DNA of 64,000 nucleotides from assembly GCF_900142465.1 (NCBI RefSeq), contig NZ_FRAX01000003.1:1-64000 (forward strand). Direction: 5' to 3'. The stretch's first letter is position 1. Each line of letters begins with the position of its first letter. Both the position numbers and the translations under genes were made by a program. Below are positions 1 through 64,000 of this stretch, piece by piece. Source of the DNA: Fibrobacter sp. UWH6 (GTDB lineage Bacteria; Fibrobacterota; Fibrobacteria; Fibrobacterales; Fibrobacteraceae). The notes below the pieces were generated by a model. The model worked only from the letters and a program-made list of their open reading frames with translations, had not been told where the DNA came from and ran no database searches.

Positions 1-86
1 GTGATGGTGACCGTGGTATCGGTTTGTTCCTGCTTGACGACAGTACAGCCGTTGACATTGAAGATGGATTTGTATAATTTTGACAT
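1..86 (-). CDS. Transposase-like N-terminal fragment (possibly ISL3 family), cut by the window edge
   Basis: Only the first 28 codons are present, read leftward from an ATG at 84-86; the start MSKLYKSIFNVNGC is followed by a charged stretch. A short hydrophobic/Asn-Gly start of this kind resembles the N-terminus of ISL3-family transposases, but the zinc-finger and DDE regions that would prove it lie outside the window. No strong ribosome binding site is visible, only agaag. A strong leftward terminator-like hairpin lies at 172-188, between this gene and the CLC gene, as is common at the edges of insertion sequences. It could equally be an unrelated small protein. Confidence 0.35.
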   Translation of the reverse strand, partial: MSKLYKSIFNVNGCTVVKQEQTDTTVTI

Positions 87-160
87 GGGCTTTTTCTTCT
101 GTTTTTTTTGGCGATTAAATTTTAGAAAATAGCCCATTTTTTGTTTAATTTAGGCGAATG

Positions 161-199
161 TCAACAAAAAAGGGTGGCGAAGCCACCCACACATGTTGA
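161..199 (-). terminator. Strong hairpin terminator reading leftward, ahead of the transposase-like gene
   Basis: A perfect 7-bp stem (172-178 with 182-188, GAA loop on +) is followed on the minus strand by TTTTTT. Outer arms TCAACA (161-166) and TGTTGA (194-199) can extend it. No minus-strand gene lies just upstream that would need it, so it may shield the fragment at 1-86 from read-through. The outer arm overlaps the first possible start codon of the CLC gene. Confidence 0.6.
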
Positions 200-1617
200 T
201 GAAGAGCCGATTTTTTATGAATTTTAGCGACTTTGGAAAATACAACCAGTTCAAGGAACAGTTCGCCAACATGTCTCCCGAAATGAAGGAGCAGATGATG
301 AAGATGGCGAAGGAACAGATGAAGGCCCGTGTTGGAGGCTTTTTCAAGAAGTGGTTCTCCCTGCCGGTTTTGACAATCGTTGCCGCAGGAATGGGTGCAG
401 CCATTGGCGCGCTGATGGCATTCTTCGGCCAGGTCTTGCAGACTGTTGGCGGATTGCGAGATGCACACCCCATCTACTTTATTCCGGGTTTGGCTCTGGC
501 TGGTATCGCCATCGTTCTCGCCTACAAGAAATGGGGCAAGGGCGCAGAACGGGGCATGGGCTTGATTTTCTCTGTGGGACAGGGCAAGGAAAGCCACATT
601 CCGTTGCGTTTGATTCCCATGGTGGCTGTGGGCACTTGGCTTACCCACTTGTTCGGCGGAAGCGCCGGCCGCGAAGGAGTGGCAGTACAGATTGGTGGCG
701 CACTGGGTCACAACATCAGCAAGAAACTGCCTTTTGAAAATGCGTCCCACATTATGCTGGTGGCGGGCATGGCCGCAGGCTTCAGCGGACTTTTCCAGAT
801 TCCTATGGCGGCAACGGCCTTTGCATTGGAAGTGCTGATTGTTGGCCACATGGACCTGATGGCTTTGCTGCCGGCTGCAGTGGCTGCTTTTACCGCCTGC
901 AAGGTTTCCAATATGTTGGGCCTTGAAAAGTTTGCGGTAGACCTGAATGGAATTTTGAGCACCGACGGCGGAGCAACCGTTAGCGGACTCTTTATGAATG
1001 GCGGCGCACTGGACATGAATTTTGTGGTGAAGCTTGCCTTGCTGGGCGTTTTGTTTGGTGTTATTGGTGGAGGCTTTGCAAAGTTGCTGAGCTTGGCCAA
1101 GGAATTTTTCGCCAAGAAATTCCCCGACGGAATGAAGCGTATCGCCATTATGGGCGTTACCTTGAGCGCACTTTTCCTGTTGCTGTGGCAGGGTCGCTAT
1201 TCCGGCCTGGGCACCAACCTGATAGACATGTGTTTCTCTGGCGCAGGTATTGCTGACGGTTCCAATATCGCCGGCGGCATCCAGAGCTACGACTGGATTC
1301 TGAAATTTGCATTGACCATTTTGACATTGGCCGCAGGATTCCAAGGAGGCGAAGTCACTCCGCTGTTTAGCATCGGCGCAAGCCTTGGTGCAGTTTCTGC
1401 AGTGATGTTCGGCCTACCCTTCCCCCTGGCAGCAGCCCTTGGCTACGCCGCTGTTTTCGGAAGTGCAACCAACACCCTTTGGGCCCCGATTTTAATCGGC
1501 TGTGAAGTTTTCGGTTTCGACTGTCTGCCCGCATTCTTTGTGGTTTGCATTGCAGCTTATGTTTGCAACGGCGGACAATCCATTTACAACCAGAAGAAAC
1601 TGAAACTGAAGTTCTAG
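193..1617 (+). CDS. clcF: CLC-family antiporter, probably the fluoride-exporting CLC-F type
   Basis: Polytopic membrane protein of 474 residues (466 if translation begins at the ATG at 217; neither start has a convincing ribosome binding site). The CLC filter motif reads GGSAGREGVAVQIGG (about 155-169) with the gating glutamate at E161, and the later GxFxP-like motif appears as GGEVTPLFSIGASLG. The Val after GREG (canonical chloride transporters have Pro) and the GMGLI segment near residue 122, where the central Ser is expected, fit the CLC-F fluoride/proton antiporters. That subtype assignment rests on recalled family features. Odd: the first 50 residues are Met- and Lys-rich (SPEMKEQMMKMAKEQMK) and look like an added amphipathic helix. 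I saw no fluoride riboswitch upstream. Confidence 0.85.
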   Translation: MLMKSRFFMNFSDFGKYNQFKEQFANMSPEMKEQMMKMAKEQMKARVGGFFKKWFSLPVLTIVAAGMGAAIGALMAFFGQVLQTVGGLRDAHPIYFIPGLALAGIAIVLAYKKWGKGAERGMGLIFSVGQGKESHIPLRLIPMVAVGTWLTHLFGGSAGREGVAVQIGGALGHNISKKLPFENASHIMLVAGMAAGFSGLFQIPMAATAFALEVLIVGHMDLMALLPAAVAAFTACKVSNMLGLEKFAVDLNGILSTDGGATVSGLFMNGGALDMNFVVKLALLGVLFGVIGGGFAKLLSLAKEFFAKKFPDGMKRIAIMGVTLSALFLLLWQGRYSGLGTNLIDMCFSGAGIADGSNIAGGIQSYDWILKFALTILTLAAGFQGGEVTPLFSIGASLGAVSAVMFGLPFPLAAALGYAAVFGSATNTLWAPILIGCEVFGFDCLPAFFVVCIAAYVCNGGQSIYNQKKLKLKF

Positions 1618-1653
1618 GCAACTCTTTTAAAAGCTCAAGAAACAAGCGAAAAC

Positions 1654-1740
1654 GTCATCCTGAGCGAAGCCCCGCGAAGTCGAAGGATCCAGTCGTTAGA
1701 TTCCTCGAATCCAAGCCTACGGCATTTTGCTCAGAATGAC
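1654..1740. repeat. 87-bp element bounded by inverted GTCATCCTGAGC ends
   Basis: GTCATCCTGAGC at 1654-1665 faces GCTCAGAATGAC at 1729-1740 (11 of 12 complementary). Inside is cgaagtcgaaggatcc and its diverged mirror. Half-copies of the same unit occur at 6526-6561 and 26327-26352, and a distant relative at 62118-62182. It carries no open frame and ends 13 bases before the radical SAM gene. Confidence 0.8.
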
Positions 1741-1753
1741 ATTCAGGTAGAAA

Positions 1754-2710
1754 ATGAACGGCGTTTACATTGAAATCACGGATGTGTGCAATCTGCACTG
1801 CAGTTTCTGCCCTTGCGGAAAGCGTAAGACGGAAGCGCCTCGTGAATTCATGAGCTCGGATCTTTTTGAGCGTTGTGTTACCGAAGCAGCCGTCGTTACA
1901 GAACAAGTTTACTTTCACGTTCTTGGGGAGCCCACATTACATCCGGGATTTTCCCTGTACCTGAAAAAGCTGGAGGAAGTTTCCAACGCCCGCACCGACG
2001 GCAAAAAGCTCCAACTGAACTTAACTACAAATGGCACCACCATAGCACGCTGTGGCAAATCAATTCTAGCCTCCCCCGCTGTCCGACAGGTGAATTTTTC
2101 AACCCACGCCTATGCGGAATTGCCCTTTGACGAAGCCGCGGAAAACCTGCAGAATATCCTAGACTTTTGCCGTATGGCCGCTGCGGAACGTCCCGACTTG
2201 TACATCAATTTGCGACTGTGGAATGTAGGCGACGAAAGTTCCAACGCCTGGAACAACTACATGCTGGAGCAGGTGAATAAAGCCTTAGGCCGCACAGGCT
2301 CTGCAGATGAGAACAGTGCACCGGAAGAAAACCGCGCACCCATCACATTGGAGCATTTCTGCAGCCGCCACAAGAGTTTCCTTGTGGAAGGCCGCATTTA
2401 TATTCATCAGGACTCAAGATTTGAATGGCCCGCGGCCGTCTCCAACGACGACAATTCAAGTTCTTGTGCAAACTTTCCGAAGGGAACGTGTCGCGCCTTG
2501 GACACTCACTGTGCCATCCTTCACGACGGCCGCGTAGTCGCCTGCTGTCTGGATCACAGCGGACAAATTACGTTAGGACGAATTCAAGACAACAGTCTTT
2601 TAAACATTTTGCATTCTCCTCTTGCGGTCAAAATCAAGGAAGGCTTTACCAATCACGAGCTGCGCCATCCCTTCTGTCAAAACTGTACTTTCTGCAAACG
2701 ATTTAAATAA
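1754..2710 (+). CDS. Radical SAM protein with C-terminal Cys-rich (SPASM-like) region
   Basis: 318 residues. The cluster motif CNLHCSFC (Cys 12, 16, 19) follows a short N-terminal strand, as in radical SAM enzymes that bind a 4Fe-4S cluster and cleave S-adenosylmethionine. A glycine-rich LGEPTLHPGF segment supports the fold. The C-terminal third holds Cys-rich runs (CRALDTHCAIL, ACCLDHSG, CQNCTFCKRF) typical of auxiliary-cluster SPASM or twitch domains. No precursor peptide or partner enzyme is adjacent; the next gene is a Ser-rich lipoprotein 35 bases downstream with its own promoter-like box. The substrate cannot be read from sequence; peptide or tRNA modification are both possible. Confidence 0.85.
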   Translation: MNGVYIEITDVCNLHCSFCPCGKRKTEAPREFMSSDLFERCVTEAAVVTEQVYFHVLGEPTLHPGFSLYLKKLEEVSNARTDGKKLQLNLTTNGTTIARCGKSILASPAVRQVNFSTHAYAELPFDEAAENLQNILDFCRMAAAERPDLYINLRLWNVGDESSNAWNNYMLEQVNKALGRTGSADENSAPEENRAPITLEHFCSRHKSFLVEGRIYIHQDSRFEWPAAVSNDDNSSSCANFPKGTCRALDTHCAILHDGRVVACCLDHSGQITLGRIQDNSLLNILHSPLAVKIKEGFTNHELRHPFCQNCTFCKRFK

Positions 2711-2719
2711 GACTTTTTC

Positions 2720-2740
2720 TATAATTCCTCCAGTAGGAGG
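2720..2740 (+). promoter_or_regulatory. -10 box and Shine-Dalgarno hairpin of the Ser-rich lipoprotein gene
   Basis: A perfect TATAAT lies at 2720-2725. CCTCC (2727-2731) and GGAGG (2736-2740) flank an AGTA loop, so the ribosome binding site five bases before the ATG can be completely paired. If transcription starts near 2732, most of the left arm is excluded and translation would be open. A longer read-through transcript from the radical SAM gene would have the site closed. Confidence 0.5.
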
Positions 2741-2745
2741 TTTAT

Positions 2746-3579
2746 ATGAAAAACAGATTCTTATTTGGCTCTGTCCTAGCCTTTTCATTAGCATTCTGGG
2801 CTTGCGGAGATGATACTTCTAGCACAAGTTGCATAAGCGAATCCTCTGATTCCAACAGTCAAGAAATTTCCTCCAGCAGTGAAGCAACTGCGGAATCATC
2901 GAATGAATCCGAAATTCATAGTTCCTCCAGCATTGCTGAAGAAAGCCCTTCGTCAAGCAGCATAGTAGCCGAAGTGTCATCAAGTAGCGAAGAATCGTCC
3001 AGTAGTTCAGACGAATCAATTTCCTCCAGTAGCGAAGATACATCCAATAAGTTGGGTGTCTGGAGTTTTTACGAAGATAACTGCGACGCCTGCAAAATTT
3101 CAGCATCAAGCGTTTACTACGAAGAGTACGACTTTACAGGTTTGAAGGGCGCTGTAAAATGCCAAATGGGAGAATCCACTTACGCCGGCGCAACTATTCG
3201 CATTTACGAAGAACAGCAAGACATAACCGACTGGGGTGGGCTTTGCGCCGTCTTCAAATCAGAAGGTAGATTCTTCCTCGGCATTGTCCCCGAAGATGCA
3301 AAAAATTATTCGGGAGGAATCAATTATATGGCATGGATGGAAAGTGCAGATTCCCTTGTCATAGCAGACCTTCCCTGGGAAGTTTTCAGTCGTCAGGATG
3401 GCTTTGCAGAACAACGGGTAACAAAGGAAGACTTCCTCACGCGAATCGTGGGATTTATGGTCCAATTCGAAGACAACGGACCAGAATTGGACGGATCCTA
3501 TAAAGGTGGATTTGAAATTCAAAAAATCGGTCCTTTAGGAACATGCGGAACTCCTACCGAAGGTTATACAACTTGGTGA
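2746..3579 (+). CDS. Lipoprotein with Ser-rich linker and C-terminal beta-rich domain, function unknown
   Basis: 277 residues. A lipoprotein signal peptide ends at LAFWAC (Cys 20), predicting an acylated, envelope-anchored protein. Residues 21-100 are a linker dominated by Ser and Glu, with blocks such as SSSSE, the type that joins modules of Fibrobacter surface proteins. The remaining 170 residues start near LGVWSFYEDN and look like one jelly-roll domain, with aromatic and Gly residues spaced as in carbohydrate-binding modules (WMESADSLVIADLPWEVF, then FMVQFEDNG). The carbohydrate-binding idea is inference from shape only. AGGAGG sits five bases before the ATG, and a terminator follows the gene. 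Confidence 0.8.
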   Translation: MKNRFLFGSVLAFSLAFWACGDDTSSTSCISESSDSNSQEISSSSEATAESSNESEIHSSSSIAEESPSSSSIVAEVSSSSEESSSSSDESISSSSEDTSNKLGVWSFYEDNCDACKISASSVYYEEYDFTGLKGAVKCQMGESTYAGATIRIYEEQQDITDWGGLCAVFKSEGRFFLGIVPEDAKNYSGGINYMAWMESADSLVIADLPWEVFSRQDGFAEQRVTKEDFLTRIVGFMVQFEDNGPELDGSYKGGFEIQKIGPLGTCGTPTEGYTTW

Positions 3580-3593
3580 TAAAAAGTTATCCG

Positions 3594-3624
3594 AGGCGGT
3601 CTTGATGGACCGCCTTTATTTTTC
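3594..3624 (+). terminator. Intrinsic terminator after the Ser-rich lipoprotein gene
   Basis: Perfect 8-bp stem AGGCGGTC (3594-3601) and GACCGCCT (3608-3615), loop TTGATG, followed by TTATTTTTC. Confidence 0.85.
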
Positions 3625-3641
3625 TAAATTGCGGTACGCAA

Positions 3642-3682
3642 AGACAGTTCGAAAACCTCCTGTCTCTAAACAAAACTAGGAG
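3642..3682 (+). promoter_or_regulatory. preQ1-I riboswitch in the queF leader
   Basis: P1 is AGACAG (3642-3647) with CTGTCT (3660-3665). The 12-base loop begins TTC and ends CCTC. The A-rich tail ctaaacaaaactaggag (3666-3682) matches the preQ1-I aptamer tail (AAC AAAAC then A-GG). The loop CTC (3657-3659) can pair with GAG (3680-3682), closing the H-type pseudoknot over the ribosome binding site seven bases from the queF ATG. Expected action: bound preQ1 hides the site and lowers translation of queuosine-precursor genes. The gene context independently supports the call. Confidence 0.82.
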
Positions 3683-3687
3683 CACAT

Positions 3688-4200
3688 ATGACCGACAATA
3701 CGTCCGTTAATTCCGGCCGTACCGACGCTGAATTGGAAGGCGTCACCTTGCTTGGCAATCAGAATACCAAGTACAAGTACGATTACGATCCCGACGTTCT
3801 TGAACGTTTCCCCAACAAGCATCCCGACAATGACTACATGGTCATGCTGAATTGCCCGGAGTTTACTTCCCTCTGCCCCAAAACCGGTCAGCCGGACTTT
3901 GCGGAAATCCGCATCAACTACATTCCGGACCAGTACATTGTGGAATCCAAGTCCCTGAAGCTGTATCTTTTCAGTTTCCGCAATCACGGGGATTTCCACG
4001 AAGATTGTGCCAACATCATCATGAAGGATTTGGTGAAGTTGCTCTCACCCAAGTACCTTGAAGTGGAAGGCATTTTCACGCCCCGTGGCGGCATCTCCAT
4101 TTACCCCTTCGCCAACTATGGCAAACCGGGTACCATTTACGAACAGAAGGCAACCGACCGGCTTTTCGCCAGCGTAGACCGCAGAAACTCCTGGAAATAA
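3688..4200 (+). CDS. queF: NADPH-dependent 7-cyano-7-deazaguanine (preQ0) reductase
   Basis: 170 residues, the usual length of the unimodular QueF. The enzyme reduces the nitrile of preQ0 to the aminomethyl group of preQ1, the step before insertion into tRNA by Tgt. Visible signature: nucleophilic Cys 63 in EFTSLCP, Asp 70 in QPDFAE, the ESKSLKLYL motif (86-94) and RNHGDFHE with His 104. The reading frame starts directly behind a preQ1-I riboswitch, with AGGAG as binding site inside the pseudoknot. The stop codon is followed at once by an array of 7-bp repeats that continues to queC. Cytoplasmic. Confidence 0.95.
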
Positions 4201-4295
4201 GTAAGCAGTGCTTAGTGATTAGTAAGCAGAAGTGGCAGGAGAAGTCCATTTTCTGTAATTCTAACCACTAATCACCAACCACTAACCACTATTCT
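4201..4295. repeat. Mirrored heptanucleotide arrays filling the queF-queC gap
   Basis: Five 7-bp units (gtaagca, gtgctta, gtgatta, gtaagca, gaagtgg) occupy 4201-4235 immediately after the queF stop. A 25-base core follows, then five units of opposite orientation (ctaacca, ctaatca, ccaacca, ctaacca, ctattct) fill 4261-4295, ending at the base before the queC ATG. GTGATTAG in the left arm is complementary to CTAATCAC in the right, so the gap can fold. No Shine-Dalgarno sequence remains before queC. Confidence 0.8.
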
Positions 4296-4985
4296 ATGAA
4301 AAAAGCAATCGTCCTTTCGTCAGGCGGTGTGGATTCCACCGTCTGCGTGGCCATGGCCGTAGCTAAATACGGCGCAGAAAATGTAGCCACCACTTCCATT
4401 TTTTACGGTCAAAAACACAACAAGGAACTGGAATGTGCCCGCAAGGTGGCAGACTATTACAAGTTGCCTCATTACGAATTTGACTTATCCAGTGTACTGC
4501 AGTTTTCAAACTGTTCGTTGTTAGCCCAGTCTACACAAGCCATCGAGCACAAAAGCTACGCCGAGCAAATCACGCCCGTCAATGGCAAGGTTTCCACTTA
4601 CGTTCCTTTCCGCAACGGCTTAATGCTCAGTGTTTGCGCCAGTCTCGCCCAAAGCATTTTCGAAAACGATGACGTGGAAATCTACCTGGGTGCCCACGGA
4701 GATGACGCCGCCGGTAACGCTTACGCCGACTGCAGCGAAATTTTCGTAAGCACCATGAGTAGAGCCATTTCTATCGGCACCTACGAACAAGTCCGCGTCA
4801 CCGCTCCTTTTGCAGGACTATCAAAAGCAGACGTGGTCAAGAAAGGTCTGGAGCTTAAAGCCCCCTTTGAACTGACCTGGAGCTGCTACGAAGGCGGCGA
4901 TAAACCCTGCGGCGAATGCGGCACCTGCATCGACCGCGCTAAAGCTTTTGCCGCCAACAACGTGAAGGACCCCGCCATCGCATAA
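4296..4985 (+). CDS. queC: 7-cyano-7-deazaguanine (preQ0) synthase
   Basis: 229 residues, normal for QueC. The enzyme converts 7-carboxy-7-deazaguanine to preQ0 using ATP and ammonia. The PP-loop SSGGVDST is at residues 8-15, followed by TSIFYGQKHNKELE, and the zinc site is formed by the Cys-rich end (SCYEGG, then CGECGTCIDRAKAF). It supplies the substrate for QueF encoded just upstream; the transporter gene follows after 11 bases. The start codon is preceded by a heptad array rather than a ribosome binding site. QueD and QueE are not in this window. Confidence 0.96.
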   Translation: MKKAIVLSSGGVDSTVCVAMAVAKYGAENVATTSIFYGQKHNKELECARKVADYYKLPHYEFDLSSVLQFSNCSLLAQSTQAIEHKSYAEQITPVNGKVSTYVPFRNGLMLSVCASLAQSIFENDDVEIYLGAHGDDAAGNAYADCSEIFVSTMSRAISIGTYEQVRVTAPFAGLSKADVVKKGLELKAPFELTWSCYEGGDKPCGECGTCIDRAKAFAANNVKDPAIA

Positions 4986-4996
4986 GGATTTCACTC

Positions 4997-5692
4997 ATGA
5001 AAAAGACCAACGAAAACTTGATTCTTCTAAACATAATCTTCACCGTTGGCTTGGTCATCTCAAATGTGGTTACTGCCAAGCTGATGTACACAGGCATTAG
5101 CCTTTTCGGCAACGCAGTCACTTTGCCTGGTGCGGGCGTTTGCTACGCCTTTACCTTTTTGGCCACCGACATCATCGGCGAAATCTGGGGCAAGAAAGAA
5201 GCCAACAAGGCGGTCATCTTCGGCCTAGTGGGGCAAGTTTTTGCCACCCTCCTGATTTTGCTGACCCAGCACCTGCCCGCCGCAGACGACAGCATGCAAG
5301 AAACCTACGTTCGCCTTCTAGGTCAGAACTGGGTGTTCGTGGTGGCAAGCCTCGCCGGCTACCTCATCGCACAAAAATGGGACATCTGGATTTTCCACAG
5401 CATTCGCACCCGTTACATCGCCAAGCTTGGCGATACCAAACATCGCTGGATCTGGAATAACGCCTCCACCATGACCAGCCAAATTCTAGATACCGTTGTG
5501 TTTATCGGCATCGCCTTCGGTTTCGGATTCGGTTGGCTGTTCCAGGCAGAAATGCGCCCGGTGCTACTTTCCATGATGGTGGGGCAATACTTCTTCAAGA
5601 TGATTCTTGCGGCCTGCGACACCCCCATTTTCTACTTGCTCACCCGAGATATCAAAAAGGATACCGAAATAGAGCTAAAAGATTTTTCTTAA
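4997..5692 (+). CDS. Queuosine-precursor transporter, VUT (YhhQ) family
   Basis: 231 residues with about six hydrophobic segments. The VUT/DUF165 pattern is clear: ISNVVTAKLMYTG near residue 21, then AFTFLATDIIGEIWGKKEA, a region strongly conserved in YhhQ-type importers of preQ0/preQ1. The C-terminal helices contain WIWNNASTMTSQILDTVVF. Placement right after queC with AAGGA eight bases before ATG indicates co-transcription. This suggests the cell both makes and salvages deazapurine precursors. Inner membrane. The transported compound is inferred from family and context. Confidence 0.9.
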   Translation: MKKTNENLILLNIIFTVGLVISNVVTAKLMYTGISLFGNAVTLPGAGVCYAFTFLATDIIGEIWGKKEANKAVIFGLVGQVFATLLILLTQHLPAADDSMQETYVRLLGQNWVFVVASLAGYLIAQKWDIWIFHSIRTRYIAKLGDTKHRWIWNNASTMTSQILDTVVFIGIAFGFGFGWLFQAEMRPVLLSMMVGQYFFKMILAACDTPIFYLLTRDIKKDTEIELKDFS

Positions 5693-5701
5693 CTTTACGT
5701 C

Positions 5702-6526
5702 ATGAATTTTTGCACCATCCAAGACTTTACCGGCATCTATAGCGAACAGCCTTTTATGCAGGAACTGCGGGAACGTGCCAACGTCTACTGGATGGATTGC
5801 ACAAATATCAGCGGCACTGATTGTTACTGCGATGACGACGCCCAAGCTGAAATCCGTAAAATGATGGACCAAGCCGCAGACCGCGTCACAGCTAATAACG
5901 ACGCCGGTTTCACCGGCATCCACTTCTTTGACAACGGCAATTACCACTACATGAGCAAGCTGTGGACGGACCGCGTCAACGAAGATTTTGACCTGGTCAT
6001 ATTCGATCATCATCCCGATATGCAGCCACCCCGATTTGAAGGAATTCTCAGTTGCGGGGGCTGGGTCAAGGAAGTTCTGGACAACAATAAGTTTATTAGA
6101 AATGTGGTGCTTATCGGCGTTGCGGACCATCTGATTGAAGAAATCAAGAACGAACCTAGTGCGGAATTCAAGAAGTACGCAAGCCGCGTGACATTCATTC
6201 CCGAGACTTTGTTACGCACCCCAAATTTTGATATATCACAGGTAGCACTTGCCGCCCTACGTTCATCAAACCTATATATCAGTATCGACAAGGATGTCCT
6301 TTCCATTGACGACGTGGTGACCAACTGGGACCAAGGCAGTCTAACCTTTGAACAACTGGAAAATATTTTGAAGAATCTGTTTGCCCACCGTAAAATACTT
6401 GGGGTGGACATTTGCGGAGAACGGGCTCGGAACCAGGATTTCCCGGAAGGCATTGACGAAGGCTCTGCGGATGCCACAAACAATGCTTTAAATAAAAAAA
6501 TATTCAGCCTTCTAGATGTGCTCTAG
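5702..6526 (+). CDS. Arginase/ureohydrolase-fold protein of unknown substrate
   Basis: 274 residues. Metal-ligand signatures of the arginase superfamily are present: FDHHPDM (Asp 102, His 103, His 104, Asp 106), preceded by DNGNYHYM and followed by GVADHL, and the late motif SIDKDVLS corresponding to the SxDxD site. Length and divergence place it outside classical arginase, agmatinase or formimidoglutamase. It lies nine bases after the transporter stop, apparently the last gene of the queuosine unit, without a recognisable binding site, so it may be translated by coupling. Whether it has any role in deazapurine metabolism is open. The end of the gene touches a dispersed repeat. Confidence 0.75.
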   Translation: MNFCTIQDFTGIYSEQPFMQELRERANVYWMDCTNISGTDCYCDDDAQAEIRKMMDQAADRVTANNDAGFTGIHFFDNGNYHYMSKLWTDRVNEDFDLVIFDHHPDMQPPRFEGILSCGGWVKEVLDNNKFIRNVVLIGVADHLIEEIKNEPSAEFKKYASRVTFIPETLLRTPNFDISQVALAALRSSNLYISIDKDVLSIDDVVTNWDQGSLTFEQLENILKNLFAHRKILGVDICGERARNQDFPEGIDEGSADATNNALNKKIFSLLDVL

Positions 6527-6561
6527 ATCCTTCGACTCCACTTCGTTTCGCTCAGGATGAC
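6526..6561. repeat. Half-copy of the GTCATCCTGAGC dispersed repeat
   Basis: GATCCTTCGACT through CGCTCAGGATGAC is the reverse complement of the left half of the element at 1654-1740. It starts on the last base of the arginase-fold gene. Its GATGAC end supplies an in-frame ATG (6557) ahead of the pseudouridine synthase. Confidence 0.8.
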
Positions 6562-6571
6562 ACGTAAAAAA

Positions 6572-7435
6572 ATGGTCTTCAATTCTCGCAACAGTTTCAA
6601 CAAGCGTCCGCAACAGGGTAAGCCATCCTTTGGAAAAACCGCCAACAAGTTTGGCGGAGGCGCTCACGGCGTTGCCCGCGTTATTAGCAAGCGGGGTTAC
6701 TGCAGCCGAAGCAAGGCCGAAATGCTTGTACGTGAAGGCCGCGTCACCCTGAACGGTCGCATCATCCACGACCCCGAAACTCCTGCCCGTGAAAGCGACG
6801 AAATCATCATCAACGGCAAGCGCATCGAAGCCAACGCCAAAGTGTACTTCATGATGAACAAGCCCCGGGGAATCGTCACCACGGCAAACGACGAAAAGGG
6901 ACGCGCCACCGTCATGGAAGTTTTCGCAGAGCAATACCGCAAAATGTATTCGGGCAAGGAACCGCCCCACATCTCGCCGGTGGGCCGCCTAGACGCAGCC
7001 AGCGAAGGGTTGCTATTGTTCACCAACGATACTGAGTGGGCCAACCGCATTCTGGACCCCCGCAAATCAGACGAGAGACCAGAGGCGAGAGACGAGAGCG
7101 CAGGCACAGGCATCCACAAGAAAATTTACCGCGTGCAGACCAAGGGCAAGCCCACCGCCGAAGACCTTCACAAAATGGAAGAGGGCTTTATAGTTCCGCC
7201 CCGCGTTTTCGGGGAATCCGAAGAATTCATGCACGCCAAGCAGGCCGTCCTCCACACCGAAGGCGAAAAGAACTGCTGGCTAGAAATCACATTGACCGAA
7301 GGCAAGAACCGCGAAATTCGCCGCATGCTAGCCCACTTAGGCTACGAGGTTCTCCGCCTGGTCCGCATTCAGATTGATGAATTTATTTTAGGCGACCTTA
7401 AACCAGGTTGCATCAAGGAAATCCAGATTTCCTAA
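6572..7435 (+). CDS. RsuA/RluB-family 23S rRNA pseudouridine synthase with an in-frame repeat insertion
   Basis: 287 residues from the ATG at 6572; an in-frame ATG at 6557 lies inside a dispersed repeat and is less likely. After a basic disordered tail (1-33) comes an S4 RNA-binding domain (about 34-85: RVISKRGYCSRSKAEMLV), then the catalytic domain with MNKPRGIVTT and GRLDAASEGLLLF, where Asp 141 is the expected nucleophile. LTEGKNREIRRML near the end is the family signature of RluB/RluE/RluF/RsuA. Residues 166-179 (SDERPEARDESAGT) interrupt the usual RKG-to-YRV loop and are encoded by five 7-bp repeat units (7068-7102). The loop lies away from the active-site motif, so the enzyme is probably still functional. 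Confidence 0.9.
   Translation: MVFNSRNSFNKRPQQGKPSFGKTANKFGGGAHGVARVISKRGYCSRSKAEMLVREGRVTLNGRIIHDPETPARESDEIIINGKRIEANAKVYFMMNKPRGIVTTANDEKGRATVMEVFAEQYRKMYSGKEPPHISPVGRLDAASEGLLLFTNDTEWANRILDPRKSDERPEARDESAGTGIHKKIYRVQTKGKPTAEDLHKMEEGFIVPPRVFGESEEFMHAKQAVLHTEGEKNCWLEITLTEGKNREIRRMLAHLGYEVLRLVRIQIDEFILGDLKPGCIKEIQIS
7068..7102 (+). repeat. Heptad array inside a coding region
   Basis: Five consecutive 7-bp units: cagacga, gagacca, gaggcga, gagacga, gagcgca. It keeps the frame of the pseudouridine synthase with neighbouring bases and encodes a charged, presumably flexible insert. Confidence 0.75.
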
Positions 7436-7456
7436 AAGCAGAATAGAGCCATTTCT

Positions 7457-7600
7457 ATGGCAATCCAAAAACGAGTTAAATGGAATGGAAACCAGGATGA
7501 CGTCCAAAGCCCACCAGCAAAGGAACAGGAACAAATCATTGCCAGGCAGCAAATGATTTTTACAGCCATTCCCCTCAACATATTCGAAGGCCTTAAATAA
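7457..7600 (+). CDS. Possible 47-residue protein, unknown
   Basis: An open frame MAIQKRVKWNGNQDDVQ...NIFEGLK fills the gap between the pseudouridine synthase and the convergent ftsE, overlapping the ftsE stop by eight bases. Composition is Gln- and Lys-rich with a hydrophobic end, and codon choice is not obviously coding. There is no good ribosome binding site (agag ten bases upstream). It may be a small protein or chance; no family is recognised. Confidence 0.3.
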   Translation: MAIQKRVKWNGNQDDVQSPPAKEQEQIIARQQMIFTAIPLNIFEGLK

Positions 7601-8282
7601 TATCGCGATTGAGCAGTTCGCCGTGATCAAGAGTCAGACGGCGGAAAGTGCTGTTCATGTAGAAGTCGGGATTATGGGTTGCCATCAAAACGGTAGTGCC
7701 GCGGGCATTGATTTCCTTAAAAATCTTGAACACCTCTTCGGCGTTTTTCGGGTCAAGGTTTCCAGTAGGTTCGTCAGCCAGCAACAAGTACGGGTTATGC
7801 ACCATGGCGCGGGCGATGGCCACACGCTGCTGTTCACCGCCAGACAATGTGTAAGGCATGGCAAAACGCTTCTGACTGATACCCACCAAAGCCAAGGCGT
7901 CAAAAACGGCGGCGTTAATCTTGTTGTTGGGAGTGCCCACAATACGCAGGGCCAAGGCCACATTTTCAAAAACATTGCGATCCGGCAACAGCTTAAAGTC
8001 CTGGAAGATGATACCCATCTTGCGACGCAGCGCCTGGATATTCTTGTCGGGAGTGTTCTTGCTATCGTAAAGGCAATCGCCGGTAAACTTCACCATGACC
8101 TGTCCACCACGTTCATCGTCAGGGCGTTCGTCCATGTAAATCAGCTTCAACAGCGTAGACTTACCGGCACCGGAATGACCCGTCAAGAACACAAACTCAC
8201 CCTTGTGAATACGGAAAGAAACGTTGGAAAGAGCTTTCCAGTTTTCTTCGTAAGACTTGGTGACGTGGTTAAAATGAATCAT
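7593..8282 (-). CDS. ftsE: Cell-division ABC-type ATP-binding protein FtsE
   Basis: 229 residues, normal for FtsE. Walker A is GHSGAGKST (about 35-43), the signature is LSGGEQQR, and Walker B is LLLADEPTGNLD. The N-terminus MIHFNHVTKSYEENWKALSNVSF and FQDFKLLPDRNVFENVA are characteristic of FtsE rather than of import ABC proteins. FtsE works with the membrane protein FtsX to control peptidoglycan hydrolases at the septum. Unusually, no ftsX follows: the next 157 bases downstream hold at most a 47-codon frame on the other strand. It is the last gene of hrpA - lipoprotein - surA - ftsE, with a 16-base gap from surA. Confidence 0.93.
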   Translation of the reverse strand: MIHFNHVTKSYEENWKALSNVSFRIHKGEFVFLTGHSGAGKSTLLKLIYMDERPDDERGGQVMVKFTGDCLYDSKNTPDKNIQALRRKMGIIFQDFKLLPDRNVFENVALALRIVGTPNNKINAAVFDALALVGISQKRFAMPYTLSGGEQQRVAIARAMVHNPYLLLADEPTGNLDPKNAEEVFKIFKEINARGTTVLMATHNPDFYMNSTFRRLTLDHGELLNRDII

Positions 8283-8298
8283 GGTTCAGCAAAAAAAA

Positions 8299-9582
8299 TT
8301 ATTCGGTCATACGGATTTCCACATGGACTTCCTCACGCCACTTCTTAATGAGTGCGCCGAGTTTTTCGTTTTCCATGTGGGTAGCACACATCTGTTCGAT
8401 CTTGCCGTAATCTTCTTCCAGAGTCAGTTCACGAATCTGGCGGGAATCATCCAGGCGGAACAGATGGTAGGCACCATCAATCAGCACCGGTTCAGAAACC
8501 TGACCTACTTCCAAGTTAGAGACGGGATCTACATAGGCAGGAACCATTTCGCTCTTCTGGAACCAGCCCAGGCGACCACCGGCAAAGTTGCTGGCCTTGT
8601 CTTCGCTGAACTTACGGGCAGCCTTGCCAAAATCTTCGGCAGACTTGATAGACTTATGAAGAGAGTCGGCGCGAGCCAGAATGTCGGCACTGTCCTTGGC
8701 AGAGGGAATGGTATAGAGCAAAATCTGTGCGGAACGAACGCCGTCTTCCTTACGACCGAGAACGCGAGGAATATGCCAACCCAGAGAAGTCTTTACCGGG
8801 CTTGCAGAATACTGACCGTTCTTCAGCTGATCCAGGGCGCGTTCAAATACAGGGTCCAGCTGACCGCGCTTGTAATAACCCAGGTCACCGCCCTTGGCAG
8901 CGGCAGTATCCTGAGAGTGGGCCTTGGCCAAAAGTTCAAAGCTCATACCCAAGTTCAGGGTATCGATCAAGGCTTCGGCCAACTTCTTCACGGAGTCCAC
9001 AATGGCGGCATCGGGAACAATGGGTATCTGAATATGGCTCAGCAAGACGCAATTATACTGCGGCGGCAGAGAATCCTTATAGGCAGCGTAGAAGGCATCC
9101 ACTTCCTTCTTGGTGGGATTGATGGAGCCAACATGACGCTGACGGACACGGCTCATTTCGATATGGCCACGAATCTGTTTGGCCAGCTGGTCGCGGTACT
9201 GAGCCATGCTAATCCCCAGCTGGGCACGGATTGCCTTTTCCAAAGTGGCCAAGTTGGTGTTCTGGCTAGAAGCCAACTGCTGCAAGTGGGCCGTCACACG
9301 CTGATCTACTTCGGCGTCAGACACCACAATGGAATCGCGGTCGATTCGAGAAAGCAGAACCTTTTCTTCGATAAGCTGATCCAGCACATACTTACGCTGA
9401 TCCGCTTCGCTCATGGCAGAGCCTTCAGGTGTTTCCTGATACCGATAAAGGCTGCTCAAATATTCGGAACGCATAATAGGTTTGCCGTCTACAACTGCTG
9501 CAACCCCTTCCATCAAGACCGGTTCTGCAGAAGCCAAGGAAGCCACAGCACACAACGCCAACAAAATCAAACGGAACTTCAT
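8299..9582 (-). CDS. surA: SurA-like periplasmic peptidyl-prolyl isomerase and chaperone
   Basis: About 427 residues. Signal peptide MKFRLILLALCAVASLASA; the third of three consecutive ATGs is chosen because AAGG lies seven bases before it. A SurA N-terminal chaperone region (about 22-170: EGVAAVVDGKPIMRSEYL, then QLIEEKVLLSRI) is followed by two parvulin domains: one around 180-280 (LLSHIQIPIV, AKGGDLGYYKRGQLDPVFE) and one around 285-385 (SAQILLYTI, AGGRLGWFQKSEMVP). SurA escorts unfolded outer-membrane proteins to the BAM complex, relevant for the many surface proteins encoded nearby. It lies just behind a second SurA/PrsA-like lipoprotein gene. Confidence 0.9.
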   Translation of the reverse strand: MKFRLILLALCAVASLASAEPVLMEGVAAVVDGKPIMRSEYLSSLYRYQETPEGSAMSEADQRKYVLDQLIEEKVLLSRIDRDSIVVSDAEVDQRVTAHLQQLASSQNTNLATLEKAIRAQLGISMAQYRDQLAKQIRGHIEMSRVRQRHVGSINPTKKEVDAFYAAYKDSLPPQYNCVLLSHIQIPIVPDAAIVDSVKKLAEALIDTLNLGMSFELLAKAHSQDTAAAKGGDLGYYKRGQLDPVFERALDQLKNGQYSASPVKTSLGWHIPRVLGRKEDGVRSAQILLYTIPSAKDSADILARADSLHKSIKSAEDFGKAARKFSEDKASNFAGGRLGWFQKSEMVPAYVDPVSNLEVGQVSEPVLIDGAYHLFRLDDSRQIRELTLEEDYGKIEQMCATHMENEKLGALIKKWREEVHVEIRMTE

Positions 9583-9593
9583 CATCATACCTT

Positions 9594-10430
9594 TTATTGT
9601 TCCTTTCCACTAAAAACATTCATCTGTGAAAAAATGGGGCGAGCCTTTTTCCATTCCTTTTTCAGTCGGTCCATCACCACCTTCTGATGTTCCACCCAGG
9701 CGCGATCAGCCACATCGTTAGCCACTTCGGCATAGGGCAGCACATCGGCAGAATCCAGGCGAGAAAGAACCACGGCCATCTTGAGGGAACCACCGCAATA
9801 CTTCATGCGGGTCAGGCTACCCACAGACACACTATCTAGAGACGGAATGGTGCAACTGTCCGGCGTCACTGCCACAGAGTCAAAAGTCTCGTACTTCTTA
9901 ACCAGGTAATGGGGGCCCGGAACGGAATCGTAAACCGTATTCTTGTGGCCCTTGTAATAAGTGTCAGCGCTCTGCCAATCCTTGAAGTAAATCAGGAAGC
10001 CAGAAATGGTGGTCTTACCACGGAGGAACAAATCCTGATGATTGGTATAGTAGTCCAGGCGTTCGCCATCGCCCACCATCATGGTATCTGCAAAAGTCTG
10101 AAGGAAGTGATCCACGACAATCTTTCGAACTGTCTTTTCGATCTGGTACTGGAGCACGGTATCTTCCAGCACGTTGTTGGCCAAGGCTTCCTGGTAAATG
10201 GTTTCTTCATTAATCCAGTGTTCCAGGAAAGAAAGCTTTTGACGGTTGTCCCAGGAATCCCAATCCGGAGCCATGCGGCGCACGTCGGAATCCTGCAACT
10301 TAGATTCGCCAACAGAAACAATCACAGAATCATTCTTGCCCAAACTAAAGGGCAAATCACAAGCAGTCAGCGTAAGGGCGGCAAGGCCCATCACGCAAGA
10401 AATACAAAAATTGCGGAAATTAAATTTCAT
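9594..10430 (-). CDS. Lipoprotein related to SurA/PrsA chaperones, PPIase domain degenerate
   Basis: 278 residues from MKFNFRNF. The signal ends at ALTLTAC, giving lipidation at Cys 24. Residues 34-140 resemble the SurA N-terminal helical domain (VIVSVGESKLQDSDVRRM, FLEHWINEETIYQEALAN), the hallmark of membrane-linked foldases. A parvulin-like stretch follows (about 140-230) but lacks the Gly-Gly-Asp/Gly-Trp signature seen in the neighbouring SurA, so isomerase activity is doubtful. The gap to surA is five bases, arguing for one transcript and a paired role in outer-membrane protein folding. It is divergent enough to be Fibrobacter-specific. Confidence 0.75.
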   Translation of the reverse strand: MKFNFRNFCISCVMGLAALTLTACDLPFSLGKNDSVIVSVGESKLQDSDVRRMAPDWDSWDNRQKLSFLEHWINEETIYQEALANNVLEDTVLQYQIEKTVRKIVVDHFLQTFADTMMVGDGERLDYYTNHQDLFLRGKTTISGFLIYFKDWQSADTYYKGHKNTVYDSVPGPHYLVKKYETFDSVAVTPDSCTIPSLDSVSVGSLTRMKYCGGSLKMAVVLSRLDSADVLPYAEVANDVADRAWVEHQKVVMDRLKKEWKKARPIFSQMNVFSGKEQ

Positions 10431-10468
10431 CGGACACAATTTAGAAAATTACGTCCTTCCAAACCACG

Positions 10469-13400
10469 TTAAAGACGGCCAAATCGGCCCTTTAGCTTAG
10501 CCAAAGCGTCCACTTCAACCACTTCTTCGGAATCGTCGCCTTTCCGCTTGAAACGAACAATCTCGAAATCTTCCAGCATGGCCTTAGCCTGCAAGAAAAG
10601 TTCCGGGAATTCAGCATCATCGCTATTCTTGCGTTCAATTTGAGAAAGCAGGTCACGAGCCGCCTTCAGCTCATGATCCTTCATAAAGCGAGCCTTGAGG
10701 TACGGGCGGAACAAGTCGCGAAGAGCGCGGGCATCCAGTTCACGGGCCGGAGTCCCGGCCGAATCTATGGGATGGACGTCACGACGGGTTCCGCTAACTT
10801 TTTGATCAAGAGAATGATCCAGCAAATTGCCAAGCGCCTGAACGCGGTCAAACAAAGCGTTATCTTGTTGGTAAAGAGCCGCAATTTTATTCACCACGAA
10901 TCCCGCAGCATCAACCGCATGATCGTGGCCCTGACGCATGGCCACACTGAAATTCTTCAGAATGTCCCAAGCCTTGACAAAAGCATTTCCGCCAAGGAGG
11001 CCTGCTTCGTAAGTCCCACGAACGAGGGCCAGACGAATTTCTTCGTCTTCACTGCGAGTAGTGTTTGCCAAATTCCTGAAATCAGAAATTTTCTTGCCGC
11101 GGGAAAATTCCAGCCCCGTAAAACGGGTACAGCGATTAGCGTCCAGACCGTCTGCGTTAAGGGATTTCGCCACCCAGATTTTAAGGGCCGTCTTGAAGCC
11201 GTCGGAATAGAGGCCGCCCGTTTCCAGCATATTCAGGCGGTCCGCAACAAGGTCAGCTGCCCCCGCAGCAGAACCCGTCCCGGAATTAGCCATCGAGCCC
11301 CGTTCCAGACGCTTGCGGAAATCCTGCCAGAAAGTCGATTCCTCGGGAGCCATCAAGGCAGACTCTCCCAGGCGCCAACCAAAGCGCAAGTTCTCCAGCG
11401 GGAAATCGATACCGAAAGTCACCACCACCGGACGCACCGCCAGGAACAGGCGGTAGCTTCCCCACTCCGGAGAAAGTTCCAGCGGGAACTTTTCTTCTAC
11501 ACCCTGCTTAAACACCTTAAGATGCAAGCGCAGATGATTTTCACGTTCCGGAGTTACGGTAGGAATATCGCAGTCCAACTGTTTAATTTCAGCCAAAGCC
11601 TCGTACAGGCACAGCAGCGGAGCCTTATGGGGATTGTTCACCAGCTTTTCGCAGAAGGCATCATCAATCTGAGTACGTCTGCCTTCCAGGTACTTCTTGG
11701 CAGACTTGGGCATTTCGCGAACGATGGATTCCACCATCCACTCACGCCATTGATGAATAGAAAGCGCCAAAGTAGCCGGAGAAGTTTCCGTGAGCAAGTC
11801 ATAGGGGAATCTCAAGGTAATGCCGTCGCAATCCTTGGTGGCGTCGAAAACCATTTCGCCGGTCACCACACGTTCCTTACCGCGAGTCAATTCCATAATG
11901 CGGAACTGTTCTACAGAACCGCCCAATTCCGCCTGAGGCTTTTCTTCGTGCTTCCTGGCGGCACGGGGATCATTACCGCGACCCTTTAAGGCACCATCCA
12001 GCAAATCGCCGAACTTTCCAAGACTGCGGTCCCCGCTAGACTGCAAGGCAACGCCCATCTTTTCGTCTAGCTGATCCAGCCAGAATTTCGCATCGAATTT
12101 TAGCCACTGGTCGCCAGACTCTTCCAAATACTTTTTCAAGGTCCTGATGGAATTAACCTTAGGTGCAATACGCACATAATAGTCCACCAGGGCATCTTCG
12201 CTGGGAGCCAGACCAAACTGACGCTTACGGGCTTCCAGGGCATGCAAATCTTCCACCACACGTTCATTGTGGACCATGAAGGGGAAGGGCCTTGCCATCT
12301 CGCCCACCACAACCGCTTCGCGCCAGAAGATCTGGCAGCATTCTTCAGGGTTCACGCGGGCATAATCCACACGGTGACCGCGGCTAATCACAAGACCGCG
12401 GAAGGTCACTTCTTCAACAGCTTCTACAAAGCCTCGTTCCTTGTTCCACACCGGCGCATACCAGCGGCGGGTGCAGAAAGGTTCCGCCACCTGCATAATC
12501 CATTCAGGCTTGATTTCTGCGCCCTTGGTCAAGAAGATTCGGCTGGTTTCGCGAACTTCGGCGCTGAACAGCCATTCCACACTCTTGCCATACAGATCGC
12601 TACCCGGGAACACGTGAGTTTCACGACCGCTTACCAGGCGGTAGCAACCGTTCTCGATATCACGGCGGGCAATACCGCCCAAGAAACCGCTGAGCAAGGC
12701 AATGTGCAAATTGTCCTGATGGAACTTGTCTGGCGGGCAAATGCGGCTTTCGAACTTGGCATCCAGAATTCGTCCGAACTGTTCGTACAAATCGATCCAT
12801 TCGCGGCAACGCAAAAAATGCAGACTCATCTTGTCGCAGAACTTGCGCAACTTGTTCCAGGATTTCTGATCGGTATCCCAGGCTTCGCAGAAAGCATTCC
12901 ACATGCACACATAGGTGATAAAATCGCTCTTGTGTCCCGCAAACTTTCGATGGAGTCCGCGAACACGACCGCGTTCCGGCTCCTCGTTAGGAACCACTCG
13001 CGGATCCTGAATAGAAAGGGCGGCGCACACAATAAGGGCCGGCTGCAAAACACCAGCATCACGAGCACGCAGCAGCACCGCAGACAAAGCCACATCCATA
13101 GGCAGCTTCGTCATATCGCGGCCCAACTTCGTCACATGACCGCTGGCATTATCCGCCGTCAGGGCACCCAGTTCAAACAGAGTCTTATAGGCGCCACGGA
13201 ACGCAGAATGAGGCGGAGCCTGCAAGAAAGGGAAACTTTCCATTTCAAGGCCAAGACTGCGCAATTGCAGCACCACGTTGGCCAAATTGCTTCGGCGAAT
13301 TTCCGGTTCCGTAAAGTCGTCACGCTTTTCAAAATTCTCGGGAGAATAAAGTCGAATGCAGACACCGGGCTTCACACGGCCCGCACGACCTGTACGCTGA

Positions 13401-14461
13401 CGGGCGCTAGCCTTGGAAACCTCTTCCACAGGCAAGCCCTGAATTCGGGACTGGGCGTTGTAACGTGAAATTCGAGCCATACCCGTATCCACCACGTAGG
13501 CGATACCGGGAATCGTCAGGGAAGTTTCAGCAATGTTTGTGGCAAGAACGACACGGGTCTTGCTGGTACTCTTGAAAATGCGGCGCTGTTCATCGGGGCT
13601 CATGCGGCCATACAGCGGCAAAATATCAAAGCTGGCGGCATCCAGATCCGGCTTCAATTCGTTGGCCAAATCCTGAATATCACGTTCCGTCGGCAAGAAG
13701 CAAAGCAGATGGTCGCGATGGCGGCTTTCCAGATCCAGAATGGCATCGCGGGCTTCTTCTATGAGACCGGAGTCCCCCTTGCCAGAGGCATCACGGCGAT
13801 CATCGTCGTCATCATCCCAAGGTCCGCGGAAACCATCCCTCGGTTTGCTCTTCTGCACCGCATCCCGGAAGTAATATTCCACTTCTACAGGGAACGTGCG
13901 GCCTTCCGCTTCCAGCACACAGCTGTTATCATAGAACTTCTCGAAGAGGGCCGCATCCAAGGTGGCAGAAGCCACAATCAGCTTAAACTCGGGACGCGCC
14001 TTCAGCACCGACTTGAAAATCCCCAGCAGGATATCGATGTTCAAGGAGCGTTCGTGAGCTTCGTCAATCACGATGGCGGAGTACTGCTTAAAAAGTCTGT
14101 CGCGACGGAATTCCTGAAGCAGGATACCATCGGTCATGACCTTGACAGGAGCATCATTGGTTCCCTGTTCCCAGAAACGGATCTTGGTGCTGACCAGTTC
14201 ATCCGCCTTCAGTTCCTCACGCAGGCGGTCTGCAATAGACATAGCCGCCAAGCGACGAGGTTCCGTCACGCCGATCTTGAAATCACCACCCTTGGTGATT
14301 AAATACTCCAGCAGGAATTTCGGTAACTGGGTAGACTTACCGGATCCCGTATCCGCCTTGACGATCACAACCTGATGTTTTTCAAGTAGCTTAAAAAACT
14401 CCTCCCGTTTCTGAACAACGGGAAGCTCCGGGTACTCAATCTTTAAAGCAGTAAGATCCAT
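10469..14461 (-). CDS. hrpA: ATP-dependent RNA helicase HrpA
   Basis: 1330 residues, the size of bacterial HrpA. RecA domain 1 has ADTGSGKST (Lys 42) and VIDEAHERS (Asp 133 - His 136). Domain 2 carries ATNIAETSLTIPGI and QRTGRAGRV. Ratchet/OB-type regions and the long HrpA-specific C-terminal region follow. HrpA is a DEAH-box 3'-5' helicase linked to rescue of stalled or colliding ribosomes. An acidic, Arg-rich insertion (about 205-235, PWDDDDDDRRD) lies between the two RecA motifs and is probably a surface loop. There is no ribosome binding site; a heptad array begins six bases upstream and offers a CATAAT box seven bases before the ATG. Confidence 0.95.
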   Translation of the reverse strand: MDLTALKIEYPELPVVQKREEFFKLLEKHQVVIVKADTGSGKSTQLPKFLLEYLITKGGDFKIGVTEPRRLAAMSIADRLREELKADELVSTKIRFWEQGTNDAPVKVMTDGILLQEFRRDRLFKQYSAIVIDEAHERSLNIDILLGIFKSVLKARPEFKLIVASATLDAALFEKFYDNSCVLEAEGRTFPVEVEYYFRDAVQKSKPRDGFRGPWDDDDDDRRDASGKGDSGLIEEARDAILDLESRHRDHLLCFLPTERDIQDLANELKPDLDAASFDILPLYGRMSPDEQRRIFKSTSKTRVVLATNIAETSLTIPGIAYVVDTGMARISRYNAQSRIQGLPVEEVSKASARQRTGRAGRVKPGVCIRLYSPENFEKRDDFTEPEIRRSNLANVVLQLRSLGLEMESFPFLQAPPHSAFRGAYKTLFELGALTADNASGHVTKLGRDMTKLPMDVALSAVLLRARDAGVLQPALIVCAALSIQDPRVVPNEEPERGRVRGLHRKFAGHKSDFITYVCMWNAFCEAWDTDQKSWNKLRKFCDKMSLHFLRCREWIDLYEQFGRILDAKFESRICPPDKFHQDNLHIALLSGFLGGIARRDIENGCYRLVSGRETHVFPGSDLYGKSVEWLFSAEVRETSRIFLTKGAEIKPEWIMQVAEPFCTRRWYAPVWNKERGFVEAVEEVTFRGLVISRGHRVDYARVNPEECCQIFWREAVVVGEMARPFPFMVHNERVVEDLHALEARKRQFGLAPSEDALVDYYVRIAPKVNSIRTLKKYLEESGDQWLKFDAKFWLDQLDEKMGVALQSSGDRSLGKFGDLLDGALKGRGNDPRAARKHEEKPQAELGGSVEQFRIMELTRGKERVVTGEMVFDATKDCDGITLRFPYDLLTETSPATLALSIHQWREWMVESIVREMPKSAKKYLEGRRTQIDDAFCEKLVNNPHKAPLLCLYEALAEIKQLDCDIPTVTPERENHLRLHLKVFKQGVEEKFPLELSPEWGSYRLFLAVRPVVVTFGIDFPLENLRFGWRLGESALMAPEESTFWQDFRKRLERGSMANSGTGSAAGAADLVADRLNMLETGGLYSDGFKTALKIWVAKSLNADGLDANRCTRFTGLEFSRGKKISDFRNLANTTRSEDEEIRLALVRGTYEAGLLGGNAFVKAWDILKNFSVAMRQGHDHAVDAAGFVVNKIAALYQQDNALFDRVQALGNLLDHSLDQKVSGTRRDVHPIDSAGTPARELDARALRDLFRPYLKARFMKDHELKAARDLLSQIERKNSDDAEFPELFLQAKAMLEDFEIVRFKRKGDDSEEVVEVDALAKLKGRFGRL

Positions 14462-14467
14462 CAGAAC

Positions 14468-14562
14468 AATTATGAATTATGAATTATGAAGTATGAGTTA
14501 CGAGAATCCTATGGCATGGTCCAGCCAAGATCACCTATCTCATAATTCGTACTTTGTAATTC
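14468..14562. repeat. Mirrored heptad arrays upstream of hrpA
   Basis: Left array 14468-14502: aattatg three times, aagtatg, agttacg. Right array 14535-14562: ctatctc, ataattc, gtacttt, gtaattc. The right arm read in reverse (gaattac, aaagtac, gaattat, gagatag) matches the left unit by unit, so the arms can pair around a 32-base core. It is bounded by the hrpA start on one side and a perfect hairpin on the other. Confidence 0.8.
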
Positions 14563-14592
14563 AAAGATTAAAACCGCCGGTTTTAATCTTTG
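14562..14592 (-). terminator. 14-bp hairpin overlapping the end of the zinc-ribbon gene
   Basis: CAAAGATTAAAACC (14562-14575) pairs perfectly with GGTTTTAATCTTTG (14579-14592) around a 3-base loop. On the minus strand it includes the last codons and stop of the zinc-ribbon gene and is the probable end of the rfbD transcript. There is no uninterrupted T tract afterwards, so termination strength is uncertain. Confidence 0.55.
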
Positions 14593-14726
14593 ATATGTCC
14601 ACACTTGTCGCAGGTGAACTTGTAGCTGTTATCCGGATCCACCACCATGACGCCGTCGCATTCGGGGCATTCACAGGGGAGTTCACCGGGCATTACTTCG
14701 CGATAGGTTTCTTTTTCTTCGTTCAT
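14583..14726 (-). CDS. 47-residue zinc-ribbon protein
   Basis: A short but convincing gene: MNEEKETYREVMPGELPCE... with a CPEC knuckle (Cys 20 and 23, plus Cys 18) and a second knuckle CDKCGH (Cys 39, 42), 15 residues apart and separated by an aromatic strand (YKFTC). That is the geometry of a single zinc ribbon. The start lies one base after the rfbD stop, so it is probably co-translated with it. The role is unknown; such ribbons bind nucleic acid or protein partners. Its stop is buried in a strong hairpin. Confidence 0.7.
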   Translation of the reverse strand: MNEEKETYREVMPGELPCECPECDGVMVVDPDNSYKFTCDKCGHIKD

Positions 14727-14727
14727 T

Positions 14728-15642
14728 TTATTCCGCAATTTCCTTTAGGTAACGGCTCAGGGCATCCTGCCAGGTAGGCAGCGGTTCAAAGCCAGCTTCA
14801 CGCAACTTGCTCTTATCCAGTCGGCTGTTAAAGGGTCGAGCCGCCTTAGAAAGACCATATTCCGCAGTAGTCACAGGAACAACCTTGGTGCTCATGCCAG
14901 CCTGCTTGTAAATTTCACAGGTAAAATCGTACCAGCTGATGAATCCGCCTTCGTTGGTAGCATGGTAATAGCCGTACTTTTCAGATTCATTCATATCGAT
15001 AAGCAGACGGGCCAGGTCAAACGTGTAAGTGGGAGTACCGATCTGGTCGTTCACCACGCGCACGGTATCGTGAGTCTTGCCCACGTTGATCATGGTCTTG
15101 ATGAAGTTCTTGCCATTCAAGCCAAAGACCCAGGCAATGCGAACGATAAAGTACTTTTCCAGAGTGTTAGAAACGGCAAGTTCGCCTTCCAGCTTAGTCT
15201 GACCATAAACATTCAGAGGCTTGTAATCCTTGCAATCCGGTTGCCAGGGTTCAGAACCTTGACCATCGAACACATAGTCTGTGCTGATGTAGGTCATCTT
15301 GCAATCCAGCTTCTTACAGGCGTTGGCAATGTTCTGGGTACCGCCGGCATTTACCGCACGTACCTTTGCCACGTTGGCGTCATCTTCAGCCATATCCACG
15401 GCAGTCCAGGCAGCACAATGAATCACGGCGTCGGGCTTGATTTCAGAAATCACCTTTTCAACGGCAGCGGCATCAGTAATATCCAACTGAACGTAGGGCA
15501 TCGTGGTAACGGCACTTCCATCGGCCACACCACTGTATTCAGGAGCCATATCCGTACCGACACCGGTATGACCACGCTTAGCCAATTCATTCATCACATC
15601 GTGACCTAACTGGCCACCCACACCTGTAACAAAAAACTTCAT
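14728..15642 (-). CDS. rfbD: dTDP-4-dehydrorhamnose reductase
   Basis: 304 residues from MKFFVTGVGGQLG; the start is chosen because GGGAGAG precedes this ATG and the longer frame adds only a non-family leader. Rossmann nucleotide site GVGGQLGHDV (about 7-16), then the short-chain-dehydrogenase signature with STDYVF and YGQTKLEGE (Tyr/Lys catalytic pair), and the rhamnose-reductase end PFNSRLDKSKL. The enzyme uses NAD(P)H to make dTDP-L-rhamnose for surface polysaccharide. RfbA, B and C are not beside it. A zinc-ribbon gene follows after one base. Confidence 0.92.
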   Translation of the reverse strand: MKFFVTGVGGQLGHDVMNELAKRGHTGVGTDMAPEYSGVADGSAVTTMPYVQLDITDAAAVEKVISEIKPDAVIHCAAWTAVDMAEDDANVAKVRAVNAGGTQNIANACKKLDCKMTYISTDYVFDGQGSEPWQPDCKDYKPLNVYGQTKLEGELAVSNTLEKYFIVRIAWVFGLNGKNFIKTMINVGKTHDTVRVVNDQIGTPTYTFDLARLLIDMNESEKYGYYHATNEGGFISWYDFTCEIYKQAGMSTKVVPVTTAEYGLSKAARPFNSRLDKSKLREAGFEPLPTWQDALSRYLKEIAE

Positions 15643-15760
15643 AATGCACTCTCCCATTTTTTGCGGGAGCTCCATGACACCAAAGATAGAAAGTTTCCCA
15701 TTTTAGCTAAATTTGGATTCCGGTAAATCAGGTTAGGAACGCTAACTTTAAAAAAAGGTT

Positions 15761-16927
15761 ATGTCAATGTCCACATTCACCAAATGGGTTGCCGCCTGGG
15801 GTAACGCCACCTCTATCACAGACAGAACTGCAGCGGTATACGCCAAGGACATCACCCTCCGCTACCCCATCCGCATTTGTTTTTCGGGAAGTAAGATCCG
15901 TTTCAGATTTTCCAATCTGACAGGAACTGAACCCGTCACCATTACAAGCGCATTCGTCGCCAAGCAAGTTCCGCAAACCGCAAACGCAACGACCTACACC
16001 CCCGCAGCCATCACCTTTGATAGCAAGGTCTCCATCACCATGGCCCCCGGCACCGAAGTAGAAAGCGACGCCATCGCCTTTGACATTACCGCCGGCGAAA
16101 CCATAGAAGTCAGCATGTACTTCGCAGACTTCACACAAATGAACGCAGGCACCCTGATTACGGGCCCTCTTTCCAATGGCAAGTACAGCTACGGCAATTT
16201 CGTCAAGGATCGCGACCTTCCCGCCGATTTAACCCGCAACACCAACTGGTTTTACTTCCTGAACACCGTCGACGTATTCACCGAAGAACAGAACCACGCC
16301 CTGGTCTGCTACGGTGATTCCATTACCGCCCAGGATTGGCCCGATTATCTCGCCCTGCGCGCATGGGACGCAGGCTTCCGCAATGTGTCCGTCATTCGTC
16401 GCGCCGTCAGCGGCACCCGCATTCTCCGCGAATACAACTGCATCACCTATGCCGCCTACGGTTTAAAGGGCGCCACCCGCTTCCCCATCGAATTGAACGT
16501 AGCGGGAGCTTCTGCAGTAATTATCCAGCATGGCATCAACGACATCATCCATCCCGTGGGCGTCGAAGTCAATAAGTTCCGTCCCTGGAGCGACATGCCT
16601 ACCGCAGAAGATCTGATTAGCGGCATTCAGGAAATCTACCTCACCCACGCCCGCAAGCTAGGTCTCAAAGTTTACAGCGGCACACTGCTCCCCATTTACG
16701 GCTGGCGCACCTACAACGAAAACCGCGACGCCATCCGTAACGCATTCAACCAATGGCTGAGAACCGCAGCGGATTTCGACGGTTGCGTTGATTTTGACGC
16801 CGCTGTACGCGATTCCGCCCGCCCAGAATGTTTCGCCCCAGGCTTTGACTCTGGTGACCACCTGCATCCTAGCGCCGCAGCCTATAAGGCCATGGCGGAG
16901 GCCGTTCCCGAAGATTTGCTGAAATAA
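15761..16927 (+). CDS. SGNH/GDSL-family esterase, apparently cytoplasmic
   Basis: 388 residues with no signal peptide. The N-terminal half (1-170) is a beta-sandwich with repeated Thr-rich strands (ALVC begins the catalytic part). Block I is CYGDSITAQ with Ser 187, block III is QHGINDI with Asn 260, and block V is SGDHLHPSA with Asp 366 and His 369, the complete SGNH set. The module order resembles family GDSL esterases with an N-terminal jelly roll found in rumen bacteria. Likely deacylation of sugar or xylan fragments after import; that is inference from context near the xylanase. Divergent from rfbD, with two terminators behind it. Confidence 0.85.
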   Translation: MSMSTFTKWVAAWGNATSITDRTAAVYAKDITLRYPIRICFSGSKIRFRFSNLTGTEPVTITSAFVAKQVPQTANATTYTPAAITFDSKVSITMAPGTEVESDAIAFDITAGETIEVSMYFADFTQMNAGTLITGPLSNGKYSYGNFVKDRDLPADLTRNTNWFYFLNTVDVFTEEQNHALVCYGDSITAQDWPDYLALRAWDAGFRNVSVIRRAVSGTRILREYNCITYAAYGLKGATRFPIELNVAGASAVIIQHGINDIIHPVGVEVNKFRPWSDMPTAEDLISGIQEIYLTHARKLGLKVYSGTLLPIYGWRTYNENRDAIRNAFNQWLRTAADFDGCVDFDAAVRDSARPECFAPGFDSGDHLHPSAAAYKAMAEAVPEDLLK

Positions 16928-16935
16928 AAAACAAG

Positions 16936-16996
16936 TCCCGAAAACCGCCCTTGAAGAGGCCCCCAAAAAGCCTCCTTCATCTTTCGGGAATTTTTC
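16936..16996 (+). terminator. Compound terminator behind the SGNH esterase gene
   Basis: Outer stem TCCCGAAA (16936-16943) pairs with TTTCGGGA (16982-16989), with an inner GAAGAGGC/GCCTCCTTC hairpin, followed by ATTTTTC. Confidence 0.6.
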
Positions 16997-17017
16997 ATAT
17001 ATCACGCACACATAAAA

Positions 17018-17045
17018 AACGTCCCGCATTCACGGGACGTTTCTT
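17018..17045. terminator. Bidirectional terminator between SGNH esterase and xylanase genes
   Basis: 9-bp stem AACGTCCCG (17018-17026) and CGGGACGTT (17033-17041), loop CATTCA. T-rich on the plus side (ttctt) and TTTTTT on the minus side, so it can end both converging transcripts. Confidence 0.85.
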
Positions 17046-17105
17046 CGTTAATCACAGAGGTTTTGTAAGGAGCAATTGAGTGAGTAACGAAACCTTTTGC
17101 CTTTC

Positions 17106-18836
17106 TTAGCGAGAGACAGAAACCTTCTGGAGTCGATTGCCCTGGCGAACCATGTAGACACCACTCTGCTGGAACTTGGCCTTGAGGGCATCCTTCAGAG
17201 AGGTACCGGCAGCAACTTCAACCAAGCCCAGGCTCTTACCCTGCATATCGAATACCTGGAAGCTGCCCACGGCCAGTTCGAACTGAACACCCTGAACCAT
17301 AGAACCGAAAGAAGTCGTACCAGAATCATTTTTACTTTCGGAACCCGGTTCAGCAGTGGTGAAGACCAGCTTGACGTCACTAATCTTGACAGCACCTGTA
17401 GCCTGTCCCAAATTGAAGGCAAACTGAGCGGCATCATCAGAATCTTCTTCCATAGCAAAGATAAATGCGTATTCCTTTTCCGTGGTGGTGATGTCAAATT
17501 CCTTAGTGGCGTATGCACCCCAGGGGTCTACGGACTGCTGGAAAGAAACTTCAATCTTGCGAGCAACATCTGCGCTAGCCTTAAAGGACAACTTGTACTT
17601 CATGCCCTTATCAAGAGCCACACCGTACTGAACAAGCTGCGGCATATAAGTTTCTTTACCAGTAGTGGTAACGTCAACCGTAGCCGTGCCACCAGCAACA
17701 GAAGTCTTTGCAGCAGAGCCACCCCAGTTTGTACCCTGACCCAGGAACCAAGATGCATCGTTGCTTGTAGAAATCACGCTGCCGCTAGGGAAATTACCAT
17801 CCTTAAGAAGGTTCACAGAGGTTTCGCCAACCAATTCAAACTTGGCGACCACAGACTTTTCCTTGTCCATGGTTACAGAAATGGTTTCGGTAGAACCAGT
17901 AGCGCCACCTTCCCAACCCACAAACTTCCAACCTTCGTTGGCCTTGGCGGTGAGCTGTACAGTAGATTTGGGAGCATAATAGTTAGCGCTGGGGCTCTTT
18001 GTCACAGTACCTGCAGCAGCAGGAGATGCAGTTACATTGAGGGCAAGTTCATCGGCACTGCCACCGATTTTCAGCAGGTTCTTCTTAACTTTAGCATAAC
18101 CCTTTGCTGTACCCGTATTTCCAGTGTAGGATTCAATTTTCATGGAAGCAACTTCATACAGCTTACCCATCTTCATACCAGCTTTAGCCCATTCGCTGAA
18201 GTGCTTGGAAATAGAAATGGTACCCTTGGTACGATGCTGGCTCGTATTCGACGGGATGGACCAATACTGCTTAAAGGTGCTGGTACCCGAAAGAGAAGGC
18301 TGCTGAATACGGTCGGTAGTATAGAAATCGTAGCTAATACCATCGATAGTTGCAGAACCCCACTTTTTACCGCCCTGGGTAGGATTGTAGCTTCCGCGAT
18401 CCTGGACAATGTAGTATTCAATTTCATTGCTGAAGCCACTGGGTTCGTCCCCTCTGTCGTAATAGCCCCAGCCATAGACACTGACATACTTCACGTTGTC
18501 GGTGGAGCTCCATTCCACATCAAATTCGGAGGTAATATTACCCACATTCTGTACGGTAACACTGGAGTTAGATCCCCAACGCTTTCCGGTACGGGCTAAC
18601 ATGTTGATAGTACCCTGCCATTCAACTTCGAAAGCACCACCATTTTCGTCGCTTACGTTAAGCTTCATAGTTGCGGAACCGGCACCATTCTGGCTCCAGA
18701 GTTCGTAATCATAGCCACCGGCGCTACCCATTTTCTGGGATGTGCCATTGGAGCAGGTAACGGTCTGTCCCCAGGAAATGGATGACGAAATTGCAGCCAT
18801 GGCAAAGGCTGTTGTTAAAACTTTTTTGATACTCAT
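17106..18836 (-). CDS. Secreted GH11 endo-1,4-beta-xylanase with carbohydrate-binding and C-terminal sorting-type domains
   Basis: 576 residues. Signal peptide to about residue 23 (ISWGQ). GH11 domain about 25-258: nucleophile Glu 140 in NEIEYYIVQ and acid/base Glu 235 in the ASMKIESYTG strand, with the expected Tyr/Trp-rich cleft. A repeat of the InlB B-type follows (about 268-335: GWKFVGWEGG), then a CBM4/9-like sandwich (about 340-490: NLLKDGNFPSG...WFLGQGTNWGG). The end is a roughly 60-residue domain (GVYMVRQGNRLQKVSVSR) of the kind shared by Fibrobacter exported enzymes. It hydrolyses xylan outside the cell. AGAGG sits six bases before ATG, and the leader contains repeated motifs listed separately. 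Confidence 0.93.
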   Translation of the reverse strand: MSIKKVLTTAFAMAAISSSISWGQTVTCSNGTSQKMGSAGGYDYELWSQNGAGSATMKLNVSDENGGAFEVEWQGTINMLARTGKRWGSNSSVTVQNVGNITSEFDVEWSSTDNVKYVSVYGWGYYDRGDEPSGFSNEIEYYIVQDRGSYNPTQGGKKWGSATIDGISYDFYTTDRIQQPSLSGTSTFKQYWSIPSNTSQHRTKGTISISKHFSEWAKAGMKMGKLYEVASMKIESYTGNTGTAKGYAKVKKNLLKIGGSADELALNVTASPAAAGTVTKSPSANYYAPKSTVQLTAKANEGWKFVGWEGGATGSTETISVTMDKEKSVVAKFELVGETSVNLLKDGNFPSGSVISTSNDASWFLGQGTNWGGSAAKTSVAGGTATVDVTTTGKETYMPQLVQYGVALDKGMKYKLSFKASADVARKIEVSFQQSVDPWGAYATKEFDITTTEKEYAFIFAMEEDSDDAAQFAFNLGQATGAVKISDVKLVFTTAEPGSESKNDSGTTSFGSMVQGVQFELAVGSFQVFDMQGKSLGLVEVAAGTSLKDALKAKFQQSGVYMVRQGNRLQKVSVSR

Positions 18837-18863
18837 ACTTATCCTCTCGGGGGGTTATTTGTA

Positions 18864-18888
18864 CTCTATTCTAATCTATACTATTCTA
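18864..18888. repeat. Five 5-bp units in the xylanase leader
   Basis: ctcta, ttcta, atcta, tacta, ttcta in direct succession (NNCTA; TAGNN on the coding strand), 28-52 bases upstream of the xylanase start. The period differs from the 7-bp arrays elsewhere in the window. Confidence 0.55.
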
Positions 18889-18920
18889 CATCGGTTGTTA
18901 AGCACTACTGGATCAATTCC

Positions 18921-18947
18921 GTTGTAGCCTTCTACAACAGCTACAAC
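18921..18947. promoter_or_regulatory. Possible operator: three CTACAAC half-sites upstream of the xylanase gene
   Basis: GTTGTAGC (18921-18928) is mirrored perfectly by GCTACAAC (18940-18947). A third half-site CTACAAC lies between them (18932-18938). Inverted and direct half-sites at 85-110 bases from the start suggest a binding site for a dimeric regulator, or a folded leader. No regulator is identified. Confidence 0.4.
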
Positions 18948-19011
18948 AGGTAAAAAACAGCTTTTTTCTAAAAAAAATCAACAAAAAGAACGTTGGCTTT
19001 ATAGAGTTCCG

Positions 19012-19049
19012 TAAAAAAATCCCTGTTGCAATAATAAGCAACAGGGATT
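19012..19049 (-). terminator. gyrA terminator
   Basis: 12-bp perfect stem AATCCCTGTTGC (19018-19029) and GCAACAGGGATT (19038-19049). On the minus strand a run of T (complement of 19013-19019) follows. Confidence 0.9.
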
Positions 19050-19084
19050 AAAAGTTTTAACCGATAATTTAAAACAAACTATCG

Positions 19085-21778
19085 CTAGTCTTCAGAAGGA
19101 GCACCAATCTGCTGTTCCGGAGAATCATCCTTCACAACGGAATCGTCATCCACTTCAACGCCTTCGACGTGGTCGAAGGTTTCCTTGGCTTCAGCGGAAT
19201 CATGTTCGATGTCTTCAACGCTAGGCAGAGCAGTTGCATCCTGGACGGTGTCGCCATCGTTCAGGCGGATACACTTCACGCCGATCGCGCTACGATTGGT
19301 AAGACGGATAGAATCGGCTTCGATACGGATGACCTGGCCTTCCTTACTGGTAATGATCAAGTCGTAATCATCTGCAACACTTTCTACGAATACTGCAGAA
19401 CCGGTCTTTTCCATACCGTCGGCACTGAGGTTGCGAACGCCCTTGCTGCCGCGCTTGGTCACGCGGTAGGAGCTGGGCTGAGAACGCTTACCAAAGCCCT
19501 TTTCGGTAATGGTCACGATCTTGTTGCCTTCCTTGAGCCAGATGAGGGAGATGACTTCATCACCTTCGGCCAGGGTAATGCCCTTCACGCCGTGAGTGCC
19601 ACGACCCATGGAACGCATGCAGCTAATGGGGAACGTTACGGCCTGACCATTCTTGGTGGCAAGCATCAGGAGGTCCTTGGCAATGGGCTGGGCAGCGGTA
19701 TCGTCGCCATCTTCAGATTCAGGGGCGGCCTGATTTTCTGCAGTCTGAGATTCTACAGATTCATCATTGTCGTCACCTTCCTGAGAGGCGTTAAATTCTT
19801 CGGCAGACATACCCACCAGCTGTACCTTCACCAATTCATCGTCTTCATCCAGGCTGATGGCATTGACGCCAGCCTTACGGGGACGGCTGAAGAGGGTGAG
19901 GTCCATCTTGTTGACGATACCCTTCTTGGTAGCGAATACCAGGCAGAAGTAACCGCCGAACTTACGAACGGGCACAATAGCCTGTACCTTTTCGCCTTCG
20001 GTAAGACCAATGAAGTTGATAATGGGGCGACCCTTACTGTTGCGGTTACCTTCGGGCAGGCGATAAACCTTGGTCCAGTAGGCACGGCCCTTGTTGGTAA
20101 ACACCAGCAGGTAGCTATGGGTGCTTGCAGTAAAGATCTGGTCCACGTCGTCATCGTCCTTGAGGCCGGTGCCAACAACGCCCTTACCGCCGCGAGACTG
20201 AGCCTTGAAGGTATCGATAGGCAGGCGCTTGATGTAGCCTTCCTTACTCAAGGTAATTACCTGTTCTTCTTCGGCAATCAGGTCTTCGTAGTCGTAATCG
20301 TCTACAGCATCTTCGATGGAGGTGCGGCGTTCGTCACCGAACTTAGCCACAACGGCATCCAGCTTTTCAAGCATAATGGCAATGCGACGTTCGCGCTTTT
20401 CCAGGATATCCTTCAAGTCGGCAACGAGAGCGATCAGTTCGTTGTATTCGTTTTCCAACTTTTCCAGGTTCAGGCCGGTAAGCTGGGCAAGACGCATGTC
20501 CACGATAGCCTGGGACTGAATTTCATCCAGGTTGAAGCGATCCTGCAAAGACTTCTTTGCGGCTTCGGTGGTTGCGCTGCTCTTGATAATCTGCACCACT
20601 TCATCAATGTTCTGAGTAGCGATGCGCAGACCTTCGATAATGTGGAGACGGGCTTCAGCCTTCTTCAAGTCGAACTGGGTGGAGCGGGTGATCACATCAA
20701 GACGATGGTCAATATAAATCTGGATTAAGTCCTTCAGGGTCAGAACCTTGGGCAGGTTGTTCACCAGGGCCAGGTTGTAAATGCTGAAGGTAGTCTGCAG
20801 CTGGGTATTCTTGAACAAGTTGTTCTGAACCACTTCTGCAACGGCATCCTTACGGAGTTCGATAACGACGCGGATACCTTCCTTGTTGGATTCATCGCGG
20901 ATGTCGGTAATGCCGTCGACGCGCTTGTCCTTAACAAGTTCTGCAATCTTCTTACAGAGTTCAGCCTTGTTCACCATGTACGGAATTTCCGTCACGATGA
21001 TGCGGGGCTTGCCGCGGCTGTCGGTTTCAATTTCTGTGCGGGCACGGAGGCGGACCTTGCCGTGGCCAGTGAGGTATGCATCACGGATACCTGCGCGACC
21101 GCAGATGATGCCACCCAGAGGGAAGTCCGGACCGCTGACATAGTTCAGCAGTTCTTCGCCCGTAATGTCGGGATTTACAGCCTGAGCATGAATAGCGTTT
21201 GCAATTTCACGGAGGTTATGGGGTGCCATGGAGGTGGCCATACCCACAGCAATACCGGTAGTACCGTTCACCAGCATGTTGGGAATGGCAGAAGGCAGGA
21301 CCTTCGGCTCTTCCAAGGATTCATCGAAGTTGGGACCCATGTCTACGGTATCTTTTTCAAGATCTTCCAGCATGAGAACACCCAGGTTGTTCATCTTGGC
21401 TTCGGTATAACGCATTGCAGCGGCGCCGTCACCATCGATAGAACCGAAGTTACCCTGACCGAAAACCAGCGGATAGCGCAGGGAGAAGTCCTGAGCCATA
21501 CGGACCAGAGTTTCGTATACAGCGGAGTCGCCATGGGGGTGGTACTTACCGATCACGTCACCCACGATACGGGCAGACTTCACGGTGGGCTTATTGGGAA
21601 GCACACCCAGCTTATGCATACTGTACATGACGCGGCGATGCACCGGTTTAAAGCCGTCACGGGCATCGGGCAGAGCACGAGCCACAATCACGCTCATGGA
21701 GTAGCGGAGGTAGCAGTCCTGCATGTCCTGTTCAATCAAGGACTTGAACTGAGTACCTGGAAGCATTTCTTCAGACAT
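19085..21778 (-). CDS. gyrA: DNA gyrase subunit A
   Basis: 897 residues. Catalytic Tyr 124 in AAMRYTEAKM; quinolone-determining region HPHGDSAVYE (80-89) with Ser 85 and Glu 89, matching sensitive-type residues. The GyrA box QSRGGKG marks the C-terminal wrapping domain and separates it from ParC. Six pinwheel repeats follow, interrupted by an acidic, low-complexity insertion of about 40 residues (around 685-725, EGDDNDESVESQ) between blades, and an acidic tail closes the protein. Gyrase introduces negative supercoils; gyrB is not in the window. SurE is encoded upstream on the same strand, the gap being occupied by a heptad array, then GAGGA seven bases before ATG. Confidence 0.96.
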   Translation of the reverse strand: MSEEMLPGTQFKSLIEQDMQDCYLRYSMSVIVARALPDARDGFKPVHRRVMYSMHKLGVLPNKPTVKSARIVGDVIGKYHPHGDSAVYETLVRMAQDFSLRYPLVFGQGNFGSIDGDGAAAMRYTEAKMNNLGVLMLEDLEKDTVDMGPNFDESLEEPKVLPSAIPNMLVNGTTGIAVGMATSMAPHNLREIANAIHAQAVNPDITGEELLNYVSGPDFPLGGIICGRAGIRDAYLTGHGKVRLRARTEIETDSRGKPRIIVTEIPYMVNKAELCKKIAELVKDKRVDGITDIRDESNKEGIRVVIELRKDAVAEVVQNNLFKNTQLQTTFSIYNLALVNNLPKVLTLKDLIQIYIDHRLDVITRSTQFDLKKAEARLHIIEGLRIATQNIDEVVQIIKSSATTEAAKKSLQDRFNLDEIQSQAIVDMRLAQLTGLNLEKLENEYNELIALVADLKDILEKRERRIAIMLEKLDAVVAKFGDERRTSIEDAVDDYDYEDLIAEEEQVITLSKEGYIKRLPIDTFKAQSRGGKGVVGTGLKDDDDVDQIFTASTHSYLLVFTNKGRAYWTKVYRLPEGNRNSKGRPIINFIGLTEGEKVQAIVPVRKFGGYFCLVFATKKGIVNKMDLTLFSRPRKAGVNAISLDEDDELVKVQLVGMSAEEFNASQEGDDNDESVESQTAENQAAPESEDGDDTAAQPIAKDLLMLATKNGQAVTFPISCMRSMGRGTHGVKGITLAEGDEVISLIWLKEGNKIVTITEKGFGKRSQPSSYRVTKRGSKGVRNLSADGMEKTGSAVFVESVADDYDLIITSKEGQVIRIEADSIRLTNRSAIGVKCIRLNDGDTVQDATALPSVEDIEHDSAEAKETFDHVEGVEVDDDSVVKDDSPEQQIGAPSED

Positions 21779-21793
21779 TCACTTTTCCTCAAA

Positions 21794-21828
21794 TTAGTGA
21801 TTAGTGGTTAGTGGTTAGTGGTTAGGAA
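21794..21828. repeat. Heptad array between surE and gyrA
   Basis: ttagtga, ttagtgg three times, ttaggaa; on the coding strand this reads TAACCAC units just upstream of the gyrA ribosome binding site. The consensus is shared with the right arm at queF-queC (ctaacca). Confidence 0.85.
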
Positions 21829-21835
21829 AGCACTC

Positions 21836-22726
21836 CTAAACTTGGCCACCCTCCGCTAATTTTTCATTTATCATCTCATCTATTAATTTCAAACTTTCGT
21901 AGGCGGTCTGGTTGATGCGGTGGGGCGTAATAGTCGCATAGCCCTGGTTCAACAGATAGTCATCACTATCCACAGGGGATTCATTCCACAACTTGTCGCC
22001 ATCCAGCAGCCACAGCTTGTCGCCAGAGCCATCTTCTGCGTCTACCAGACTATAATGGTCCGTAAACATTTCGCGGGCCATGACCGCAGCCTTGAAGCCC
22101 TTGAAGTCCGCAGGCTTTACCTTGGGGAAGTTCACATTCCAGAAAGTACCGGGCGCAATACCTTCAAAAAGGCGTTCCTTGACCACACGAACTGCAAATT
22201 CAACAGCAGTTTCCAGCAGGTCTCCCCCACAACCGCGGAGGGAAAGTGCAACGCCGGGAACACCCCACAGGGCGGCTTCGCGGGCACCGGCAACCGTACC
22301 GGAATACAAGGACGAGACGCCGGAATTTTCGCCAACGTTCACACCAGAGAAACAGACGTCGAATTCACCTGCGGCAGAACTTACACCCGGGCAACCCTCC
22401 GGTTCCTGGGAAAGCCCGAATTTTGCGAAGTGACCAAGGGCAAACTTGGCGCAATCTGCAGGTGTGCCAGACACGGAATAGAATTCATAAGGCCAGGCTT
22501 TTGTACCGTCGGTTGCTACGGGAGCGGTTTCATCCACGGGCACCTGTTTAACGCGCAAACCTCTGCGCACGGTAAAGGCCTGACTGACCCCGCTCTGCTC
22601 CGTTTCGGGGGCAAAAACGAACACATCAGCCACCTTGGACAAGGCAGCCGCAAGAGCGCGCAGATTGCCGCTCTTAAACCCATCGTCGTTTACGATGAGA
22701 ACACGTGTTCTAGGGGTATTTTGCAT
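21836..22726 (-). CDS. surE: 5'/3'-nucleotidase SurE
   Basis: 296 residues, slightly longer than usual (about 250). Metal site NDDG (13-16), then APETEQSGVSQAFT and SGVNVGENSGVSSLYSGTVAGARE, the signature blocks of SurE. The enzyme dephosphorylates nucleoside monophosphates and similar phosphates in the cytoplasm, with a role in stationary phase or stress. A roughly 30-residue insert after PVDETAPVATDGTKAWPYEF lengthens the middle. The start lacks a clear ribosome binding site. Co-directional with gyrA 57 bases downstream. Confidence 0.93.
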   Translation of the reverse strand: MQNTPRTRVLIVNDDGFKSGNLRALAAALSKVADVFVFAPETEQSGVSQAFTVRRGLRVKQVPVDETAPVATDGTKAWPYEFYSVSGTPADCAKFALGHFAKFGLSQEPEGCPGVSSAAGEFDVCFSGVNVGENSGVSSLYSGTVAGAREAALWGVPGVALSLRGCGGDLLETAVEFAVRVVKERLFEGIAPGTFWNVNFPKVKPADFKGFKAAVMAREMFTDHYSLVDAEDGSGDKLWLLDGDKLWNESPVDSDDYLLNQGYATITPHRINQTAYESLKLIDEMINEKLAEGGQV

Positions 22727-22789
22727 GCTCTATAAAAAATAGAAATTTCTTACAAAGCGGGCTGTAAAAACCTGACATTTTAAAGCAAA

Positions 22790-22818
22790 AAGCGTCCCTT
22801 TTGAGGGCGTTTTAGGGG
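22790..22818 (-). terminator. Weak terminator candidate after the AAA_14 ATPase gene
   Basis: On the minus strand AAACGCCCT and AGGGACGCTTT can pair with a bulge around CAAA, followed by TTTTTG. The imperfect stem keeps confidence low. Confidence 0.4.
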
Positions 22819-22847
22819 TATTTTTTTGGGGAAAACTAGAATGCAAA

Positions 22848-23990
22848 CTACGGTCTAAAATTTTTGACTTGAACACCTTTGAATTCAAAACTTTCTTTGC
22901 CTGCATAAACGACCGTTTTTTCGCCACACATTTCGGGATATTCCTTTTCAAAGACACCAAAGTTTTTGACGAATTCCGAATTGAAAGTTTCCGAAGACTT
23001 TATTTCAAAAGGAGTCAGGATCCTTCCAGTTTCTTCAACAAGGTCAATTTCCTTGCCGTCACTGGTTCTATAATACCAGAAATTTTTCTGCTCCGCGCAA
23101 TTAAACGAACGCTTCATTCTTTCAAGAATCACAAGGTTTTCAAAAAGATTGCCACGCAAAGGATCGCGGTTTAATTGTGATTCTTCGGCAATTCCTAGCA
23201 AGGCACATGCAAGCCCAGTATCGTAGAAATAGAACTTGGGCGATTTTATCAAGCGTTTAGTCCTATTCATGTACCACGGATTTAATGTAAAGCCGATAAA
23301 CGAAGCCTCAAGAATCGACAACCATTCCTTCGCTGTCCTAACGTTGATTCCGCAATCGTTAGAAAGGGAAGTGTAATCCAATATGGAGCCGATTCGTCCA
23401 GCGCAAAGAACAAGGAATCTATGAAAAAGAGCCGCATCCTTTATATTGACAATTTGGCGAACATCCCGCTCAACATAGGTTGAAATGTAATTCTGGTAAA
23501 AGAAGAACCTGTCTGGACGTTCCGTTATATAGCGGGGGTACCCTCCCGAAAGAATTAGACTGTCGATGGAATCATTTGCGTTCAGTTCCTTGATTTCGTC
23601 CAGGGAAAAAGGCAGCAGTTTAAGCATGGCGACACGACCGGCAAGAGTCTGAGTCACAGCTTGCTGTAATGCAAAATTATTACTGCCCGTGACAATGAAC
23701 AAACCCTTTTGATTTGATTCATCGACAATCTGCTGCATATAGGATAGCAAATGGGGAACATTTTGAATTTCATCAAGAATGGCCCCATTGGGGATACTTT
23801 TGAAGAACCCCCGGGGATCCTGCAAAGCTCTTTCCCTGGTGTCAGGATTTTCTAGAGAAATGTAGGGTTTGTCGGCGAAAGTGTCGCGACAAAGAGTAGT
23901 TTTTCCGGATTGCCTGGGACCATGAACCAGAACGACCGGGTATTGCGAAGCAGACTTTAACAGGAAGTCTTTGATTTGGCGCCTAATCAT
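22848..23990 (-). CDS. AAA_14 / DUF4143 ATPase
   Basis: 380 residues. Walker A GPRQSGKTT (about 24-32) follows a first helix MIRRQIKDFLL; Walker B reads GAILDEIQNVP; VTGSNNF is the sensor strand. The C-terminal DUF4143 region is present, with a nuclease-like ending (DGKEIDLVEETG...FEIKSSETF). This is a large paralogous family in anaerobes and archaea, whose molecular role is unknown. Base composition is more AT-rich and codon choice differs from the flanking housekeeping genes, consistent with horizontal acquisition. The start is fixed by the family N-terminus; it lies six bases after a strong -10 box, so the mRNA may have no leader. Confidence 0.9.
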   Translation of the reverse strand: MIRRQIKDFLLKSASQYPVVLVHGPRQSGKTTLCRDTFADKPYISLENPDTRERALQDPRGFFKSIPNGAILDEIQNVPHLLSYMQQIVDESNQKGLFIVTGSNNFALQQAVTQTLAGRVAMLKLLPFSLDEIKELNANDSIDSLILSGGYPRYITERPDRFFFYQNYISTYVERDVRQIVNIKDAALFHRFLVLCAGRIGSILDYTSLSNDCGINVRTAKEWLSILEASFIGFTLNPWYMNRTKRLIKSPKFYFYDTGLACALLGIAEESQLNRDPLRGNLFENLVILERMKRSFNCAEQKNFWYYRTSDGKEIDLVEETGRILTPFEIKSSETFNSEFVKNFGVFEKEYPEMCGEKTVVYAGKESFEFKGVQVKNFRP

Positions 23991-24025
23991 GCCCTAAATA
24001 TAAGTTTTGTAAAAATGGTAGTCAA
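23991..24025 (-). promoter_or_regulatory. Promoter giving a probably leaderless mRNA for the AAA_14 ATPase
   Basis: On the minus strand: TTGACT (24020-24025), a 17-base spacer, TATATT (23997-24002), TAGGGC, then ATG. Both boxes match the consensus at five of six positions. The expected start of transcription, about seven bases after the -10 box, is the A of the start codon. There is no space for a ribosome binding site. Confidence 0.7.
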
Positions 24026-24253
24026 GTACACGTTTTGCAAAACTCTGCCAGGCGTAAACGTGCGCTTAGCAAATAAGTTGTAATTTTTAAGCCCGTTGGC
24101 CTACTGTATTATTACTGCACAAATGTAACTTATAACCTGCCCTGTCGGTTCGTTTCACAAGCATTTTTACAGTAATTTCGCAGCTTAGGCGCCACGCAAG
24201 CAATTATCTAGCAGAGCTTTAAATTAAACTTTTTTTAAGATTAGACTATCAGA

Positions 24254-25417
24254 CTAGTAGTCCTTCGTGCAGCGGACGGGTTGATAACCATATCGTTCTA
24301 GACCTGAATCATACAGAGTATAAGCATCCGTATCACTCGTCAAAACGGTCCTTCCCATATCATCTCGTTTTTTACTCAAAGCCGGAAGCCAAGCTCTTGC
24401 AAATTCTCCATACCCATAAAATTTTCCCTGAAAAGAATATCCTACCGGAAGAAGCGAGAAACCATAATAATCCTGTCCATTCCAAACAGCTCTCGAATTA
24501 ACCATGGCTCCGCCCCCCAAAAAACGCCACTCATTTTCTTCCATGATATGCCACCCCTTCGGGCATATTCCCTGAATGTGTTGATCAATGTATTTGCCAT
24601 TGTCAAAATATGTCGTATCGAGTTTTTCGACGGCTACTGTGTCATATTTTTTAGGAATATTCATGGCCTCGCTCCATGTATAGAGACCACCGAATCCATT
24701 GTCGCAATACCATTCATCATCATTATAGCAGACCTTTTCCACAATCGAGTCGCTAAATTCAGTTGCATTAGCCAATATCTGTTTTCCCAAATTCAGATTT
24801 TCGGCAAAAAAAGTGTACTGTTCGTCGACGCCATCACCAGCACCATCAAAATGCTTTTTAATAGTAACAATCTTATATTCCTGACCATCGCGTTCATCGA
24901 CAAATGTTTCATAATCAATTTTTGATGCAAACTGTTTTTCCATATTGGGGTGTGGGACATAGGGTTTTACAGTATCTTGTCCACCAACGGAGTCTCTAAG
25001 CCAAAAATCATATTTACAAGTAAAATATTGAGTGTATACGCCACTCATCACTATAGCCGTATCACCATTACAACAGTTTGCAGCCAGATCAGCACTACCA
25101 TCTTCATTTCGACCATTAAAAGGGCACCCTTCAGAGGAACTCGACTCAACCACCGACGAGCTACTATTCTTGCCGCTTTCAAAGCTGGAGTTCATTTGTT
25201 CACTACTCGAACTAGCTGATTCGTTACCCTTAGAGTTGCTAGACGAAACCGAACTGCCACCGGAAGACGCCTTTTCACTACTAGAGATTGCTTCGTCGCC
25301 ACTGGAAGACGATACTTCCGCTACCGGGTCCGGTCCGGCACCGCTGGAACTGTCATCACAGGCCACAAGGCCCAAAGCAAGCGCAAACGCAACACTTGTC
25401 AAGAAATTCTTTTTCAT
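24254..25417 (-). CDS. FISUMP-domain lipoprotein with Ser-rich linker
   Basis: 387 residues from MKKNFLTSV, chosen because AAGGA lies seven bases before this ATG and only one base before the upstream ATG. Lipoprotein signal ends LGLVACDD. Residues 25-95 form a linker of Ser/Gly/Glu repeats. The remainder is the Fibrobacter succinogenes major paralogous domain (TIGR02145 type): AENLNLGKQI, GGLYTWSEAMNIP, GICPKGWHIMEENEWRFLGGG, GFSLLPVGYSF, then a Cys near the end. The domain is related to the formylglycine-enzyme/C-type-lectin-like fold and sits on the cell surface; its ligand is unknown. An upstream 263-base gap (23991-24253) holds only the promoter of the neighbouring gene. Confidence 0.9.
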   Translation of the reverse strand: MKKNFLTSVAFALALGLVACDDSSSGAGPDPVAEVSSSSGDEAISSSEKASSGGSSVSSSNSKGNESASSSSEQMNSSFESGKNSSSSVVESSSSEGCPFNGRNEDGSADLAANCCNGDTAIVMSGVYTQYFTCKYDFWLRDSVGGQDTVKPYVPHPNMEKQFASKIDYETFVDERDGQEYKIVTIKKHFDGAGDGVDEQYTFFAENLNLGKQILANATEFSDSIVEKVCYNDDEWYCDNGFGGLYTWSEAMNIPKKYDTVAVEKLDTTYFDNGKYIDQHIQGICPKGWHIMEENEWRFLGGGAMVNSRAVWNGQDYYGFSLLPVGYSFQGKFYGYGEFARAWLPALSKKRDDMGRTVLTSDTDAYTLYDSGLERYGYQPVRCTKDY

Positions 25418-25562
25418 TTCCATTTCCTTGCAAAAATTTCAGGTACCCTTCGAGAACAGCCTCTATTTTTATGCAGATTTGTCCGAGCGGATCTTCGTGA
25501 GCCGCAAGCGATTCATCTTTATGAGTCGTGGCGGCGAGAGCGAGAGCCGTCACAGGTTCTTG

Positions 25563-26318
25563 TTATGCAGAATAGCTCGAGCGGATCTTAAACGCCATGA
25601 TGGCGAATGCTCCGGCCACGTTCATGCTGGCCTTGCGGCCTGCCATGGGAATGGTCACCTTCATGGTGGTGGCGGCCATGATTTCGGGAGCGATACCCAG
25701 TTCTTCGTTACCCAAGATAATCAGGCCCTTTTCCGGCCACGTTACTTTGTTTATATCAGGAATGTTTTCGCCGGTTTCAAGGGCGATAATCTCGTAGCCG
25801 TTTTCTTTGTGCCAGTTGATGCAGTCAAAAGGATCTTCCCAGCGCTTGATGGGAATCCATTCCTGGCAGCCGCGGGCGGCACTTTTCACGGTCACATGAT
25901 CGGGACTGCAACTATATCCGCTGAGGTGTACGCCTTCCAGGCCGAAGCAGTCGGTGCTTCGAATGATGGAACCCACGTTAAAGGCACTGCGAAGGTTATG
26001 AACCAACACAGCAAACTGAATAGGTTTTTCCGCGGCTTCCTGACGGTCACCCGGTTCCTGTTCCAGATAGACGTCACGTTCAAAGCCAAGGCCTGCGCGG
26101 GTACGGAAGGTCTTGTACAGGTCAATCATCTGAGCCTGGTTCTTCCCTACCAAAGTTTCTTCTGCAGGAAGCTTCATCCATTCCGCATAGGTCTCGAATT
26201 CACGACGAGCGCGGGGAACGTCATCCCCCAGCTGGAGGATGATGACGCGGAGAAGTTCCGCCATACGCTTATTCTTGGAGGAATCCTTTGTGGCGAGAAA
26301 TTTCTTTTCAGAGAACAT
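25563..26318 (-). CDS. SpoU/TrmH-family RNA 2'-O-methyltransferase
   Basis: 251 residues. Three SPOUT knot motifs are clear: NLRSAFNVGSIIRS (motif 1), LIILGNEELGIAPE (motif 2) and IPMAGRKASMNVAGAFAIMAF (motif 3). They bind S-adenosylmethionine in a trefoil knot and methylate the 2'-OH of tRNA or rRNA. A roughly 95-residue N-terminal extension is not typical of TrmL and its RNA target is unknown. Cytoplasmic. A half-copy of the GTCATCCTGAGC repeat lies ten bases upstream of the start. Confidence 0.88.
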   Translation of the reverse strand: MFSEKKFLATKDSSKNKRMAELLRVIILQLGDDVPRARREFETYAEWMKLPAEETLVGKNQAQMIDLYKTFRTRAGLGFERDVYLEQEPGDRQEAAEKPIQFAVLVHNLRSAFNVGSIIRSTDCFGLEGVHLSGYSCSPDHVTVKSAARGCQEWIPIKRWEDPFDCINWHKENGYEIIALETGENIPDINKVTWPEKGLIILGNEELGIAPEIMAATTMKVTIPMAGRKASMNVAGAFAIMAFKIRSSYSA

Positions 26319-26326
26319 ATTTTGCT

Positions 26327-26352
26327 GGATCCTTCACTTCGTTCAGGATGAC
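26327..26352. repeat. Short copy of the GTCATCCTGAGC dispersed repeat
   Basis: GGATCCTTCACTTC followed by GTTCAGGATGAC is a 26-bp shortened version of the unit at 6526-6561, located between the methyltransferase gene and the propeller gene. Confidence 0.75.
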
Positions 26353-26368
26353 ACGCGAGTGGAGAACA

Positions 26369-27628
26369 TTACTTGGCCTCGGCGACGCCTGCGGGAATGT
26401 GTTCAGCGCCTTCGGCGGCCATGTTCTTGTCCATCTGAGTGCGGGTCAATGCATTCACCGCATCGGTCAGGCGATCGATAGCCTTGATCAGCTCATCCAT
26501 CTTGGCATCGCTTGCACCACCTGCAACGGCTGCGGCAGCCTGGGCCTTTACATCAGCAGCGGTGGCAACAGGCGCAGCCTTAACAGGAACCTTGCCCAGC
26601 CAGATATCCGGCCAACGGTCGTTACCGGAATGGTAAGTGATACGGGTAGCAGATTCTACCGGTTCACCAATCTTCCACATATAAAGTTCGTAGTCGAACA
26701 TGTCGTGGTCATGGCCCTTATCGGTAGCACCCCACACCAGCCACTTCCCGTCAGGGGAAATTCTGGGGAAGTATTCATGACTGCGACGACCCGGCAAATC
26801 CATCAGACGAACATTCTTGGGTATACCGAAGAAGCCAACCTTTTCAACCTGTTTGCCATCCTTGGCAGAGAACCACAAAATTTCGCTAGGAGCGGCAGTA
26901 CCGCCATTACCCGTAGGATTCACGCGATAAAGCTTTGAACCGTCAAAATTCCAGTCAATCTGGCAACCGTCACCGGACTTGGTCCAGCCACCCTTTTCCA
27001 GATTCCAGACGCCAGTTTCACGCATGGAACCGCGAAGAGTAATAGCCAGATGCTTTCCATCAGGACTCATATTCGGTTCCTGAAGAATTACGCCAGACTT
27101 GTCAAAAGCGACTTCGCCGTCAAGGATCATAGTTTCTGCCTTGGAAGCCAAATCCATGGTAAAGACCTTGCCTGCACGACTAAACACAATAGACTTTCCA
27201 TCAGGGCGCCACGTACCCCAGGTCGCATTCTCAACCACCTTATGGGCATCACTTCCATCCAGATTTACCATCCAGAGGTCCCACTTTTCGGGGTAGTTGG
27301 CATCGTTTTCGGGAACCCAACCGCCCTTGCTGCGGTTAAAGAGCACCTTGGATCCATCGGGGGAAATTCTGGGGAACCAGTCCACATTATCACTAGCAGT
27401 CAGGGCATGAGCGCCAGTTCCGTCGGCATTCATAAGCCAGATATCGTGATGAGAATTTGCTCGACTTGTAGACCAGGCGATTATACCTTCCACCTTGCCT
27501 TTCAAGGCGTCCAAAGCCTTCTGTTCATCGGCGGTGGGGTCAACGGCAGCTCCGGTAGGAGCCCCCTGCTGGGCAAAAGCCATAGCAGTTGCAAACAGAC
27601 TGGGCAATACAAACTTCATTGCTTTCAT
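26369..27628 (-). CDS. Exported TolB-like beta-propeller protein
   Basis: 419 residues from MKAMKFVLPSLF; GAGGA lies four bases before this ATG, and the longer frame adds an unlikely leader. Signal peptide ends at AMAFAQQ. Successive propeller (PD40/WD40-like) strands are seen: SHHDIWLMNADGTG, PRISPDGSKVLFNRS, WDLWMVNLDGSD, GTWRPDGKSIVFSR, EPNMSPDGKHLAIT, FPRISPDGKWLVWG. The last 75 residues are Ala-rich and probably form a coiled coil (MDELIKAIDRLTDAVNAL). Periplasmic scaffold or sensor is likely; no enzyme motif is visible. Divergent from the GH5 gene across a 217-base gap. Confidence 0.85.
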   Translation of the reverse strand: MKAMKFVLPSLFATAMAFAQQGAPTGAAVDPTADEQKALDALKGKVEGIIAWSTSRANSHHDIWLMNADGTGAHALTASDNVDWFPRISPDGSKVLFNRSKGGWVPENDANYPEKWDLWMVNLDGSDAHKVVENATWGTWRPDGKSIVFSRAGKVFTMDLASKAETMILDGEVAFDKSGVILQEPNMSPDGKHLAITLRGSMRETGVWNLEKGGWTKSGDGCQIDWNFDGSKLYRVNPTGNGGTAAPSEILWFSAKDGKQVEKVGFFGIPKNVRLMDLPGRRSHEYFPRISPDGKWLVWGATDKGHDHDMFDYELYMWKIGEPVESATRITYHSGNDRWPDIWLGKVPVKAAPVATAADVKAQAAAAVAGGASDAKMDELIKAIDRLTDAVNALTRTQMDKNMAAEGAEHIPAGVAEAK

Positions 27629-27845
27629 AAAATCCTCAATTCGCGCCTTATACTTTTCTCTCAAAAGATAGCAACACAACCTTATTTTCTAAAAAAAATC
27701 AGCATTTTATACCCGACATTCCCCATTTTTAAGGTCAAAAACTTGATGAGAAACACAATCGGTTCCATCCGTATACATAAATCACTTACAATTAATCGCA
27801 AATTAAACTTTTGAATTTATTTTAGTACAAAAAAAGGTGTGCTAT

Positions 27846-29219
27846 ATGAAGATGTTTTCTATTCCCGCTCTCGCCTGCGCCATGACCCTGGGTTTTGGCC
27901 TGGCATCCGCTCAGACAATCACCCCCACCCGCGTGGGTCCCGTTAGTCAGTACGGCCAGCTCATCACCGGTAAGAATTCTGCTGGACAGGGCCGCATTTA
28001 CGGATCCTGCGAAGGCGTCAAGGACGGTGCCGAAGTACAGGTTCGCGGCATGAGCCTTTACTGGAGTATGGTCGCGAAGTCTACCGAATTCTGGACTCCC
28101 GAAGGTATCGCCACTATGGTCAACGACATGAACGTCCAGATTGTCCGTGCCGCCATGGGTACAACCAACGAAGACTGGTGGGGATGTAAGGACGGAACGG
28201 AAAGTTGCGGCAACGACAAGTCCAAGCACATTACCGGCTATGCAACCGATGCCGAATTCCAGACCAATCTTATGAACACCGTGGTAGAAGCAGCCATCAA
28301 GAACGACATCTATGTCGTTATCGACTGGCATTCCCATCAGGCTCACGAAGAAGTGGACAACGCAACAAAATTCTTCACAGAAATGGCCCAGAAGTGGGGC
28401 CAGTATGACCACGTCATTTTCGAACTTTACAACGAGCCCAAGGAAACATCCTGGGGCGTGATCAAGGACTACGCAGACAAGGTCGTTTCCGCCATCCGTC
28501 AACATTCCGACAACCTGATTCTTGTGGGCAACAGAAAGTATGACCAAAACCCGCAGGAAGCCATCAATAACGAAGTAACCGGCGAAAACATCGCCTACAC
28601 CTTCCACTATTACGCCAATTCCCATTGTTGGGAAGGTCAGACAAGCTGGGGTGACCCCTGCGAAGGCGCCAATGCCCAGCAGGCAATCAACGCCGGTCTG
28701 TCCGTATTCGTGTCTGAATGGGGAACCGCCGACGCAAACGGCGGCGGCAATCCCGATACCGGCCGCAACACCAGCTGGCAGAATTGGATGAATCAGAATA
28801 AACTTTCCTGGGCAAACTGGAGTGCCTCCAAGGTTGAAGAAGGTACCGCCGCATTCAGCAGCGGATCCAACAGGAACAGCCTGCAGTACACCACCTCCGG
28901 TCAAATGGTCAAGGAATATCTGTCAACCAATCCCACCACTTACACCAGGTGCGCCACCGCCCCCATTCCGGAACCCAATCCGGAAGAAGCAATCCATGGT
29001 TTGCACAGCGCAAACTTTGACGTAACCTTCTCAGGCAAGGCATTGAACGTTTCCGGTGCTACCGCCAACGTTGAAATCTTTACCGCAAAGGGTGACAAGC
29101 TGATGGACATCAACAACGTGCAGGGCGAACTTTCCCTTGCCGCATTCCCTGCAGGTAAGTACCTGGTTCGCGTAAAGTCTGGATCCGTTTCCAAGATGAA
29201 GGCAATCAGCATCAAGTAA
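27846..29219 (+). CDS. Secreted GH5 endoglucanase (cellulase)
   Basis: 457 residues from the ATG at 27846 (AAGGTG six bases upstream). Signal peptide to LASAQ (about 22). The GH5 barrel covers about 30-345: acid/base Glu 197 in ELYNEPKE, nucleophile Glu 291 in VFVSEWGTAD, with IVRAAMG, VVIDWHSH and YTFHYYANSH as substrate-site strands. This resembles subfamily-2 endoglucanases. After a Pro linker (PIPEPNPEE) the last 80 residues form a sandwich ending in AGKYLVRVKSGSVSKMKAISIK-type basic strands, likely the export/surface domain shared with other Fibrobacter enzymes. It cleaves internal beta-1,4-glucan bonds outside the cell. Confidence 0.95.
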   Translation: MKMFSIPALACAMTLGFGLASAQTITPTRVGPVSQYGQLITGKNSAGQGRIYGSCEGVKDGAEVQVRGMSLYWSMVAKSTEFWTPEGIATMVNDMNVQIVRAAMGTTNEDWWGCKDGTESCGNDKSKHITGYATDAEFQTNLMNTVVEAAIKNDIYVVIDWHSHQAHEEVDNATKFFTEMAQKWGQYDHVIFELYNEPKETSWGVIKDYADKVVSAIRQHSDNLILVGNRKYDQNPQEAINNEVTGENIAYTFHYYANSHCWEGQTSWGDPCEGANAQQAINAGLSVFVSEWGTADANGGGNPDTGRNTSWQNWMNQNKLSWANWSASKVEEGTAAFSSGSNRNSLQYTTSGQMVKEYLSTNPTTYTRCATAPIPEPNPEEAIHGLHSANFDVTFSGKALNVSGATANVEIFTAKGDKLMDINNVQGELSLAAFPAGKYLVRVKSGSVSKMKAISIK

Positions 29220-29251
29220 CTCAAATTTTCTATGAGAGAGAAGAGGTCGCC

Positions 29252-29287
29252 GGCCGTGGGTCAAACCATAACGCTGGCGGCCATTTT
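29252..29287 (+). terminator. Weak terminator candidate after the GH5 gene
   Basis: GGCCGT (29252-29257) pairs with GCGGCC (29277-29282, one wobble), followed by ATTTTC; long loop. The stem is short. Confidence 0.4.
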
Positions 29288-29334
29288 CGCATCCAGGAAT
29301 GCATACAGATAAAAGAACGTAACCTGGAATCCGT

Positions 29335-30744
29335 TTAGTTGACGCGATCTAGTACTGCAAAGTACTCATCGTTATAAACGCAAGTCCACCGACCCGACTG
29401 AATCAAGGAATTAATCAGCTTTTCCCAACGGGCGTAATATCGCAAGGGAAGAACGGCCCTATCTATATTATGAATTTGCGCATGAGTTACAAACTCCTGG
29501 GGATTTTCGGCAAAGTTTAGATACTGCTGAAAAAAATCCGCTGACTTTAAAATAAAGCGTCCGTCGATGTACGTTGAATCCGCAGGATTTATAAAGGCTA
29601 GATACCCTCCAGCACGGTCATCATTAAACAATCTTCCCAAATGAGGATGCATCGACATCCACTGTGCCGCCAACACAGGCACACGCTGATACGAAATCAT
29701 CGAGCAATCGTACGTTGTTAGAGAACGGCACCAAAGCCCTGCGACAAACATCAATGCCGCACACAGAATGCCCCATACGACTTGCCGCCCATGGGCGGTC
29801 ATTCTCTTTATCCACAGATTCACTCCGGCAGTCACCACAACCACACTGTAGATGAACACGGGCAGGAACAGCACGAAATTCCGTTCAGCGGTCAAAGCGA
29901 GAACCGAAACCACAAGCAGGCCAAAGCGATACTTAAAAGAACTCCGTAGGCTAATCGCAATTCCCGCCAGCGACATCAAGATTACAAGCGCAGAAGTTCC
30001 CGCAGATTCTCCGGCAAGAAGAATCTTGAAGGGTGACCTGTTCTCGGCAATTTCACTTGCAAAAATAGAGGCGGATTCCGTAAGCCCTAAAAGCCGGTCA
30101 AGAAGTCCAAACGGATACAGGAAAAGCCGGAGTCCTTCAGCATGAAGAAGTGGCATCAAGAACATTGCTATTACAAAGGCAATCCATGGAGAACGCCACC
30201 AGCACTTAACCCTGGAAACAAGAACATAGAATGCAAAGAGAGGGCCGAGAATGTACAATCCCTGGCATTTGCACCATAGCCACTGTACCAAGAGAACCAG
30301 CAGCGACACCATCATTTTCTTTTTCAAGGCCCAGGCAGAATCAAAAACTTTTTCAAGGAGATTCCAATACAGTCCTAGAAATACAAGACTGAATACAACA
30401 GGACGGATTTCAAACTGATAACGGAAAACAAAAAGTAAAATGGCGAAGCACACCGTCACCAGCCAACTTAAGGTTTTATAGCAAGGGCGGAGGAAAAGCC
30501 AAAATACCAAGCCCCAAAGCAAGGACTTTGCAAATACAAGCAAGGGGGCTCCACCTAGACCATAGACAAAACCCGTAACGGCCTGAAAGTATTCATGTAC
30601 ATTTACGACAGGTTCACGAACAGGAGTCCACGTAACCACCCATTCTCGCGAACAGGCCAGGTGCCACCAGATATCAGTATCCGTTAACGGGAATAGTGCA
30701 ACCAGAATTGCCGTCAAACAGATAAATGAAAGCATCCTAGGCAA
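29335..30744 (-). CDS. Polytopic membrane protein, GT-C-like
   Basis: 469 residues from a TTG at 30744 (GGAG five bases before it); an ATG at 30735 is the alternative. About ten membrane helices. The first luminal loop carries FPLTDTDIWWHLACSREW, a pattern seen in GT-C-type membrane glycosyltransferases and related proteins (Asp before WWHL). A soluble C-terminal part includes NDDRAGGYLAFINPADSTYIDGR, an ending frequent in the same family. Hence possibly a lipid-linked-sugar-dependent transferase, but no activity can be assigned. The start is two bases from the stop of the SUMF1-like gene, making it the last gene of the 39.1-29.3 kb unit. Confidence 0.7.
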   Translation of the reverse strand: MPRMLSFICLTAILVALFPLTDTDIWWHLACSREWVVTWTPVREPVVNVHEYFQAVTGFVYGLGGAPLLVFAKSLLWGLVFWLFLRPCYKTLSWLVTVCFAILLFVFRYQFEIRPVVFSLVFLGLYWNLLEKVFDSAWALKKKMMVSLLVLLVQWLWCKCQGLYILGPLFAFYVLVSRVKCWWRSPWIAFVIAMFLMPLLHAEGLRLFLYPFGLLDRLLGLTESASIFASEIAENRSPFKILLAGESAGTSALVILMSLAGIAISLRSSFKYRFGLLVVSVLALTAERNFVLFLPVFIYSVVVVTAGVNLWIKRMTAHGRQVVWGILCAALMFVAGLWCRSLTTYDCSMISYQRVPVLAAQWMSMHPHLGRLFNDDRAGGYLAFINPADSTYIDGRFILKSADFFQQYLNFAENPQEFVTHAQIHNIDRAVLPLRYYARWEKLINSLIQSGRWTCVYNDEYFAVLDRVN

Positions 30745-30746
30745 GA

Positions 30747-33488
30747 CTACTCCAAGGTCTTGAGCAAGGAATCAATACGGCTAGTAATCCGCATAGCCCC
30801 ATAATAGCAGAGGTGGTCTGCATCAGAAGCCATGTCATCATCGTAGTCGTGGTTTCCCATCTTATTTTCATCCATCATCACGAAATTCGGGTACTTTTCG
30901 CTCAGCGCCTCAATCTTCTTGATAAGGCTCTTGGCCTTACTGCGACGCAAGCCGTAGCGTCCGTAAGCGCCTGTTTTCTTGTATGCCGGATTCTGCGGGA
31001 ACAAAACGCCAACCACATAGATATCACGTTTCTTAGCTTCCTTGATAATGGAAACTAACGTATTAAAGCTACTGTCGAGCAATGCGGGATGATCATCTAA
31101 ATATGTGGAGTCAAACAGGACCTCGGGATTCTTGCCCCAGGATTTGCATTTCGCCTTGCAGTAACGTCCATAATCCACCTTATAATCTGAACCGGACAAC
31201 ACACCAGGTCCGTCTTCAGTATATTCCGCAAGACCTTCAGGATATCCATCCTTCCAATAATCGTGATTTTCATCGTACACATAACCAGGATAGTTCTTGT
31301 AATAAGAGTCAAAGAAGTTATCACCGTCAGCACCATCGACCTTATGCCAGAAATCAATATCCAGCGACAGGACGATATATTTCATGTTCTTCACATGGTT
31401 GAACACATACTTGTGCAGCAAATCCCTAATGGTATAAATGGAGCTTGGCGTCTGCGCAATATTGATAGAAAAGAAATCATCTTTCATCTTGTTCGGAGAC
31501 ACACCATCCAAAGGTCTAGACGAGCCAACAATAACAACCTCGGCGGAATCCCTATATTTCCAGATCAGTTCCATCTTATAGCGCATCAGAAGCGCACTTT
31601 GACTGTCGCTAGGTTTCATATAGACACCCGCGCTATCGGGATCAAGGACAGATTCGTTTTCCAATTTTATCGGTTGCTGAATCCAGAAACTGGGATGCCA
31701 CAACTCATCACTTTCGGCCACATCGATAACGCTACTGTCAGAAAGGTTTACCAGCACGATCTTAGGATGAGCATTGTTGGAATTGGTAACGGTAGCCACA
31801 ATCAGGTTAGAACATTCATTAGGATTGCGATTCTGAACCCACTCGCTATGGTCAAAAGAAAATCCTTCGGGAGCCTTTACGGATTGAATGAGCTTGCCCG
31901 TACTATCGGCCACAAGAATACGTTCGTGGGTCTTGTAATCATCGCCAACAAATTCCTTGCCAGTCTTTCCACCGAAATCCAGGAACAAAGTCCTCTTGCA
32001 AACATCATGGGATAGCGACACGTTGCAGGCCTGTTCACCATTATACCAGACCGTATCCGCCCCACCCACACGAGCTCTAAGCAGGCGGGCCCCCGTCACA
32101 GCAAACTTATTGTTGTTGCTGACGCCTCCATGATAGGCTCCGTTAAAGAGTTTCTTCGGAGTTCCAAAACGGTTATTCGAGAAAGTTACCTGCCAAGTGC
32201 TTTTTTTCTCAAAGTCAGATTCGTTCTTATTATTACCAGCATCGGATACATAAACGATTACGGTATCTCCGTTATCCAGAACTCGCCATCTGGGAATTGC
32301 GGCATGATCGCTATCCAGCTTATAACGTTTATAAGTTTCAAGGTTTCTAACAAAAAGGTTAGACTTTCCACTTACGCCTTCCAATCCTGTACAATAGGCG
32401 ACATATCGACCGTCAGGAGAAATTTCCGGATGATAGACCGAAACGGAATCATCAAACTCATAAGCATTCAAGAAGCCGTTAGAATAATCCACATAGGCGA
32501 GATTTCCCGTCATATCGTCTCTAAAGGCAAGCTTTCCCTTATAACTTTTTGAAAGGCGGTATATGGTGTTATAGTCAATAACGGAACCTACGCGATTGCA
32601 ACTAATGGTACCATCACTGCTCAACCATACCGCAGAAAGGAAGGGACCATAGACAAGTCGGAAGCCCACATAATCGGCCTTCGTTGAAGATGTTACGGTA
32701 TAAACGTCACCCCTGCTGTAGACATGCATGGACTTGGGAGAATTCTGATAGCTCCCCCCCTTGATAATGCGTTCACCAAGGGAGCCGCCGTTCAGCGCCC
32801 CCACAAAGTTATACACTGTAGTATCGGCAAATTTTCCCAGCCAGTCGTTCACCCATTCCGCAACGTTACCGGCCAGATCACACACATTCAAATCATCGCC
32901 GGTAGTGCAGACTTCATGAACTTCATAATCAGAATTGTCGCTATTCCAGCTTTTCTTCGGGAGCCAATTTGTCTTTGCGGCAAAAGCCCATTCCGCTTCA
33001 GTGGGCAAACGGAAGCCCACATTTTCCATTTTATAGACGAAGCCTTCCAGGTTAGTGCAGTTTCCGTCGGAATCAAAAGTCATTCCCGTATAGGAATAAA
33101 CCGTATCCAACTTCTCTTGCTTACTCAAGGCATTCGCATATAGAACCGCATCATAGAAGGTCACGTTCGTCACAGGCAAATTTTCTTTTGAACAGGAAAC
33201 GAACTTCCCCCACTTTTCGCCCTTGGCCAACTTCTTGTAATCGCCACAAGTAACCTCATGCTTATCCATGTAGAAACTGTAGTTGAAAAGGACCCGCATC
33301 TTGGTCTTTTCATTTTCCTTGGCATCTTCATCATCGGTTCCAAGGAAGTTGTCAAATTCTGCGGCAGGATCAAAATACACCATTCCCTTTGGCATATAGC
33401 CTTCTTCCGTAGAGCTGCTAGCAGAATCCGAACAGCCCCAGAAAAGCAAGACCATCATGCACAAGGCAAGGCTAAATACACGTTTCAT
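30747..33488 (-). CDS. Lipoprotein fusing SUMF1-like, beta-propeller and SGNH-like domains (copy 2)
   Basis: 913 residues. Lipoprotein signal to FWGCSD (Cys 19). Region 30-285 is a formylglycine-generating-enzyme/SUMF1-like fold: MDKHEVTCGDYKKL, LPVTNVTFYDAVLYAN, GFRLPTEAEWAFAA, VCDLAGNVAEWVNDWLG, ADYVGFRLVYG. Region about 300-590 has propeller strands (YHPEISPDGRYVAYC). The last 300 residues resemble an SGNH hydrolase: VVIVGSSRPLDGVSP for the nucleophile block and DADHLCYYGAMR for the Asp/His block. The start overlaps the stop of copy 1 as TAATG, so the two are translationally coupled. Envelope-located; a modified surface glycan or protein is the likely target but this is inference. Confidence 0.8.
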   Translation of the reverse strand: MKRVFSLALCMMVLLFWGCSDSASSSTEEGYMPKGMVYFDPAAEFDNFLGTDDEDAKENEKTKMRVLFNYSFYMDKHEVTCGDYKKLAKGEKWGKFVSCSKENLPVTNVTFYDAVLYANALSKQEKLDTVYSYTGMTFDSDGNCTNLEGFVYKMENVGFRLPTEAEWAFAAKTNWLPKKSWNSDNSDYEVHEVCTTGDDLNVCDLAGNVAEWVNDWLGKFADTTVYNFVGALNGGSLGERIIKGGSYQNSPKSMHVYSRGDVYTVTSSTKADYVGFRLVYGPFLSAVWLSSDGTISCNRVGSVIDYNTIYRLSKSYKGKLAFRDDMTGNLAYVDYSNGFLNAYEFDDSVSVYHPEISPDGRYVAYCTGLEGVSGKSNLFVRNLETYKRYKLDSDHAAIPRWRVLDNGDTVIVYVSDAGNNKNESDFEKKSTWQVTFSNNRFGTPKKLFNGAYHGGVSNNNKFAVTGARLLRARVGGADTVWYNGEQACNVSLSHDVCKRTLFLDFGGKTGKEFVGDDYKTHERILVADSTGKLIQSVKAPEGFSFDHSEWVQNRNPNECSNLIVATVTNSNNAHPKIVLVNLSDSSVIDVAESDELWHPSFWIQQPIKLENESVLDPDSAGVYMKPSDSQSALLMRYKMELIWKYRDSAEVVIVGSSRPLDGVSPNKMKDDFFSINIAQTPSSIYTIRDLLHKYVFNHVKNMKYIVLSLDIDFWHKVDGADGDNFFDSYYKNYPGYVYDENHDYWKDGYPEGLAEYTEDGPGVLSGSDYKVDYGRYCKAKCKSWGKNPEVLFDSTYLDDHPALLDSSFNTLVSIIKEAKKRDIYVVGVLFPQNPAYKKTGAYGRYGLRRSKAKSLIKKIEALSEKYPNFVMMDENKMGNHDYDDDMASDADHLCYYGAMRITSRIDSLLKTLE

Positions 33489-36298
33489 TACTTAAGTCCT
33501 TTCAACACATCAACAAGGCGGGTTGTTATGTATTCGGCACCCACACTACTTAAATGGTCACGATTATAGGCCATTTCATCAGCGTAGTTATGGTAACCCA
33601 TCTTGTATTCATCCATCAGGATAAAATGTTTCTTTCGCTTGGCCAAATCATTCAGCCACTGGATTTTTTCAACAGCGATACTGCGTTGTAGGCCATAAAC
33701 ACCAAAGCTACCGGTATTGGCATATTGGGGTGCCTGCGGGAAAATTATACCTATAAGATAAATGCCTTTTTCTGCAGCAATATCAGTCAGAGCTTCCACT
33801 TCCTGCAAGCAACTATCCAGGAATTCCAGCTGTTTATCGGTAAAGACAGAGTCAAACAGGACGTCAACCGGATCAGAATTCCAGCCGCGAGAAGCAGACC
33901 AAATATTTCCGCGTTCACTAAACTGTTCCACGAGTTCATCTTCTGCAGGATAGGCTTCACGAACCGCATCAACAAAGCCTTCGGGAATTCCATCTTCCCA
34001 ATGATTGTGGTTTTCGTCATAAATATACCCAGGCACAAAATCTCTAATCAAAGCCCAGTGATCTTCGACACCACGCCAGTTATCCAAATCGACAGAGAAT
34101 ACAATAGCCTTCAAACGGTCTGCATGCTTCAAGGCGTAGTTTCGGATAAAATTCAAGTCTCGATGACCGTCAATACCCGACACAGCCACATTCAGCATAT
34201 TCCATTCCGGATAGAGGTCGGGATTCAAGCCCATTTCACTGCGAGAACTTCCGACCATCAGGACTTCTGTACGGTCTAACTGTTCCCAAAACTTCTGAAT
34301 CTTGATTCTATAGCGAGCCTGTTCAAGATTATGGCCATCTCCGAGGTAGACGCCAGCACTATCCCAATCAATCGTAGACTCTCCTCCTGCGTGACCGCTG
34401 TGCTTAATCCACAGACTAGGATGCCAAAGGTCATCACCTTCAATCAGTTCAACCACGCTACTGTCAGCAAGATTAATCAAGGCAATTCTAACATGAGAAC
34501 CTTCCAAATCGGTAAGAGTAGCTACAGCAAAATTTTCCTTGTCGCTCCAATTGTTTCTTAGAGCCCATTCGCTATGATCAAAGGTATAGTTTTCGGGAGC
34601 GGCAACAGACTGTACCAGTTTGCCAGACTCATCGGCAATCAGCAGGCGCTGGTGAGTTCTGTATTTTTCGCCTACAAAGTCAGCACCAGTCTTTCCACCA
34701 AAATCAAGGAATAAGGTTCTTGCAGAGCCATCTTTAGACAAGGAAACGTTACAGGCCTGTTCACCATTGTACCATACTTCATCCTTTGCGGAAGAAGCCA
34801 GGGTTTCCCCCTTACGGGCAACTTTTGCACGGAGCAAACGAGCACCGGTTACAGCCAACTTTTCGTTAACACCGCCATGATAGGCTCCATCAAACAGTTT
34901 CTTGGGAGTACCGAACTTGCCGTTTGCAAAAGAAACCTGCCATGTAGAAGTTGCTTTAAAGGAATCATCATTTTTATTGTTGCCAGCATCCGTCACATAT
35001 ACAATCGTCGTATCCCCATCTTCGGTAACACGCCAGCGAGGTATAGCGGCACTTTCAACATCAAGTTTAACCAGACCGAGACCAGACACATCTAAATTAC
35101 GCACATAAAGTTCAGAACGGCCGCTAACTCCTTCCGACTTGGTACAGAAGGCCACCTTGGAACCATCAGGGGAAATATCCGGATGATAAACCGACAGTGT
35201 ATCATGGATTTCCCTAACGGTAGAACGGCCACTGGCATAATTCACAAAGCTCAAGTTTCCAGATACATTGTTTCGGAAAGCAAGCTTTGCAGAAAATGTT
35301 CCCACCAGGGACTGCATGGTAGACGAGCTAACTAGAGAAAGTACGCGGCTCCCGTTGGCGGAGCCATCAGAAGACAACCATGTTGCGTTGGCGATTTTAC
35401 CATAAGCCAGCCTAAATCCCACATAGTCCGCCCTAGTCGAAGAAGTCACCGTATAGATATCGCCACGGGAATACACATTCAAGGATGTTAAATCATTACG
35501 ATAGCTTCCACCCTTTACAACACGTTCACCAAGAGAGCCTCCATCAGGAGCTCCCGTATAATTTAAAATCGTAGTATCCTTGAAATAACCAAGCCAGTCA
35601 TTCACCCACTCCATGGCATTACCTGCCATATCGCAAAGCATCAATTCTTCTTTAACGGCTTTCCTAGACAGGGTATTTCCTGTCTTTTTCACGGAACACA
35701 CAGGATGCAGTACATAGTCAGAATTACCGGCATTCCAAGACAAATCAGGATTCCAACCCGTAGAGGCCACCAGGACCCATTCCGCTTCCGTTGGCAAACG
35801 GTAGCCATCGGTTTCTGGCCTGAAGACAAAACCCTCTAAATCAATGCAATGTCCTTCTGTGTCAAAAACAGCCTTCGTGTAGGAATAGGCTGTATCCCTA
35901 TGATCCTTGACGCTTTTGCCATTGGCAAAGAGAACCGCATCATAGAAGGTAACATTGGTTGCAGGCAGACTATCGTTGTCGCAAGGAATCTGCACCAGTT
36001 TCAGTTCGTTAAATTCCTTACAGGTTACCTCATGTCGTCCCACAGAAAAATTGTAATCGAATTCCACCTTCATCACGGGGCGTTCATTGACCTTACCATA
36101 TTCCGAGCCCAAGAAGGTTGAGTGCCCTGCGGCAAGAATCCGGAGCATACCTTCGACAGAATCCCTATCCATTACAGGCTGAAAATACTCCGGCATCACA
36201 ATCTTCGCCTCCGGTTCAGAATCGGAGCACGAAAGAGAACAAAATACCATTCCCAAAGCAAAGAACGATGTCAAATATTTTTTGAGATGTTTAGGCAT
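33488..36298 (-). CDS. Lipoprotein fusing SUMF1-like, beta-propeller and SGNH-like domains (copy 1)
   Basis: 936 residues and collinear with copy 2 along its whole length. Signal peptide ends FCSLSCSDS. SUMF1-like region: VGRHEVTCKEFNEL, LPATNVTFYDAVLFAN, GYRLPTEAEWVLVA, CDMAGNAMEWVNDWLG, GSLGERVVKGGSYRND. Propeller: VYHPDISPDGSKVAFC. SGNH-like: VLMVGSSRSEMGLNP and NRDHLSSVGAEYITT. Catalytic cysteines of true formylglycine enzymes are not evident, so the first domain is more likely structural, as in SUMF1-like gliding and secretion lipoproteins. Tandem duplication with clear divergence suggests division of labour between two related surface targets. Confidence 0.8.
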   Translation of the reverse strand: MPKHLKKYLTSFFALGMVFCSLSCSDSEPEAKIVMPEYFQPVMDRDSVEGMLRILAAGHSTFLGSEYGKVNERPVMKVEFDYNFSVGRHEVTCKEFNELKLVQIPCDNDSLPATNVTFYDAVLFANGKSVKDHRDTAYSYTKAVFDTEGHCIDLEGFVFRPETDGYRLPTEAEWVLVASTGWNPDLSWNAGNSDYVLHPVCSVKKTGNTLSRKAVKEELMLCDMAGNAMEWVNDWLGYFKDTTILNYTGAPDGGSLGERVVKGGSYRNDLTSLNVYSRGDIYTVTSSTRADYVGFRLAYGKIANATWLSSDGSANGSRVLSLVSSSTMQSLVGTFSAKLAFRNNVSGNLSFVNYASGRSTVREIHDTLSVYHPDISPDGSKVAFCTKSEGVSGRSELYVRNLDVSGLGLVKLDVESAAIPRWRVTEDGDTTIVYVTDAGNNKNDDSFKATSTWQVSFANGKFGTPKKLFDGAYHGGVNEKLAVTGARLLRAKVARKGETLASSAKDEVWYNGEQACNVSLSKDGSARTLFLDFGGKTGADFVGEKYRTHQRLLIADESGKLVQSVAAPENYTFDHSEWALRNNWSDKENFAVATLTDLEGSHVRIALINLADSSVVELIEGDDLWHPSLWIKHSGHAGGESTIDWDSAGVYLGDGHNLEQARYRIKIQKFWEQLDRTEVLMVGSSRSEMGLNPDLYPEWNMLNVAVSGIDGHRDLNFIRNYALKHADRLKAIVFSVDLDNWRGVEDHWALIRDFVPGYIYDENHNHWEDGIPEGFVDAVREAYPAEDELVEQFSERGNIWSASRGWNSDPVDVLFDSVFTDKQLEFLDSCLQEVEALTDIAAEKGIYLIGIIFPQAPQYANTGSFGVYGLQRSIAVEKIQWLNDLAKRKKHFILMDEYKMGYHNYADEMAYNRDHLSSVGAEYITTRLVDVLKGLK

Positions 36299-36332
36299 AA
36301 ATAGTCCTGGTTAGACAACCAAATTTATAAAA

Positions 36333-37046
36333 TTAAAGACTATTCTTTGCAACCTGCTGGTTTACCTTTATGCCTTCATAATCAGGAAAAAACTGTTCTG
36401 CAACCCGATACCAAATCAGAGCGTGATGTACATCATCTTTTAAATACAGATTGCCCATGTTAAAGGCGGCAAGCCCCATGAACTGGGAGGATGTCAACGG
36501 TTTAAATTCAAAACCCGTCCATGGTCCAGACTTGTATTTTTCACGGTATTCGTCATCCGTGTAGGAATACCCCTGGCGATTAGGTTCCAGGTTTACTGAG
36601 CCATAGCGTAAAAAAACATGCCCCGGCAAGAGAATTGCAGAAAGATTGATTTCACGAGCCTCAGCCACCATCATGGCAAGCCAGGCCAATCCCATACAAC
36701 CCGAGGTTTTCGCATCAAGAACCTTCAACGGTAAAATGGAACCTTCCGATACCGCAGCCTCCCCCGCCCCGGCAAATTTTATATCCCAGAAATTCCAGAG
36801 CAATTTTTTTAGGGAACCTAAGGTATCACCCGAAGCTGCAAGGGAACTGTCGTAAAACGCAAGCCCCCTTCGCCAATCATCCGTAGAATCAGCGCAATCC
36901 ACAGAGCGACCCTCAAAGCCACAAGCCATTTCCAAGTAGCTAGGATTTCCACCCTGACCACCCCAAAGCCAATACAACCCAATACCCCCCAGAACAAACA
37001 AAGTTCCAGGAACAAACAGCTTAAAGATGTATTTCGACTTTTTCAT
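36333..37046 (-). CDS. Membrane-anchored transglutaminase-like protein
   Basis: 237 residues. One N-terminal membrane helix (about 8-28, LFVPGTLFVLGGIGLYWLW) leaves the rest outside the cytoplasm. The core has TSGCMGLAWLAMMVAEA and LLPGHVFLRYGSVNLEPNRQG, the Cys and His blocks of transglutaminase-like (SirB1-type) folds, with Cys, His and an acidic/Asn residue in the right order. The last 60 residues look like a TPR hairpin (FNMGNLYLKDDVHHALIWYRVAEQFFP). Thiol protease or amidotransferase-like activity is possible, or a non-catalytic scaffold. It is second in the five-gene unit, 34 bases before copy 1 of the SUMF1-SGNH gene. Confidence 0.7.
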   Translation of the reverse strand: MKKSKYIFKLFVPGTLFVLGGIGLYWLWGGQGGNPSYLEMACGFEGRSVDCADSTDDWRRGLAFYDSSLAASGDTLGSLKKLLWNFWDIKFAGAGEAAVSEGSILPLKVLDAKTSGCMGLAWLAMMVAEAREINLSAILLPGHVFLRYGSVNLEPNRQGYSYTDDEYREKYKSGPWTGFEFKPLTSSQFMGLAAFNMGNLYLKDDVHHALIWYRVAEQFFPDYEGIKVNQQVAKNSL

Positions 37047-37092
37047 ACGTTTTCACCCAACCGAAACGCATCGCCCGGAGCAAAACTAATCA

Positions 37093-39090
37093 TCACCGAA
37101 GCGCGTCCCACTCCATGGGGGATTGCCAGAGGTCTCTTGCTGTCATCATGTAGACAACGAGTCTCTTGCTTTGCATATCCTTCTTCATCTTCATCATACG
37201 GCTGCGCACGCCAGGGCCACCGCCCCAACTGGTAAGCACCTGTACATCCAAACCTGTTGCATAAGCCAGCAAGGAACCCGGTCCACCACTCTTCTGATCC
37301 ACACTTTCAAACACACCCGTAAAAGAATCCCCCATCAAAAGAATAGGAGCATTCTTACCACCCTTATAAGTTTCAGTTCCCTTATAAACCTTCATCACGT
37401 TCAAGGTATCCGCAGGATACTTTGCTTTTTCTGCATCCGGCAAATGAGCCACCAGATCACCTTCACGCAAGGTGGTCGTTTCCTGCAAATTCAGGGAACC
37501 AGGCTGAGCCCCCGTCTCTGCGTACCAGCTATACTGCGTCACGCGGCCGGCCAAAAGTTCCATGGCAGCAAGTTCACCCGGCAAGGCCCAGTGGGTATCG
37601 TAGCGCTGGTAGCTGAAATGAGGCGGTTCATCGCCTGCCTTTGCCGACATAAGTGCCGGATAAATATCCAGCACATCGATACCCGCTTCCAGAAGTTCCT
37701 GAGTAAAGGCTCGACCTTCAGGATTGACGCACAAGTCAGCAGCAGTCCCCGGCACAAGCTTTTCACCATAGATTTCTTCTTTCACCGGAACTGGAACAAC
37801 CAACAATTGGATACCAAGAGAATCCAGATACTGCTTCAATTCTACCATTCGGGGCAGCGGATTATGGAGAGAATCCTGGGCACTAATCTTGTCAGCCAGC
37901 AGATAATTTGCATTGCGACGGAACCAGAGGAAACCTCCCTCCACCTTCTTGCCGTTAGCATCTACTTCGGCCCAGGCATTCTGTTCCTTGGGCAGTTTCG
38001 CCATCTGTTCTGCCAGAGCCTTGCGGAATGTTGCGGTAGCTTCGTTCGCCGGGCAGGAACCCTTCACTTCATTCAAAGTTTCAAGGCGGAATGCAGACGT
38101 TGTATCCAAGTGACGTTCCACCGGAATCACTTCGCCGGAATTGGCCAGAGAATCAGCCACCTGCTTAGCTCGAATCGCCTCATCACTCATACGGAACGCA
38201 GGAACTTCAAAGCCGATCCACATAGGCGTGCCCATTGGATTGCCACGCATCACGGCAAAGGGTTTACCATTTTCCCAGGGAGCACCTGCCGTATGCGGTT
38301 CCAAATCTGTATTCAAGGTCGGATACCAGTAAGAAGACAAAGTGCGAGCCCAGTTCATGGCATCATCCGCATTCATCTCACCAGTTAGATAGTAATTCAG
38401 GATTTCAGCAGCCTCTCCAGTAGACTTGTACTTCAGCTTACCATAGAAAACACTGCGACCCGTCCAGAAAGCAGGCATCACCTCGACCCACCATTCCACA
38501 GAACCGTCACTCATGGGAACACCCCACATGCGATTCACATTCTGGAAGGCACGGAACACTTCAGGTTCGTCCCACTTGACCGCTTCCACGGAATTCAAAA
38601 TTACATTCAGGGAATCGTTACCCAACTGGGTATACATCAACTTGGCAAAAGGTTCCCAAGAAATGGGAGCACGTCCACCGACAACGGCCGGTTCATAAGC
38701 AGAAAGAGAATCCAGCATGGGGAACGGATAATCCTTCAGCTCGGCGGAAGCCATCTTACCAGTATAATTTTCAGGCTTTTCATCCTTACCGGCCCAACGG
38801 ATAGGATTGTTAAAATAGGCGGCAAAATCAAGGGCAGCCATGGTGGGCTTTTCCACCACACGAATCTGCTTGTCTGCAGAAACCACTTTCATTTCGAAAA
38901 CGGCAACCGGTGAAGAAGGAGGCGGCAGCGGAATGACAGGCGCAACCATTTCTGCAGAAGAATCAATTTCAGTCTTCTTATCGACCCCGGAATTACTTCC
39001 GGCACAAGACATCAAACCAAAAGAAAAAGCCGATGCAGCGAGAACGGCCCCGACCTTAAAACATTTAACGGTATAATTTTTCATATTCAT
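37093..39090 (-). CDS. AlgX/AlgJ-like SGNH-fold lipoprotein
   Basis: 665 residues. Lipoprotein signal ends FGLMSCAG. After a 300-residue unassigned N-terminal region, the C-terminal half matches the acetyltransferase fold of AlgX/AlgJ: VELKQYLDSLGIQLLVVPVP, the DxH block RYDTHWALPG (Asp 498, His 500), the nucleophile block LLMGDSFTGVF (Ser 589) and the closing YMMTARDLW. AlgX and AlgJ O-acetylate polysaccharide in the periplasm, receiving acetyl from an MBOAT protein. No MBOAT gene is next to it here. First gene of the minus-strand unit. The exact start (39090 or 39084) is uncertain because no binding site is well placed. Confidence 0.75.
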   Translation of the reverse strand: MNMKNYTVKCFKVGAVLAASAFSFGLMSCAGSNSGVDKKTEIDSSAEMVAPVIPLPPPSSPVAVFEMKVVSADKQIRVVEKPTMAALDFAAYFNNPIRWAGKDEKPENYTGKMASAELKDYPFPMLDSLSAYEPAVVGGRAPISWEPFAKLMYTQLGNDSLNVILNSVEAVKWDEPEVFRAFQNVNRMWGVPMSDGSVEWWVEVMPAFWTGRSVFYGKLKYKSTGEAAEILNYYLTGEMNADDAMNWARTLSSYWYPTLNTDLEPHTAGAPWENGKPFAVMRGNPMGTPMWIGFEVPAFRMSDEAIRAKQVADSLANSGEVIPVERHLDTTSAFRLETLNEVKGSCPANEATATFRKALAEQMAKLPKEQNAWAEVDANGKKVEGGFLWFRRNANYLLADKISAQDSLHNPLPRMVELKQYLDSLGIQLLVVPVPVKEEIYGEKLVPGTAADLCVNPEGRAFTQELLEAGIDVLDIYPALMSAKAGDEPPHFSYQRYDTHWALPGELAAMELLAGRVTQYSWYAETGAQPGSLNLQETTTLREGDLVAHLPDAEKAKYPADTLNVMKVYKGTETYKGGKNAPILLMGDSFTGVFESVDQKSGGPGSLLAYATGLDVQVLTSWGGGPGVRSRMMKMKKDMQSKRLVVYMMTARDLWQSPMEWDALR

Positions 39091-39144
39091 TAGGGAATAT
39101 AAAAAACTCCGCCCGACTTTATTTTTTTTGATTCTAAAAATTCA

Positions 39145-39193
39145 TTTCCTTTGGGTAACACATCAAACATATCCAAGTGTTACAGGAAAGGAA
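39145..39193 (+). promoter_or_regulatory. Two-tier hairpin in the TM2-gene leader
   Basis: TTCCTTT (39146-39152) pairs with AAAGGAA (39187-39193), then an internal loop of 2 by 3 bases, then GTAACAC (39155-39161) with GTGTTAC (39177-39183), apical loop 15 bases. It stands about 40 bases before the start codon, in the divergent gap with the AlgX-like gene. It could be an operator or a folded RNA leader. Confidence 0.45.
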
Positions 39194-39231
39194 CAATTTC
39201 TATATTTAACTCGGTAAATAAAGGAATGCTT

Positions 39232-39423
39232 ATGCCCGCACAAGGTGAACACAACAAGTGGATAGCTCTAGCCCTCTGTATCTTACTAGGCTATCTAGGA
39301 CTGCACCGTTTTTACGAAGGAAAAATCTGGACGGGAATCCTCTGGCTTTGCACTGGAGGTCTTTGCGGCGTAGGTATCGTCGTCGACGCAATCCTCATCG
39401 TCCTTAAACCGGAACACTACTAA
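39232..39423 (+). CDS. TM2-domain small membrane protein
   Basis: 63 residues from the ATG at 39232, six bases after AAAGGA; an ATG at 39226 touches the binding site, and a longer frame runs through a leader hairpin. The sequence is a complete TM2 domain: ALCILLGYLGLHRFYEGK (first helix with the GxxGLHRFY turn), a short loop and GILWLCTGGLCGVGIVVDAILI (second helix with Asp). TM2 proteins sit in the inner membrane; function is unknown. It precedes rdgB by 33 bases. Confidence 0.85.
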   Translation: MPAQGEHNKWIALALCILLGYLGLHRFYEGKIWTGILWLCTGGLCGVGIVVDAILIVLKPEHY

Positions 39424-39456
39424 TCTTCCCCATCAACCTTTAACCGAACCTCACCC

Positions 39457-40086
39457 ATGAAAAGTCTTTTTGTTATCGCTACCGGCAGCGCAGGTAAAAT
39501 TCGTGATTTCGCCCACATCCTGGGAACAGACCACTATGAATTCAAGACTCTCAAGGACATCGGTTTTGACGGGGATATCGTAGAAGACGGAAACTCCTTT
39601 GCCGCCAATGCCATCATCAAGTCTAGCGTTACCGCCCAGTGGCTCGCCGACCGCGGTATCGAAGCAACCGTTCTTGCCGACGATTCCGGTCTTGAAGTTT
39701 TTGCACTAAATGGCGAACCGGGAATTTACAGTGCTCGCTATGCCGGCGGTCACGGCGATGACAACGCCAACAATGACAAACTAATGGCAAAACTTGAGGG
39801 AATCAAAGATCGCGCCGCCCGCTATTTCTGCGCCCTCTCCTACCAGCAAGTCATCAAGGGCGAAGACGGAAAGTTCTCCGTGACCGAGCCTAAGATTTAT
39901 GAAGGCGAATGCCGAGGCAACATCAATTATGCACCCGTAGGCGATATGGGTTTTGGATACGACCCTCTCTTCGTTCCCAATGGCGAAACCAGAACTTTCG
40001 CCCAGATGGAACTTGAAGAAAAGAAAGTCATCAGCCACCGCGGCAATGCCATCCGTGCCCTATATAAGGCACTCTCTTCCAAGTAA
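39457..40086 (+). CDS. rdgB: Non-canonical purine NTP pyrophosphatase (RdgB/HAM1)
   Basis: 209 residues. Family blocks: ATGSAGKIRDF (substrate loop), VEDGNSFAANAIIKS, LADDSGLEVFALNGEPGIYSARYAG, and GFGYDPLFVPNGETRTFAQM with SHRGNAIRAL at the end. The enzyme hydrolyses dITP, ITP and XTP to monophosphates, preventing mutagenic incorporation. There is no clear ribosome binding site before ATG (cctcaccc), so it may depend on upstream translation. Ends 26 bases before a perfect hairpin terminator. Confidence 0.95.
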   Translation: MKSLFVIATGSAGKIRDFAHILGTDHYEFKTLKDIGFDGDIVEDGNSFAANAIIKSSVTAQWLADRGIEATVLADDSGLEVFALNGEPGIYSARYAGGHGDDNANNDKLMAKLEGIKDRAARYFCALSYQQVIKGEDGKFSVTEPKIYEGECRGNINYAPVGDMGFGYDPLFVPNGETRTFAQMELEEKKVISHRGNAIRALYKALSSK

Positions 40087-40112
40087 GACTTACTAGATCA
40101 TTCCACATTAGG

Positions 40113-40137
40113 GTGTTTTCAGCAGAAAACACTTTTG
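40113..40137 (+). terminator. rdgB terminator
   Basis: GTGTTTTC (40113-40120) and GAAAACAC (40125-40132) with AGCA loop, followed by TTTTG. Confidence 0.8.
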
Positions 40138-40203
40138 TGCAATTATTTCAGCAAAACAATCCTCGCTCTGTTTAATTTTATAGTCAAACATGAGGATTGG
40201 TTT

Positions 40204-42114
40204 ATGAATTTCAAAAAAAGTATCGCAAGATTCCTGACTGTTGCTGCGTTCTCTACTATAGCAGCCCAAAGTGCTGTGGCAGCAACAGTTCACCAGAACC
40301 AGATTGGCTTCTTGACCAAGGGACTCAAGCAAATTGCAGTCGTTGGCGCAGAAGGCATGGAAGTTACCTTCAAGGACGCTTCCGGTTCAAAGGCTCTGTC
40401 CGTAAAGGTTCCTGCAGCGGCACCTTGGGCACCCGCAGGCGATACAGCAGCCTCCCTTGTAGATTTTTCCGAACTTTCCAAGGCAGGCACCTACCAGGCC
40501 TACATTGGCGATGAAGCCGTAGGCTACCCCATTATTGTCAGCGATAACGCCTATGAGGCAATCGGCAAGGCCGCCCTCAAGTTCTTCTACTTCCAGCGTT
40601 CATCCACCGAACTGACCGAAGAATTCGCCGGCAAGTACGCCCGCGCAGCAGGCCACCCGGACACAGCTGTTCGATACCACGAATCCACAGGAATCATCGA
40701 CAACATCTCCACCTTTAATGGAGCCAAGGGATGGTATGACGCAGGTGACTACGGCAAATACATTGTCAACTCCGGCATCACAACCTACACCCTTCTTCAG
40801 CTTTACCGTCTGAACGAAGACTATTTCAAGTCCCTGAATTTGAACATTCCCGAAAGCAAGAACGACGTTCCCGACATTCTTGATGAAATCCGCTGGAACC
40901 TTGAATGGATGCTGACCATGCAGGATGTCGACGGCGGTATTTTCCACAAGTTGACCACCAAGAATTTCTGTGGTGAAATCATGCCCGAAAAAGACAAATC
41001 CGTCCGTTTCGCAATCGGCAAGAGCATCACCGCTACCTGGAACTTCGTAGCAGTCATGGCTCTCGCAGCAGACATCTACAAGCCTTATGACGAAGCTTTT
41101 GCAGAAAAGTGCGTTCGCGCCGCCGAAAAAGCTTACTACTGGGGTACACTGAATCCTAACGCAAAGTTTGTACAGCCCTCGGGCGTCGGCACCGGAACCT
41201 ATTCCGACAACTCCGCTACAGACGAACGAATCTGGGCCGCCGCCGAACTTTTCCGAATCAGCAAGAACGAAACCATCAAGGCAAAGTTCCAGGAAGTCCC
41301 CCTGTTCCATTCCAGAACGTCTCTGCCCACCTGGTCTACCACCTTTATGCTGACTTCCTACACCGTATCCACCAACCCCACCATTTTTGACAAGGCAGAT
41401 GTGGATTCTGCAAGAATTCAGGTTTTGGGTCTCGGAGACAAGATCGTTGACCTTTTGAATGATAACGGCTATGGCGTCGCCATGGACGGCAAGGATTTCA
41501 ACTGGGGTTCCAATAGCTTCGCTGCCAACAAGGGCATGGCCCTGATCTACTCCTACATCCTGACCAAGGAACAGAAGTATCTGGATGCTGCAGTAGGTCT
41601 GTTGGATTACCTCATGGGAAGAAACCCCCTGGATATGTCTTACCTGACTGGCTATGGCGTGAACCAGGTTATGCACCCCCACCATCGTCCCAGCACAGCT
41701 GACACCGTTGAAGCCCCCGTCCCCGGCATGCTTTCTGGCGGTCCCAACCCCGCCGCCACCGACATCAAGTCCTGCGGCAACGTAGACTACCGCGATGAAA
41801 GCGCTCCCGCCAAATCCTTCTACGACAACAAGTGCAGCTACGCCAGTAACGAAGTGGCTATCAACTGGAATGCCCCCTTCGCCTTCCTGGCCAACGGTCT
41901 CCAGGCAATTTCCTCTACTGGCAAGGTATTCGACGTCGAAAAAGCCTCTGCCGCCAACTTTGAAGTGAGCAGTATCGCCAGGAAACGCGAAATTTCCCCG
42001 AAAAACACAGTTGGCAGCCAGCTGATTGTTCGCAAGGGAAGCGTAAACATCAAAAAGACCGATGTTAACGGATCTACTCGCTACTTCAATCTCAAAGGAC
42101 GTCAAATCCGTTAA
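40204..42114 (+). CDS. Secreted GH9 cellulase
   Basis: 636 residues from the ATG at 40204 (GAGGA seven bases before); a longer frame would start inside the rdgB terminator region. Signal peptide to QSAVAA (about 26). N-terminal immunoglobulin-like domain (28-115: HQNQIGFLTKGLKQIAVV) as in GH9 theme-D enzymes. Catalytic domain about 118-575: nucleophilic water base in GWYDAGDYGKY (Asp 179, Asp 182), substrate-site His in HPHHRPS, acid Glu 550 in YASNEVAINWN. The C-terminal 55 residues end in GSTRYFNLKGRQIR, a short basic tail typical for exported Fibrobacter enzymes. It hydrolyses beta-1,4-glucan. Confidence 0.95.
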   Translation: MNFKKSIARFLTVAAFSTIAAQSAVAATVHQNQIGFLTKGLKQIAVVGAEGMEVTFKDASGSKALSVKVPAAAPWAPAGDTAASLVDFSELSKAGTYQAYIGDEAVGYPIIVSDNAYEAIGKAALKFFYFQRSSTELTEEFAGKYARAAGHPDTAVRYHESTGIIDNISTFNGAKGWYDAGDYGKYIVNSGITTYTLLQLYRLNEDYFKSLNLNIPESKNDVPDILDEIRWNLEWMLTMQDVDGGIFHKLTTKNFCGEIMPEKDKSVRFAIGKSITATWNFVAVMALAADIYKPYDEAFAEKCVRAAEKAYYWGTLNPNAKFVQPSGVGTGTYSDNSATDERIWAAAELFRISKNETIKAKFQEVPLFHSRTSLPTWSTTFMLTSYTVSTNPTIFDKADVDSARIQVLGLGDKIVDLLNDNGYGVAMDGKDFNWGSNSFAANKGMALIYSYILTKEQKYLDAAVGLLDYLMGRNPLDMSYLTGYGVNQVMHPHHRPSTADTVEAPVPGMLSGGPNPAATDIKSCGNVDYRDESAPAKSFYDNKCSYASNEVAINWNAPFAFLANGLQAISSTGKVFDVEKASAANFEVSSIARKREISPKNTVGSQLIVRKGSVNIKKTDVNGSTRYFNLKGRQIR

Positions 42115-42169
42115 AATCCACACCCCAGAAAAAATGTGATTAACACCACACATTTTTACAACGGAAAAT

Positions 42170-42200
42170 GCGGCGGAACCATGCGTTCCGTCGTATTTTT
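42170..42200 (+). terminator. GH9 gene terminator
   Basis: GCGGCGGAAC (42170-42179) pairs with GTTCCGTCGT (42185-42194, two G-U pairs), followed by ATTTTTATTT. Confidence 0.8.
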
Positions 42201-42216
42201 ATTTACCTTTTGCGGT

Positions 42217-43365
42217 ATGAATAAGAAAATTTTTATCCCCGTCTTTTTTTCTCTTGCCGCATATATTTCCGCAGCAGAGCCTCTCTGCCTTTCTCCTGTA
42301 GAAGCCAGTGGCATTTCCGCCGAAACCCAGGCTAGTATTCCTTCCCTTTTCAAGAACTACGTTGACAGCCAGGGCAGCTACCAGATTGTTGCCGAAGGTT
42401 GCCAGAAGACAGCCTCCATCAACGTCAGCAAGTTGGGTCAGGCCACCATGGTCAGCGCCAAGATCCAGGATTCCGAAAACAAGCCTGTCTGGAATCACCA
42501 GGTCAAGATTCTCAAGGAAGAGAATATGGACAAGGCCCTTGCAAAACTGGCCGAAGTCATGAGTTCCGAAAATCAGGCTGCAGCACCTGCCGTTGAGCCC
42601 GCAGCTGAATCCGTCGCCAAGGCAGAACCTGCCGCCGAACCGGTTGCAGAGCCTGTCGCCGAGCCTACCCCCAAACCGGCAGCAGAACCAGTCGCAGCTG
42701 CTCCGGCTCCCATGCCCGTAGCAAAGGCCCCCGCAAAACAGCCCGCCGCACAGCCTGTTGCAGCACCGGCTCCTGCAGTTTATGAAGCAGCTCCGGCCGC
42801 AGAACCTGCACCCGCCAAAAAGCCTCGCATTCCCAATCTCTACTTCGGTGTCGGTCTCGGTCTGACCAAGTTCATCGGTGACGAAATCAACGCATTCACC
42901 GATTACGAACCCCTGACCTCCTACGATTTCTTCTTTGCGTACGATTCCAAGTACACAATCACCATGCTGACCCTCAACATCAGCCACAAGGTCAATACAG
43001 TCGACAGAAATAACAAGGTTAACAACGGCGATTACTACTACTATAATTACGATAAGTACGAAGACATCACTACAGACTATATCGCCTGGGGTTTCTCTTT
43101 CTACTACCCCATCCTCTCTGGTCCGATTGCCCCCTACATTGGCGTGGGTATGTCTGCAACGACCTTTGACATCGATTACGAATACAACAGCGATGAAATC
43201 CGCGACAACGGCCTCCAGGCTCACATTGGTGGCGGCATCCTACTGAATCGTAACAGACGTCTCAACACCTGGATTCATGGTGAATACTTCTTTAACACCT
43301 ATGAACCCATTAACCACACTTTCCATGGTTTCAGCCTGCTCATGAGAGTTTCTCTGGGCGTCTAA
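42217..43365 (+). CDS. Exported protein with Pro/Ala-rich spacer and C-terminal outer-membrane barrel-like domain
   Basis: 382 residues from MNKKIFIPVFF; upstream ATGs lie in the terminator of the preceding gene. Signal peptide to about residue 20 (YISAAEP). Region 22-125 is a small alpha/beta domain (YVDSQGSYQIVAEGCQKTASINV) resembling a periplasmic module with an antiparallel sheet. Residues 130-205 are built from Ala-Glu-Pro repeats (AEPVAEPVAEP), the sort of rigid spacer that crosses peptidoglycan. Residues 208-382 alternate polar/aromatic strands (LYFGVGLGLTKFIGDEI, WGFSFYYPIL, LNTWIHGEYFF) ending MRVSLGV, consistent with an eight-strand outer-membrane barrel. Could be an OmpA-like anchor. 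No family is recognised with certainty. Confidence 0.75.
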   Translation: MNKKIFIPVFFSLAAYISAAEPLCLSPVEASGISAETQASIPSLFKNYVDSQGSYQIVAEGCQKTASINVSKLGQATMVSAKIQDSENKPVWNHQVKILKEENMDKALAKLAEVMSSENQAAAPAVEPAAESVAKAEPAAEPVAEPVAEPTPKPAAEPVAAAPAPMPVAKAPAKQPAAQPVAAPAPAVYEAAPAAEPAPAKKPRIPNLYFGVGLGLTKFIGDEINAFTDYEPLTSYDFFFAYDSKYTITMLTLNISHKVNTVDRNNKVNNGDYYYYNYDKYEDITTDYIAWGFSFYYPILSGPIAPYIGVGMSATTFDIDYEYNSDEIRDNGLQAHIGGGILLNRNRRLNTWIHGEYFFNTYEPINHTFHGFSLLMRVSLGV

Positions 43366-43390
43366 CCCACAAGGTCAAATTTTTATGGAA

Positions 43391-43422
43391 AAGGCTTGGC
43401 CCAGGGCCAGGCCTTTTTTTTT
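43391..43422 (+). terminator. Terminator after the barrel-protein gene
   Basis: AAGGCTTGGC (43391-43400) and GCCAGGCCTT (43406-43415, one G-U) followed by nine T. Confidence 0.9.
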
Positions 43423-43507
43423 GCAACAAGGAACTGCTCTTTTGAACAGCTCCCATTTCGTTTTTACTATATTGTCGACCGAAAAGTTCGCAGGGGCAGA
43501 ACTATCT

Positions 43508-43523
43508 TGACACTAAAGTGTCA
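43508..43523. promoter_or_regulatory. Perfect palindrome upstream of parE
   Basis: TGACACT (43508-43514), AA, AGTGTCA (43517-43523). Immediately preceded by T so that TTGACA overlaps it as a possible -35 box. It lies 85 bases before the parE start and could be an operator for a dimeric repressor. Confidence 0.45.
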
Positions 43524-43607
43524 GCGAAAAAGTTTATCTTTGTGAAAAATTTTGAAATAGACATTTTGAACTGATTTTTTAACCTTAAACGTTCTGATTT
43601 AAAGATT

Positions 43608-45452
43608 ATGGCAGCAGCAAAGTATACAGACGACAGCATTAGAACACTGGAATGGAACGAACACATCCGCGAACGTCCGGGTATGTACATCGGCAAGCTG
43701 GGCGATGGCCAGAGCCCCGATGACGGGATCTACGTTCTCGTCAAGGAAATTATCGACAACTCCATCGACGAATTCGTCATGGGCGCCGGTAAAAAGATCA
43801 TTATCGACATTGAAGATCACTCCGCCCACATCCGCGACTTCGGCCGCGGCATCCCCCTGGGCAAGGTCATCGACTGTGTCAGCAAGATCAATACCGGTGG
43901 TAAGTACGATTCCGACGCCTTCCAGAAGTCTGTAGGTATGAACGGCGTGGGTACCAAGGCTGTAAACGCCCTCTCTACCAAGTTCATCGTCAAGAGCTAC
44001 CGCGATGGCCGCGTCAAGGAAGCAGAATTCAGCAAGGGTGTGCTTGTCCGCGAAGAAAAGGAAAAGGACACCACCGAAAAGAACGGTACCGAAATTTTCT
44101 TCGAACCGGACGCCAATATTTTCAAGAACTTCAGATTCCTTCCCGCCTACATGGAAGAAAAAGTCTGGAACTATGCCTACCTGAACAACGGTCTTTCCCT
44201 CATCATGAACGGCAAGACCTACGTCAGCCCCAACGGCCTCCTGGATTTGCTCCAGAAGCACGTAGACGATTCTATCCGTTATCCGGTGGCCCATTTCAAG
44301 CAGTCCGACATTGAGATCGCCTTTACCCATGGCAACCAGTATGGCGAACATTATTACAGTTTCGTGAACGGCCAGTATACCACCCAGGGCGGTACCCATC
44401 AGCAGGCTTTCCGCGAAGGTATCGTCAAGGGCGCCCGCGACTTCTTCAAGAAGGATCTGGATCCGTCTGACGTCCGCAACTGCATTATCGGCGCCATTTC
44501 TGTGCGTATCCAGGAACCGGTGTTCGAATCCCAGACCAAGACCAAACTGGGCAGCACCACCGTTTCTCCGGGAGGCGCTCAGCTCCGTACCTGGATCGTG
44601 GATTACGTTTCCAAGGAACTGGACAACTACCTCCATAAGAATCCCGAAACCGCAAAGGCCCTTCAGGATCGCATTACCCAGAACGAACGCGAACGCAAGG
44701 AAATTGCAGGTATCAAGAAATTGGCCAACGAACGCGCCAAGAAGGCAAGCCTGCACAACAAGAAGCTTCGCGACTGCAAGGTCCACCTGACCGACGTGAA
44801 GAACGCACTGAACAAGGAATCCATGATCTTTATCACCGAAGGTGACTCTGCATCCGGTTCCATCACCAAGGCTCGCAACGTGCAGACCCAGGCCGTGTTC
44901 AGTCTCCGCGGTAAGCCCTTGAACTGTTTCGGACTTACCAAGAAGGTGGTTTACGAAAACGAGGAATTCAACCTGCTCCAGAGCGCTCTGGATATCGAAA
45001 ATGGCCTTGAAGACTTGCGTTACGACAAGGTGATTATCGCAACCGATGCCGATGTGGACGGTATGCATATCCGCCTGCTGCTCATGACCTTCTTCCTGCA
45101 GTTCTTCCCGGAACTGGTAGAACAGAAGCACCTGTTCATCTTGCAGACTCCGCTGTTCCGCGTGCGTAACAAGAACGTGACCAAGTACTGCTATGACGAA
45201 GCCGAACGCGACAAGGCCGCCAAGGAAATCGGCAAGACAGGTCTGGAAATCACCCGATTCAAAGGTCTGGGCGAAATCAGCCCCGAAGAATTCGGGCAGT
45301 TCATTGGCGACCAGATGCGTCTGGAAACCGTGATTCTCCCGCCGGACGCCAACTTCGGCAAGATGTTGGCCTATTACATGGGAAACAACACTCCCCAGCG
45401 CCAGGACCACATCGTGACGAACCTCCGTGCTGAAGCGGTTGACGAACTTTAA
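43608..45452 (+). CDS. parE: DNA topoisomerase IV subunit B
   Basis: 614 residues. GHKL ATPase domain: [28 protein letters not shown] (metal-binding Asn), [24 protein letters not shown]. Toprim domain: [15 protein letters not shown] and [16 protein letters not shown]. The short length (no E. coli GyrB insert) and sequence style fit ParE of the Bacteroidota/Fibrobacterota type. With ParC it decatenates daughter chromosomes. parC is not next to it: the gene is followed by a strong terminator and a convergent gene. The spacing of the upstream palindrome to the start leaves a roughly 85-base leader. Confidence 0.9.
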
Positions 45453-45493
45453 CCTAGATCGTCAGACGAAACAGACCGCGAATTTAACGCAAG

Positions 45494-45521
45494 GAAGCCC
45501 GCTTCAGCGGGCTTCTTTTTT
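45494..45521 (+). terminator. parE terminator
   Basis: 9-bp stem GAAGCCCGC (45494-45502) and GCGGGCTTC (45507-45515), TTCA loop, then TTTTTT. Confidence 0.92.
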
Positions 45522-45562
45522 AGGTTTGCGGGACTCGATCTGCGTCCCCAAATCAAACAAAA

Positions 45563-46894
45563 TCAAGTGACGCGGAAGGCCTGCGTACGGGGACCGGACT
45601 TGGGCTTGTTCTTGCCGGGCTGGATCATGAGAACCTTTTCCATGCGGTTGCCTTCCATCTTGAGCACACGGAAGGTGTAGCCCTTGATGACCACTTCGGC
45701 GCCAGGAGAGGGAATGATTCCGAGGGTTGCCTGGATCAGGCCGGAAAGGGTTTCCACATGGGAATTTTCCGGAGCTTCCAGTTCCACGCCCAGTTCGTAT
45801 TCCAGGTCTGACAGGGTCATCAGCGGATCCAGGATGTAGCGGCCGTCCTTCAGTTTCTGGACGTCCTGTTCCTCATCCACGTCGTCTTCGTCGCGGATTT
45901 CGCCAACGATTTCTTCAAGGATGTCTTCCAGGGTTACAAGGCCCGCGGTTCCACCATATTCGTCGACCACAATGGCCAGCTGGTTACCGGTCTTTCGCAG
46001 GTCGGTCAGCATGTCGTCAATTTTCTTGTGGTAGGGCACGAATACCGGCGGCATCACCAACTTCATGATGTCGAAAGTTTCGGTTTCGTGATGTTCGGTG
46101 TACCACTGCAAAAAATCGCGGTTAGAAAGGATACCTACGATGTTGTCGACGGTTTCCTTATACACCGGCAAGCGGGAATGGCGTTCGGTGTTCAGCACCT
46201 TCACCAAATCTTCCAGGCTGGTATCGACATCGATGGCGCACATGTCCACGCGGGGAGTCATGATTTCGCGAACCGGAGTTTCCACAAAGTCGAAGATGTT
46301 CAGAATCATCTGACGTTCTTCTTTTTCCAGACCTTCGCCATCGTCGCCCTGGACGTCAGACAAGTCGGCCTGAACAGCGTCGCGGCGTTCTTCGGGCAAG
46401 AAGCTGAGTTTGGAATCGTAACCCATGACCTTCAAGATCTTGACAAACATCCAGTGGCAGATTTTTGCGGGTACCGCAAAGGGCAGGCGGATCCACTTGA
46501 ACAGAGGGATCAGCACAATGGCCAAGGTGTCGGGTTTCAGGTTTCCGAGAACGTTGGCGCAGAAAACCGTAAGGGTATAAATGCAGATGCAGGCCACCAC
46601 CATATAGGCCAGGAACGCAAGAATCCAGAAGTCCTTTGCCCAGGGGAGCATCTCGAACAGATAGAATCCCAGGACACCGCTACCCACATTGCAGAAGATT
46701 CGGCCAATGGAAATGGTCTCGTTGAATCCGCCCAGTTCCACCAGGGCGGCCACCTTCTCTTCACGGCCTTCGCGGTCCTTGGCATCACGCTTGGCGTAAA
46801 TGCCACTGAACACAGCCTTGATTAACGAGAAAGAGAAGGAAACAAAAAGGAAAAGGATTAAAAAAACAATCGCCCAACTTTCAGGAGATTCCAT
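45563..46894 (-). CDS. CorC/HlyC-family transporter (CNNM domain, CBS pair, CorC_HlyC domain)
   Basis: 443 residues. The N-terminal DUF21/CNNM region has four membrane segments (about 8-28, 65-85, 95-120, 130-150). It is followed by the basic/acidic link [25 protein letters not shown], which starts the CBS pair (about 205-330: [52 protein letters not shown]). The C-terminal CorC_HlyC domain covers about 340-430. Family members are linked to magnesium or cobalt efflux. The start overlaps the ybeY stop (TGATG), so it is translated with ybeY, a gene pair commonly found together in bacteria. Confidence 0.9.
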
Positions 46895-47349
46895 CAGTCC
46901 TTCTCCTTGTAGGGGTCAAGTCCAAGAAATTCGCACTCGCGGGCGCGCATCACCTTGCGGTCGGCAGCCTTGATGTGGTCGTAACCGGACAGGTGCAAAA
47001 GGCCGTGAACAATGACACGCTTCAGTTCGGCGTAGAAAGTGTTGCCGTACTCCGGAGCCTGTCTGCGGACCTGTTCCTGGGCGATGTAGATTTCACCCAG
47101 CATTTCGGGTTCACCGGGGAACTCGGCATGCCATTCAAAGGAGAGCACGTCGGTCACCTTGTCCAGACCGCGGTAATTCTTGTTCATTTCGCGGACGAAT
47201 TCGTCGGAACACATGACGATATTGACGTCCTTCTCCTTGCCTTCTTCGGCCAGGAGTTTGCGAGCCATCTTTTCAAACTTGTCCTGATAAGGGAACTTCT
47301 CGATGTCGCCTTCGGTAAGAAAGTCGATGTTATAACTAGCAGGGTCCAT
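46894..47349 (-). CDS. ybeY: Endoribonuclease YbeY (rRNA maturation factor)
   Basis: 151 residues from the ATG at 47349, which overlaps the preceding stop as TAATG; a GTG five codons upstream is possible but less likely. Zinc site HGLLHLSGYDH near residues 112-122 and the upstream RGLDKVTDVLSFEWH define YbeY. It processes the 3' end of 16S rRNA and takes part in ribosome quality control. Middle gene of a three-gene minus operon with a 94-residue protein before and the CorC-like gene after; both junctions overlap by one to four bases. Confidence 0.95.
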   Translation of the reverse strand: MDPASYNIDFLTEGDIEKFPYQDKFEKMARKLLAEEGKEKDVNIVMCSDEFVREMNKNYRGLDKVTDVLSFEWHAEFPGEPEMLGEIYIAQEQVRRQAPEYGNTFYAELKRVIVHGLLHLSGYDHIKAADRKVMRARECEFLGLDPYKEKD

Positions 47350-47633
47350 TAGATGTTGTACCACTTCTTGAGAACTTCGATGATAGCTTCAGCCTGGGCC
47401 TTGCCGGTAATCTTGAACTTACCCTGGGCCTTGAAGTTTCCGTTCATCTTGCGATAACGACGGAGGCTAACCTTAGGTTCACCGAATTCACCGGTCTTGG
47501 GATCCTTTTCCTGATAGTGGAACATGACGGTCGGCCATGCGCCCTTGGAGAGGATCTCCTTGCCCAATTCCTTGATGACTTCTTCGCCAGAGTCTTCGTC
47601 GCTGAATGCAACGGTCAGTTCTTCAACTTCCAT
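47349..47633 (-). CDS. Conserved small protein, 94 residues, function unknown
   Basis: Acidic N-terminal half (EELTVAFSDEDSGEEVIKEL) and basic C-terminal half with SLRRYRKMNGNFKAQGKFKITGKAQAEAIIEVLKKWY. The latter is a pattern (RY-x-G-x-F-x-x-x-S/GKF-x-I...QA-x-I-I) I have seen in uncharacterised small proteins of other Gram-negative bacteria. No signal peptide, no cysteines. It heads the ybeY - corC-like operon and its stop overlaps the ybeY start, so a link with rRNA processing or translation is possible. Confidence 0.75.
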   Translation of the reverse strand: MEVEELTVAFSDEDSGEEVIKELGKEILSKGAWPTVMFHYQEKDPKTGEFGEPKVSLRRYRKMNGNFKAQGKFKITGKAQAEAIIEVLKKWYNI

Positions 47634-47813
47634 AGTGCTATCCTTTTATGAAATACTTCTATATATATAGCTTTTTTCGCCAAAAGAGCAAATCTCCAAG
47701 GGGTTTTAGTCCACGGAATACATCAAACTTTTATTTTTGATACAAAAAGGAATCTTCCCCTAAAGCTATATTTGCCCCAAAAGACATGAAGACCCCTTTG
47801 AACGAGAGGCAAT

Positions 47814-49676
47814 ATGTGTTCACGCTATTCTAGAGTTATCGCGATATTCCTGGCCCTTCTGGTAGCCAACTCCTTCGCCGCCAAGTCCGCCTCGGGCAAG
47901 GTCCGTTCCCGCATTGGCGAAGTAACGATCCAAAAGGAAGGCAAGGGAGACTGGAAAGACCTTAATGTTGGAAACAAGGTCAACCAGAGCGACTTGATCC
48001 GTACCCTGCTGGAATCCCAGGCAATCATCGCCCTCCCCGACGGAAGTAACTTTTCCATCGAAGAGAATTCCCTGGTGTCCATGACCGAAGTGATGACAGA
48101 CGACGGGAAGAATTACATCACCGCCGAAATCAAGTCGGGCAAGATTAAGTTCGACGTCCAGAAACAGAATGGCGGAAGTCATTTCAAGTTCAAGACGGGC
48201 ACCGCCACGGCAGCTATCCGAGGAACCTACGGTCTGACAGGACTTAGCGAACGCCAGACACCCATTGCAGCCCTGATTTTTGGTAAGATGGACATGTTCA
48301 TGGGAACTCAGGCCGTATCCATCCACGAAAATCAAGCCATTGTCACCCACCGCGACAAGTTGGTCGTCATTGACCTGAGCGCCGGAGCCGACGCCGATTT
48401 CCTGGACAAGATTGACAGCCTGGCAGGCGACTCCACCATCACGGAAGAGGAACTGCTCAAGAAAGCCGGCGAACTGGACAAGCTCCGTACAGAAGCCCTG
48501 AAAAAATTGAAGGATGGCGTGCGTTGCGAATTCGAGGCTCTGCCGGACACCATCCGCGAAAACTCCGTAAAAATCCAGGGCCAGTGCACCCAGGGCATCA
48601 AGGTCGGTATCGGCGGCGAAATGCAGAACTCCGACGAAGGCTCCGTCACCTTCACCCCGGAATGGTCTCCGAAACAGCAAGGTCCGAAGAAATTTACAGT
48701 CACCTGCCAAGTGGGAAAGACCAGCTTTGACTGCGGAAACTTGGCCACTTACTATGTCAGTTCCGCCCCCAGGGATTCTGTGGCAGGCCACGAGCCCTTG
48801 ACTCTCATCACCAGCTCTCCCCTTACCGTTAGCGATCCGTCTGCGACCATCATCGAAGGAAGATTTGATCCGTCCGACCCCAATGCCACCCTTACGGTAA
48901 CCCACGATGGCAAGGTTTCTGACAACCTGCTCCTGCGCAATCCCGATGGACACTTGCGTTACAACCTATCCATCAAGGACTCCTGGAAAAACTGGAACAG
49001 CGAACTGGTGGAAGTGGAATACAATTCTGAAAAATACGGAACCGAAAAGGCAACACTCAAGCTGGCCATCAAGAAGAACAGCAAGACCATCAATACAATT
49101 TCTCCAACCATCGGCATCACAAGGACCGATTCCCTCAAGTGCTTTATCAAGTTAAATATTAAGGATACTGAAGGTGACCAGGTCATACTGACCCCCTATG
49201 TAGATGGAGTCAAGGGCATCGACCAGATTTACGGAAACTCCGGTGAATACACCTTGAAGACCACCAAGGGCATCCACAACTACAACTTTACTGCAGAAGA
49301 CCTGGCAGGCAACACAAGCAAGGTTAGCAAGACCTTGGGATGTTTCCCCAAGACTAATGCCACCCTGGATGTCGAAGGACCGAAGAAGATCCGCCTCCGC
49401 GTTCCGCGCCCGCCCCAGAACCACACCAATCGTTTTTACCAGATGATCCGTTTCAAGGTTAACGGGCTGCCCGAAAACAATCCCCAGTTTATCAAGCGCA
49501 TTGTCATTAGCCAGTCCGGCGAAAAGGATGACGTTCTCACCGAAACCGATTTTCATGGAACAGCTTTTGACAGGCAGGTAGGAATCATCCGAGGGAAGAC
49601 TACCGAAATCAAGATCAAGGTATTCCTGAAGAGCGGCGAGACCTTGAACGCAACTAAGATTTACGAGGTTCGCTAA
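47814..49676 (+). CDS. Exported FecR-domain protein with Ig-like repeats
   Basis: 620 residues. Signal peptide to about residue 22 (ANSFAAK). FecR domain about 28-180: SRIGEVTIQKEG, LNVGNKVNQSDLIRT, IALPDGSNFSIEENSLVSM, FKFKTGTATAAIRGTYGL. A helical segment (200-245) follows, then three or more Ig/bacterial-sandwich modules with conserved Cys pairs (VRCEFEALPD, QGQCTQG). There is no membrane anti-sigma helix, so it is not a classical FecR signalling protein but a periplasmic or surface FecR-domain protein. The stop overlaps the next start as TAATG, tying it to the beta-helix/barrel protein. GAGAGG lies before ATG. Confidence 0.8.
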   Translation: MCSRYSRVIAIFLALLVANSFAAKSASGKVRSRIGEVTIQKEGKGDWKDLNVGNKVNQSDLIRTLLESQAIIALPDGSNFSIEENSLVSMTEVMTDDGKNYITAEIKSGKIKFDVQKQNGGSHFKFKTGTATAAIRGTYGLTGLSERQTPIAALIFGKMDMFMGTQAVSIHENQAIVTHRDKLVVIDLSAGADADFLDKIDSLAGDSTITEEELLKKAGELDKLRTEALKKLKDGVRCEFEALPDTIRENSVKIQGQCTQGIKVGIGGEMQNSDEGSVTFTPEWSPKQQGPKKFTVTCQVGKTSFDCGNLATYYVSSAPRDSVAGHEPLTLITSSPLTVSDPSATIIEGRFDPSDPNATLTVTHDGKVSDNLLLRNPDGHLRYNLSIKDSWKNWNSELVEVEYNSEKYGTEKATLKLAIKKNSKTINTISPTIGITRTDSLKCFIKLNIKDTEGDQVILTPYVDGVKGIDQIYGNSGEYTLKTTKGIHNYNFTAEDLAGNTSKVSKTLGCFPKTNATLDVEGPKKIRLRVPRPPQNHTNRFYQMIRFKVNGLPENNPQFIKRIVISQSGEKDDVLTETDFHGTAFDRQVGIIRGKTTEIKIKVFLKSGETLNATKIYEVR

Positions 49677-52600
49677 TGAAACACGTTCTTATTACAGCAA
49701 TCGCGTTAACAGCAAGCCTTTCCTCTGCACAAACTGAACTTCAGGCAGAAGCTCAAACCGCAGCCCAGACAGAACAGACCCCAGCACAGAAGTCCCCCAT
49801 TCTTCGGGGCACCGCCATCAGCGGAAACATCCGCGGTTTTCTGCGAGCAAGCGAATCCCCTTATCTTGTCACTGGAGACTTGCTTGTAGACAAGGCTTCG
49901 GCCCTGGTCATCGAACCGGGAGTCATCCTCCAGTTCACTCCCGGTTCCAAGCTGAAAGTCGAAGGTCAGATTGTGGCTGCAGGCATCAGCACCGAAGCAG
50001 TCGTTTTCAAATCCGCAGCCAGGACACCCAAGGCCGGCGATTGGAAGGGCATCACAATTTCTGGCGAAAACGGATCCGAGTTGCGTAACGCAGTCATTAC
50101 CGATGCAGAAAACGGAGTCGTCATTGAAAACACAGGGCTGAACCTCCACGGAAGTTCTATCAAGAACAGTACAGGTCGCGGTCTTTATATCCGTAACGGC
50201 AAGGCAGAAATCACGGACTGCGAATTTACCGACAACCAGGGTGCAGCCCTCCATGTATCCAACTACGGCGAGGCCTCCCTGGACAACGTTGTCTTCAAGA
50301 AGAACACCGTAGCCATCTACAATTCCAATCTGGGATACATTGATGCTAGCGGAACCACCATCCAGGAAAACGGCTATGGTATTCTGGATATGGGCAACAG
50401 CCATCTGACCCTGAAAAATTCCGACATATCGAAAAATACCGTGGGAGCAAGCGCCGCTGACGTTCTCGACAATTCCGTTTCAGAAAGCATTTCCGGCAAC
50501 GCCAACGATTTTACGGTAGATTCCAGAACTGTTGCAGGAGCCCTTTCCGAAGACCCGCAGATTTTCGGAATCAAGAAACGTATTACCGACCCCGACGAAA
50601 AGATCGGAAACCTGATCAAGTCCCGCGAAAAGGAATCCGCCCTGCAGGATTCTACCGCAAAGTCCTGGAACATCATCGGTAACGTCATGCTGGGCGGAAA
50701 CTACCACCATGTCATCACCGGCAAGTCCTACGAAAATACATTCCAGGTTCCGGGATTCGGTGCTGAAGCCAGCGCCTACTTGCTGATGCAGTCTCCAGAC
50801 GGTCGAACCATCGAATTTAACGCAGACCTCTCTGCAGACTCCTGGAATCACTTCTCACCAAACCCGGTCACCCTCTCCTACACAGACCAAGTCAACCATT
50901 TAGTTCTAGGTGACTTCCAGAAAAGTCAGGGGGACATCTACATGTCAAACCTACCCATCTTCGGTGTAGGCTACACCATGTCGCTCCTCAGAAACAACGC
51001 AGACATGCCCCTCTTTGAACTGGGCGGTTTCTTTGGCGAAGCCCGCCGCCCTTACGCCTGGAATGACCGTCACCCCCTTATTTACAAAGAATACATTGAA
51101 GATGGAGAACTCCAGGCCCAGCGTCTTGCCTACGGAGCCTCCTTCAAGTGGGCGCCCGTACGCCGTTTCGACGCCACCGTGGGAATCATTTACGCCAACG
51201 ACGAAATGGAAGACCCGCTGCTCCGCGACGGTTCCAGCAGAAGTACCGGCGAACCGATGCAGACTTCCTTCACCATGTACGCCGACGGAAACTGGCTATT
51301 CTATCCTGGAGACATTGAACTGAATGGCTCTGTGGCCGTAGGTCGCGCAGACACCGCCGACGTCGCCAAGGAACGCGCAGCAAACAAGGTATTTAGCGAA
51401 GCAGGACTGAACGTAAGTTCCATGGGAACTCTCCGTCAGCTTATGAACAACGAATCCCGAATTCGCACCCTCAGCGACCAGGAACTCTACAACATTTTCG
51501 GAGACAACACCACTCTCACCCGCAGCCAGATGCGCGACTCTTTGCGCACCCTCATTCGCGATGCGAAACTTGCCAAGCGTGAAGAAGACAGCGATATCGA
51601 AGACAGCCGCGTTATGGGCCTCAACTGGGGCAGTCAGAATTTCGCCATCGGCGCTTCTCTTGACTGGAGCATCTACAAGACAACTATCTCGGCTCACGTC
51701 AAGTATGTAGGCGAAGACTTCTACAGCGCAGGTTCCCCAGACCAGCTTTCCGACACCCGCGAATTCGGCGGCCGCATTGAACAGGAAATCCGAGATTACT
51801 GGACTCTTGGTTTCGCCTACCAGATTAACGTAGAGAACGCAGCCAACCACGGAAACACCAACCTATTCGGCCTTGGTGAAGGAACCCGTTGGGGATTCTT
51901 TGACGAGGCATCCGACAGTTGGCAGGAAGAACATGAACTGGATAACGACAGAACCAAGTACATCCAGAATTTCTCTCTAGAAAACACATTCAAGATCTCA
52001 AACAACATTTCTACAAGACTGAATTACAATCTTGAATACCGCACTCAATATCGTCCCTACCAGTTGCAGGTGAACCAGTTCTACAAGGACGGAGTTTTCC
52101 TAGACGATTGGTTTGCACCTCGCAAGGGAAAGAAAACTATTGAACTGACCGACAACGAAAATTCCACAACCGTAGACGCAGAACGTTGGGCTCAGTACAC
52201 CGGCTATGCCATTGAAGACTACCTGGCCTCCAATTTCCAGGAAAGAATTTTCAGACATACCTGGGCAGCAGATGTATCCCTGAAACAGGGTAAATCCATT
52301 GTCAAGGTGGGTGGAGTCCTCTCTATCAGATCTGACTATTCCAAATTCTACAAGGATAGCCTTGCCAACTTGCTGGACCTCGCTGATTCTACCTGGGGCA
52401 AGATGGGTTATTACTTCGGCGGCGCCGATTATCTGGAACACACCTATCCCCTTTCATGGACTCTGGAAACAGACCTTCTCCAGAACAGCCTAATTGTCCG
52501 CCCCCGCTTCAAGAACTATACTCGCGACGAAATGAAGGAATCCGAAATCAATGTCGACGAAGAAATGACGATTCCCCTCATGAACAAGTTCCTGACGCTT

Positions 52601-52825
52601 GGCATCAACGGAGAATTCCGCTACCTGCTTACCACCTGGGAAGACGATGGCGAACAGGATGAAACAGAAATGGATATTCTTGGTGGTCTGAACGTAAAGG
52701 TGAACCACACCAAGCACTGGAGCAGCGAATGGTTTGCCGGCACGGCCATGTATCTGCGTCCCGATAGCAAGCGCGATGAATACACCGACATCTACGGCGG
52801 TATCCGCGTGAACTACATTTTTTAA
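49676..52825 (+). CDS. Outer-membrane protein with N-terminal beta-helix and large C-terminal barrel
   Basis: 1049 residues. Signal peptide to about residue 19 (SLSSAQT). Residues 45-270 form a right-handed parallel beta-helix: rungs such as ALVIEPGVILQFTPGSKLKVEG, NAVITDAENGVVIENTGLN, GRGLYIRNGKAEITDCEF, AALHVSNYGEASLDNVVF (quoted in part). From about 330 on, alternating amphipathic strands with aromatic girdles (WNHFSPNPVTLSYTDQ, YGASFKWAPVRRF) run to the end and close with RVNYIF. A terminal Phe is the usual BAM recognition feature. The order passenger-then-barrel resembles autotransporters, but the barrel of roughly 700 residues is far larger. Translationally coupled to the FecR-domain gene. 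Confidence 0.75.
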   Translation: MKHVLITAIALTASLSSAQTELQAEAQTAAQTEQTPAQKSPILRGTAISGNIRGFLRASESPYLVTGDLLVDKASALVIEPGVILQFTPGSKLKVEGQIVAAGISTEAVVFKSAARTPKAGDWKGITISGENGSELRNAVITDAENGVVIENTGLNLHGSSIKNSTGRGLYIRNGKAEITDCEFTDNQGAALHVSNYGEASLDNVVFKKNTVAIYNSNLGYIDASGTTIQENGYGILDMGNSHLTLKNSDISKNTVGASAADVLDNSVSESISGNANDFTVDSRTVAGALSEDPQIFGIKKRITDPDEKIGNLIKSREKESALQDSTAKSWNIIGNVMLGGNYHHVITGKSYENTFQVPGFGAEASAYLLMQSPDGRTIEFNADLSADSWNHFSPNPVTLSYTDQVNHLVLGDFQKSQGDIYMSNLPIFGVGYTMSLLRNNADMPLFELGGFFGEARRPYAWNDRHPLIYKEYIEDGELQAQRLAYGASFKWAPVRRFDATVGIIYANDEMEDPLLRDGSSRSTGEPMQTSFTMYADGNWLFYPGDIELNGSVAVGRADTADVAKERAANKVFSEAGLNVSSMGTLRQLMNNESRIRTLSDQELYNIFGDNTTLTRSQMRDSLRTLIRDAKLAKREEDSDIEDSRVMGLNWGSQNFAIGASLDWSIYKTTISAHVKYVGEDFYSAGSPDQLSDTREFGGRIEQEIRDYWTLGFAYQINVENAANHGNTNLFGLGEGTRWGFFDEASDSWQEEHELDNDRTKYIQNFSLENTFKISNNISTRLNYNLEYRTQYRPYQLQVNQFYKDGVFLDDWFAPRKGKKTIELTDNENSTTVDAERWAQYTGYAIEDYLASNFQERIFRHTWAADVSLKQGKSIVKVGGVLSIRSDYSKFYKDSLANLLDLADSTWGKMGYYFGGADYLEHTYPLSWTLETDLLQNSLIVRPRFKNYTRDEMKESEINVDEEMTIPLMNKFLTLGINGEFRYLLTTWEDDGEQDETEMDILGGLNVKVNHTKHWSSEWFAGTAMYLRPDSKRDEYTDIYGGIRVNYIF

Positions 52826-52872
52826 TACGGTAAGCGTAAAAGTACCGCATACTGTATAGAAAGAACATTGAG

Positions 52873-52898
52873 AGGCGAGGCTTATGCCCCGCCTTTTT
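52873..52898 (+). terminator. Terminator after the beta-helix/barrel gene
   Basis: AGGCGAGGC (52873-52881) and GCCCCGCCT (52886-52894) with one mismatch, TTAT loop, then TTTTT. Confidence 0.8.
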
Positions 52899-53009
52899 CA
52901 TACATTTTTAGTACGTTCACTTTTACCCTTTGGGAAGGTGTTAAAAATTTTTATCATTGGCGCCGAAAATTAATAGTTTGATTTCTGACGAAAAAAAAAG
53001 AGGCGAAAA

Positions 53010-54800
53010 ATGTTCACCCACAAGACGAAAATTGTATGCTCCATGGGCCCCACCACCAAGGATGACGAAGTTGTCTCCCGCCTGATTATCGCAGGCATGA
53101 ACGTGGCCCGATTCAATTTCTCCCACGGCTCCCACGAATCCCACAAGGATGCCATGGACAGGGTGAAGCGCGTTTCTGCCAACCTCAAGCGACCCATCGC
53201 CTTGATGTTGGACACCAAGGGTCCCGAAATCCGCACCGGCAATACCGAGGGTGATGCCGTCATCCAGTTCAACAAGGGCGACAAAGTTTGGGTAACCGTC
53301 GACGACACCCTCACCAAGGGCGCCACCGAAAACGAACCGGCAAAGCTGAGCCTTTCCTGGAAGGAATTGCCCCAGAAGATTGAACCCGGCCACCGCATCC
53401 TTATTGCCGACGGCCTCCTGGAACTAGACGTAGAAGAAACGGACGGCTTTACCGTCAAGTGCGTCGCCAAGAATTCCGCAGCCATCGGAAGCAAGAAGAA
53501 CGTGAACCTGATCGGTCTTCACGCCGGCCTTCCCATCATGAGCGAACAGGACAAGAACGACATCAAGTTCGGTACCGAACAGGACGTAGACTTTATCGCC
53601 GCCTCTTTCGTAAGCTACGCCAGCGAAGTCCAGGAAATCCGTCGCTATCTGGATAGTCTCAATTCCAAGGCAAAGATTATCGCCAAGATTGAAAACGAAG
53701 AAGGTCTGAACAACATCCGCGAAATTGCCGCCACGGCTGACGGCATCATGATTGCCCGCGGTGACCTTGGCGTTCAGCTGCCCACCGAAAAAATTCCTCT
53801 GGCCCAGAAGCACATCATCCGCGTCTGCCGCCAGCTGGGCAAGCCCGTCATTACAGCCACCCAGATGCTGGACTCCATGATTCAGCACCCCCGCCCCACC
53901 CGTGCGGAATTGACCGACGTGGCTAACGCTATTTTCGACGGTACCGATGCCGTGATGCTCTCCGGCGAAACCGCCAACGGTCTCTACCCCATCGAAGCGG
54001 TAGAAACTCTGGTCCGCGTTGCAGTTACCGTAGAATATTCTCCCGAATACTACAAGAAGATGCGGGAATCCTTCGAAATGGATCTGCAGGGCGACATGAG
54101 CCGCATCGTTTCCCAGAACGCCTACCAGACCGCCCGCGAAGTGAACGCCGCTGCCCTCATCACGCCGACGCTTACCGGAAACACCGCCCGCATGATCAGC
54201 ATGTTCCGTCCCAGTCAGCCGATCCTTGCTGTAACTCCCTTCGCACAGGTCAAGCGCCAGCTCCTCTTGAACTGGGGCGTATTCCCTCTGTTTGCCGAAG
54301 AAGTAAACGACTCCGATTCCATGGTGCAGAACGCTATCAAGAGCGCCTACGACGCAGGAGCCGTCCACATTTCCGACCGCATCGTCATGGCTTCCGGCTA
54401 CCCCATTAGCGCACAAATTGTGAACACCATCCGAGTCCTCCACGTGGGTAACGAACTGGTGAAGGGCGAACAGGGCGGCTGCGCCTCTGCAGATATTGCC
54501 CGCGCCAACGGCCGTATCCTTCGCGCAAAGACCCCCACCGAAGCCTACATGCTTCTGCGTCGCGACAGCAACGAAATCTTGCTGTGCAACACTCTGACCG
54601 AAGAATACATTCCCGTACTCCGAGACGTTCGCGGCGTAATTGTAGACGGCGAAAGCAGAATTCCTGCAGAAACCTTGCCTCTGATCAACCCCCGCCTGGT
54701 ATGGCTCGCCCAAGCCAAGGGTGCCTTCAACGCTCTGGAAAGCGGCATGGCCGTCACCATCGACGGAAAACGTCTTGTGGTTTACGAAGGTACGCTGTAA
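53010..54800 (+). CDS. pyk: Pyruvate kinase with a degenerate PEP-utiliser C-terminal domain
   Basis: 596 residues. Signature motifs: GMNVARFNFSHGSHE (about 29-43), MLDTKGPEIRTG, IIAKIENEEG (catalytic Lys), MIARGDLGVQ, and ITATQMLDSMI. It converts PEP and ADP to pyruvate and ATP, the last ATP step of glycolysis. The final 110 residues (AKTPTEAYMLL, TLTEEYIPVLRDVRGVIVDGE, AVTIDGKRLVVYEG) resemble the PEP-utilising swivelling domain found at the end of some bacterial pyruvate kinases but lack its phosphorylated His. GAGGCG precedes the ATG by four bases; a terminator lies upstream, so it is transcribed on its own. Confidence 0.95.
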   Translation: MFTHKTKIVCSMGPTTKDDEVVSRLIIAGMNVARFNFSHGSHESHKDAMDRVKRVSANLKRPIALMLDTKGPEIRTGNTEGDAVIQFNKGDKVWVTVDDTLTKGATENEPAKLSLSWKELPQKIEPGHRILIADGLLELDVEETDGFTVKCVAKNSAAIGSKKNVNLIGLHAGLPIMSEQDKNDIKFGTEQDVDFIAASFVSYASEVQEIRRYLDSLNSKAKIIAKIENEEGLNNIREIAATADGIMIARGDLGVQLPTEKIPLAQKHIIRVCRQLGKPVITATQMLDSMIQHPRPTRAELTDVANAIFDGTDAVMLSGETANGLYPIEAVETLVRVAVTVEYSPEYYKKMRESFEMDLQGDMSRIVSQNAYQTAREVNAAALITPTLTGNTARMISMFRPSQPILAVTPFAQVKRQLLLNWGVFPLFAEEVNDSDSMVQNAIKSAYDAGAVHISDRIVMASGYPISAQIVNTIRVLHVGNELVKGEQGGCASADIARANGRILRAKTPTEAYMLLRRDSNEILLCNTLTEEYIPVLRDVRGVIVDGESRIPAETLPLINPRLVWLAQAKGAFNALESGMAVTIDGKRLVVYEGTL

Positions 54801-54818
54801 ATTTCTACCTTTGGGTTG

Positions 54819-56477
54819 ATGTATACTTACCGCTACAGAGAACTTTCCGTCGCCCTCGCCAAAAAGGGTGAGTACCGAGCCGCTTTGGCCCGGGAATTGC
54901 GAATCCATCCCGAAGAAATCTTCAATCTGGAAGTGGAACGTTTTTCTCTGGATAGCCGCCGGAAGGGAGACCCAAAGTGGTCTTACAATGTCATTTTTGA
55001 AGTAAAGCGCCAGTTGCGAGCCACGGGCAATCACGCCAAGGGCTTGGTGGCCGCCACACGAGAAACCGAATCCCTGGAAAATGATCCCCAACGCAACACC
55101 GTTCCCATGGCAGGCCATGTGGATGTGATCGGTGCAGGTCCCAGCGGATTGTGGGCAGCCCTACACTTGCTTCGCAAGGGTTTTTCTGTGGACCTCTACG
55201 AACAAGGCAAACTGGTAGAAGAACGTTTTAGGGATATCCGCCGTTTCTTTGTAGACCGAAAATTCAATGCATACAGCAACGTGCTCTATGGCGAAGGAGG
55301 CGCAGGTGCCTTCAGTGATGGAAAACTGAACACCCGCAGTCGCAACCTGTTTTCTGAAGCGGTACTAAAGGACATGGTATCCTTCGGCGTCGATGAATCC
55401 GTAGTCACCTTTGCAAAGCCCCACATCGGCACGGACCGACTGGTTTTGATGTTACGTCAGCTTCGCGCCGAAATCGCACGACTGGGCGGCAAGATTCATT
55501 ACAGCACCACCCTGGAAGATATTGAAATCAAGGACGGACGGATTTGCGGCATCAAGCTGCGGGACGTGTCCCGCCGTAATTTGGGAGAAGTTCCTTCTGC
55601 AGACTTCGCAGAAATCTGCCCCAGCCATTGGCAGCCTTGCGAGGCCTTGGTTCTCGCCGTAGGCCATTCTGCACGTCACATTTACGAGATGCTCCATGCT
55701 CGCGGAGTCTCTCTCGAAAGCAAGGCGTTCGCCATGGGCGTTCGCGTAGAACACCCGCAGATGCTTATCAACATGCGCCAGCTGGGTCGCGACATTGATA
55801 CTAAACTTACCGGTTCCGCAGAATATTTTTTGGCAACGCCGACCTTGAACAAGACCAGTTCTGCCTACAGTTTCTGCATGTGCCCCGGTGGTGTCCTGGT
55901 GCCCTGCGCTTCAGAACCCGGCACTCTCGCCACCAACGGCATGAGCTACAGCCATCGAAACGGTCCTTTGGCCAACGGCGCCATCGCAGTTCCTATTACA
56001 CCGGGTGCAGAAGGTTTCGATATCAAGACTGCCGGCACCCTCTTTGGCGGTCTTGACTTGCAGCGCAAAATTGAAGCGGACGCCTACGCCGTTGGCGGTA
56101 AGAACTACGCCGCTCCCGCCCAGACCATCAAGAACTTTTTGGCAAAACGCGTCGACAAGAATCTGCCCAAGACCACATACCCCTGCGGCCTGGTAAACAG
56201 CAATATGTGGGATTGGATGGACAAGACCATCTGCGCTTCCCTGGCAGAAGGCTTCCAGAATTTTGACAAGAAGATTCCAGGCTTTATTGAAGAAGGTTTG
56301 ATTGTGGCGCCGGAAACTCGAACCAGTTCTCCCCTCCGCATCACCCGCAATAACGAAACTTTAGAAAGCGTCAACACCAAGGGTCTTTACGTTCTTGGTG
56401 AAGGTGCCGGCTACTCCGGTGGAATCGTCACCAGCGCCGCCGACGGCATCCGTCTAGCCCACTACGCAAAGAAATAG
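54819..56477 (+). CDS. FAD-dependent oxidoreductase of the NAD(FAD)-utilising dehydrogenase family
   Basis: 552 residues from ATG at 54819 (a TTG one codon upstream is possible). After a roughly 90-residue N-terminal domain (YRYRELSVALAKKG) comes the dinucleotide-binding motif VIGAGPSGLWAALHL (about 101-115), then the family block GEGGAGAFSDGKLNTR, a hallmark of this uncharacterised group. Also LAVGHSARHIYEML, SFCMCPGGVLVPCASEPG and the closing LGEGAGYSGGIVTSAADGIRLA. Cytoplasmic flavoprotein; the substrate is unknown. It starts 18 bases after pyk with no evident terminator between, so the two may be co-transcribed. Confidence 0.9.
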   Translation: MYTYRYRELSVALAKKGEYRAALARELRIHPEEIFNLEVERFSLDSRRKGDPKWSYNVIFEVKRQLRATGNHAKGLVAATRETESLENDPQRNTVPMAGHVDVIGAGPSGLWAALHLLRKGFSVDLYEQGKLVEERFRDIRRFFVDRKFNAYSNVLYGEGGAGAFSDGKLNTRSRNLFSEAVLKDMVSFGVDESVVTFAKPHIGTDRLVLMLRQLRAEIARLGGKIHYSTTLEDIEIKDGRICGIKLRDVSRRNLGEVPSADFAEICPSHWQPCEALVLAVGHSARHIYEMLHARGVSLESKAFAMGVRVEHPQMLINMRQLGRDIDTKLTGSAEYFLATPTLNKTSSAYSFCMCPGGVLVPCASEPGTLATNGMSYSHRNGPLANGAIAVPITPGAEGFDIKTAGTLFGGLDLQRKIEADAYAVGGKNYAAPAQTIKNFLAKRVDKNLPKTTYPCGLVNSNMWDWMDKTICASLAEGFQNFDKKIPGFIEEGLIVAPETRTSSPLRITRNNETLESVNTKGLYVLGEGAGYSGGIVTSAADGIRLAHYAKK

Positions 56478-56673
56478 GTATCAGGTATGAGGTATGAGGT
56501 CGGAGCCTACGGCTCCTTTCAGGTAGATAATCGCGCCAAAGGCGCCCTGTTCAGCGGTGAGTTTTCTGCAGCGAGCCTTGAATTTTATAATCGCGCCGAA
56601 GGCGCCTAGCTTTAGCTCACAGCTCATAGCTCACCACTCATAACTATTCACTTTTCACTCTTCACTGTTTGAT
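56478..56673. repeat. Intergenic mosaic: heptad arrays around palindromic cores
   Basis: Left array 56478-56505 begins at the base after the stop codon (gtatcag, gtatgag twice, gtcggag). The core contains GGAGCC-TAC-GGCTCC (56502-56516) and two copies of the 20-bp palindrome ATAATCGCGCCNNNGGCGCC (56527-56546, 56587-56606). Right array 56611-56673 has nine units (tttagct, cacagct, catagct, caccact, cataact, attcact, tttcact, cttcact, gtttgat) and ends at the base before the next ATG. Confidence 0.85.
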
Positions 56674-57846
56674 ATGATTACTCGCCAGATTGACCGCAAC
56701 TTCGCAAATATGCGTCTCGACCGATTCCTCCGCAAGGCTTTCCCCGAGGAATCCCTCTCCGTATTCTTCTCCGTCATCCGCAAGAAGAAAGTCCGCGTCA
56801 ATGGCGTGGTCGCCAAGGCAAACCAGATGCTCCAGGAAGGCGATCTGGTAAACATCTATGAAAACTTCAAGTCCGTTTCCGAAGAAGAAAAGGACATGAG
56901 CCGCGCCCAGTCCGCACAGATCAAGGCCGAAGTAGAAGCCGCCTACGAAGCAGGCGAATCCAACATCATTTCCTTCCCCGGTGCAGCGGGTTCCGCAGCA
57001 GGCGCAAACCGCGACAAATCTGCAGTCACAGGCTTCGCCAAGAACAAATCCACCTGGGGCAAGAACATGTCTGGCGCCGAGAAGCAGTCCAACTGGGGCG
57101 CTCAGGAACTGGACATCGTCATCCAGACCGAAGATTATCTGATCGTGAACAAGCCCTCGGGATTGGCAAGCCAGCCCGGTTCCGGCACCAAGCCCGGCGA
57201 AAGCCTGGTGGAATACCTGTGGGAATGGGGCCGCAAGGAAGATCTGGACTTCAAGCCCACCATCGCCCACCGACTGGACCAGGAAACTTCCGGCATGATC
57301 ATGGTGGCCCTCCACGGCGACACCCTCCGCGAACTTACCCGCATGATCCGCGAACACGAAGTAGACAAGTATTACTTCGCCCTGGTCAAGGGCAACCTTT
57401 CCAAGGACCGCGGCACCATCAGCGAAAAACTGACCCGCACCGACGCCGCCAAGGGTAGCAAGATGAAAGTTGGCGAAGACTCCAAGGACGCCAAGGAGGC
57501 CGTCACCCATTACCGCGTCAAGCAGCATTACATCGGTTTCGACCTGGTTAAGATTAAATTGGAAACCGGTCGTATGCACCAGATTCGCGCCCATTTCGCA
57601 AGCATCGGTCACCCCCTGCTGGGCGACTCCCGCTACGGCGACTTCGCCCTGAATCGCGAAATCAAGAAGCAGCTGGGCCTGCACCGTCTATTCCTCCACA
57701 GTTGCCGTCTGGAATTCGACTGGCAGGGCGAAAAGAAAGTTTTCGATTGCCCCCTGCCCAAGGAACTGCAATCTGTTCTAGACCAGCTGAAGCGCAAGCC
57801 CTACGAACGCAAGGAAAACAACTTCCAGCAGAGCCGCCGCAGGTAA
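56674..57846 (+). CDS. RluA-family pseudouridine synthase (RluC/RluD-like)
   Basis: 390 residues. S4 domain at 1-65 (MRLDRFLRKAFPEESLS, KKKVRVNGVVAKANQMLQEGD). Catalytic domain about 145-370 with HRLDQETSGMIMVA (Asp 202 nucleophile), DKYYFALVKG and GRMHQIRAHFASIGHPLLGD. Between them lies a Ala/Gly-rich insert of about 75 residues (72-146), unusual for the family and probably disordered. A basic tail follows. It modifies uridines of 23S rRNA. No ribosome binding site; a heptad array ends at the base before ATG. The stop overlaps the hemH start (TAATG). Confidence 0.92.
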   Translation: MITRQIDRNFANMRLDRFLRKAFPEESLSVFFSVIRKKKVRVNGVVAKANQMLQEGDLVNIYENFKSVSEEEKDMSRAQSAQIKAEVEAAYEAGESNIISFPGAAGSAAGANRDKSAVTGFAKNKSTWGKNMSGAEKQSNWGAQELDIVIQTEDYLIVNKPSGLASQPGSGTKPGESLVEYLWEWGRKEDLDFKPTIAHRLDQETSGMIMVALHGDTLRELTRMIREHEVDKYYFALVKGNLSKDRGTISEKLTRTDAAKGSKMKVGEDSKDAKEAVTHYRVKQHYIGFDLVKIKLETGRMHQIRAHFASIGHPLLGDSRYGDFALNREIKKQLGLHRLFLHSCRLEFDWQGEKKVFDCPLPKELQSVLDQLKRKPYERKENNFQQSRRR

Positions 57847-58877
57847 TGTCAACCGCTCTTCTTCTGGTTCAATTAGGCTCCCCCGCCAATCTTGATGTCG
57901 ATGACATCGAGACTTATCTCCATCAGTTTCTTGGAGACTGGCATACCATAGGCAAGAAGAGCTTATTTTGGAAGCTGCTATTAAAGTTCGTCATTTTGCC
58001 AAAGGGCAAATTTTCTAGTTACGACAAATACCTTCAGATGTTTAACAGCAACGATTTCAAGGAAATGCCGCTGGTAACGTACTCTGAAGAATTTCTGACG
58101 GCACTCCGCAGGAAATTCGTCGCATCGGACGCACTGGAACAGCACAAGGTTGAAGACTACGTCACAATCCGTCTCGCCTATCAATACGGCTGTACTCCAT
58201 CCATTAGCGAAACCCTAAAGCAACTTGAAAAAGACGGTGTCGACACAGTTCACATGCTGCCTTTGTACCCGCAGCGATCTGGCGTTACCACACAGGCAGC
58301 CATCGACAACGTATTGGACTGTGCCAGGAAAATCAAGTTCAAGGGGAAGATTTTATCTGCCACAGGTTTCTGCCAAAACGAAGCCTGGGCCCGAGAAGTG
58401 GCAAAAACCATTAGCGAGCAAATCGAAGAGGAAGACACCCTTCTTGTGTCATTCCATTCGATCCAAAGTTGGCGTGTAGAAAACGCAAGCGACCCTTACC
58501 GCAGCGACTGCGAACAAAGTTTCAAGAGCATTTGCCAAAGCCTCGCAGAAATTGCAGGCGACAAATTCAGCGGAGAAGCCCACCTGGTTTACCAAAGCAA
58601 GTACAAGCCCGGCAAGCTCCCCTCTGGAAAGTGGTTGGGGCCATCACTGGCAGAGACTTTGCAGCAGCTGGGCGAACAAAACAAACCCGTCGTTGTGGTA
58701 AGTCCCGTCTTTACCGCAGACAATTTGGAAACAATCTACGAAATTGACGACGAGGTGTCTCAGATCTATTACAGTGCTGGCGGTCCTCGACTCAAGCGTA
58801 TTCCTTGCCTAAATGCAAACCCCGACTGGATTACTGCATTCGTCGAAGAAATCCTGCCCGCATTAAAGTTCGCCTAG
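57846..58877 (+). CDS. hemH: Ferrochelatase
   Basis: 343 residues from the ATG that overlaps the preceding stop (TAATG); a longer in-frame extension would overlap the synthase gene and is rejected. LLVQLGSP at the start (family LLVNLGTP), MLPLYPQRSG, catalytic His 204 in VSFHSIQSW, LVYQSKYKPGKLPSGKWLGPS and catalytic Glu 295 in TADNLETIYEID. It inserts ferrous iron (or, in some bacteria, into coproporphyrin) to make haem. No other haem gene is in the window. Asn to Gln at the first motif and SGKW instead of G-x-W are mild divergences. Confidence 0.9.
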   Translation: MSTALLLVQLGSPANLDVDDIETYLHQFLGDWHTIGKKSLFWKLLLKFVILPKGKFSSYDKYLQMFNSNDFKEMPLVTYSEEFLTALRRKFVASDALEQHKVEDYVTIRLAYQYGCTPSISETLKQLEKDGVDTVHMLPLYPQRSGVTTQAAIDNVLDCARKIKFKGKILSATGFCQNEAWAREVAKTISEQIEEEDTLLVSFHSIQSWRVENASDPYRSDCEQSFKSICQSLAEIAGDKFSGEAHLVYQSKYKPGKLPSGKWLGPSLAETLQQLGEQNKPVVVVSPVFTADNLETIYEIDDEVSQIYYSAGGPRLKRIPCLNANPDWITAFVEEILPALKFA

Positions 58878-58923
58878 GTCCAGCCCCAAAGAGTCTCCAA
58901 CGCTGTCAAAACGCATTTTAACA

Positions 58924-58948
58924 CCCCGGTCCCAAGACCGAGGCTTTT
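58924..58948 (+). terminator. hemH terminator
   Basis: CGGTC (58927-58931) and GACCG (58936-58940), CCAA loop, with flanking CCC/AGG partly paired, then CTTTTATTATTTC. Confidence 0.65.
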
Positions 58949-59048
58949 ATTATTTCTAAATTGTCCCGCGTAATTTATGGGCTGCACAAGAGCCTGCTGT
59001 CTTTAAAAAAGATTGCAGTACAGGATGCAGTTAAAAAAGGAATAAAAG

Positions 59049-61484
59049 ATGAAAGTTTCTTTAAGTTGGCTGAAGCGTCACGTGGATCTGCCGGAATCTG
59101 TGGCAGAAATCGAAAAAGCATTGACTTCCATCGGTTTGGAAGTTGAAGGCATCGAAGAACCGGGTAAGGTTTACGACAAGCTGGTGGTGGCAAAGGTCCT
59201 CACCTGCGAAAACCATCCGGACAGCGATCACCTCCACATCACCACAGTCGACAACGGCAAGGAAGTTGTTCAGGTGGTTTGCGGCGCACCTAACGTTGCT
59301 GCAGGCCAGACCGTGGTTCTCGCTCCCATCGGTGCAGAACTGCCCATGAGCGACGGCACCGTCCTCAAGATGAAGAAGTCCAAGATCCGCGGCGTAGAAA
59401 GCTTCGGCATGATTTGCGCTGAAGACGAAATCGGCCTTTCCGACGACCACGGTGGCATCATGGTTCTGGACGACTCCATCCCCGCCGGCACTCCTTTCGT
59501 AAGCCTGGGCATGTACGACGTCTGCTTCGAACTGAACGTCACCCCCAACCGCCCCGACGCACTTTGCCACCGCGGTGTCGCCCGCGAACTGGCAGCCAAG
59601 TTCGGTCGCGAACTGAAGCCCCTGGCCTACAACCTGGTTGAAGAAGCAGAAGCCGCATCCTCCGCAGCATCTGTTGAAGTTATCCCCGGTTGCGGTTGCT
59701 CCCGCTATACCGCCCGCGTCATCAAGGGCGTTGAAGTCAAGCAGAGCCCCAGCTGGCTGGCTAAACTTCTCCACACCGTCGGCATGAACTCCATCAACAA
59801 CGTTGTGGACGTTACCAACTTTATCCTCATGGACGTAGGTCAGCCCCTCCATAGCTTTGACATGGATCAGCTGAAGGGTTCCATGATCAAGGTCCGTCGC
59901 GCTGTGAAGGGCGAAAAGATCCAGACCATCGACCACACCGACCACGAACTGACCGAAGCTGAACTGGTCATTTGCGATGGCGACCGTCCCGTAGCCGTAG
60001 CCGGCACCATGGGCGGCGTAGAATCCGAAATTGTGGACACCACCAAGAACGTTCTCTTGGAAAGCGCCTACTTCAACCCCACCATCGTCCGTAAGCAGGC
60101 AAAGCGTCTGGGCATTGGCTCCGACTCCAGCTACCGCTTCGAACGTGGCATCGACACCACCACCCAGGACGAATACAGCAAGTACGCTTGCGCCATGATC
60201 CAGGAAGTGGCTGGCGGCAAGGTCCTGAAGGGTTGCGTGGAATACACCGGCGAAGACCACCAGAAGGAACTGACCAAGATTGACCTCCGTGTTTCCCGCG
60301 TTGCAAAGATCATCGGTATGGACATCGCTGCCGACGTGATCCGCAAGCACCTCACCAGCATCAACCTGAAGCTGGCTGCAGAGAACGGCGAAACCATGAC
60401 CTTCGAAATTCCGGGTAACCGTCCGGACCTGGAACGCGAAGTTGACCTTATTGAAGAAGTGGCACGTCTCGTAGGCTTCGACAACATTCCTTACAGCCTG
60501 CCCAAGTTCACCATGCAGCCCAACGAACTGCCGGCTGTGGAAGTGATGAACAGAAAGATCCGCAGAACTCTCTCTGCCATGGGCCTCCATGAATGCTTGA
60601 ACCTGCGCTTCACCAGCAAGGCTCGCACCGAGGCTCTCTTCGGCACCAACGCTTCTGACCGCCGCGCAAACCCTGCAGCACTTCTGAATCCGCTTTCCGA
60701 AGAACTGGGCGTTGTTCCAACTTCTCTCCTCCCCAACTTGCTGAAGAACGTTGCCGAAAATGAAAAGAATCGCCCCGGTTCCGTTCGCTTGTTCGAAGTG
60801 GCCAAGGGTCAGTTCAAGCGAGAACGTGCCGACGTCCGCGACAACGGCTTTGACGAATCCAACCTCATCGCCCTTACCGTTGCTGGTGCATTCGACGTGA
60901 ACCCGCTGAACGACAAGCCCGCTCAGATTGACTTTGCCGCCTTCAAGGGTCTGGTCCAGTCTTTCTTCAAGCGCTGCGGTCTCGTTGTCGAATTCCGCGT
61001 TCCCGAAAAGTTGGAAGCCTTTATGCATCCGGGCAAGCAGACCGAAATCGTCTGCGGCAAGACCGTTCTCGGCACCATGGGCGCCCTGCATCCGTCTGTA
61101 GCCAAGTCCTTCGAAATCGGTTACGAAACCTATGTGATGGAAGCTAACCTGGACAAGATGATTGAAGAAAGCCACAAGAAGATTATCTTCCAGGCCTTCA
61201 GTCGTCAGGTTCCTTCTACCCGCGATATCTCCCTGGAAGTGGCAAAGAGCCTCACCCACGAAGAAATCGTCGCCCGCATCAAGGGTCTCAATCCCAAGAA
61301 CCTTGCCAAGATTTCCCTCAAGAGTATCTACGAAGGTGAAAAGATTGAAGCCGGCAAGAAGAACATGGTCTATAGTCTGACCTACCAGACCATGGACCGC
61401 ACCTTGACCGACGACGAAGTGAACAAGGCCCACAACAAGCTCCGCGACAAGCTGGTTGCTAACGGCGACATCGTTCTGAGATAG
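59049..61484 (+). CDS. pheT: Phenylalanyl-tRNA synthetase beta subunit
   Basis: 811 residues, normal for the bacterial beta chain. N-terminal module with EMAP-like tRNA-binding domain (VAKVLTCENHPDSDHLHI, VCGAPNVAAGQTVVLAPIGA). B3/B4 editing domain (LNVTPNRPDALCHRGVARELAA). B5 (ITEMGM-type IIGMDIAADVIRKHL). Catalytic-like core (RLLSAMGLHECLNLRFTSKA region). C-terminal anticodon-binding FDX-ACB domain (RQVPSTRDISLEV). It charges tRNA-Phe together with PheS. pheS is not adjacent, although it normally precedes pheT. AAGGA lies seven bases before ATG; a heptad array starts right after the stop. Confidence 0.96.
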   Translation: MKVSLSWLKRHVDLPESVAEIEKALTSIGLEVEGIEEPGKVYDKLVVAKVLTCENHPDSDHLHITTVDNGKEVVQVVCGAPNVAAGQTVVLAPIGAELPMSDGTVLKMKKSKIRGVESFGMICAEDEIGLSDDHGGIMVLDDSIPAGTPFVSLGMYDVCFELNVTPNRPDALCHRGVARELAAKFGRELKPLAYNLVEEAEAASSAASVEVIPGCGCSRYTARVIKGVEVKQSPSWLAKLLHTVGMNSINNVVDVTNFILMDVGQPLHSFDMDQLKGSMIKVRRAVKGEKIQTIDHTDHELTEAELVICDGDRPVAVAGTMGGVESEIVDTTKNVLLESAYFNPTIVRKQAKRLGIGSDSSYRFERGIDTTTQDEYSKYACAMIQEVAGGKVLKGCVEYTGEDHQKELTKIDLRVSRVAKIIGMDIAADVIRKHLTSINLKLAAENGETMTFEIPGNRPDLEREVDLIEEVARLVGFDNIPYSLPKFTMQPNELPAVEVMNRKIRRTLSAMGLHECLNLRFTSKARTEALFGTNASDRRANPAALLNPLSEELGVVPTSLLPNLLKNVAENEKNRPGSVRLFEVAKGQFKRERADVRDNGFDESNLIALTVAGAFDVNPLNDKPAQIDFAAFKGLVQSFFKRCGLVVEFRVPEKLEAFMHPGKQTEIVCGKTVLGTMGALHPSVAKSFEIGYETYVMEANLDKMIEESHKKIIFQAFSRQVPSTRDISLEVAKSLTHEEIVARIKGLNPKNLAKISLKSIYEGEKIEAGKKNMVYSLTYQTMDRTLTDDEVNKAHNKLRDKLVANGDIVLR

Positions 61485-61533
61485 CGGAAAGCGAAAAGGT
61501 CAAAGCGTAAAGAGAAACTTTAACCTTTAGGCT
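61485..61533 (+). repeat. Heptad array starting at the pheT stop codon
   Basis: cggaaag, cgaaaag, gtcaaag, cgtaaag, agaaact, ttaacct, ttaggct follow the TAG directly. Written with the stop included the units read TAGcgga, AAGcgaa, AAGgtca, AAGcgta. Confidence 0.75.
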
Positions 61534-61552
61534 TCAAAAAAGATTGAACATC

Positions 61553-61587
61553 AAAAAATCCTCGCAGTCCAGCTGCGAGGATTTTTC
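61553..61587. terminator. Bidirectional terminator between pheT and the TerB-like gene
   Basis: AAAAATCCTCGCAG (61554-61567) and CTGCGAGGATTTTT (61573-61586), TCCAG loop; T runs on both strands. Confidence 0.92.
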
Positions 61588-61590
61588 CTT

Positions 61591-61625
61591 TATACTTTAA
61601 CCTTTAAACTATAAGCTCTAAGCTA
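61591..61625 (-). repeat. Heptad array ending at the TerB-like gene's stop codon
   Basis: tatactt, taacctt, taaacta, taagctc, taagcta; the last unit ends one base before the stop codon of the minus-strand gene. It mirrors the array behind pheT around the shared terminator. Confidence 0.75.
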
Positions 61626-62006
61626 TCAAACTCCCAGGGCGTCCTTCACCTGGCCAATAAAGGCCTTTTCTTCGGGAGAAATGTTGCTTGCGTTTCCGTC
61701 TTCGTTAGAAGCTTCTGCCACGCGGATCATGGCGTTCAGCACAGCACGCTTAAATTCTTCGGACTCACCCTTGATGGCTGCCACACAGGCATCAATACGA
61801 TCCTTGGCGTTGCGGAACTTGCCATAGATGTTATTGAAATCGTCCCAACTTACGTTCGGAGTCAGTTCGTCATGAATCTTGTCCAGTTCATCGCTTTCGG
61901 CTTCAGTTGCAGAGGCGGAACCCGGCAAAAGTTTTTCGGTTTCAGTTTCATGAAAAAGGCAAGCCACCTGCCAGGAAAGGATCAAAAGAGCAAGATTCGG
62001 ATTCAT
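61626..62006 (-). CDS. Small TerB-like protein
   Basis: 126 residues. The N-terminus MNPNLALLILSWQVACLF is hydrophobic and may be a short signal or membrane anchor. The remainder is helical and acidic (ELDKIHDELTPNVSWDDFNNIYGKF), then FKRAVLNAMIRVAEASNEDGNASNISPEEKAFIGQV, which resembles the TerB helix-acidic loop-helix (ADG-x-ISPEE). TerB-type proteins bind divalent metal and occur with stress and envelope systems; no ter partners lie nearby. The assignment rests on the C-terminal half only. Confidence 0.6.
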   Translation of the reverse strand: MNPNLALLILSWQVACLFHETETEKLLPGSASATEAESDELDKIHDELTPNVSWDDFNNIYGKFRNAKDRIDACVAAIKGESEEFKRAVLNAMIRVAEASNEDGNASNISPEEKAFIGQVKDALGV

Positions 62007-62414
62007 TAGTACCTCGTTTGTTTTTGCTAAAGATACAATAAAATAGTGAACAGCGAAGGGTGAACAGTGAATAGTGAAAAGGATTTATGAGATATGGCTT
62101 TGACGAGTGTTTGCGTTTGTCATTCCGAACTTGTTTCGGAATCTCATGAGTGCATAAGACCCTGAACGTCCTCAGGGTGACTCTAGGCGCCTCCGGCGCG
62201 ATTATAATACCTCATAACTCGTATCTGATAACTCATATCTCACCCCTCACTTCTAGCACCTCATACCAGTTGTCTGAAACCTGGAGTCTGAAACCTAAAA
62301 AGCGAGCCCCGCGAGCGACCTAACAACCTCAAAGGAGCCGCAGGCTCCACCCTCCCCCCTTAATCTGTCCCCTTTAAACTTTACCCTTTAAACTATTTTA
62401 CTATATTCCAGCCC
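62007..62414. repeat. 408-base intergenic region made of heptad arrays and hairpin modules
   Basis: No gene is visible. 62044-62078: tagtgaa, cagcgaa, gggtgaa, cagtgaa, tagtgaa. 62118-62182: a relative of the GTCATCCTGAGC repeat (GTCATTCCGAAC ... CTCAGGGTGAC). 62186-62205: inverted third copy of the 20-bp palindrome seen at 56527 and 56587. 62205-62302: fourteen units (taatacc, tcataac, tcgtatc, tgataac, tcatatc, tcacccc, tcacttc, tagcacc and so on). 62334-62348: GGAGCC-GCA-GGCTCC. 62365-62399: ctgtccc, ctttaaa, ctttacc, ctttaaa, ctatttt, leading into the dnaX promoter-like sequence. Confidence 0.85.
62380..62414 (+). promoter_or_regulatory. Promoter-like sequence directly before dnaX, possibly giving a leaderless mRNA
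   Basis: TTTACC (62380-62385), 16-base spacer, TATATT (62402-62407), then seven bases and ATG. No Shine-Dalgarno sequence is present. The -35-like box lies inside a heptad array. Confidence 0.4.
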
Positions 62415-64000
62415 ATGGCATACGTAGCAATGGCCCGTAAGTGGCGTCCGCAATCTTTCTCCGACATGGTCGGTCAGGAACACATCGCAAAAACCCTTCA
62501 GAATGCAATTGAAGGGGGCCGTCTTCACCACGCTTTCCTGTTTACCGGAACCCGCGGCGTCGGTAAGACCACCAGTGCCCGTATCCTCGCCCGTACTCTG
62601 AACTGCACCGGCGGCGACCCGCTCCACCCCTGTGGCGAATGCCCCAGCTGTAAGGACTTTGCCGGCGGCAATCCCATGGATATTTTCGAAATCGACGCCG
62701 CATCCAATACCGGTGTGGACAATATCCGCGACGTGATCGAACGTGTGCAGTACCCGCCTGTTATCGGCAAGTACAAGATTTTTATCATCGACGAAGTCCA
62801 CATGCTTTCTACCGGTGCCTTCAACGCCTTGCTGAAGACTCTTGAAGAACCGCCTGAACATGTAATCTTTATCTTCGCCACCACCGAAGTCAACAAGGTG
62901 CCCCAGACTATTCTTAGCCGCGTGCAGCGTTTTGACTTCAAGCGCCTTTCTGTAGAACAGGTCCGCAGCCGTCTGCGCTACATTTGCGAACAGGAAAACA
63001 TCAACGCCTCCGACGAAACTCTTGACGTGTTCGCCGAAAAGGCAGACGGTTCCATGCGTGACGGCCTCACCTATTTCGATCAGGCCTACGCCTTTACCGG
63101 CAGCGAAATGACCGCCGAAGCCGTACGCAGCGTTCTGGGCATTCCCCCTGTAGAACTGTTCTTCACGCTGATTAATGCCATCGAAAGCCACGACCTCAAG
63201 GCCTGCTTCCATATGGTCGATGACGCCTGCAAGCGCGGTATCGAATTTACTCCCCTGCTGGATGGTTTCGGCAAGTTCCTCCGTAACCTGCTGTACTCCC
63301 GTCTGGACGCCTTTACCGCCGACGCCCTGAACGTCTCCGACGAAATGTACTCCAAGTACAAGAGCGCCGTTCCCGGCCTTGGCAACGTAGACATCCTCCG
63401 CATTTCCAAGATGCTGATCGACCTCCAGGGTACACTGCGTTACAGCACCAACCCCCGCCTTCTGGTAGAAACAACATTCGCCCGAATGGCATGGCTCGAC
63501 AGAATCGTCGACTTGAGGCGAGCTCTTGCCGCCATCAACGATCCCGCAAACGCCTCGGCCAGTGCTGACCAAGAGGCGCTAAAAAAAAAAGTAACTGATG
63601 TCCAGAATATGCTGGACGCCCAGGAAGAAGCCAAGGCACTCCAGCAAGCCGCAGAAAATCCCTTTGCCGCCATGGAAAGGGGCATCTCTGGAGGTTACTA
63701 CGGCGACGTCTACAGCCGCTACGAAGTGGCTGCCGCCTGGGGTTCCATCAGAAACCGCATCAACGATGACGGAGACTTCGCCTTTTCTGTGGCCCTCAAC
63801 GATTCCGTGCTTGAAACGGGCAACATCCAGGAAACCCCCTTCCCCATCGCCCTGACTTATGTAGGCGACGCCGGTAAAGACGCCTGGGGCCCCAAGCAGA
63901 TGGAAGAACACCCGGAATACCTGGAACGTCTAAAGCAGATTCTGGAAAATTGCCTACAGACCCCGGTTGCACTCTCCGTGAAGACCCGTGCCCTCAACGC
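62415..64000 (+). CDS. dnaX: DNA polymerase III subunit tau/gamma (partial, continues past the window)
   Basis: The first 528 codons are present. MAYVAMARKWRPQSF begins the protein; Walker A GTRGVGKTT (45-53); zinc module with Cys 64, 73, 76 and 79, the same positions as in E. coli; Walker B/DExx IIDEVHM (125-130); sensor and arginine region TLEEPPEHVIFIFATTE and ILSRVQRFDF. Domains I-III end near residue 370. tau holds the replisome together (DnaB and polymerase core contacts at its C-terminus), gamma is the short clamp-loader form. Codons 389-392 are CTA AAA AAA AAA, a ten-A run described separately; the original frame continues beyond it to the window end. Confidence 0.97.
   Translation, partial: MAYVAMARKWRPQSFSDMVGQEHIAKTLQNAIEGGRLHHAFLFTGTRGVGKTTSARILARTLNCTGGDPLHPCGECPSCKDFAGGNPMDIFEIDAASNTGVDNIRDVIERVQYPPVIGKYKIFIIDEVHMLSTGAFNALLKTLEEPPEHVIFIFATTEVNKVPQTILSRVQRFDFKRLSVEQVRSRLRYICEQENINASDETLDVFAEKADGSMRDGLTYFDQAYAFTGSEMTAEAVRSVLGIPPVELFFTLINAIESHDLKACFHMVDDACKRGIEFTPLLDGFGKFLRNLLYSRLDAFTADALNVSDEMYSKYKSAVPGLGNVDILRISKMLIDLQGTLRYSTNPRLLVETTFARMAWLDRIVDLRRALAAINDPANASASADQEALKKKVTDVQNMLDAQEEAKALQQAAENPFAAMERGISGGYYGDVYSRYEVAAAWGSIRNRINDDGDFAFSVALNDSVLETGNIQETPFPIALTYVGDAGKDAWGPKQMEEHPEYLERLKQILENCLQTPVALSVKTRALN
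63579..63599 (+). other. Slippery A10 run in dnaX with stops in both alternative frames
   Basis: Frame 0 reads CTA AAA AAA AAA GTA ACT GAT and stays open. With one A lost the sequence reads CTA AAA AAA AAG TAA, stopping at once (392 residues). With one A gained, or with a -1 ribosomal shift, it reads AAA AGT AAC TGA (394 residues). The position, just behind clamp-loader domain III, is where gamma ends in bacteria that make two dnaX products. Confidence 0.75.

Follow-up and report, generated by a model that had tools for sequence, protein, structure and literature searches.

The closest described counterpart of the locus analyzed here is alginate O-acetylation (AlgI/AlgJ/AlgX/AlgF), in which an MBOAT protein is combined with two AlgX-family SGNH proteins. 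An MBOAT with an SGNH partner also characterizes the PatA/PatB and DltB/DltX/DltD systems, and the FXYXXF sequence of such systems is described as an acyl-shuttle motif in PMC12148441. Plants have a UDP-apiose/xylose synthase and some bacteria have UDP-apiose synthases (bUAS); according to PMC5607165, the bUAS genes of Geminicoccus and Xanthomonas lie in no conserved operon. TIGR02171 is a large NCBIfam family of surface proteins that carries no assigned function in that library and is present in most of the genus Fibrobacter; first literature searches on it found nothing. In Fibrobacter sp. UWH6, a gene cluster with two TIGR02171 members probably represents the surface-side part of a dispersed, alginate-type O-acetylation and decoration system for a pentose-bearing exported glycan.

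Gene content and conservation of the locus

The window, i.e., the whole 64,000-nucleotide stretch analyzed (positions 1 to 64,000 of contig NZ_FRAX01000003.1), contains five ORFs on the minus strand within 29335-39090 (Table 1). Their spacing as given in an earlier note (46 bases, 34 bases, an overlap, and 2 bases) was exact, the overlap being 1 base, and its AlgX-like, transglutaminase-like, and SUMF1-like labels were borne out by matches above cut-off to PF16822, PF13369, and PF03781, respectively. Scans of the window for tRNA genes and Rfam families returned nothing, and promoter and terminator scans gave no signal above shuffles.

Table 1. Features of the Fibrobacter sp. UWH6 locus and its neighbors (contig NZ_FRAX01000003.1).
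Feature	Position	Strand	Description
AlgX/AlgJ-family SGNH protein	37093..39090	-	665 aa, predicted exported lipoprotein
Transglutaminase-like protein	36333..37046	-	237 aa, N-terminal hydrophobic segment; PF13369
TIGR02171 lipoprotein copy 1	33488..36298	-	SUMF1-like, TolB-type propeller, and SGNH-like C-terminal domain; NCBIfam TIGR02171
TIGR02171 lipoprotein copy 2	30747..33488	-	Architecture as copy 1; NCBIfam TIGR02171
Polytopic membrane protein	29335..30744	-	469 aa, at least 7 hydrophobic segments; "GT-C-like" in the earlier note
PD40/TolB-like propeller protein	26369..27679	-	Outside the five-gene coordinates; homology to related loci
GH5-like neighbor gene	27837-29219	opposite to the five-gene unit	Between the membrane-protein and propeller genes
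Cellobiosidase-like neighbor gene	40135-42114		

The order AlgX-like, transglutaminase-like, TIGR02171 copies, membrane protein was maintained in 58 of the 61 congeneric genomes with both ends, the two ends lying on different contigs in the other three. Of 11 further family members, 10 maintained it as well, the remaining case being one of separate contigs. The conservation of this order, which the earlier note had proposed to look for in other genomes, is far from chance. All five genes of the proposed unit are real but the unit is larger, taking in the separate propeller gene, and it has partners elsewhere in the chromosome. Fifteen homologues from related loci, mostly located in this cluster, were 47-94% identical to the propeller protein, and the L106 homologue matched PF07676; the propeller gene is the orthologue of the one following the membrane-protein gene in sister operons, and a GH5-like gene intervenes in UWH6.

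AlgX-like, transglutaminase-like, and membrane proteins

The AlgX-like protein matched PF16822 with 72.3 bits over residues 399-629 (cut-off 26.5), and a profile of 15 homologues matched AlgJ (4o8v, E 9e-14) and AlgX (7ula, E 1e-11). It has the permuted SGNH order, D-x-H before G-x-S (G-D-S), with the triad D498/H500/S589 conserved in at least 90% of 34 homologues. The SGNH domain is at the C-terminal end, and a conserved N-terminal region of ~300 aa matches no family. The C-terminal carbohydrate-binding module of AlgX proper (Pseudomonas aeruginosa type) is absent; as the SGNH match extends to residue 629 of 665 and leaves no room for it, the protein was not filed as AlgX itself. The transglutaminase-like protein matched its family with 25.9 bits (cut-off 23.5) and Cys117/His143/Asn152 are conserved in at least 90% of 28 homologues, while homologues from sister lineages (loci L100 and L276) contain TPR repeats.

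GT-C glycosyltransferases carry an acidic D/E-x-D in the first extracytoplasmic loop. The membrane protein has an acidic D22-x-D24 beside its first hydrophobic segment, both residues being kept in at least 90% of 30 homologues, and a conserved DGR motif near the C-terminus. No Pfam family was found among 18 homologues and no profile match in the PDB, hhalign against PMT_2 proteins gave a probability of 2.5%, and a fold search with the poor model (pLDDT 46.5) returned no match at E <0.001 and was uninformative. None of these tests, weak as they were, bore out the GT-C fold, and the earlier label was not confirmed.

TIGR02171 fusion lipoproteins

The fusion of SUMF1-like, propeller, and SGNH domains, which the earlier note did not recognize, is not new: both proteins belong to the named family TIGR02171 with full-length matches (1186.7 bits for copy 2 and 1171.6 bits for copy 1; cut-off 544.35), and a novel architecture was rejected on this ground. 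They are predicted lipoproteins, and their N-terminal Cys is conserved in 86/86 homologues. The SUMF1-like domains scored 96.8 and 76.5 bits against PF03781 (cut-off 23.3). In the formylglycine-generating enzyme (FGE; SUMF1), a catalytic Cys pair follows a GGS motif. Within residues 262-300 of the 86 TIGR02171 homologues, no Cys was conserved in more than half, and the SUMF1-like part is likely a non-catalytic FGE-like fold. The propeller is of the TolB type, since residues 301-605 of the copy 2 model matched TolB with Z 22; the propeller filled the match list of this PDB structure search, which was informative for these residues only, so the lack of FGE or SGNH structures in it says nothing. 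A common origin with the separate propeller protein beyond one blade was unsupported (hhalign probability 19%).

Three SGNH-type catalytic blocks had been proposed for the unit, of which that of the AlgX-like protein is certain by family, whereas the fold in the two fusion proteins is suggested by motifs and weak family matches. In their C-terminal part, S685 (block I) and H915 (block V) were invariant in the 86 homologues, the acid D914 was present in 82, and position 912 was N in 54 and D in 29. Pfam matches were weak throughout (DltD, DUF1574, Lipase_GDSL, and SGNH), with the DltD likeness seen in 2/25 members at a best E of 0.06, and kinship of this part with AlgX was unsupported (hhalign probability 1%). 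In the tree, copy 2 is a paralogue that separated from copy 1 long ago.

Predicted partners elsewhere in the genome

The earlier statement that no MBOAT is nearby is true of the window, but an orthologous gene (C6, L150:8760-10178) was identified elsewhere in the UWH6 genome. In sister lineages, one operon comprises an MBOAT (PF03062) with the AlgJ-like, AlgX-like, transglutaminase, membrane-protein, and propeller genes; the AlgJ-like gene was labeled as adjoining the MBOAT in 10/11 loci that carry the operon-type MBOAT, followed by AlgX-like genes. The UWH6 MBOAT shares 49-56% identity with seven operon MBOATs compared to 33% with the other MBOAT of its own genome, and it ends in FLYFQF as do 11/11 operon MBOATs. 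The missing MBOAT was therefore rejected as an argument against O-acetylation. An AlgJ-like gene is also present elsewhere in the UWH6 genome (35-39% identity to the operon copies). TIGR02171 genes were not seen within the operon outside the Fibrobacteraceae. The partner genes are far apart in the UWH6 genome, and both observations count against the proposed system.

The distribution of the membrane-protein gene is matched by that of a UDP-apiose/xylose-synthase-like gene, which in most cases has a polyprenyl-phosphate-type GT2 as partner (adjoining it in 9/10 loci). In L111, L113, L114, and L277 the synthase-like gene stands beside that of the AlgX-like or the membrane protein, and the GT2 adjoins the transglutaminase gene in L276 and L278. 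Across 167 genomes, agreement with the membrane-protein gene (all 98 at E 0.001) was 160 for AlgX-like, 152 for AlgJ-like, 159 for MBOAT, and 160 for the synthase-like gene, compared to 109 for a second MBOAT as control (60/80 within the genus, p=1), in counts that ignore phylogeny and where the losses within the genus may trace to one or two events. The AlgX-like set was reduced from 105 genomes at E 0.001 to 95 by requiring more than 100 bits for the best row; the 10 dropped had at most 67 bits across the SGNH part, which is what the AlgJ-like paralogue should give. For the other searches, E-value cut-offs were fixed beforehand (1e-60, 1e-100, and 1e-40). The synthase-like/GT2 pair lends indirect support, by co-occurrence and linkage, to the use of lipid-linked sugars proposed earlier; that the membrane protein itself is a GT-C was not confirmed.

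Proposed function and alternatives

Gene order, families, catalytic residues, the sister operon, and co-distribution form the sequence-based part of the proposal, from which we infer all activities, the sugar identity, the acceptor, and the GT-C step. In the cytoplasm, the synthase-like enzyme would produce a UDP-pentose and the GT2 would transfer the pentose onto polyprenyl phosphate, after which the membrane protein may move the lipid-linked sugar onto the exported glycan in the periplasm. With acetyl-CoA as donor, the MBOAT would become acetylated on the Tyr within its C-terminal FLYFQF, and the AlgJ-like and then the AlgX-like SGNH protein would pass the acetyl group to the glycan. This O-acetylation part, anticipated in the earlier note, is well supported by the predicted partners in the genome and in sister operons with the same genes. 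On the cell surface, the TIGR02171 lipoproteins may act on the glycan or an attached protein, with the SUMF1-like and propeller domains binding and the SGNH-like domain as catalyst, and the tandem arrangement of paralogues that keep their positions suggests that their acceptor specificities differ.

Alternatively, the AlgX-like/transglutaminase/membrane-protein core could be one system and the TIGR02171 array an independent, inserted surface-protein island. In favor of this view, and as a point against the preferred reading, the tie between TIGR02171 and the remainder of the system is not strict: its tandem copies number from one to at least six, others occur elsewhere in genomes, and two congeners (G066 and G132) have strong matches without the membrane-protein, AlgX-like, MBOAT, and synthase genes. 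An inserted island is nevertheless unlikely. Wherever a congeneric unit was read gene by gene, the array had the transglutaminase-like gene on one side and the membrane-protein gene on the other; the ends stay together as described above, paralogues tend to hold the same array place in the tree, and TIGR02171 genes also adjoin the membrane-protein gene in L280 and the UDP-pentose synthase-like gene in L281.

It is quite improbable that the MBOAT and the AlgJ/AlgX-like proteins serve the cell wall in the manner of PatA/PatB, with the other genes as bystanders. Such peptidoglycan O-acetylation would fit the MBOAT-SGNH chemistry, the PatA-like FXYXXF motif, and a UWH6 TIGR02171 copy that begins just after a murB-like gene (L036); against it stand the joint absence of the whole set from 62/167 genomes, the association with a synthase-like/GT2 pair that peptidoglycan does not need, and the presence of two AlgX-family proteins, a number shared with the alginate system. 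There is also little to recommend SGNH proteins that deacetylate xylan or similar plant polymers alongside the neighboring GH5-like and cellobiosidase-like enzymes of a rumen-type genus, even with acetylxylan esterases among the SGNH proteins covered in PMC9487903, because genes outside the unit vary between relatives and the permuted AlgX/AlgJ order, together with the MBOAT operon of sister lineages, fits acetyl transfer rather than removal.

The preferred reading, a dispersed O-acetylation system, might extend to a Fibrobacterota-wide pathway for an O-acetylated surface glycan bearing apiose (or another lipid-linked pentose), comprising a UDP-apiose-synthase-like enzyme, a polyprenyl-phosphate pentosyltransferase, a new membrane glycosyltransferase family, and MBOAT/AlgJ/AlgX, with TIGR02171 as diversified surface enzymes acting on it; this broader version is tentative and rather doubtful. 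Fibrobacter, to which this gut bacterium belongs, lives on plant fiber, and F. succinogenes S85 reportedly lacks lipopolysaccharide, to go by the title of a 2001 study by Vinogradov. The proposal would tie the orphan family TIGR02171 to a defined chemistry and gives it a genomic context, points to partner genes outside the locus as targets for deletion, and predicts a bacterial rare-sugar donor pathway with a conserved gene arrangement.

Comparison with known systems

As in alginate O-acetylation, the Fibrobacter system has an MBOAT and two AlgX-family SGNH proteins, of which the AlgJ-like one has a hydrophobic segment at its N-terminus and the other is exported, with the permuted motif order and catalytic triad kept. 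It differs in that no alginate genes were seen, the SGNH domain of the AlgX-like protein is C-terminal without room for the AlgX module, and the components are dispersed and associated with TIGR02171, transglutaminase-like, and UDP-pentose genes. The FXYXXF shuttle motif on the MBOAT and an SGNH partner are shared with PatA/PatB and DltB/DltX/DltD, whereas neither partner in the unit is PatB or DltD.

The synthase-like protein resembles bUAS and the plant UDP-apiose/xylose synthase, with 6h0n as best PDB match (263 bits compared to at most 190 for ArnA entries) and the ring-opening Cys100 of the plant enzyme kept in 13/14 aligned rows. Cys140 is Ser in 14/14, as tabulated for UXS and ArnA in PMC12820599, so the product may be UDP-apiose, UDP-xylose, or a 4-keto-pentose. 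Its gene has a conserved arrangement here, unlike the bUAS genes of Geminicoccus and Xanthomonas (PMC5607165). Finally, both UWH6 fusion proteins are full-length TIGR02171 members far above the family cut-off, and the difference here is that the array is set inside a putative glycan O-acetylation unit.

Composition of the unit and conservation of gene order

The five ORFs, their strands, and their gaps proposed in the earlier note were borne out by the ORF positions. Pfam searches assigned the first gene to PF16822 (AlgX) and the second to PF13369, matched PF03781 in both fusion proteins, and gave no credible match for the membrane protein. The fusion, previously described as unrecognised, is a named family, as NCBIfam identified both proteins as TIGR02171 (1172 and 1187 bits vs. 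a cut-off of 544). Two more full-length copies were encoded in the same genome, and Fibrobacter succinogenes S85 presumably carries eleven. The unit was also present in Fibrobacter sp. MAGs from horse faeces (L162) and water buffalo rumen (L164). The neighboring GH5-like protein had a T9SS-tail-like C-terminus slightly below the cut-off (20.8 of 23 bits), and the small ORF on the other flank encoded a GYLGLHRFY-type double hydrophobic hairpin, which we take to be TM2-domain-like, with homologues at the matching position in loci L122 and L125.

Coordinates of the features (window positions unless a contig, C, or fetched locus, L, is named)
Feature	Position	Strand	Context
Five-gene unit	29335-39090	-	
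AlgX-like	37093-39090	-	
Transglutaminase-like	36333-37046	-	
TIGR02171 (two copies)	33488-36298; 30747-33488	-	
Membrane protein	29335-30744	-	
GH5-like secreted protein	27837-29219	+	convergent with unit
Propeller	26369-27679		near unit, beyond GH5-like gene on opposite strand
Hairpin ORF	39151-39423	+	upstream of unit
TIGR02171, full-length	C3:120637; C15:323		same genome
TIGR02171, full-length	L036:6703-10385		same genome, C3; starts 3 bases past murB-like gene (PF02873)
TIGR02171-like protein (1006 aa) and following 801-aa protein	L165:1476-6920		Chitinispirillaceae contig
Two families, ~370-390 aa	L273:5311-7581; L279:5097-7365; L280:3910-6207		adjoin synthase-like/GT2 pair
Small secreted protein	L150:8215-8727; L100:8962-9414		directly upstream of operon-type MBOAT

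Among 167 genomes of the phylum, the membrane-protein gene was present in 98 and the AlgX-like orthologue in 95 (10 weak rows left out), with 93 genomes carrying both. The order of the two genes, for which a search in other genomes had been suggested, was kept in 58 of the 61 Fibrobacter genomes among these 93 (this one included), on one contig and strand with the AlgX-like gene first and 3.5-19.2 kb apart, and the remaining three had them on separate contigs. It was also kept in 10 of 11 other family members (separate contigs in one) and in six of the 14 genomes from further out in the phylum (seven with separate contigs, one with the genes 169 kb apart), while in all seven other class members the two were neighbors on opposite strands. 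The distance varied with the number of TIGR02171 copies arrayed in tandem between the transglutaminase-like and membrane-protein genes, which ranged from one to at least six. In a quick tree of 86 TIGR02171 proteins with SH-aLRT support only, copies tended to cluster by array position across genomes (e.g., the first copies of L119, L120, L121, L122, and L125) and the two window copies fell in different clades; the grouping by place argues that the paralogues are old. Elsewhere, the TIGR02171 gene following the murB-like gene suggests an operon with a cell-wall enzyme, and the Chitinispirillaceae protein had an intact D-x-x-H and was followed by an 801-aa protein with a C-terminus also SGNH-like in appearance.

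A wider operon and its partners

In sister lineages, the core genes share one operon with further genes, ordered in L100 as small secreted protein, MBOAT (PF03062), AlgJ-like, AlgX-like, transglutaminase-TPR, membrane protein, and PD40 propeller. Operon-type MBOATs occurred in 11 of 19 loci (L100-L118), with an AlgJ-like gene labelled as adjacent in 10 of these 11. The propeller protein near the window's unit shared 47-94% identity with 15 homologues found in related loci, and the unit is larger than the five genes originally given. The small secreted protein, of no family, was paired with the MBOAT in many genomes even where the MBOAT had relocated, and is possibly an AlgF-like accessory.

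The reported lack of a nearby MBOAT held for the whole contig, but two MBOATs were encoded elsewhere in the genome. The one on contig C6 was 49-56% identical to seven operon MBOATs vs. 33% to the second, and its C-terminal FLYFQF was the same in all 11 operon MBOATs. In Campylobacter jejuni PatA, the tyrosine in a C-terminal FXYXXF motif is reported to be acetylated and to carry the acetyl to an SGNH partner (PMC12148441). The second MBOAT ends in FIYFQF and therefore orthology, rather than the motif alone, picks the partner. Contig C16 encoded an AlgJ-like protein that shared 35-39% identity with its operon counterparts and 26% with the AlgX-like protein of the unit.

Locus L102 carried a GT2 and an SDR gene beside the operon. 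The best PDB match of the SDR was plant UDP-apiose/xylose synthase (362 bits vs. 236 for the next enzyme), and the GT2 matched polyprenyl- and dolichyl-phosphate sugar synthases with scores under their cut-offs. Their orthologues in this genome were adjacent on C6 (L272), as in nine of the ten loci L272-L281, and in the tenth (L277) the synthase adjoined the membrane-protein gene. A transglutaminase-like gene followed the pair in L276 and L278, and the synthase gene adjoined the AlgX-like gene in L111, L113, and L114. Of 14 aligned proteins, 13 retained Cys100 of the plant enzyme (the remaining one was out of frame there) and all 14 had Ser in place of Cys140, a combination that would fit more than one product; UXS and ArnA are reported to carry Ala and Ser at these positions (PMC12820599). 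The two further families beside the pair had no Pfam or NCBIfam match.

Co-occurrence across the phylum

Agreement with the membrane-protein gene was 160/167 for AlgX-like, 152/167 for AlgJ-like, 159/167 for the MBOAT orthologue, and 160/167 for the synthase-like gene; all five occurred in 83 genomes, none in 62, and a mixture in 22, several of them incomplete. Orthologues of the second MBOAT, used as a control, agreed in 109/167 (p = 4e-4), with 60/80 within the genus (p = 1) and 49/87 outside (p = 0.8), and the linked genes gave p of 1e-11 or less within the genus and outside alike, all ignoring relatedness. Membrane protein and synthase occurred together in 21 genera, the synthase only in one, the membrane protein only in none, and neither in 18. 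Families f1, f4, and f7 each held set-bearing and set-lacking genera, requiring more than one gain or loss. Fifteen congeners, several >90% complete, lacked all five genes together (G065, G066, G073, G074, G086, G088, G106-G109, G114, G115, G124, G127, and G132) and possibly form a single clade whose surface differs.

Conserved residues and proposed mechanism

In TIGR02171, Gly683, Ser685, Asn703, and His915 were each present in 86/86 homologues and Asp914 in 82, with position 912 being Asn in 54 and Asp in 29. Weak Pfam matches were obtained for the C-terminal part of 25 members, several to SGNH families (DltD, two; DUF1574, Lipase_GDSL, and SGNH, one each). Profile matches in the PDB were FGE, PorK, and T. 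denticola variable protein 1, and residues 301-605 of a 913-aa model (8 sequences, mean pLDDT 66.9) matched TolB (Z 22). Despite its FGE-like sequence, the family is probably not a formylglycine-generating enzyme, as no Cys past the GGS motif was conserved. The transglutaminase-like protein had Cys117-His143-Asn152. D22 and D24 were conserved in the membrane protein, for which the suggested GT-C identity gained no confirmation from family, PDB, hhalign, or model fold comparison.

From its linkage and co-distribution, the membrane protein would use a polyprenyl-linked pentose, and the architecture and place of TIGR02171 suggest surface lipoproteins that bind the glycan and handle acyl groups; no account of such a TIGR02171 system was found in the openly licensed PMC literature, the scope of the search. 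The AlgX-like protein had a permuted catalytic triad and, in contrast to AlgX, its SGNH lies at the C-terminal end and hence no AlgX-type CBM follows. In the alginate system, AlgJ and AlgX are reported to be both required, with AlgX acetylating the polymer (PMC4148444). The best-supported part of the proposal is an acetyl route that would pass from the MBOAT tyrosine via the AlgJ-like and AlgX-like proteins to the glycan, matching by analogy the established chemistry of these families.

Follow-up and report, generated by a model that had tools for sequence, protein, structure and literature searches.

A dnaX gene with a run of ten adenines

The window, i.e. the whole stretch of 64,000 nucleotides of Fibrobacter sp. 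UWH6 DNA that was analysed, ends inside a dnaX gene on the forward strand. As the first-pass annotation had proposed, both the identity of this gene and an open frame 0 could be established: the frame continues to position 64187, and its product matches the Pfam families DNA_pol3_delta2, DNAX_ATPase_lid and DNA_pol3_gamma3, with the clamp-loader domains at residues 20–366, as well as NCBIfam TIGR02397 (431 bits, the cut-off being 250). The nearest named relatives are MAGs of Fibrobacter sp., several of them from horse faeces, their gamma parts being 93–95% identical. Just past the clamp-loader domains, beginning with the third base of codon 389, lies the run of ten A's, whose coordinates and length had been read correctly to the base; in frame, the surrounding sequence is GAG GCG CTA AAA AAA AAA GTA ACT GAT. 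The features of the region are the following:

62415..64187, forward strand: dnaX, tau in frame 0, 590 residues, extending beyond the window end at 64000 (open reading frame; Pfam and NCBIfam)
63551..63556, forward strand: 5' arm (CGCCTC) of a predicted RNA hairpin spanning 63551–63578, −10.6 kcal/mol
63573..63578, forward strand: 3' arm (GAGGCG) of this hairpin, 2 nt away from the run and containing a Shine-Dalgarno-like GAGG (63573–63576)
63581..63590, forward strand: candidate slippage run of ten A's (A10), codons CTA AAA AAA AAA
63592..63594, forward strand: TAA stop, reached when the run is one A shorter or two A's longer; gamma of 392–393 residues
63596..63598, forward strand: TGA stop, reached when the run is one A longer or the frame shifts by −1; gamma of 394 residues with the C-terminus KKKSN
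63600..63617, forward strand: hairpin GTCCAG-N6-CTGGAC with perfect pairing, 3' of the run, seen in this gene but not conserved as an element

The two stops predicted at the outset are thus in place: removing one A yields the reading ...AAG TAA, and an extra A, or a −1 shift, yields ...AGT AAC TGA. The locus displays the sequence layout of the Thermus type of dnaX, namely at least nine A's at the gamma/tau junction, early stops in both other frames and an open frame 0.

Conservation of the run and switching of the tau frame

Alignment of dnaX among Fibrobacter species, the comparison that the first-pass annotation had called for, revealed an exact A10 in 75 of 76 species and A11 in the remaining one; both non-tau frames are closed within six codons in all 76, and in 34 of 47 diverse representatives, compared with 7% at control positions of the same genes. 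The −1 stop is more distant in three species (L037, L039 and L064), the +1 stop being retained in every A10 Fibrobacter gene. The constraint appears at the level of the nucleotides: the three lysine codons of the run are AAA in 76/76 species, whereas AAA encodes the remaining conserved lysines of the gamma part in no more than 26% of them; the codon 5' of the run is TTA, GTA, CTA, ACA or ATA, with a variable residue (Leu, Val, Thr or Ile) and a constant final A; the valine codon 3' of the run, which creates the +1 stop, is GTA in all 76 species, GTA accounting for about 16% of gamma-part valine codons. Invariant codons are 6 out of 360 in the gamma part of this set, and one further run of at least eight A's occurs in the 154,455 nt that make up the gamma parts of the 133 genes carrying the run. 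Genome-wide, A/T runs of at least ten number just 14 distinct ones on both strands of 3.92 Mb. Taken together, these sequence comparisons indicate that the run at this site is not there by chance.

Throughout the phylum, 145 of the 149 dnaX genes studied in Fibrobacterota carry 8–12 A's, in any codon phase, at residues 375–430, i.e. at the gamma/tau junction. It had been stated beforehand that slippage would be refuted if close relatives had lost the run with no change elsewhere; no such loss was encountered, all same-family relatives examined retaining A9–A11. The four species devoid of the run belong to two other families: in L124 and L125, frame 0 stops at 440–444 residues beside a YbaB/EbfC-like open reading frame, and the tau tail seems to have been lost together with the run; in the second family, the open frame of L281 extends over 496 codons and that of L139 reaches a contig end.

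The frame that encodes the tau tail is not the same in all species. In eight of them, frame 0 (gamma) terminates right after the run and the tail is found in the +1 frame (L069, L130, L141 and L143) or in the −1 frame (L096, L109, L127 and L128); these displaced tails match the tau tails of relatives, with best E values between 1e-13 and 1e-118. Three further −1 cases (L289–L291) were judged by their open frame. The switch is due to A11, as compared with sister species, in the single species L069 and L096 and to the phase of the run in the others; the A11 cases are possibly homopolymer assembly errors, an explanation which does not apply to the phase-shifted A9 and A10 genes. A maximum-likelihood phylogeny built from the gamma part calls for at least eight switches of the tau frame. 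Changes of run length or phase, one way or the other, would be tolerable only where expression itself often shifts in both directions, as slippage would make it do. The occurrence of both shift directions among genes of the same function has been taken to point to frameshifting during transcription and not at the ribosome (Antonov 2013; PMC3711429, main text).

A clade of 11 species of the same family (L101–L107 and L110–L113) carries A9, with frame 0 ending 5–51 codons past the run; the tail, conserved but shorter (80–111 codons), is found in the +1 frame only, so that tau looks cut down to its C-terminal end.

In Bacteroidia, which were taken as a test set separate from Fibrobacterota, A9 or A10 is present near residue 370 in 32 of 36 loci, with early stops in both other frames in 24 of 27. 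A9 or A10 with flanking stops is seen in the Bacteroidia dnaX loci L246–L275 and L219–L227, and about a quarter of 116 sampled Bacteroidia genomes list an open frame of just 359–422 codons, which suggests frame-switched genes. Runs of at least nine A's are absent from nine Firmicutes-type dnaX loci; three Lentisphaeria-type loci (L230, L231 and L236) have A9 near residue 445.

A predicted hairpin upstream of the run

The inverted repeat at 63551–63578 is 5' adjacent to the run, the arrangement found in the Roseiflexus IS630 type of slippage site. In terms of predicted energies, the window hairpin is stronger than those at control positions of the same gene (p 0.017), of shuffled sequences (p 0.058) and of synonymous recodings (p 0.027), a difference of moderate significance for this single gene. 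Many relatives possess the hairpin AGCGCCTC-CGAC-GAGGCGTT abutting the run; in other clades the place is taken by unrelated stems, among them CGCTTC-CAAT-GAAGCG, GACCCTG-CCTCC-CAGGGTT, GACCTC-TCC-GAGGTC and GCTCCCCGG-TTCGC-CCGGGGAGT, the last preceding a run of A12. Across Fibrobacterota, upstream hairpins exceed same-gene positions (Fisher test, p 1e-10 in one run and 6e-13 in another), shuffles (p 3e-14) and synonymous recodings (p 9e-15, on 39 genes picked after the hairpins had been seen and hence biased upward), all these p values, obtained with predicted energies, being optimistic as the representatives share ancestry. The Bacteroidia upstream hairpins are likewise enriched, with p 1e-8 against same-gene positions and 0.01 against synonymous recodings. 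L126, L135 and L136 have a weak hairpin or none.

One of the stems shows a compensatory change from C-G to U-A; covariation over 11 same-register stems of one clade detected a single compensatory pair, which is not significant compared to shuffles, so that the case for the hairpin is built on the energy tests and on the occurrence of unrelated stems in different clades. The odds that the hairpin promotes slippage are judged to be about even. The GAGG, close to the run, resembles a Shine-Dalgarno stimulator but belongs to the 3' arm of the hairpin; it is lost in a Fibrobacter clade (within L046–L062) which keeps A10. Downstream of the run, hairpins are enriched neither in Fibrobacterota (p 0.54) nor in Bacteroidia (p 0.33).

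Probable transcriptional slippage, its alternatives and its precedents

The reading which best accommodates these observations, and to which we assign a probability of roughly 0.83 on the strength of the comparative data, is that dnaX produces tau and gamma through slippage of RNA polymerase on A10; the two-product interpretation advanced in the first-pass annotation is thereby supported. RNA polymerase would slip on the T10 template, yielding dnaX mRNAs which differ in their number of A's; mRNAs with 10 (± 3n) A's would be read through to tau (590 residues), and all others would run into TAA or TGA within three codons, giving a gamma of 392–394 residues, a clamp loader that lacks tau's C-terminal part. 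The process may be assisted by a hairpin of the nascent RNA that ends 0–6 nt before the run, and the length of the run matches that of the RNA-DNA hybrid. That the mRNA is heterogeneous, that both proteins are made and that the hairpin helps is what we infer from the sequences compared.

Among the alternatives, programmed −1 ribosomal frameshifting of the E. coli style fares best and is still unlikely. Ribosomes would slip on A AAA AAA, helped by GAGG and by the hairpin at 63600–63617, and reach the TGA at 63596–63598 to give gamma; the in-frame A AAA AAA, the upstream GAGG and a downstream hairpin of 6 bp are all present in the window. However, frame 0 reads CTA AAA AAA AAA GTA and offers no in-frame A AAA AAG, GAGG is missing in a clade where A10 is kept, and the downstream hairpin is not enriched; moreover, the stop that is farther off in some Fibrobacter species is the −1 one, the +1 stop being retained wherever a Fibrobacter gene has A10. 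Several species require a +1 change for tau, which a −1 ribosomal shift cannot make there. Despite its three elements in the window, this mechanism was therefore rejected, its GAGG and downstream hairpin not being conserved and +1 cases being on record; an Rfam search of the region recovered one chance match and no dnaX frameshift element. The frame changes in both directions fit slippage by RNA polymerase, which the comparative data thus support better than a −1 ribosomal shift.

The genome of the window encodes tRNA-Lys with both CUU (three genes) and UUU anticodons; in Thermus, the presence of separate CUU and UUU tRNA-Lys has been suggested as possibly favouring slippage over ribosomal shifting (PMC5009743). 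The three tRNA-Lys(CUU) genes (L276–L278; G000:C4:19.5–20.0 kb) are arranged in tandem.

More improbable still is the view that ribosomes slide both ways on long poly-A, with no special signal, so that translation alone would generate both products. Sliding on poly-AAA has been reported for E. coli ribosomes (PMC4363877), and by sequence alone it is inseparable from transcriptional slippage; it leaves unexplained, however, the 5' hairpin and a run length matching the 9–10 bp of the RNA-DNA hybrid. Scarcely credible is replication slippage, by which the run would be a phase-variable tract and cells would switch between tau and gamma genotypes: it could account for the A11 variants of two single species, but 75 of 76 species have a fixed A10. 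As tau is in all likelihood essential, the off state would be lethal unless rescued by slippage during expression. A chance run in a linker that tolerates lysine, with no programmed expression, may equally be set aside, since a variable linker sequence which admits KKK does not explain the invariance of run, flanking codons and stops, nor the finding of one other run of at least eight A's in 154 kb of gamma-coding DNA.

Slippage of RNA polymerase in dnaX is not new in kind, being already known on A9 and A10 from Thermus and from the genes described by Antonov 2013 (PMC3711429). In Thermus thermophilus, transcriptional slippage has been measured on A9 (Larsen 2000, as cited in PMC5009743 and PMC1088944); gamma derives there from mRNAs in which the number of A's has changed, as is proposed here for Fibrobacter, and the two genes have in common an A run following the clamp-loader part, tau in a single open reading frame and stops in both other frames. 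They differ in that Fibrobacter has A10 and a 5' hairpin, slippage being in this case a prediction from sequence, and in the position of the run, about two-thirds through the gene in Fibrobacter and seven-eighths in Thermus (PMC1088944). With GeneTack, Antonov 2013 identified dnaX genes made of two open reading frames with 7–10 A's, including those of Chlorobi, for which transcriptional slippage was proposed; an A10 at the gamma/tau junction is a common trait, and the layout of those genes resembles that of the frame-switched Fibrobacterota. In all 17 genes, however, the DNA itself is frameshifted by −1, whereas tau is in frame 0 in the window and in the +1 or −1 frame in relatives (PMC3711429, main text, which does not mention a 5' hairpin).

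A hairpin of this type is known from the IS630 element of Roseiflexus, where slippage is stimulated by a stem-loop (Penno 2015, as cited in PMC5009743): in both cases an inverted repeat is located directly 5' of the slippage motif, folding in Roseiflexus into a hairpin of the nascent RNA at the RNA-DNA hybrid. The Roseiflexus motif is U5C5 and, as reported there, shows no detectable slippage in the absence of the hairpin, whereas the A10 of Fibrobacter should slip by itself; furthermore, the former belongs to a transposase and the latter to a cellular replication gene. With E. coli dnaX, finally, the Fibrobacter case shares the gene, the two products and a similar position of the site, but not the in-frame A AAA AAG nor a conserved downstream stem, and relatives of the window display both shift directions.

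What appears to be new is the conservation across a whole phylum, the two-way switching of frame within it and the hairpin 5' of the run in dnaX. These features, like the sharing of the trait with Bacteroidia, go beyond what the first-pass annotation had noted. The first-pass annotation knew of no report for this phylum, and a literature search found none on dnaX slippage in Fibrobacterota or Bacteroidia beyond Antonov 2013, considered in its main text, which counts one Fibrobacteres genome without naming it for dnaX and leaves its nine A10 species unnamed (PMC3711429). Tentatively, and at slightly less than even odds, a broader picture may be drawn, in which an ancient slippage cassette of Fibrobacterota and Bacteroidia dnaX, composed of a terminator-like nascent-RNA hairpin and a hybrid-length A run, would set the tau:gamma ratio, with slippage efficient enough to let the tau frame drift among 0, +1 and −1.

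The comparison bears on how widely bacteria make two forms of DnaX and on what maintains gamma. A putative slippage site common to a phylum and to a related one, with repeated frame switches that spare both products, provides strong natural evidence of selection on tau and gamma, and the 5' hairpin offers a directly testable hypothesis for the tuning of slippage efficiency. In practical terms, gene callers will label many such dnaX genes as truncated or frameshifted.

As to the other runs of at least ten A's in this genome, they are mostly intergenic or at the edges of open reading frames, with no second clear case among them; one A10 (L150; G000:C7:19796-19805) appears to be coding, as part of a 123-codon open reading frame ending ...CPKCLGQKKKRLEWLANARNAMEKGSSK, and is a possible second slippage site.
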